Of a stretch of 15,396 bases of DNA, positions 1-15,396 are shown piece by piece. The translations under genes and the position numbers were made by a program. How positions within the stretch are numbered: position 1 is the first letter of the stretch; each line of letters opens with the position of its first letter. This stretch comes from Gemmatimonadota bacterium (GTDB lineage Bacteria; Latescibacterota; UBA2968; UBA8231), in the NCBI GenBank assembly GCA_002712305.1, contig PATE01000134.1, forward strand, positions 1-15,396, read 5' to 3'. The notes below the pieces were generated by a model that was not told the DNA's origin, did no database searches, and saw nothing but the letters and a program-made list of their open reading frames with translations.

Positions 1-881
1 CCAACAACCCATCGTACGGGCCGTTCAACGCGACGTTTTGGAATTCCGTCGTTCTCTACAATCCCTTTACGGTACGTGTTCATCCAGATGGTCAGCCCCA
101 TCTGATCTCGGACCCGATCACGTTCTATCTGGCCTCCTCGGAGGGCGGATCGCTCGCTCCTGCACAGATCCTGATCGTGACAAAGTCGATCGCCACGGAG
201 ATCGCGACCCTGGCGGCGGGCAGCATCCTGGCGCTTGTGGACCTGACCGTCTGGATCGATCAACATCTTTCGGCTGCGGACGTGACGGCTTGGGCGCTGC
301 TGCTGGCGATCGTGGGAGCTCTGGCTTGGCCTCGTCTGGCGCGATTCGGAGAGCGTCGTGTAAGGGCCTGGCTCTTGGCGTTGGTGTATATCGGCGTAGT
401 CTACGCGACGATTCCGATTTTTCCCCAGCTCTGGCATGGTCTTCGTATACATACAGGGGATTCGATCCGTCACACCGGGTCCGTGATCATTGGCGCAATC
501 GCCATCTGGTCCGCCTGGCGTCTGCACAAGCGAGTTCAGGGGAAGCAAGTCGGACCGTATCTGCTCTACGCAATTCTACTGGTTGCCTATATCGCCCTCT
601 TGATCCGCTTTGGGCAGTTTCCGGCAGAGCGACTGCACCTGCTCGAATACGGATTCATGGGAGTGCTCCTGCTGCGTGCGAGGACGATCGATCGTTCCCC
701 TCGCGTTCAAGACTTCGTGATCTGCTGGGGACTCACGGTTCTGATTGGATGCGGAGACGAAACGATCCAGTGGGTTCTGCCACAGCGTTATTTTGAACTC
801 AAGGACGTCGGACTGAATGCCGTCTCCGGCGCCCTTGGACTTTGCCTATCACGCCTGGTCACTGGGGGACAGCAGCAATGA
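1..881 (+). CDS. VanZ-family membrane protein, 5' end missing
   Basis: The frame is open from the left edge (first full codon at position 3) to TGA at 879-881, so the true start lies outside the window. A GTG at 177 is only an internal candidate, because the 58 codons before it read as sensible protein. The first ~58 residues are soluble-looking and rich in aromatic residues and prolines; I do not recognise them. The rest is hydrophobic with several predicted membrane helices. The C-terminal third carries the VanZ-like pattern: ER-x-H-x-x-EYG, then DE-x-x-QW-x-LP-x-R, then DV-x-x-N-x-x-SGALG. VanZ-family proteins are multi-pass membrane proteins whose biochemical role is mostly unknown; they are named after a teicoplanin-resistance protein. 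The stop overlaps the start of the next gene (ATGA), which suggests coupled translation with the O-antigen-ligase homologue. The family call is fairly firm; the function is not. Confidence 0.75.
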   Translation, partial: NNPSYGPFNATFWNSVVLYNPFTVRVHPDGQPHLISDPITFYLASSEGGSLAPAQILIVTKSIATEIATLAAGSILALVDLTVWIDQHLSAADVTAWALLLAIVGALAWPRLARFGERRVRAWLLALVYIGVVYATIPIFPQLWHGLRIHTGDSIRHTGSVIIGAIAIWSAWRLHKRVQGKQVGPYLLYAILLVAYIALLIRFGQFPAERLHLLEYGFMGVLLLRARTIDRSPRVQDFVICWGLTVLIGCGDETIQWVLPQRYFELKDVGLNAVSGALGLCLSRLVTGGQQQ

Positions 882-3109
882 GAATCGACTCAGATTCGAT
901 GCGTCGCGCTCTAGAGATGGCCCTCGAGGTTGGCACGGGCCTCACGCTGGTCACGGTGACTCTGCTGTATACGCCTGTATTCAGCGACATGTTCGAAGCC
1001 AAGGGCCTGGTCGCGTCTGGACTGTGTTTGTGGCTGGCACTGATCTGGGTGCTGCGGTTCAGATCGCAGATCACATTGGTCTGGGCACCGGTGATTTACG
1101 TCCCTCTGTCCCTGTTTCTGATGCAGGCCTTGATCAGCGCCGGTTTCTCGCGCAACCCGGCTCACTCTATCGAGGATTGGCTGGGCTATTTCGCCTGGGG
1201 CACGCTCTTCGTCACCGGCGCATGTTTGGCCAGCAATCTGTCCCGCTTGAACCGGATTCTGCGCACGATTCAGTTGACCAGCCTCGTGGTAGCCGCGGTG
1301 GGCATTCTTCAATATGCCGGCCACGACCCGCTCGGTCTGCCTGCAAGACATGCGAATCTCCGTTTGGCCGTGTCGACCCTCGGCAATACGAATTTCGTCG
1401 CCCACTACCTCGACCAGATCCTGCCCCTTTCCTTCGTCCTGCTGCTGTCGGGAGCACTTCGTCCGGTGGACCGTGGACTCGCGCTGCTTTGTGTCCTGGC
1501 GGGTGGCATTCTCCTGTTCCTCACCAACAGTTTGGGCGGCTGGCTCAGCATCGCCGCAGCGGCGTTCGTCCTGGCTGCGTCTTTCGTCTCTCTGCCGCGC
1601 GTCTGGCTACGCCGTGTAGGTATTGGAATTCTGTGCGCCGGACTGCTCATTCCCGTGGCTGCGGTCATATTGCGTTCTGTCCCACTCGACGGCAACCGCT
1701 CGGCCTCGGACGCGGCTTCTGAGGCGATCTCTGTCATTCAGACCGACGTGATTCATGCATTCGAACGACCGGACTACAGCACGGCCATGCGGATTCTGAT
1801 CTGGAAGGACGGCTGGCGCCTGGCGAAAGACCAGGGCTGGGTGGGGGTCGGCCCGGGAGAGTGGGGGACTGAACTGCCAGCCTACCGAACCAGCACGAGC
1901 CACAGAGACTGGCACGGCCTGATTTACGCTCGACAGAACCAGGCCTACTACGCCCATCAAGACTATCTCCAGGAATGGGGCGAGACGGGGCTACTCGGTG
2001 CCCTACTTCTCCTTTCACTGCTCGCCGCCGCAGCGACACTGTGCTGGCGTGTGGCGCACGCGGTCCCAGAGATTGAATCCGATCCACCGCTGAGGCGGGC
2101 TCTGGGTCTGGCGGGTTTGGGCGCTGTTGTGGCTGCGGGTGCCCACGCGTTGATCAGCTTCAACCTGCGAGACCCTGTGGCTATGCCCCACCTGTGGTTG
2201 ATCGTCGGCCTGGCCGCCGGCATGGGATTGCCGACACGGCAGGTCGCCCGATCAACGGTGGCCCGCTACGTGACCATACTCGCCGTGGTGGGGATGACCG
2301 CCGCCGGCACGTGGTTGACCAGTCGAGCGCTGATCTCTGATTCGTATCTGGCTCGCGGGTTGAACCATGTCTACGAACACCAGGGGAATCGGGCCATTCT
2401 GGCAATGCGCCAAGCCAACCAGTGGCGCGATTACGATGCCCAGACGCAGCATTGGCTGGGCAAGGTGTCCCTTGAGATGGGACGTGTCGAGGAATCGATC
2501 GAGCCGCTGGAGCGCAGTCTGACCCTGAGCCCCTTCAGCGCCACAGCGGCGCGGCTGCTCGCGCGAGCTTCGATCAAAGTCGGAAACCCGACCCGGGCAA
2601 TGGAGGCGGCCAAAATGGCAATTGCCGTCGATCCGCTTACCCCTGACAACTATCAGTTGCTTGCCATCGCGCAGCGAAGAATGGGAGACTCCGATGCTGC
2701 CGCCGCGACGTGGCGGCAAGCCCTTTCCTTCCACCCGGAGGATCCGAAGTTGTTGGCCGCCCTGGCCCAGGATCTCCACCTGGCCGGAAAGGCAGAGGAC
2801 GCCATTGCCGTCCTCGAAAAGGCGTTGCAGATCGCCCCCCGGGATGGCGTGAGTCATGGAAACCTCGGCGTCTATCTGCTCGGAGAGGGGAGGTACAAGG
2901 AGGCGGAGTCCCATTTCAGGCAGGCTGCCCAATCGGATCAAGAAACCAGCGCCGCCGCTTGGTCCGGCAATCTGATCCACGTGTTGATTCTGCAGGAGCG
3001 CTGGTCCGATGCGCTCGAAGAAGCGAAGGAGGCGATCAATTCTCATCCCGAGGATGAGCGGCTGCGCGAGCTCCTTCGTACTTTGGAGGAGAGACAGGAG
3101 ATCCAATGA
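878..3109 (+). CDS. O-antigen ligase/polymerase-type membrane protein with C-terminal TPR array
   Basis: 743 residues from ATG 878, which overlaps the upstream stop and follows a GGGGGAC ribosome-binding stretch; a TTG at 842 in the same frame is less likely. The N-terminal ~500 residues contain about ten hydrophobic segments. A large loop carries the Wzy_C/WaaL-type signature H-x-DYLQEWGETGLLG at about residues 358-373, preceded by a WVGVGPGEW motif. Residues ~520-740 form roughly six TPR units with the usual W/G/A and P positions. Members of this family transfer or polymerise polyprenyl-linked glycans at the outer face of the inner membrane; some attach glycans to proteins. Substrate cannot be told here. 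The TPR part probably lies in the periplasm and may bind a partner or acceptor (inference). ATGA overlap with the following glycosyltransferase suggests a common pathway. A pilin or flagellin O-oligosaccharyltransferase is an alternative. Confidence 0.85.
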   Translation: MRIDSDSMRRALEMALEVGTGLTLVTVTLLYTPVFSDMFEAKGLVASGLCLWLALIWVLRFRSQITLVWAPVIYVPLSLFLMQALISAGFSRNPAHSIEDWLGYFAWGTLFVTGACLASNLSRLNRILRTIQLTSLVVAAVGILQYAGHDPLGLPARHANLRLAVSTLGNTNFVAHYLDQILPLSFVLLLSGALRPVDRGLALLCVLAGGILLFLTNSLGGWLSIAAAAFVLAASFVSLPRVWLRRVGIGILCAGLLIPVAAVILRSVPLDGNRSASDAASEAISVIQTDVIHAFERPDYSTAMRILIWKDGWRLAKDQGWVGVGPGEWGTELPAYRTSTSHRDWHGLIYARQNQAYYAHQDYLQEWGETGLLGALLLLSLLAAAATLCWRVAHAVPEIESDPPLRRALGLAGLGAVVAAGAHALISFNLRDPVAMPHLWLIVGLAAGMGLPTRQVARSTVARYVTILAVVGMTAAGTWLTSRALISDSYLARGLNHVYEHQGNRAILAMRQANQWRDYDAQTQHWLGKVSLEMGRVEESIEPLERSLTLSPFSATAARLLARASIKVGNPTRAMEAAKMAIAVDPLTPDNYQLLAIAQRRMGDSDAAAATWRQALSFHPEDPKLLAALAQDLHLAGKAEDAIAVLEKALQIAPRDGVSHGNLGVYLLGEGRYKEAESHFRQAAQSDQETSAAAWSGNLIHVLILQERWSDALEEAKEAINSHPEDERLRELLRTLEERQEIQ

Positions 3110-4071
3110 GCGAAGTCGACAACGAGCCGTCTGTAGAACTGAGTATCGTGATCCCCGTGTTTAACGAAGAGGAGAGTCTGACGCCTCTTTGTGAGAAACT
3201 CGACGCCGTTCTGACCGATCTTGGCCTTACTCACGAGGTCATCTTCATCGATGACGGTAGCACGGACTCCTCCTATGACGTCCTTGAGCGTTTGGGGGCC
3301 GACTACGCGTGGCTTCGGGCTGTGCGTTTTCGTCGCAACTACCGAAAGGCTGCCGGTCTGGCGACAGGGTTCAAGCAGGCGAGAGGCGAGTTCATCGTCA
3401 CGATGGACGCGGATCTGCAGGATGACCCGGAAGAGATCCATGGTCTGCTGCAGCAGCTGGAGCAAGAGAGCCTCGACCTGGTCTCAGGATGGAAGAAAAA
3501 GAGGCACGATCCACTATCGAAGACGCTGCCTTCGAAGGTCTTCAATCTGGTGACCTCCGTCGTTTCGGGGATCCGCCTCCACGATTTCAATTGTGGACTC
3601 AAGATCTATCGACGCGAAGTCACCGAAGACGCCCTTCCGTATCTGTATGGAGAGCTCTATCGGTTTCTGCCCGCCATCGCCCACTGGTCCGGGTATCGTG
3701 TGGGCGAGCGCCCGGTTACGCATCATGCTCGCCAATTTGGCGTGTCGAAGTTTGGCGCCAAACGTTTGCTCAATGGCTTCCTCGATCTGCTGTCGATCAC
3801 CTTCGTCGTCCGCTTCATGACGACACCCATGCACATTTTTGGCACTCTCGGACTGCTCAGCACCATGGCGGGTAGCGGAATCGGGGCCTACATCAGCTGG
3901 CTTTGGTGGCAGTCCGGCACGATTCAGAATCGGCATCCACTGATGATGCTTGGTGTCCTTCTCATCATCGTGGGTATCCAATTCTTCTCCACCGGCCTGC
4001 TGGGAGATATGCTCGCCTCCATGCATCAGCGGGGCGGTCGAACCCCTCGAATCACCAGCCGTCTCCGATAA
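3106..4071 (+). CDS. Family 2 glycosyltransferase, polyprenyl-phosphate sugar transferase type
   Basis: 321 residues; ATG 3106 overlaps the previous stop and has AGGAG five bases upstream. The GT-A fold motifs are clear: SIVIPVFNEEES near residues 13-25, IDDGSTD at 48-54, and the metal-binding D-A-D (101-103) within TMDADLQDDPEE. The region FNCGLKIYRR (161-170) and H-x-x-RQ-x-G-x-SKFG (206-217) matches the DPM1/ArnC/GtrB-like group. Two hydrophobic segments (about 242-266 and 279-300) follow, as in bacterial members that load a sugar from a nucleotide donor onto undecaprenyl phosphate at the cytoplasmic face. The product would be a lipid-linked sugar for a periplasmic transferase, which fits its place directly after the O-antigen-ligase homologue. 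The exact sugar is not predictable. Length is typical. It is the last gene before the flagellar regulatory gap. Confidence 0.9.
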   Translation: MSEVDNEPSVELSIVIPVFNEEESLTPLCEKLDAVLTDLGLTHEVIFIDDGSTDSSYDVLERLGADYAWLRAVRFRRNYRKAAGLATGFKQARGEFIVTMDADLQDDPEEIHGLLQQLEQESLDLVSGWKKKRHDPLSKTLPSKVFNLVTSVVSGIRLHDFNCGLKIYRREVTEDALPYLYGELYRFLPAIAHWSGYRVGERPVTHHARQFGVSKFGAKRLLNGFLDLLSITFVVRFMTTPMHIFGTLGLLSTMAGSGIGAYISWLWWQSGTIQNRHPLMMLGVLLIIVGIQFFSTGLLGDMLASMHQRGGRTPRITSRLR

Positions 4072-4084
4072 GATTGCGGGTCCC

Positions 4085-4116
4085 ATGCCGCCTTCTGGCG
4101 GTGCTGGCGCCGCCAG
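4085..4116 (+). other. GC-rich mutually exclusive stem-loops after the glycosyltransferase gene
   Basis: CCGCC (4088-4092) can pair with GGCGG (4097-4101) over a TTCT loop. The same GGCGG can instead pair with CCGCC at 4110-4114, and CTGG (4104-4107) with CCAG (4113-4116). The structure begins about 15 bases after the TAA at 4069-4071. There is no U-tract, so it is not a standard intrinsic terminator; it may protect the 3' end or favour a factor-dependent stop. The rest of the 314-bp gap up to flgB contains no convincing gene. Confidence 0.35.
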
Positions 4117-4209
4117 GACCGGACCTCACCGCGGCTTGCAGCAGGGGACGGGCCCGGCAAGGGTTTCCACGCCTGAGCACCATCGATCCGGAGTTTTGTT
4201 CCCCTCCTC

Positions 4210-4256
4210 TGGGTGTTGAGTCGATCTTTCGTTCCAACTCAATCTCATAACACCCA
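4210..4256. repeat. Inverted repeat, 8-bp perfect arms, upstream of the flagellar promoter
   Basis: TGGGTGTT (4210-4217) is the exact reverse complement of AACACCCA (4249-4256). GAG (4218-4220) can also pair with CTC (4244-4246) across a two-base bulge. Nested within it, TTGAGT (4216-4221) is the reverse complement of ACTCAA (4237-4242). It lies just upstream of the palindrome at 4257. It could be an upstream activator region or an RNA stem ending the glycan transcript; no U-tract follows. Confidence 0.4.
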
Positions 4257-4274
4257 TGTAAACAACAGTTTACA
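4257..4274. promoter_or_regulatory. Operator-like perfect palindrome 18 bp before the sigma-54 promoter
   Basis: TGTAAACAACAGTTTACA consists of two perfect 7-bp arms (4257-4263 and 4268-4274) around a 4-base spacer. The arms are AT-rich against a GC-rich background. The site ends 18 bases before the -24 element, close enough for a regulator to act on RNA polymerase. This is the form expected of a dimeric DNA-binding protein. Sigma-54 activators usually bind further upstream, so a repressor or a second regulator is possible. No regulator is identified. Confidence 0.6.
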
Positions 4275-4292
4275 GGCACATTTCCAATGAAA

Positions 4293-4308
4293 TGGCATGG
4301 GGATTGCT
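4293..4308 (+). promoter_or_regulatory. Sigma-54 (RpoN) promoter of the flagellar operon
   Basis: TGGCATGGGGATTGCT matches the sigma-54 consensus TGGCAYR-N4-TTGCW. The GG (4294-4295) and GC (4306-4307) dinucleotides have the required spacing. Transcription would begin near 4318-4320, leaving a leader of about 67 bases before the flgB start at 4386. Many bacteria use RpoN with an NtrC-type activator for rod and hook genes (known for FlrC, FlgR and similar). All following genes run in the same direction with small gaps, so this is the likely main operon promoter. Confidence 0.8.
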
Positions 4309-4385
4309 TCCACCCCATCGCAAATCCGCGCCTTTCCCGGTCAGATGGGAAGGCTGAGCAGACAGCTTGCGAGAAAGTGGGAACC

Positions 4386-4799
4386 GTGTTTCTGGACAAG
4401 GTCATCTTCAACAAGACCAAGATCCCCGTTTTGACGGCCGTCCTAGATGTGACGCAGCTACGCCAGCGTGTCATTGCCAACAACATCGCCAATGTCTCGA
4501 CAAAGGGATACCGACGTCAGGAACTGAGGTTCCAGGAGTATCTGGACTCCTTCGTTCGGCAGCCGCCCGTCGAGGGGCAGCGTACGGATCCGAAACACAT
4601 GACCGTGCCATCACCGACGTTCAGTCCGGAAGTCTTCGAACCCGAGACAGGTCTCAACGACACGGGCCTCAACAACGTAGACATCGACATGGAAATGGCA
4701 GACCTGGCAGAGAATCATCTGTTCTTCAACGTCGGTACTCGCCTGCTCTCCGGTGGATTCGACGGCCTCAAGAAAGCCATCAACGGCCGCCCGGCCTAA
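4386..4799 (+). CDS. flgB: Flagellar proximal rod protein FlgB
   Basis: 137 residues from GTG 4386. The same frame stays open upstream to an ATG at 4287, but that lies across the sigma-54 promoter and its residues do not look like FlgB; a GTG at 4377 is the only other reasonable start. The rod/hook N-terminal signature is plain: LRQRVIANNIANVSTKGYRR at about residues 25-44. The C-terminus has the amphipathic heptad segment of axial proteins, N-x-VDID-x-EMADLAEN. FlgB is the first rod subunit built on the MS-ring and export gate and is secreted by the flagellar export apparatus without a cleaved signal. The middle is short and variable as usual. It is first in the operon, ten bases before flgC. 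Confidence 0.95.
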   Translation: MFLDKVIFNKTKIPVLTAVLDVTQLRQRVIANNIANVSTKGYRRQELRFQEYLDSFVRQPPVEGQRTDPKHMTVPSPTFSPEVFEPETGLNDTGLNNVDIDMEMADLAENHLFFNVGTRLLSGGFDGLKKAINGRPA

Positions 4800-4808
4800 G
4801 GAATCATC

Positions 4809-5300
4809 ATGCAGATCTTTGACACCCTCGATATCAGTGCCACCGGCCTCAGCGCCCAGCGTCGCAAGCTGACCGCCATCGCCAGCAATGTGGCGAATGT
4901 CGATACGACGCGCACCGACGAAGGTGGACCCTACAAGCGCCGCCGTGTGGTCATGCTCGAAGCACCGAAGCTGACGAAGTTTTCCACCATGCTTGAGGAG
5001 CAGCGCAGTCGGATGAAGCAGACGACGGGCCGCCACATGATGGAAGGCGAACCACGCCCAGGTGAGATCTTCACCGGCGCTGGTGTCCTGTCGCAGGAGG
5101 TGCGTGAGGAGCCGATCAAGCCGCGTCTGGTCTACGATCCGAACCATCCGGACGCTCGCGAAGACGGCTACGTCGTGTATCCCGACATCAACGTGGTGAC
5201 GGAGATGGTCGATATGATCGCCTCCTCTCGCGCTTACGAGGCAAATGCAACCGTCCTGAGTGCCGCCAAGGACATGGTTAACCGAAGCCTCGAGATCTGA
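4809..5300 (+). CDS. flgC: Flagellar proximal rod protein FlgC
   Basis: 163 residues; ATG 4809 follows AAGGA with six bases between. The N-terminal rod signature is LTAIASNVANVDTTRT (21-36), and the C-terminal one is YVVYPDINVVTEMVDMIASS (121-140) followed by RAYEANATVL, diagnostic of FlgC. The middle (about 50-95) is somewhat longer than in enteric FlgC (~134 residues) and is charged, with many Arg, Lys and Glu. FlgC polymerises with FlgB and FlgF in the periplasmic proximal rod. It lies directly after flgB, as in most flagellar clusters. Confidence 0.96.
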   Translation: MQIFDTLDISATGLSAQRRKLTAIASNVANVDTTRTDEGGPYKRRRVVMLEAPKLTKFSTMLEEQRSRMKQTTGRHMMEGEPRPGEIFTGAGVLSQEVREEPIKPRLVYDPNHPDAREDGYVVYPDINVVTEMVDMIASSRAYEANATVLSAAKDMVNRSLEI

Positions 5301-5302
5301 TT

Positions 5303-5683
5303 GTGAACGTCTCCAACAACAGCCCGAGTCTCGCCCTGGCCAGAGCGGCATCGGCCGCCCAGGCGCGGAGTCTAGAAGTGACCGTGTCGGATACCGGCGT
5401 GGATGTGCGCAGCGTCGCAGCAACAGCCGAGTCTGCCCCGACATCGCCGGCCATCTCGACGCCGATCTCCGCCGTCGCGAAGCAGGCCGCCGCCGCCCCG
5501 AATCAGGTCGCCTCGACTCAGATCCTTCAGGAGACGCTCAGTACTCAAGAAACCGACGCCATTGTAGAGCGGTTCGCGGACCTGCCCCGCTTACCATCGG
5601 CAGGGCTTTATGGGCGCGCCGGGCGCCAAGCCGCACCACCTCTGACTGCCCAGCAGGGCACACTGATCGATATCACGGGGTGA
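5303..5683 (+). CDS. Small unrecognised protein between flgC and the lytic transglycosylase
   Basis: 126 residues from GTG 5303, two bases after the flgC stop, with no strong ribosome-binding site; translation is probably coupled. The protein is rich in Ala, Ser, Thr, Pro and Gln, with no Cys, no hydrophobic helix and no signal peptide. The first ~85 residues look disordered. A short amphipathic part, LSTQETDAIVERFADLP, follows, and the end is QGTLIDITG. I recognise no family. Its position inside a rod operon, directly before a peptidoglycan lytic enzyme, suggests a rod-assembly accessory, export chaperone or scaffold like the N-terminal half of FlgJ; this rests on context only. Third-position GC is like that of its neighbours, supporting a real gene. 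Confidence 0.6.
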   Translation: MNVSNNSPSLALARAASAAQARSLEVTVSDTGVDVRSVAATAESAPTSPAISTPISAVAKQAAAAPNQVASTQILQETLSTQETDAIVERFADLPRLPSAGLYGRAGRQAAPPLTAQQGTLIDITG

Positions 5684-5685
5684 CG

Positions 5686-6330
5686 ATGGCACGCCAAATC
5701 ACCAAAGGGAGCCTTCTGGCCGCCGGCCTCGCGCTGATGACGGTCGGTCCCGTATCGGCGGATTCCGCCGCATCGGGCATCTTCTCGCGCAGCTTCTCGC
5801 AGAGTGAAGCGGCGCGGATTGTCGGCAGAAGCGCTGTTACGCCGACTCGCCCGTCTCGTCCCACGACGGCACCGACACAACCCGAACCTTCTGCCCGTCA
5901 CCTGGATCCGGTGTCGATCGAACGGACCGAGAGCTACAGCGCCCTCGTCGAGCAACACGCTCGTCGCCTCGGGCTCGATAGTGATCTCGTGAAGGCGATG
6001 ATTTACGCCGAGAGTGGTGGTGACCGGAAGGCCGTCTCGGGCAGCGGCGCCATCGGCCTCATGCAGCTGATGCCCGAAACGGCCGGTGACCTGGGCATTG
6101 CCGATCCCTATGATGCCGACGCGTCTATCGGTGGGGGGACTCGGTATCTACGTGGGCTGCTCGATCGCTATGACGGCTCGACCGAATTGGCATTGTGGGC
6201 CTACAACGCCGGCCCGGGCGCCGTCGCACGCGGTCACTTGCCTGATGAAACGGTGAAGTACGTGCCTCGGGTTCTGTCCCTGCGCAAGGTCTTCCACGAC
6301 CGTCGTTCGACGGCCATGGCGAGTCACTAG
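5686..6330 (+). CDS. Secreted lytic transglycosylase (SLT/GH23 type) in the rod operon
   Basis: 214 residues from ATG 5686, preceded by GGGGTGA that overlaps the previous stop; the same frame is open far upstream but only in another reading of flgC. Residues 1-25 form a signal peptide: basic start, hydrophobic core near 9-22, and a likely cut after VSA. A Pro/Thr linker (50-75) leads to a compact catalytic domain. AMIYAESGGD holds the likely catalytic Glu109. Then SGSGAIGLMQLMPETA (118-133) and WAYNAGPGAV (171-180) complete the family signature. Such enzymes cleave the MurNAc-GlcNAc bond to form anhydro-muropeptides. Placed between flgC and fliE, it probably opens the cell wall for the rod, a role played elsewhere by the muramidase half of FlgJ or by SltF-type enzymes. 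General wall turnover cannot be excluded. Confidence 0.9.
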   Translation: MARQITKGSLLAAGLALMTVGPVSADSAASGIFSRSFSQSEAARIVGRSAVTPTRPSRPTTAPTQPEPSARHLDPVSIERTESYSALVEQHARRLGLDSDLVKAMIYAESGGDRKAVSGSGAIGLMQLMPETAGDLGIADPYDADASIGGGTRYLRGLLDRYDGSTELALWAYNAGPGAVARGHLPDETVKYVPRVLSLRKVFHDRRSTAMASH

Positions 6331-6343
6331 GAGACACGAGACG

Positions 6344-6673
6344 ATGCCCGTTACAGCCGTCCATGACTTTACAGGACGAGGAGAGACGACCTCCTCGGCG
6401 ATTCGTGTGCAGCCACAAGCCGAATTCGTCGACCCAACTCGCGAAGCGGATCGCGGCAGCTTTTCAGATCTGGTCAAGACCTTCGCAACCGACGTAAACG
6501 ATCTGCAGTTCCGTGCAGGCGACGCGATCGACAGTCTCGTAACTGGTGAGGCCGCCGATGTGCATCAGGTGATGGTCGCCGTCGAACAGGCTGGCATTGC
6601 GATGGATCTCATGCTGGAAATTCGCAATCGTGTCCTTGAAGGATATCAAGACCTGATTCGAATGCAGGTATAA
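6344..6673 (+). CDS. fliE: Flagellar MS-ring/rod junction protein FliE
   Basis: 109 residues; ATG 6344 with an AGGAGA-type site around 6329-6334. The C-terminal half is typical FliE: DVHQVMVAVEQAGIAMDLM at about 72-90, then LEIRNRVLEGYQDLIRMQV to the end. FliE joins the MS-ring and export gate to the first rod proteins and is itself exported. Length matches the family (~104). The N-terminal ~35 residues are variable and probably disordered. The gene follows the lytic transglycosylase by 13 bases and is followed by a 122-base gap before fliF. Confidence 0.95.
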   Translation: MPVTAVHDFTGRGETTSSAIRVQPQAEFVDPTREADRGSFSDLVKTFATDVNDLQFRAGDAIDSLVTGEAADVHQVMVAVEQAGIAMDLMLEIRNRVLEGYQDLIRMQV

Positions 6674-6795
6674 TGGCGGCCCTGGTGTCGCCCCGAAACG
6701 GATGAGCACGACAAGGCGGTAAAGCTTCAGCGAGCGGTGGCACGCAAGCGAAGCATTTCAGAGCGAAAGGAGCGCCCTCGGGCGTAGGCAGAAGA
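6674..6795 (+). other. fliE-fliF gap with two small stem-loops
   Basis: GCTTC (6724-6728) can pair with GAAGC (6750-6754), extended by two more pairs past a bulged A. A second, smaller stem, CGCC/GGCG, lies at about 6773-6784, directly before the weak AGGCAGAAG ribosome-binding region of fliF. These may tune fliF translation or mRNA stability. I see no promoter with both boxes and no small gene here. Confidence 0.3.
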
Positions 6796-8310
6796 ATGAA
6801 TCTACCAGATCAACTAACCGGTGTGACTGACCGCCCCCGCGAATGGTGGGAAGAGGCGGCTCAACCGCAAAAGTTCGGCGCCATGGGTGGGGCGGCCGTT
6901 CTCGTGATCGCCCTCGTCGTCGGCGTCATGTGGATGACAGGTGGAGACGAAGACTGGGATCCCGCCATCCTCTATGCTGACCTCGAGTATGCTGAAGCTG
7001 CTGAGATCAGTACCCGCCTGGATGCGGTGGGCATGCCTTTCAAGCTGACAAACGATGCAAGCACCATCGTCGTGCCCGACGACAAGGTCCGCGAGATGAG
7101 ACTCATGCTGGCCGCCGAGGGCTTTCCCCGTTCTGGCCGTATAGGATACGAAATCTTCGATGATTCCCAGTTGGCCATGACGGACTTCTTGCAGGACGTC
7201 AATCTCGTCCGAGCTCTACAGGGTGAACTGCAGGAGACCCTGGGAGGTATCGAGGGAGTCAGGGCGGCTCGTGTACACCTCGTGATTCCCGAGGAGAGTC
7301 TGTTCACGGAAGAACAGAATCCGGTGACGGCAGCCGTGAATCTCTCTTTTGCAGGGACTACGACGCTGAAGCCGTCGCAGGTCGATGCCATCGTCAACCT
7401 GGTCAGCGCCAGTGTAGAGGGTCTGGACAACAGCCAGATCGTAATCGTCGACCAGGAGGGAAACATGCTCACCGAAGAGCATGATCCTCTTGCACAAGCG
7501 GCCAACAAGCAGTTTCGAATGCAGCAGAAGGTTGAATTAGTGATGGAGAAAAAAGTCCAGTCACTGATGGACGAGGTCATCGGTAAGGGACGATCGAAGG
7601 TCCGGATCAACGTGGCTCTCGACTTCAGCCAGAAGCACACCGATGAGGTCTTGTTCGATCCACCATCCGGATCACAGATCGTCATCAGCGAAGAGACGAA
7701 CGAACGTCAATCGGCAGAGCAGGGAAGTGAAGAAAACGCGGTTCGCAACTATGAAGTGAATCGCACGGTGCGCAACATCGTCGGTTCGGTCGGCGCCATC
7801 GCGCGGATGTCGATGGCCCTCACTGTTGACCAGACGAAGGTCATTATCGGCGAAGACGGGCGTGCGGTCGAACAGATCCGTACGCCGGAGGAAATCCAAC
7901 GACTGGCCGACCTGGCTCGTCAGGCTGTTGGCTTTGACGCTGAGCGCGGTGACGAGTTCACGGTGTTCGCCATGCCCTTCGACAAGTCCCAGGAGATCCA
8001 GGCACGTAACAAGGTGGTGGCCGAGGAGCGCAAGGAATTCTGGACCGGTATTGCCATCAATATTGCCAAGGTCCTGGGTATTCTCGCAGCGCTGATCACT
8101 CTCCGATTCATCATTCAGGCCATCGGCCGTGGCGTGGGTGTCGAAGAGGACATCGAGGTTCTTGGCGAAGTTGCTGGCGATGTGGAGGAAGAAGATTTCG
8201 AGCGTCCGGAGACGCCACACGATATCATTTTGGGTCGTGTCCAGCAGATGGTGCGGGAGCGCCCGGAAGATGCATCGAAGCTGATTAAAACGATGCTGGT
8301 GGAGGAATAG
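6796..8310 (+). CDS. fliF: Flagellar MS-ring protein FliF
   Basis: 504 residues from ATG 6796. One membrane helix lies near 28-48 and a second near 415-440, bracketing the large periplasmic part. Diagnostic stretches include LYADLEYAEAAEIS, AAEGFPRSGRIGYEIFDDS, VRAARVHLVIPEESLFTEE and NYEVNRTVRNIVGSVGAIARMS. FliF forms the ring in the inner membrane that holds the export gate and the rotor. The cytoplasmic tail is acidic (DVEEEDFE) and ends in a normal FliG-binding helix, ILGRVQQMVRERPEDASKLI. The protein is slightly shorter than enteric FliF (~550), mainly through a short loop before NYEVN. The FliG-binding tail is intact, yet no fliG follows, as it does in nearly all comparable operons. Confidence 0.97.
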   Translation: MNLPDQLTGVTDRPREWWEEAAQPQKFGAMGGAAVLVIALVVGVMWMTGGDEDWDPAILYADLEYAEAAEISTRLDAVGMPFKLTNDASTIVVPDDKVREMRLMLAAEGFPRSGRIGYEIFDDSQLAMTDFLQDVNLVRALQGELQETLGGIEGVRAARVHLVIPEESLFTEEQNPVTAAVNLSFAGTTTLKPSQVDAIVNLVSASVEGLDNSQIVIVDQEGNMLTEEHDPLAQAANKQFRMQQKVELVMEKKVQSLMDEVIGKGRSKVRINVALDFSQKHTDEVLFDPPSGSQIVISEETNERQSAEQGSEENAVRNYEVNRTVRNIVGSVGAIARMSMALTVDQTKVIIGEDGRAVEQIRTPEEIQRLADLARQAVGFDAERGDEFTVFAMPFDKSQEIQARNKVVAEERKEFWTGIAINIAKVLGILAALITLRFIIQAIGRGVGVEEDIEVLGEVAGDVEEEDFERPETPHDIILGRVQQMVRERPEDASKLIKTMLVEE

Positions 8311-8318
8311 ACCTAATC

Positions 8319-8384
8319 ATGAGCATCGCGTGTCTTGGTGAGTGTCTCACGGCCATTTCGGTCGGTGGAGGATTCTGTGTCTAA
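8319..8384 (+). other. 21-codon open frame at the expected fliG position
   Basis: ATG 8319 follows GGAGGA (8301-8306) by 12 bases and reads 21 residues to TAA 8382-8384, overlapping the fliH start. The peptide has two Cys and a Gly triplet near its end and does not resemble the FliG N-terminus. It could be a leader peptide that couples fliF to fliH translation, the scar of a lost fliG, or chance. Evidence for expression is only the start codon and ribosome-binding site. Confidence 0.2.
8367..8372 (+). promoter_or_regulatory. Ribosome-binding site that sets the fliH start
   Basis: GGAGGA lies four bases before GTG 8377. This favours GTG 8377 over the upstream in-frame TTG 8335 and GTG 8338, which lack such a site and would add residues foreign to FliH. 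Confidence 0.65.
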
Positions 8385-9279
8385 AGTGATTCGCACAGGC
8401 CAGGTGGCTTCTGGCTCCGGTATGGTCACCCTTGGTCGAGCCGAGGCCGGCCTCTATTACGAGCCCGAGAAAGAGACGACCGATCGAAACCCTCTCGATC
8501 TTCCAGCGATGCTCGAGGCGCGGATCAATTCCCTGCGCTCCGAACTCGACCAGCAGTGGGAGGGTAAACTGCGCCAGGAGCACGAAACCACACGAACAGC
8601 TGGTGAAAAGCAGCTGCAGGACGCAACCCAGCAGCACCAGCAGGAACTCGAACGAGTCCGGCAGGAACGTTATGACGAGGGCCACCGTGACGGTGTCGAG
8701 TCAAAAGAGGCTGAGGCGCGTGAGGCCGTCGTACGAATGGCGTCTCTCCACGACGCCCTCAAGGCGGAGAGATCGCAGGTTCTGCTCGACGCCGAGAGTG
8801 TCGTGGTGGATCTCGCTATGTCGATGGCACGACGCGTTGTTCGTGTGGAACCGGCAGCTGATGCTCGAGTTGTTGCCCGCAGTGCCCGGGAGGCGCTTCG
8901 CCACCTGAGCGATCGAAGCAATCTTCTACTGAAAGTCCACCCTGACGATCTCGGTATCGCTCGTCGATTCGCCGCTGCATGGGTGGATCGTGTCGACAAG
9001 GATGCCATTCTTCGGGTTCAGGTGTCGGGTCATGTCGATCGCGGAGGTTGCATGATCGAGGGACCAGAGGAGAACGTGGATGCCCGCCTTTCGCCGCAGC
9101 TAGAGACGCTGTATGAAGCACTCCGCGAGCAGGTCATGGAACTGCACGCCGACGGAAGCGAGTCACCCGAGTCGCAATCCGATGAAGATAACGTCGCCGC
9201 CACAGTCTCTGCTCCTAGCGAGGGAGATCCAGATGCGGCTGATCAGGGGACGATCGAAGATTCTGGAGAGCCGGTATGA
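8377..9279 (+). CDS. fliH: Flagellar export ATPase regulator FliH
   Basis: 300 residues from GTG 8377. The N-terminal ~45 residues carry the part expected to contact the export gate/C-ring. Residues ~45-130 are a long charged helix rich in Glu, Gln and Arg (coiled coil), with a glycine-spaced YDEGHRDGV near 99-107 resembling the FliH GxxxG repeat. The C-terminal domain (about 135-255) contains LAMSMARRVVRVEP, LLLKVHPDDL and HVDRGGCMIEGPEENVDARL, conserved in FliH/SctL. FliH dimers bind FliI and place the ATPase at the export gate. An acidic, Ser-rich tail of ~45 residues follows and is unusual for the family. The stop overlaps fliI (ATGA). Confidence 0.93.
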   Translation: MSKVIRTGQVASGSGMVTLGRAEAGLYYEPEKETTDRNPLDLPAMLEARINSLRSELDQQWEGKLRQEHETTRTAGEKQLQDATQQHQQELERVRQERYDEGHRDGVESKEAEAREAVVRMASLHDALKAERSQVLLDAESVVVDLAMSMARRVVRVEPAADARVVARSAREALRHLSDRSNLLLKVHPDDLGIARRFAAAWVDRVDKDAILRVQVSGHVDRGGCMIEGPEENVDARLSPQLETLYEALREQVMELHADGSESPESQSDEDNVAATVSAPSEGDPDAADQGTIEDSGEPV

Positions 9280-10607
9280 ACGCGGCCAACTTCACAAGAA
9301 CCATCGAAACAACCGATCCCATGAAGCGGTACGGGAAGGTGACGCAGATCGTGGGGCTCATCATCGAGTCGATCGGACCTGCGGACGTGGCCATGGGGGA
9401 GATCTGCCTCATCGGTGATCCACATGCCCACCACATCGAGGCCGAGGTGATCGGATTTCGTGGCGAGCGGGTTCTGTTGATGCCCTTCGGAGAGATCGAG
9501 GGGATTCGCCCGGACACCGACGTATTCCCGACTCGATCCAGTCTGCAAGTTCCCGTGGGTGAGCCGCTGAAAGGGCGCATCATCGACGGACTTGGCAATG
9601 CCATCGATGGAGAGGGTCCGATCCACTCACTCGAAAGACGCCGCGTTCATTCGGCGGCGCCTGACCCACTGGCTCGTCGCCGGGTGAACGACCCGATCGG
9701 TACAGGCGTTCGCGCGATCGACGGGATGTCCAGCATCGGTATAGGACAACGTCTCGGGATCTTTTCGGGAAGTGGCGTGGGCAAGAGCACACTGTTGGGG
9801 ATGATATCTCGCAATTCGGAGGCCGATGTCAACGTCATCGCCCTGGTCGGTGAACGCGGCAAGGAAGTGCTCGACTTTATCGAGGACAGTCTCGGTCCTC
9901 AAGGGTTGCAGCGCTCCGTCGTCATCGTTGCCACGTCGGAACAACCCGCACTGATTCGTCTCAAAGCGGCTTTTACGGCCACGACGATCGCAGAATACTT
10001 TCGTGAGCAGGGACAGAATGTCGTGCTCATGATGGATTCGATCACACGCGTTGCCATGGCCCAACGTGAGATCGGACTGGCCGCACGCGAACCCCCCACC
10101 ACGAAGGGATACACGCCTTCCGTGTTTGCGCTACTGCCGCGCCTGCTTGAGCGTGCGGGCAGTACATCCCAGGGGAGTATCACCGGCCTCTATACGGTTC
10201 TGGTCGAAGGAGATGAGATGGATGACCCGATCGCCGATTCGGTCCGGGCAATCCTCGACGGCCACATCGTTCTCTCGCGGCGCCTCGCCTCCCGTGGCCA
10301 CTATCCACCCATCGATGTCATGGAGTCCATCAGTCGATCGATGAAAGACGTGACCAGTGACACACACTGGGAACGGGCGATGGAGATCAAAGGGCTTATG
10401 GCGGCGTACGCAGAGGCGGAGGATCTCGTCAACATTGGTGCCTATGCCCGCGGCAGCAATCCGCGGATCGACCGAGCACTGGAATACATCGAGCCCATCG
10501 AACAGTTCCTGACACAGGCCGGCTCGGAGACGGGCAGTTTCGACCATCACGTGCAGCGACTCATGGGCATTCTGGCACCCCCCGCACCCGTCGAACCGGA
10601 AGCGTAG
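9276..10607 (+). CDS. fliI: Flagellum-specific export ATPase FliI
   Basis: 443 residues; ATG 9276 overlaps the fliH stop, with GGAGAG just upstream. The Walker A motif GSGVGKST is at 165-172 and the Walker B strand VVLMMDS ends near 255. The catalytic Glu is in VGERGKEV (about Glu193). The block AMAQREIGLAAREPPTTKGY followed by TPSVFALLPRLLERAG is diagnostic of FliI/SctN. FliI forms a hexamer under the export gate and hydrolyses ATP to help unload and unfold export substrates. Length is that of the family (~440-457). Its product should work with FliH before it and FliJ after it. Confidence 0.97.
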   Translation: MNAANFTRTIETTDPMKRYGKVTQIVGLIIESIGPADVAMGEICLIGDPHAHHIEAEVIGFRGERVLLMPFGEIEGIRPDTDVFPTRSSLQVPVGEPLKGRIIDGLGNAIDGEGPIHSLERRRVHSAAPDPLARRRVNDPIGTGVRAIDGMSSIGIGQRLGIFSGSGVGKSTLLGMISRNSEADVNVIALVGERGKEVLDFIEDSLGPQGLQRSVVIVATSEQPALIRLKAAFTATTIAEYFREQGQNVVLMMDSITRVAMAQREIGLAAREPPTTKGYTPSVFALLPRLLERAGSTSQGSITGLYTVLVEGDEMDDPIADSVRAILDGHIVLSRRLASRGHYPPIDVMESISRSMKDVTSDTHWERAMEIKGLMAAYAEAEDLVNIGAYARGSNPRIDRALEYIEPIEQFLTQAGSETGSFDHHVQRLMGILAPPAPVEPEA

Positions 10608-10613
10608 ACCGGC

Positions 10614-11072
10614 ATGCGTCAGTTCGAGTTCCGTTTTCAGCGTGTCTATGAACTCAAGGAGCGTGTGGAGGACGTCCGCCGGGCATCTCTGGGCGAGGCG
10701 GTGAGCGCCCTGGAAGGTGAAAAACAAGAACTGCGTCGCCTTGGAGAACAACGAGGAGCCCGGAGACAAGCGTCGCGTGGAGAGGCTGGGCAAGTGCTCC
10801 ACCCCGGAATCCTCCAACTGGCCAGCAACTTCGGTCTTCGCCTTGAGCGCGAATCTGGGGAGCAACACGAGGTTGTACGGCTTGCTGAAACGGTGGCCGA
10901 CGAAAAGCGAGAGGATCTGCTGGAGGCGACGCGAGATAGAAAAGTTTTCGAGATCCTTCGAGATCGTGCCACTGCAGCACACAAGAAACAGGTACAACGG
11001 TACGAACTGCGCACCCTCGACGAGATCGGTGGGCAGCTACACTATCGCAAAGACACTGAAGAGCTGACATGA
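10614..11072 (+). CDS. fliJ: Flagellar export stalk protein FliJ
   Basis: 152 residues from ATG 10614, six bases after the fliI stop. The product is almost wholly helical and highly charged, as expected of the two-stranded coiled coil FliJ. It starts FEFRFQRVYELKERVEDVRR and ends with LLEATRDRKVFEILRDRA and LRTLDEIGG, typical of the family. FliJ sits in the centre of the FliI ring, like the gamma stalk of ATP synthase, and links it to FlhA. Sequence is poorly conserved in this family, so the call leans on length, helix pattern and its place after fliI. The stop overlaps fliK (ATGA). Confidence 0.88.
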   Translation: MRQFEFRFQRVYELKERVEDVRRASLGEAVSALEGEKQELRRLGEQRGARRQASRGEAGQVLHPGILQLASNFGLRLERESGEQHEVVRLAETVADEKREDLLEATRDRKVFEILRDRATAAHKKQVQRYELRTLDEIGGQLHYRKDTEELT

Positions 11073-12184
11073 CCACAATACCCCAAATGCTGACGTCTCG
11101 TACAACCGATACAGGTCGTGCATCAGACGCCATGAGTTTCGGACGCCCCGACGAGGACACATCCGAGTTTGCTGATGTCCTCGATCAACTGGTTGATGAA
11201 AGGGCTCGCCCGAAAACCGAGATCCACGAACGCAGACGCGATCAGGATCAGCCCGTCGACAAACAGGAGACTCCCGTTCGTTCGAGAGATGATCGAGCTG
11301 ACGAGGAAGGGCAGATTTCATCCAACTCGCAGGAAGAGACCGATGCCGACACGCCGGCTGCCGAGCAAGAGGACGAGGAGGGGTTCGTCCCCATTGCCGA
11401 TACGTCCGCCGTCGCTCAGCCTCAAGAAGCGATGGAACTGACGGTTGAAGAGACCGCTCCGGCAGAATCGTCGACGGTCTGGCAACGCGTCCAGGTCTCC
11501 GATCAGCGTGAAGCACAACGCCTCGACCGGACGACCGCACCCGCCCAAGCTGTCACTACCGAGACGCCCGACGCAGTGATGGCCCTCACGGGCGCCCAAG
11601 CTGGTGGACAGGACGCGGATTCAGCTCTGGATCTGCTGACAGCACAGGAACTGATGGCGCCTGAAGAGATTCAGGTCGAGACCGAGGGCGGCGAACTCTT
11701 TGAGCGACTGCAGCAGGCCATCGCCACGGGCAGCACTCTGCTGGCAGATGATGTGGGAGAGGTTGTGGTACCCCAGGTTGTGAGAAACATGGCGGCCCTG
11801 GCTCGCAATGGTGTCTCGGAGATGCGCGTGCAACTACAGCCGGGTGATCTCGGTGAGATCGAACTTCGTGTGCGGGCTATGGAGGGGATCGTCAGAGGAG
11901 AGCTGATCGTTCAGCATCCCGAAGTAAAGCAACTGCTCGACTCGCAAATGGAGCGACTCCGAACCGCCCTCGCCCAGCACGGGCTACAGCTGGAGGGCTT
12001 TGATGTGGGTGTGTCCGACCATCGATCGGAGGCCGGCGGTGATGGAGATGGGGAGTCGAGTTCTCTAACTGGCCATGCAGGACAAGGAGACGATGAGGAA
12101 GGGGCCGATGATCCAGCCACACGAACGCTGGCACCGCTGCATCCTGTCCGTTTGGATCCCAATGCCAACGACTGGCTGGTCTGA
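11069..12184 (+). CDS. fliK: Flagellar hook-length control protein FliK
   Basis: 371 residues from ATG 11069. The N-terminal ~225 residues are acidic and rich in Glu, Asp, Gln and Thr, and probably unfolded, as in FliK molecular rulers. The C-terminal hook-control domain begins near 235; LQPGDLGEIELRV (about 255-267) is its hallmark. A helix rich in Gln and Leu, LLDSQMERLRTALAQHG, follows. A disordered tail of ~50 residues completes the protein. FliK is exported during hook growth and, when the hook is about 55 nm long in studied species, makes FlhB switch to filament substrates. The domain order and the position before flgD and flgE are as expected. Confidence 0.92.
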   Translation: MTTIPQMLTSRTTDTGRASDAMSFGRPDEDTSEFADVLDQLVDERARPKTEIHERRRDQDQPVDKQETPVRSRDDRADEEGQISSNSQEETDADTPAAEQEDEEGFVPIADTSAVAQPQEAMELTVEETAPAESSTVWQRVQVSDQREAQRLDRTTAPAQAVTTETPDAVMALTGAQAGGQDADSALDLLTAQELMAPEEIQVETEGGELFERLQQAIATGSTLLADDVGEVVVPQVVRNMAALARNGVSEMRVQLQPGDLGEIELRVRAMEGIVRGELIVQHPEVKQLLDSQMERLRTALAQHGLQLEGFDVGVSDHRSEAGGDGDGESSSLTGHAGQGDDEEGADDPATRTLAPLHPVRLDPNANDWLV

Positions 12185-12205
12185 CGATGAGGTCGTCGGA
12201 TGAGA

Positions 12206-12221
12206 TGGCCCTTCAGACGCT
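12206..12221 (+). promoter_or_regulatory. Weak sigma-54-like site before flgD
   Basis: In the fliK-flgD gap, GG (12207-12208) and GC (12219-12220) have sigma-54 spacing within TGGCCCTTCAGACGCT, but the surrounding bases fit poorly, notably CGC in place of TTGC. A start near 12232 would serve flgD. This may be chance. Confidence 0.2.
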
Positions 12222-12248
12222 GGGCGGAGGCTCGGTATATGGTTGGCT

Positions 12249-12271
12249 CCGATCGAACTGCGAAGGATCGG
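12249..12271 (+). other. Inverted repeat in the fliK-flgD gap
   Basis: CCGATC (12249-12254) is the reverse complement of GATCGG (12266-12271) over an 11-base loop. It lies about 23 bases before the flgD start. No U-tract follows. It could be an operator or an RNA stem. Confidence 0.3.
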
Positions 12272-12294
12272 TTCAAGGCAAATGGAGATGAGAG

Positions 12295-12969
12295 ATGAGT
12301 GAGATCGCCAGTCTGACAAGCAGTCCTACCACCGAGCGGACGGTCAACCAGGCCAATGCCAATCTGGGGAAAGAGGACTTTCTCAAGCTGCTGACGGTGC
12401 AGTTGCGCTACCAGGATCCGCTCAATCCCATGGAGAACACGGAGTTCATCGCTCAGATGGCCCAATTCAGCTCGCTGGAGCAGTTGCAGAACATGAACCG
12501 GAGTCTGGACCGCAATCTCGGCTCAGAGCAGCAGCTGCACACGGCTTTCCAGAACAATCTTGCCACGTCTCTGGTGGGCAGAACGGTGGAGATTCCAACG
12601 ATCGAAGTAGACTGGACCGGTGAAGAACCGGCGCAGATCGGCTATCGCCTCGATGATGGCGCGCGCACAGCCCAGATGCAGATCCTCGATGGCAGGGGAC
12701 AGTTGGTGCGCGAGTTTGAGTTGGATCCATCCGAGACACACGGTGTCGTGCGCTGGGACGGTGTAAGTCGATTGGATAGCGAAGTGCCAGAGGGAGCCTA
12801 TCGCGTGCTGATCCTTGCCGAAGATCATGGCGGGGGACGCGTACGCGCTGAGGCACTCAAGCAAGTCGAGGTAGAAGCAGTGCGATATGACGCCACGGGA
12901 GCCAGCATCTGGGCTGGTGGCCAGCGGCTCAGTTTGGAGGATTTGTCGGGCGTGATCGCCGACAACTGA
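12295..12969 (+). CDS. flgD: Flagellar hook cap/scaffold protein FlgD
   Basis: 224 residues; ATG 12295 with a GGAGATGAGAG site just upstream. The N-terminal family signature is very clear: LGKEDFLKLLTVQLRYQDPL, NPMENTEFIAQMAQFSSLEQ and LQNM at about 23-67. The C-terminal part (about 95-220) fits the FlgD Ig-like and Tudor-like domains, with GRTVEIP, VVRWDG and VPEGAYRVLI. FlgD caps the growing hook and is needed for FlgE subunits to polymerise; it is removed when the hook is complete. Length is like E. coli FlgD (231). It follows fliK by 110 bases and precedes flgE by 212 bases. Confidence 0.96.
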   Translation: MSEIASLTSSPTTERTVNQANANLGKEDFLKLLTVQLRYQDPLNPMENTEFIAQMAQFSSLEQLQNMNRSLDRNLGSEQQLHTAFQNNLATSLVGRTVEIPTIEVDWTGEEPAQIGYRLDDGARTAQMQILDGRGQLVREFELDPSETHGVVRWDGVSRLDSEVPEGAYRVLILAEDHGGGRVRAEALKQVEVEAVRYDATGASIWAGGQRLSLEDLSGVIADN

Positions 12970-12982
12970 ACCACAAGGCAGT

Positions 12983-13006
12983 ACGCATCCGGAGTATAGG
13001 GTGCGT
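12983..13006 (+). other. Stem-loop just after flgD
   Basis: ACGCATCC (12983-12990) pairs with GGGTGCGT (12999-13006), eight pairs including one G-U, over the loop GGAGTATA. It starts 13 bases after the flgD stop. No run of T follows, so a standard terminator is unlikely; it may be an RNA-processing or 3'-end-protecting stem. Confidence 0.4.
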
Positions 13007-13066
13007 GACAGATCTACTGATCGATACGAACTGCGGACATGGATGACGCGGATCTGATGTCTACCA

Positions 13067-13161
13067 CCACCCCCTGGATCGGGGCGGATGGCCGTTCATT
13101 CGAACGGCGTCGCAATTGCGGCGGGACTGGGAGAGAGTTTGTGAGCACCCAATGGGTGCTC
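13067..13161 (+). other. Cluster of hairpins in the flgE leader
   Basis: Three inverted repeats lie in a row before the flgE ribosome-binding site. The first is CC-A-CCCC (13067-13073) with GGGG-C-GG (13081-13087). The second is GCCGTTC (13091-13097) with GAACGGC (13102-13108), a perfect 7-bp stem with a 4-base loop. The third is GAGCACCC (13143-13150) with GGGTGCTC (13154-13161), a perfect 8-bp stem. The 10-bp palindrome CGCAATTGCG lies between at 13111-13120. The last stem ends three bases before GGAGGA (13165-13170), which sits 11 bases from the start codon. Such structure could govern flgE translation or partially terminate transcription. Confidence 0.5.
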
Positions 13162-13181
13162 TTTGGAGGAGTGTTCGACAG

Positions 13182-15239
13182 ATGATTGATTCCATCTACA
13201 TCGGTATCACCGGCGTTCAAAGCCATCAGGAACGGCTGACGGTGATCGGTAACAATGTGGCAAATATCAATACCACCGCCTTCAAGGGCAGTCGTGTGGC
13301 TTTTTCAGAGGTGATGAGCCAGACCATCAGCGAAGGCACGGCACCACGGGGTCAGATCGCGGCGACCAATCCGAAGCAGACAGGTGTTGGCGTCGGCATT
13401 GCCAGCATCGATCGGATCCAGACACAAGGATCTCTGCAGCTGACCGGGATCGATACGGACCTGGCCGTCGAGGGCGATGGGATGTTCGTCGTCAGCGATG
13501 GAACTCGCGATCTGTATACGAGGGATGGCACCTTCGCTTTCGATACGGGAGGTCGCCTCGTCGATCCGAGCACCGGTCTGGTCGTGAAGGGGAACATCGC
13601 CAGAGACGATGGCACCAATGCGTTGAATGAGATCTCCTTTGAGGCGGAACTGAAGGAACTGATCGTTCCGTTGAATCGAGAGTCGGAAGCACGAGCCACG
13701 ACACAGGTGCAACTGGCGGGCAATCTCGATGCGGCAGGTGGTTCGGCGCCGGTCTGGTCCGAGGACACGATTTTCGGTCAGCCTGCTCGCCACGAAGGTC
13801 TAAATGAAGGGCAGCTGGCGAACCTCAATACCCAGCTTGCATCTGCGTCCCGGGGGGCAGCCAAACTGTCCATCACGATTGTTGAAGATAGGAACACGAC
13901 GGGCGGCACGATCAGCGTACCAATCAAAGAATACGCCGATGTCGCCGAATTGCGCGATGAACTCAATGCCCTGATCTATGCCGACGACAGCCTGAAGGGC
14001 AAAGTCTTGTTTACGCGTGAACTGGTCGATGGTTCATCGGGTCTGGTCCTGAGATCCATCACCGGTGGTGAGAATGTCAACGTCACCGTCGATGATGGGG
14101 GCACATCCGAACTGCCCATCTCCTCTCTGCTCGGGTTTACGAAGGGTGGCACCGAGGTCGGCGCAGCGGCTGCCATCGGCGCTGGTGTCGAACTCAACAG
14201 CCTGGCCAACGTCGGTGAAGCTCTCACGGACGGAGATACGATTCGTTTTACAGGTGTGAAGCCCAGTGGTGAGCGCTTTGATGGCGAACTCATTTTTGAG
14301 GGGACCACACGTGACTCCATCGACGATCTGTTTGCGGCCGTCGAGGATGCCTATGGTGGGGTGACGGCAGGCATCGACCCCAACAATGGTCGACTGGTCT
14401 TCACAACGATCCCCGAAGAGGGTAGCAATGAGTTGGGCGAGCGGATCGTCGGTTTCGACGTGACCTTCTCGTTGCTCGACGCCCAGACCTCAGTGCGCGA
14501 GGAACGCTCCGCTCTGGTCGGGCCCGATGCCCCCTTCTCCTTTAGCACCAACACACAGGTCTTTGACGAACAGGGCGAATCGCATTCGCTGACGTTCACC
14601 TTCACGAAGGGCCTCGTCGAGAATGAGTGGCAGTGGTCATCGACCATCGACGGACTGACACCCGACGGAGGAAACGTGGGCACCGTAACGTTCCTCCCAG
14701 ACGGCACGATCGACACCTTTAAGTCGACGGACGGACAAAACCTGACCATGTCTCCGACAAATGGCGCCGGCGCGATCACCGTAGATATCCCCGTGTCAGA
14801 TCCCAGTGTTCGTCTCGGTGGGTTGACGCAGTTCGTCGCCCCTTCCTCGATCGCCGTCCGCGACCAGGACGGCCGGGCATCAGGCAATCTGGTTTCGATG
14901 TCGATCGAGGAGAATGGCCACATTCGCGGTCTGTTTGACAACGGAGACAGCCAGGTCTTTGCACGTGTGGCCCTGGCCATCTTTGACAACGCGGGTGGAT
15001 TGCGCCAGGAAGGGAGCAATCTGTTCGCCGAGACCATCTCATCTGGTACCGTTCGTACCGGTGAGGCAACGACTGAGATTCAAGGTGCAGTCAGAAGCGG
15101 GCACATCGAGCTGTCCAACGTCGATCTGGCCGAGGAGTTCACGTCGATGATCGTTACCCAACGGGGGTTCCAGGCTTCGGCACGGACCATCACGACCTCC
15201 GACGAGCTCATGTCAGAGTTGGTGAACCTGAAGCGCTAG
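13182..15239 (+). CDS. flgE: Flagellar hook protein FlgE, enlarged
   Basis: 685 residues from ATG 13182; the frame is open further upstream but only this start gives the standard FlgE N-terminus and has GGAGGA before it. Residues ~1-45 hold the axial signature: IGITGVQSHQERLTVIGNNV, ANINTTAFKGSRVAF. The C-terminal ~100 residues carry LTQFVAPSSIAV, VARVALA-like and SNVDLAEEFTSMIVTQRGFQ, then ASARTITTSDELM. FlgE forms the curved hook joining rod to filament. It is far longer than the E. coli protein (~402). The excess lies in the outer domains: two modules with a similar strand-helix-strand pattern near residues 240-305 and 350-425, the second containing TRDSIDDLFAAVEDAYGG. Larger hooks with extra surface domains occur in many bacteria. 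Confidence 0.95.
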   Translation: MIDSIYIGITGVQSHQERLTVIGNNVANINTTAFKGSRVAFSEVMSQTISEGTAPRGQIAATNPKQTGVGVGIASIDRIQTQGSLQLTGIDTDLAVEGDGMFVVSDGTRDLYTRDGTFAFDTGGRLVDPSTGLVVKGNIARDDGTNALNEISFEAELKELIVPLNRESEARATTQVQLAGNLDAAGGSAPVWSEDTIFGQPARHEGLNEGQLANLNTQLASASRGAAKLSITIVEDRNTTGGTISVPIKEYADVAELRDELNALIYADDSLKGKVLFTRELVDGSSGLVLRSITGGENVNVTVDDGGTSELPISSLLGFTKGGTEVGAAAAIGAGVELNSLANVGEALTDGDTIRFTGVKPSGERFDGELIFEGTTRDSIDDLFAAVEDAYGGVTAGIDPNNGRLVFTTIPEEGSNELGERIVGFDVTFSLLDAQTSVREERSALVGPDAPFSFSTNTQVFDEQGESHSLTFTFTKGLVENEWQWSSTIDGLTPDGGNVGTVTFLPDGTIDTFKSTDGQNLTMSPTNGAGAITVDIPVSDPSVRLGGLTQFVAPSSIAVRDQDGRASGNLVSMSIEENGHIRGLFDNGDSQVFARVALAIFDNAGGLRQEGSNLFAETISSGTVRTGEATTEIQGAVRSGHIELSNVDLAEEFTSMIVTQRGFQASARTITTSDELMSELVNLKR

Positions 15240-15285
15240 TGGTATATTTCGTTGACACAGTAGATAGATGACACGGGCACAGGCA

Positions 15286-15308
15286 GTTAGCTCCAAAGCG
15301 CGTTAGCT
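15286..15308. repeat. Short direct repeat in the flgE-flbD gap
   Basis: GTTAGCT occurs at 15286-15292 and again at 15302-15308, a 16-base period. It lies in the gap after flgE, before the flbD-like frame. Such spacing can mark a regulator site, but seven bases may recur by chance. Confidence 0.25.
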
Positions 15309-15333
15309 GGTGCCTCCTCTCGCGACGACGGAT

Positions 15334-15396
15334 ATGGCTCGAAAAAGATCACAGTCACCCGCCCGAATCAGCCGGAAATGATCATCAATGCTGAGA
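15334..15396 (+). CDS. flbD: FlbD/SwrD-like flagellar protein, 5' end only, start unclear
   Basis: From 15348 to the right edge the reading frame gives ITVTRPNQPEMIINAE, which matches residue by residue in spacing the FlbD/SwrD N-terminus (I-x-VTR-x-NG-x(5)-NAE). This small protein (~60-80 residues) usually follows flgE and in Bacillus supports motor power. There is no ATG, GTG or TTG in this frame between the stop at 15288-15290 and ATC 15348. An ATG at 15334 (Met-Ala-Arg-Lys) lies in the neighbouring frame; one extra A in the AAAAA run at 15342-15346 would join it to the FlbD frame. The cause may be a base-call error, a real mutation, slippage, or a rare ATC start. The rest of the gene is beyond the window. 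Confidence 0.55.

Follow-up and report, generated by a model that had tools for sequence, protein, structure and literature searches.

The flagellar operon described here has no fliG. Very probably, the gene has moved out of the operon and multiplied elsewhere in the genome. The FliG type encoded on contig C91 is the probable main partner of FliF and, less certainly, the type encoded on contig C83 is a later or alternative one. That fliG was relocated, and is neither lost nor hidden by an artefact, we hold with high confidence. In the classical order, fliG stands directly behind fliF. The window (the whole stretch of DNA analyzed, 15,396 nucleotides, bases 1-15396 of contig C134) belongs to a 4.77 Mb genome, for which copy numbers are uncertain given that the assembly is 91% complete and in 146 contigs.

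The operon in the window runs flgB, flgC, a lytic-transglycosylase-like gene, fliE, fliF, fliH, fliI, fliJ, fliK, flgD, flgE (flgB, flgC, the transglycosylase-like gene, and flgE are named from sequence pattern). The following features are all on the forward strand. A sigma54-type promoter element, TGGCATGGGGATTGCT (4293..4308), is the window's single exact match to the consensus and lies ahead of flgB, with which the fliF-bearing operon begins. The rod protein gene flgB (4386..4799) likely begins at the GTG at 4386 and reads VFLDKVIFNKTKIPVLTAVLDVTQLRQRVIANNIANVST, as in relatives. The operon also includes fliE (6344..6673; Pfam FliE, E 2.1e-22) and the MS-ring protein gene fliF (6796..8310), which scores above the equivalog cut-off of TIGR00206 (302.8 versus 129.75 bits). 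The spacer at 8311..8376 occupies the place that fliG has in other families of the phylum. After it come fliH (8377..9279; Pfam FliH, 63.4 bits), with a GTG start, a GGAGGA ribosome site at 8367, and a protein that begins VSKVIRTGQV, and the export ATPase gene fliI (9276..10607; Pfam ATP-synt_ab and T3SS_ATPase_C). The fliH start is kept in relatives as (M/V)SK(V/I)IRT.

The last ~36 residues of FliF are a putative FliG-binding tail. This tail is conserved among relatives and has a weak match (36 residues, E 0.058) to the FliF fragment in the solved FliF-FliG complex 5WUJ. The co-folding of FliG_N with the FliF tail has been reviewed (PMC7355467). Directly upstream of flgB, at 842-4071, are genes for a membrane and TPR protein and a family-2 glycosyltransferase (assigned by sequence pattern only), and the same-genus relative has this gene order in the same place.

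The first-pass annotation had placed no fliG between fliF and fliH, and this reading stands: the fliF stop at 8310 and the fliH GTG at 8377 are exactly 66 bases apart. We found no FliG likeness across the 66-base gap by blastx (best E 1.9), and no terminator or sigma70 promoter was predicted in it. As also annotated, there is a 21-codon open frame (8319..8384; ATG 8319, TAA 8384), and GGAGGA occurs at 8301-8306 as well as at fliH's own ribosome site. The suggestion that the frame is a functional leader peptide or a remnant of fliG draws on the GGAGGA 12 bases upstream of it and on its overlap with the fliH start. It is unsupported by the comparisons: shuffling the gap gives an ATG frame that starts in it and spans 21 codons or more in 26% of cases (70% if GTG and TTG starts are counted), the frame has no FliG likeness, and its sequence is not conserved in relatives, several of which have fliF and fliH just 3-6 bases apart. 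We consider a leader or remnant very improbable and judge this to be a chance frame.

The junction was compared across the class and the phylum. Seven genomes from other families of the phylum were read (G040, G043, G044, G045, G046, G047, and G049), and in all of them the FliF match is followed ~1.0-1.4 kb downstream, on the same contig and strand, by a FliG_C match. In the window's class, 16 genomes have fliF, and none has fliG beside it. The sequence after fliF could be read in 15 of these (the sixteenth, G005, ends at a contig edge); fliG is next in none, and fliH starts 3-116 bases after fliF in 13, the 66 bases of the window included. In G003, a fliH-like start lies 49 bases past the fliF stop, and in G017 no next gene was called after fliF. 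In a maximum-likelihood tree (quick method, single test), the class FliGs cluster apart from the fliF-adjacent FliGs (support 99).

These comparisons bear on whether the assembler dropped fliG from a true fliF-fliG-fliH arrangement, as the first-pass annotation had allowed. The assembly is fragmented, and several flagellar genes are truly missing beyond the end of the window's contig, which would fit such an error. The same-genus relative has the same junction, however, and it recurs in other genera and families of the class, where 3-116 bases separate fliF from fliH, while the other families of the phylum have fliF-fliG. An identical gap recurring in separate assemblies is not credible, so a gap at 8311-8376 was rejected and a dropped fliG is hardly conceivable. 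Given that fliG is beside fliF in none of the 16 class genomes, a single departure from the operon, close to the base of the class, is probable.

The relocated gene is represented several times over. The window's genome has ten FliG_C matches, and contigs C142, C91, C83, and C37 each encode a full-length FliG with the N, M, and C domains in order (PF14842, PF14841, PF01706). At its end, contig C81 has a second copy of the C142 gene with about 96% DNA identity, whose N and C matches share a single open frame; the true number of these near-identical copies is uncertain, as both are at contig ends. The four FliG kinds score 350.5, 334.3, 330.6, and 279.7 bits versus a cut-off of 226.7 bits for the TIGR00207 fliG equivalog. 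The EHPQ motif is kept in the C142, C81, C91, C83, and C37 FliGs. We take the torque residues of E. coli FliG to be K264, R281, D288, D289, and R297; the residues at these torque-helix positions are K R E E R in C142, C81, C91, and C83, and K R E D R in C37. The proposal that fliG has moved elsewhere is thus met by four canonical kinds on other contigs.

Full-length MotA and the FliM and FliN of the main operon were not found in the window's genome. The absence of these genes, like that of a FliG beside FliF, could be taken to mean that FliG function was lost and that the axis is exported without normal rotation. Contig C134 ends just after flgE, however, and contig C66 ends inside fliP. The flagellar locus read in the same-genus relative is complete but for fliG, and it has motA, motB, fliL, fliM, fliN, and fliO between flgE and fliP (named by sequence pattern, with MotA and FliM/FliN identified by Pfam). 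Because the relative has these genes at the place where the contigs end, the missing stator and FliM/FliN genes are an assembly gap between C134 and C66, not a loss. The genome has one FliF gene, one FlhA, RpoN, FliA next to flhA, and eight Flagellin_N matches. We rejected FliG loss given the four full-length kinds with intact torque residues and scores above the TIGR00207 cut-off, and an axis that is exported and does not rotate normally is extremely unlikely.

A few features of these contigs and of the flagellins are recorded here. At the end of C66 (L190:8360-9226), the FliP frame is joined to sequence absent from the FliP of the relative and similar to a DsbA-type fold; it may be an assembly chimaera. 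Contig C69 (28458-29394; L191:6444-7398) has two adjacent MotA-like frames of 139 and 172 residues, without most of the cytoplasmic part of MotA. Among the window's genome and 11 relatives, there are two to nine Flagellin_N matches per genome (loci L192-L221), and some flagellin genes have sigma54-type upstream sites, others sigma28-type.

The FliG types differ in their promoters and neighborhoods. Upstream of flgB, nine further genomes of the family have the motif TGGCAY-N5-TTGCT. Upstream of C91-type fliG, all ten copies examined, across genera, have TGGYCC-N5-TTGC, a sigma54-type motif with GG and GC elements at sigma54 spacing. In nine of the copies, it precedes the conserved start by about 180-236 bases; the tenth is that of G017. 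The motif occurs 18 times in the 2.57 million strand-bases fetched (0.002 expected per 300 bases), and most of the 18 matches precede C91-type fliG, overlapping loci counted. The C83-type genes have sigma28-like sites 66-152 bases upstream (TAAAG and GCCGATAA at flagellin spacing), scored with a sigma28 model built from the lineage's own flagellin promoters; p is 0.0002 in one genus and 0.005-0.015 in three others. The site is weak upstream of the C83 gene of the window's genome (p 0.07 in 200 bases) and absent upstream of some recent C83-type copies in genus g4. Neighbor genes are kept across several genera for the C91-type and C37-type subfamilies.

The C91-type FliG is the probable partner of the window's FliF, the likeliest of the types, because its gene and the window operon are both behind sigma54-type promoters; promoter likeness and synteny are the evidence for this choice. 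With less certainty, we predict that the C83-type FliG is a later or alternative subunit. The reverse assignment, with the C83 type as the main partner and the C91 type as accessory, is possible but doubtful. In several genera, C83-type sequences show little divergence; they have the same intact functional residues, and this is the only FliG type found in G003, an 86% complete genome in which the C91 type was not found. FliG is needed early in flagellar assembly. Against the reverse assignment, the C83-type promoter in related genera is sigma28-like (late) while the fliF operon has a sigma54 site, and the genes around the C83 type are kept less well from genus to genus than those around the C91 type.

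We therefore prefer the C91 type as the main partner and propose the following course of events. Near the ancestor of the class, fliG would have left the operon flgB-flgC-fliE-fliF-(fliG)-fliH-fliI, and fliF would have closed onto fliH. The gene would have survived as a stand-alone fliG and then duplicated. With C91-type fliG and the window operon behind sigma54-type promoters, the early rotor parts may still be made together. The C83-type FliG could be a later or alternative rotor subunit able to enter the same C ring, a less certain step. If fliG has moved and multiplied in this way, rotation is expected to be normal.

FliG occurs in the class in several other forms. Relatives have operons that encode FliN, FliG, and FliM without FliF: G001 C8 and C75 (L092 and L094), G007 C63 (L112), G005 C272 (L109), G008 C68 (L116), and G011 C258 (L119); in one, a response regulator follows. 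Six operon FliGs could be aligned over the C domain. In five of them (G001 C8, G001 C75, G005, G008, and G011), the residue at E. coli position 281 is no longer positively charged; that of G007 has a lysine there. On C15 (L089:4423-7197), the same-genus relative (G001) has one open frame of 924 residues in which an entire FliG, its torque charges intact, is linked to FliM and two FliMN_C domains, a C-ring protein in a single chain. On contig C3 of the window's genome (33857-33952; L018), the beginning of fliN and the final codons of fliG meet at five bases, GAACT, and about 3.0 kb is missing versus the relative. The relative has the 924-residue module at this place, and the junction resembles a deletion scar. 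The relative also encodes a MotA-FliG_C fusion of 377 residues on C97 (L097:6878-8011), with a 200-residue counterpart on C71 of the window's genome (L017:8922-9524) that is without the middle of MotA.

Further FliG domains are found in other settings. In G035, a FliG is fused behind an FGE-sulfatase domain (C58; L127:3518-5602), and in G011, a FliG_C is within a propeller-SpoIIE sensor protein (C122; L120:4044-8165). A FliG_N-only protein of ~180 residues is next to mutS in G001 (C50; L142:6974-7513) and in the window's genome (C4:35488-35691), and most FliG-bearing genomes of the class have one FliG_N-only match. FliG_C also occurs on other N-terminal parts, or alone (96 residues), on C8, C102, and C68 of the window's genome and on C95 and C61 of G001 (L085 and L095).

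FliG has radiated in the class, into FliF-less operons, a single-chain fusion, and a MotA fusion whose functions we infer from sequence, and this radiation is a more surprising result than the missing fliG. Tentatively, FliG might have become a toolkit family here: a single MS ring might take alternative FliGs by stage (sigma54 early, sigma28 late), with the C ring remodelled by subunit exchange, while the FliF-less operons with lost torque charges and the single-chain and MotA fusions would act outside or alongside the classical motor; we regard this as somewhat unlikely.

The window has the same genes in the same order as fliF-fliG-fliH-fliI-fliJ-fliK of E. coli K-12 (NC_000913.3) but for fliG, which is between fliF and fliH in E. 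coli and is not there in the window or anywhere in the class. In alphaproteobacterial flagellar clusters, fliG is near fliM/fliN rather than after fliF. Those clusters likewise have no fliG between fliF and fliH, but the gene is still in the flagellar cluster, whereas here it is on other contigs. Among the lineages described, we are aware of none with fliG scattered and multiplied to this extent alongside a single FliF.

More than one FliG is also found in Borrelia burgdorferi, where FliG2 is needed for flagellar synthesis and FliG1, asymmetrically placed in the cell, for torque (PMC7225975). In contrast, there are four full-length kinds here, none in the fliF operon, as well as fused and shortened forms, and their roles are predicted from promoters. 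Species that have two flagellar systems are also described as carrying more than one fliG (PMC4642947); those duplicates are tied to multiple systems, while the window's genome has a single FliF gene and a single FlhA. For Campylobacter jejuni, the opening of one abstract describes C-ring core components that have expanded and diversified, a likeness to the present case, and mentions no relocated or multiplied fliG (PMC6946799). Our searches of the open-licence literature turned up no account of fliG being moved and multiplied in this lineage, and one may exist elsewhere.

The lineage appears to have broken the link between fliF and fliG, multiplied FliG for one FliF, and restored co-expression via a shared sigma factor, and so offers natural variants of the C ring. 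As the copies have known promoters and intact or altered torque charges, comparing them would make FliG stoichiometry, subunit exchange, and stage-specific rotor parts testable.
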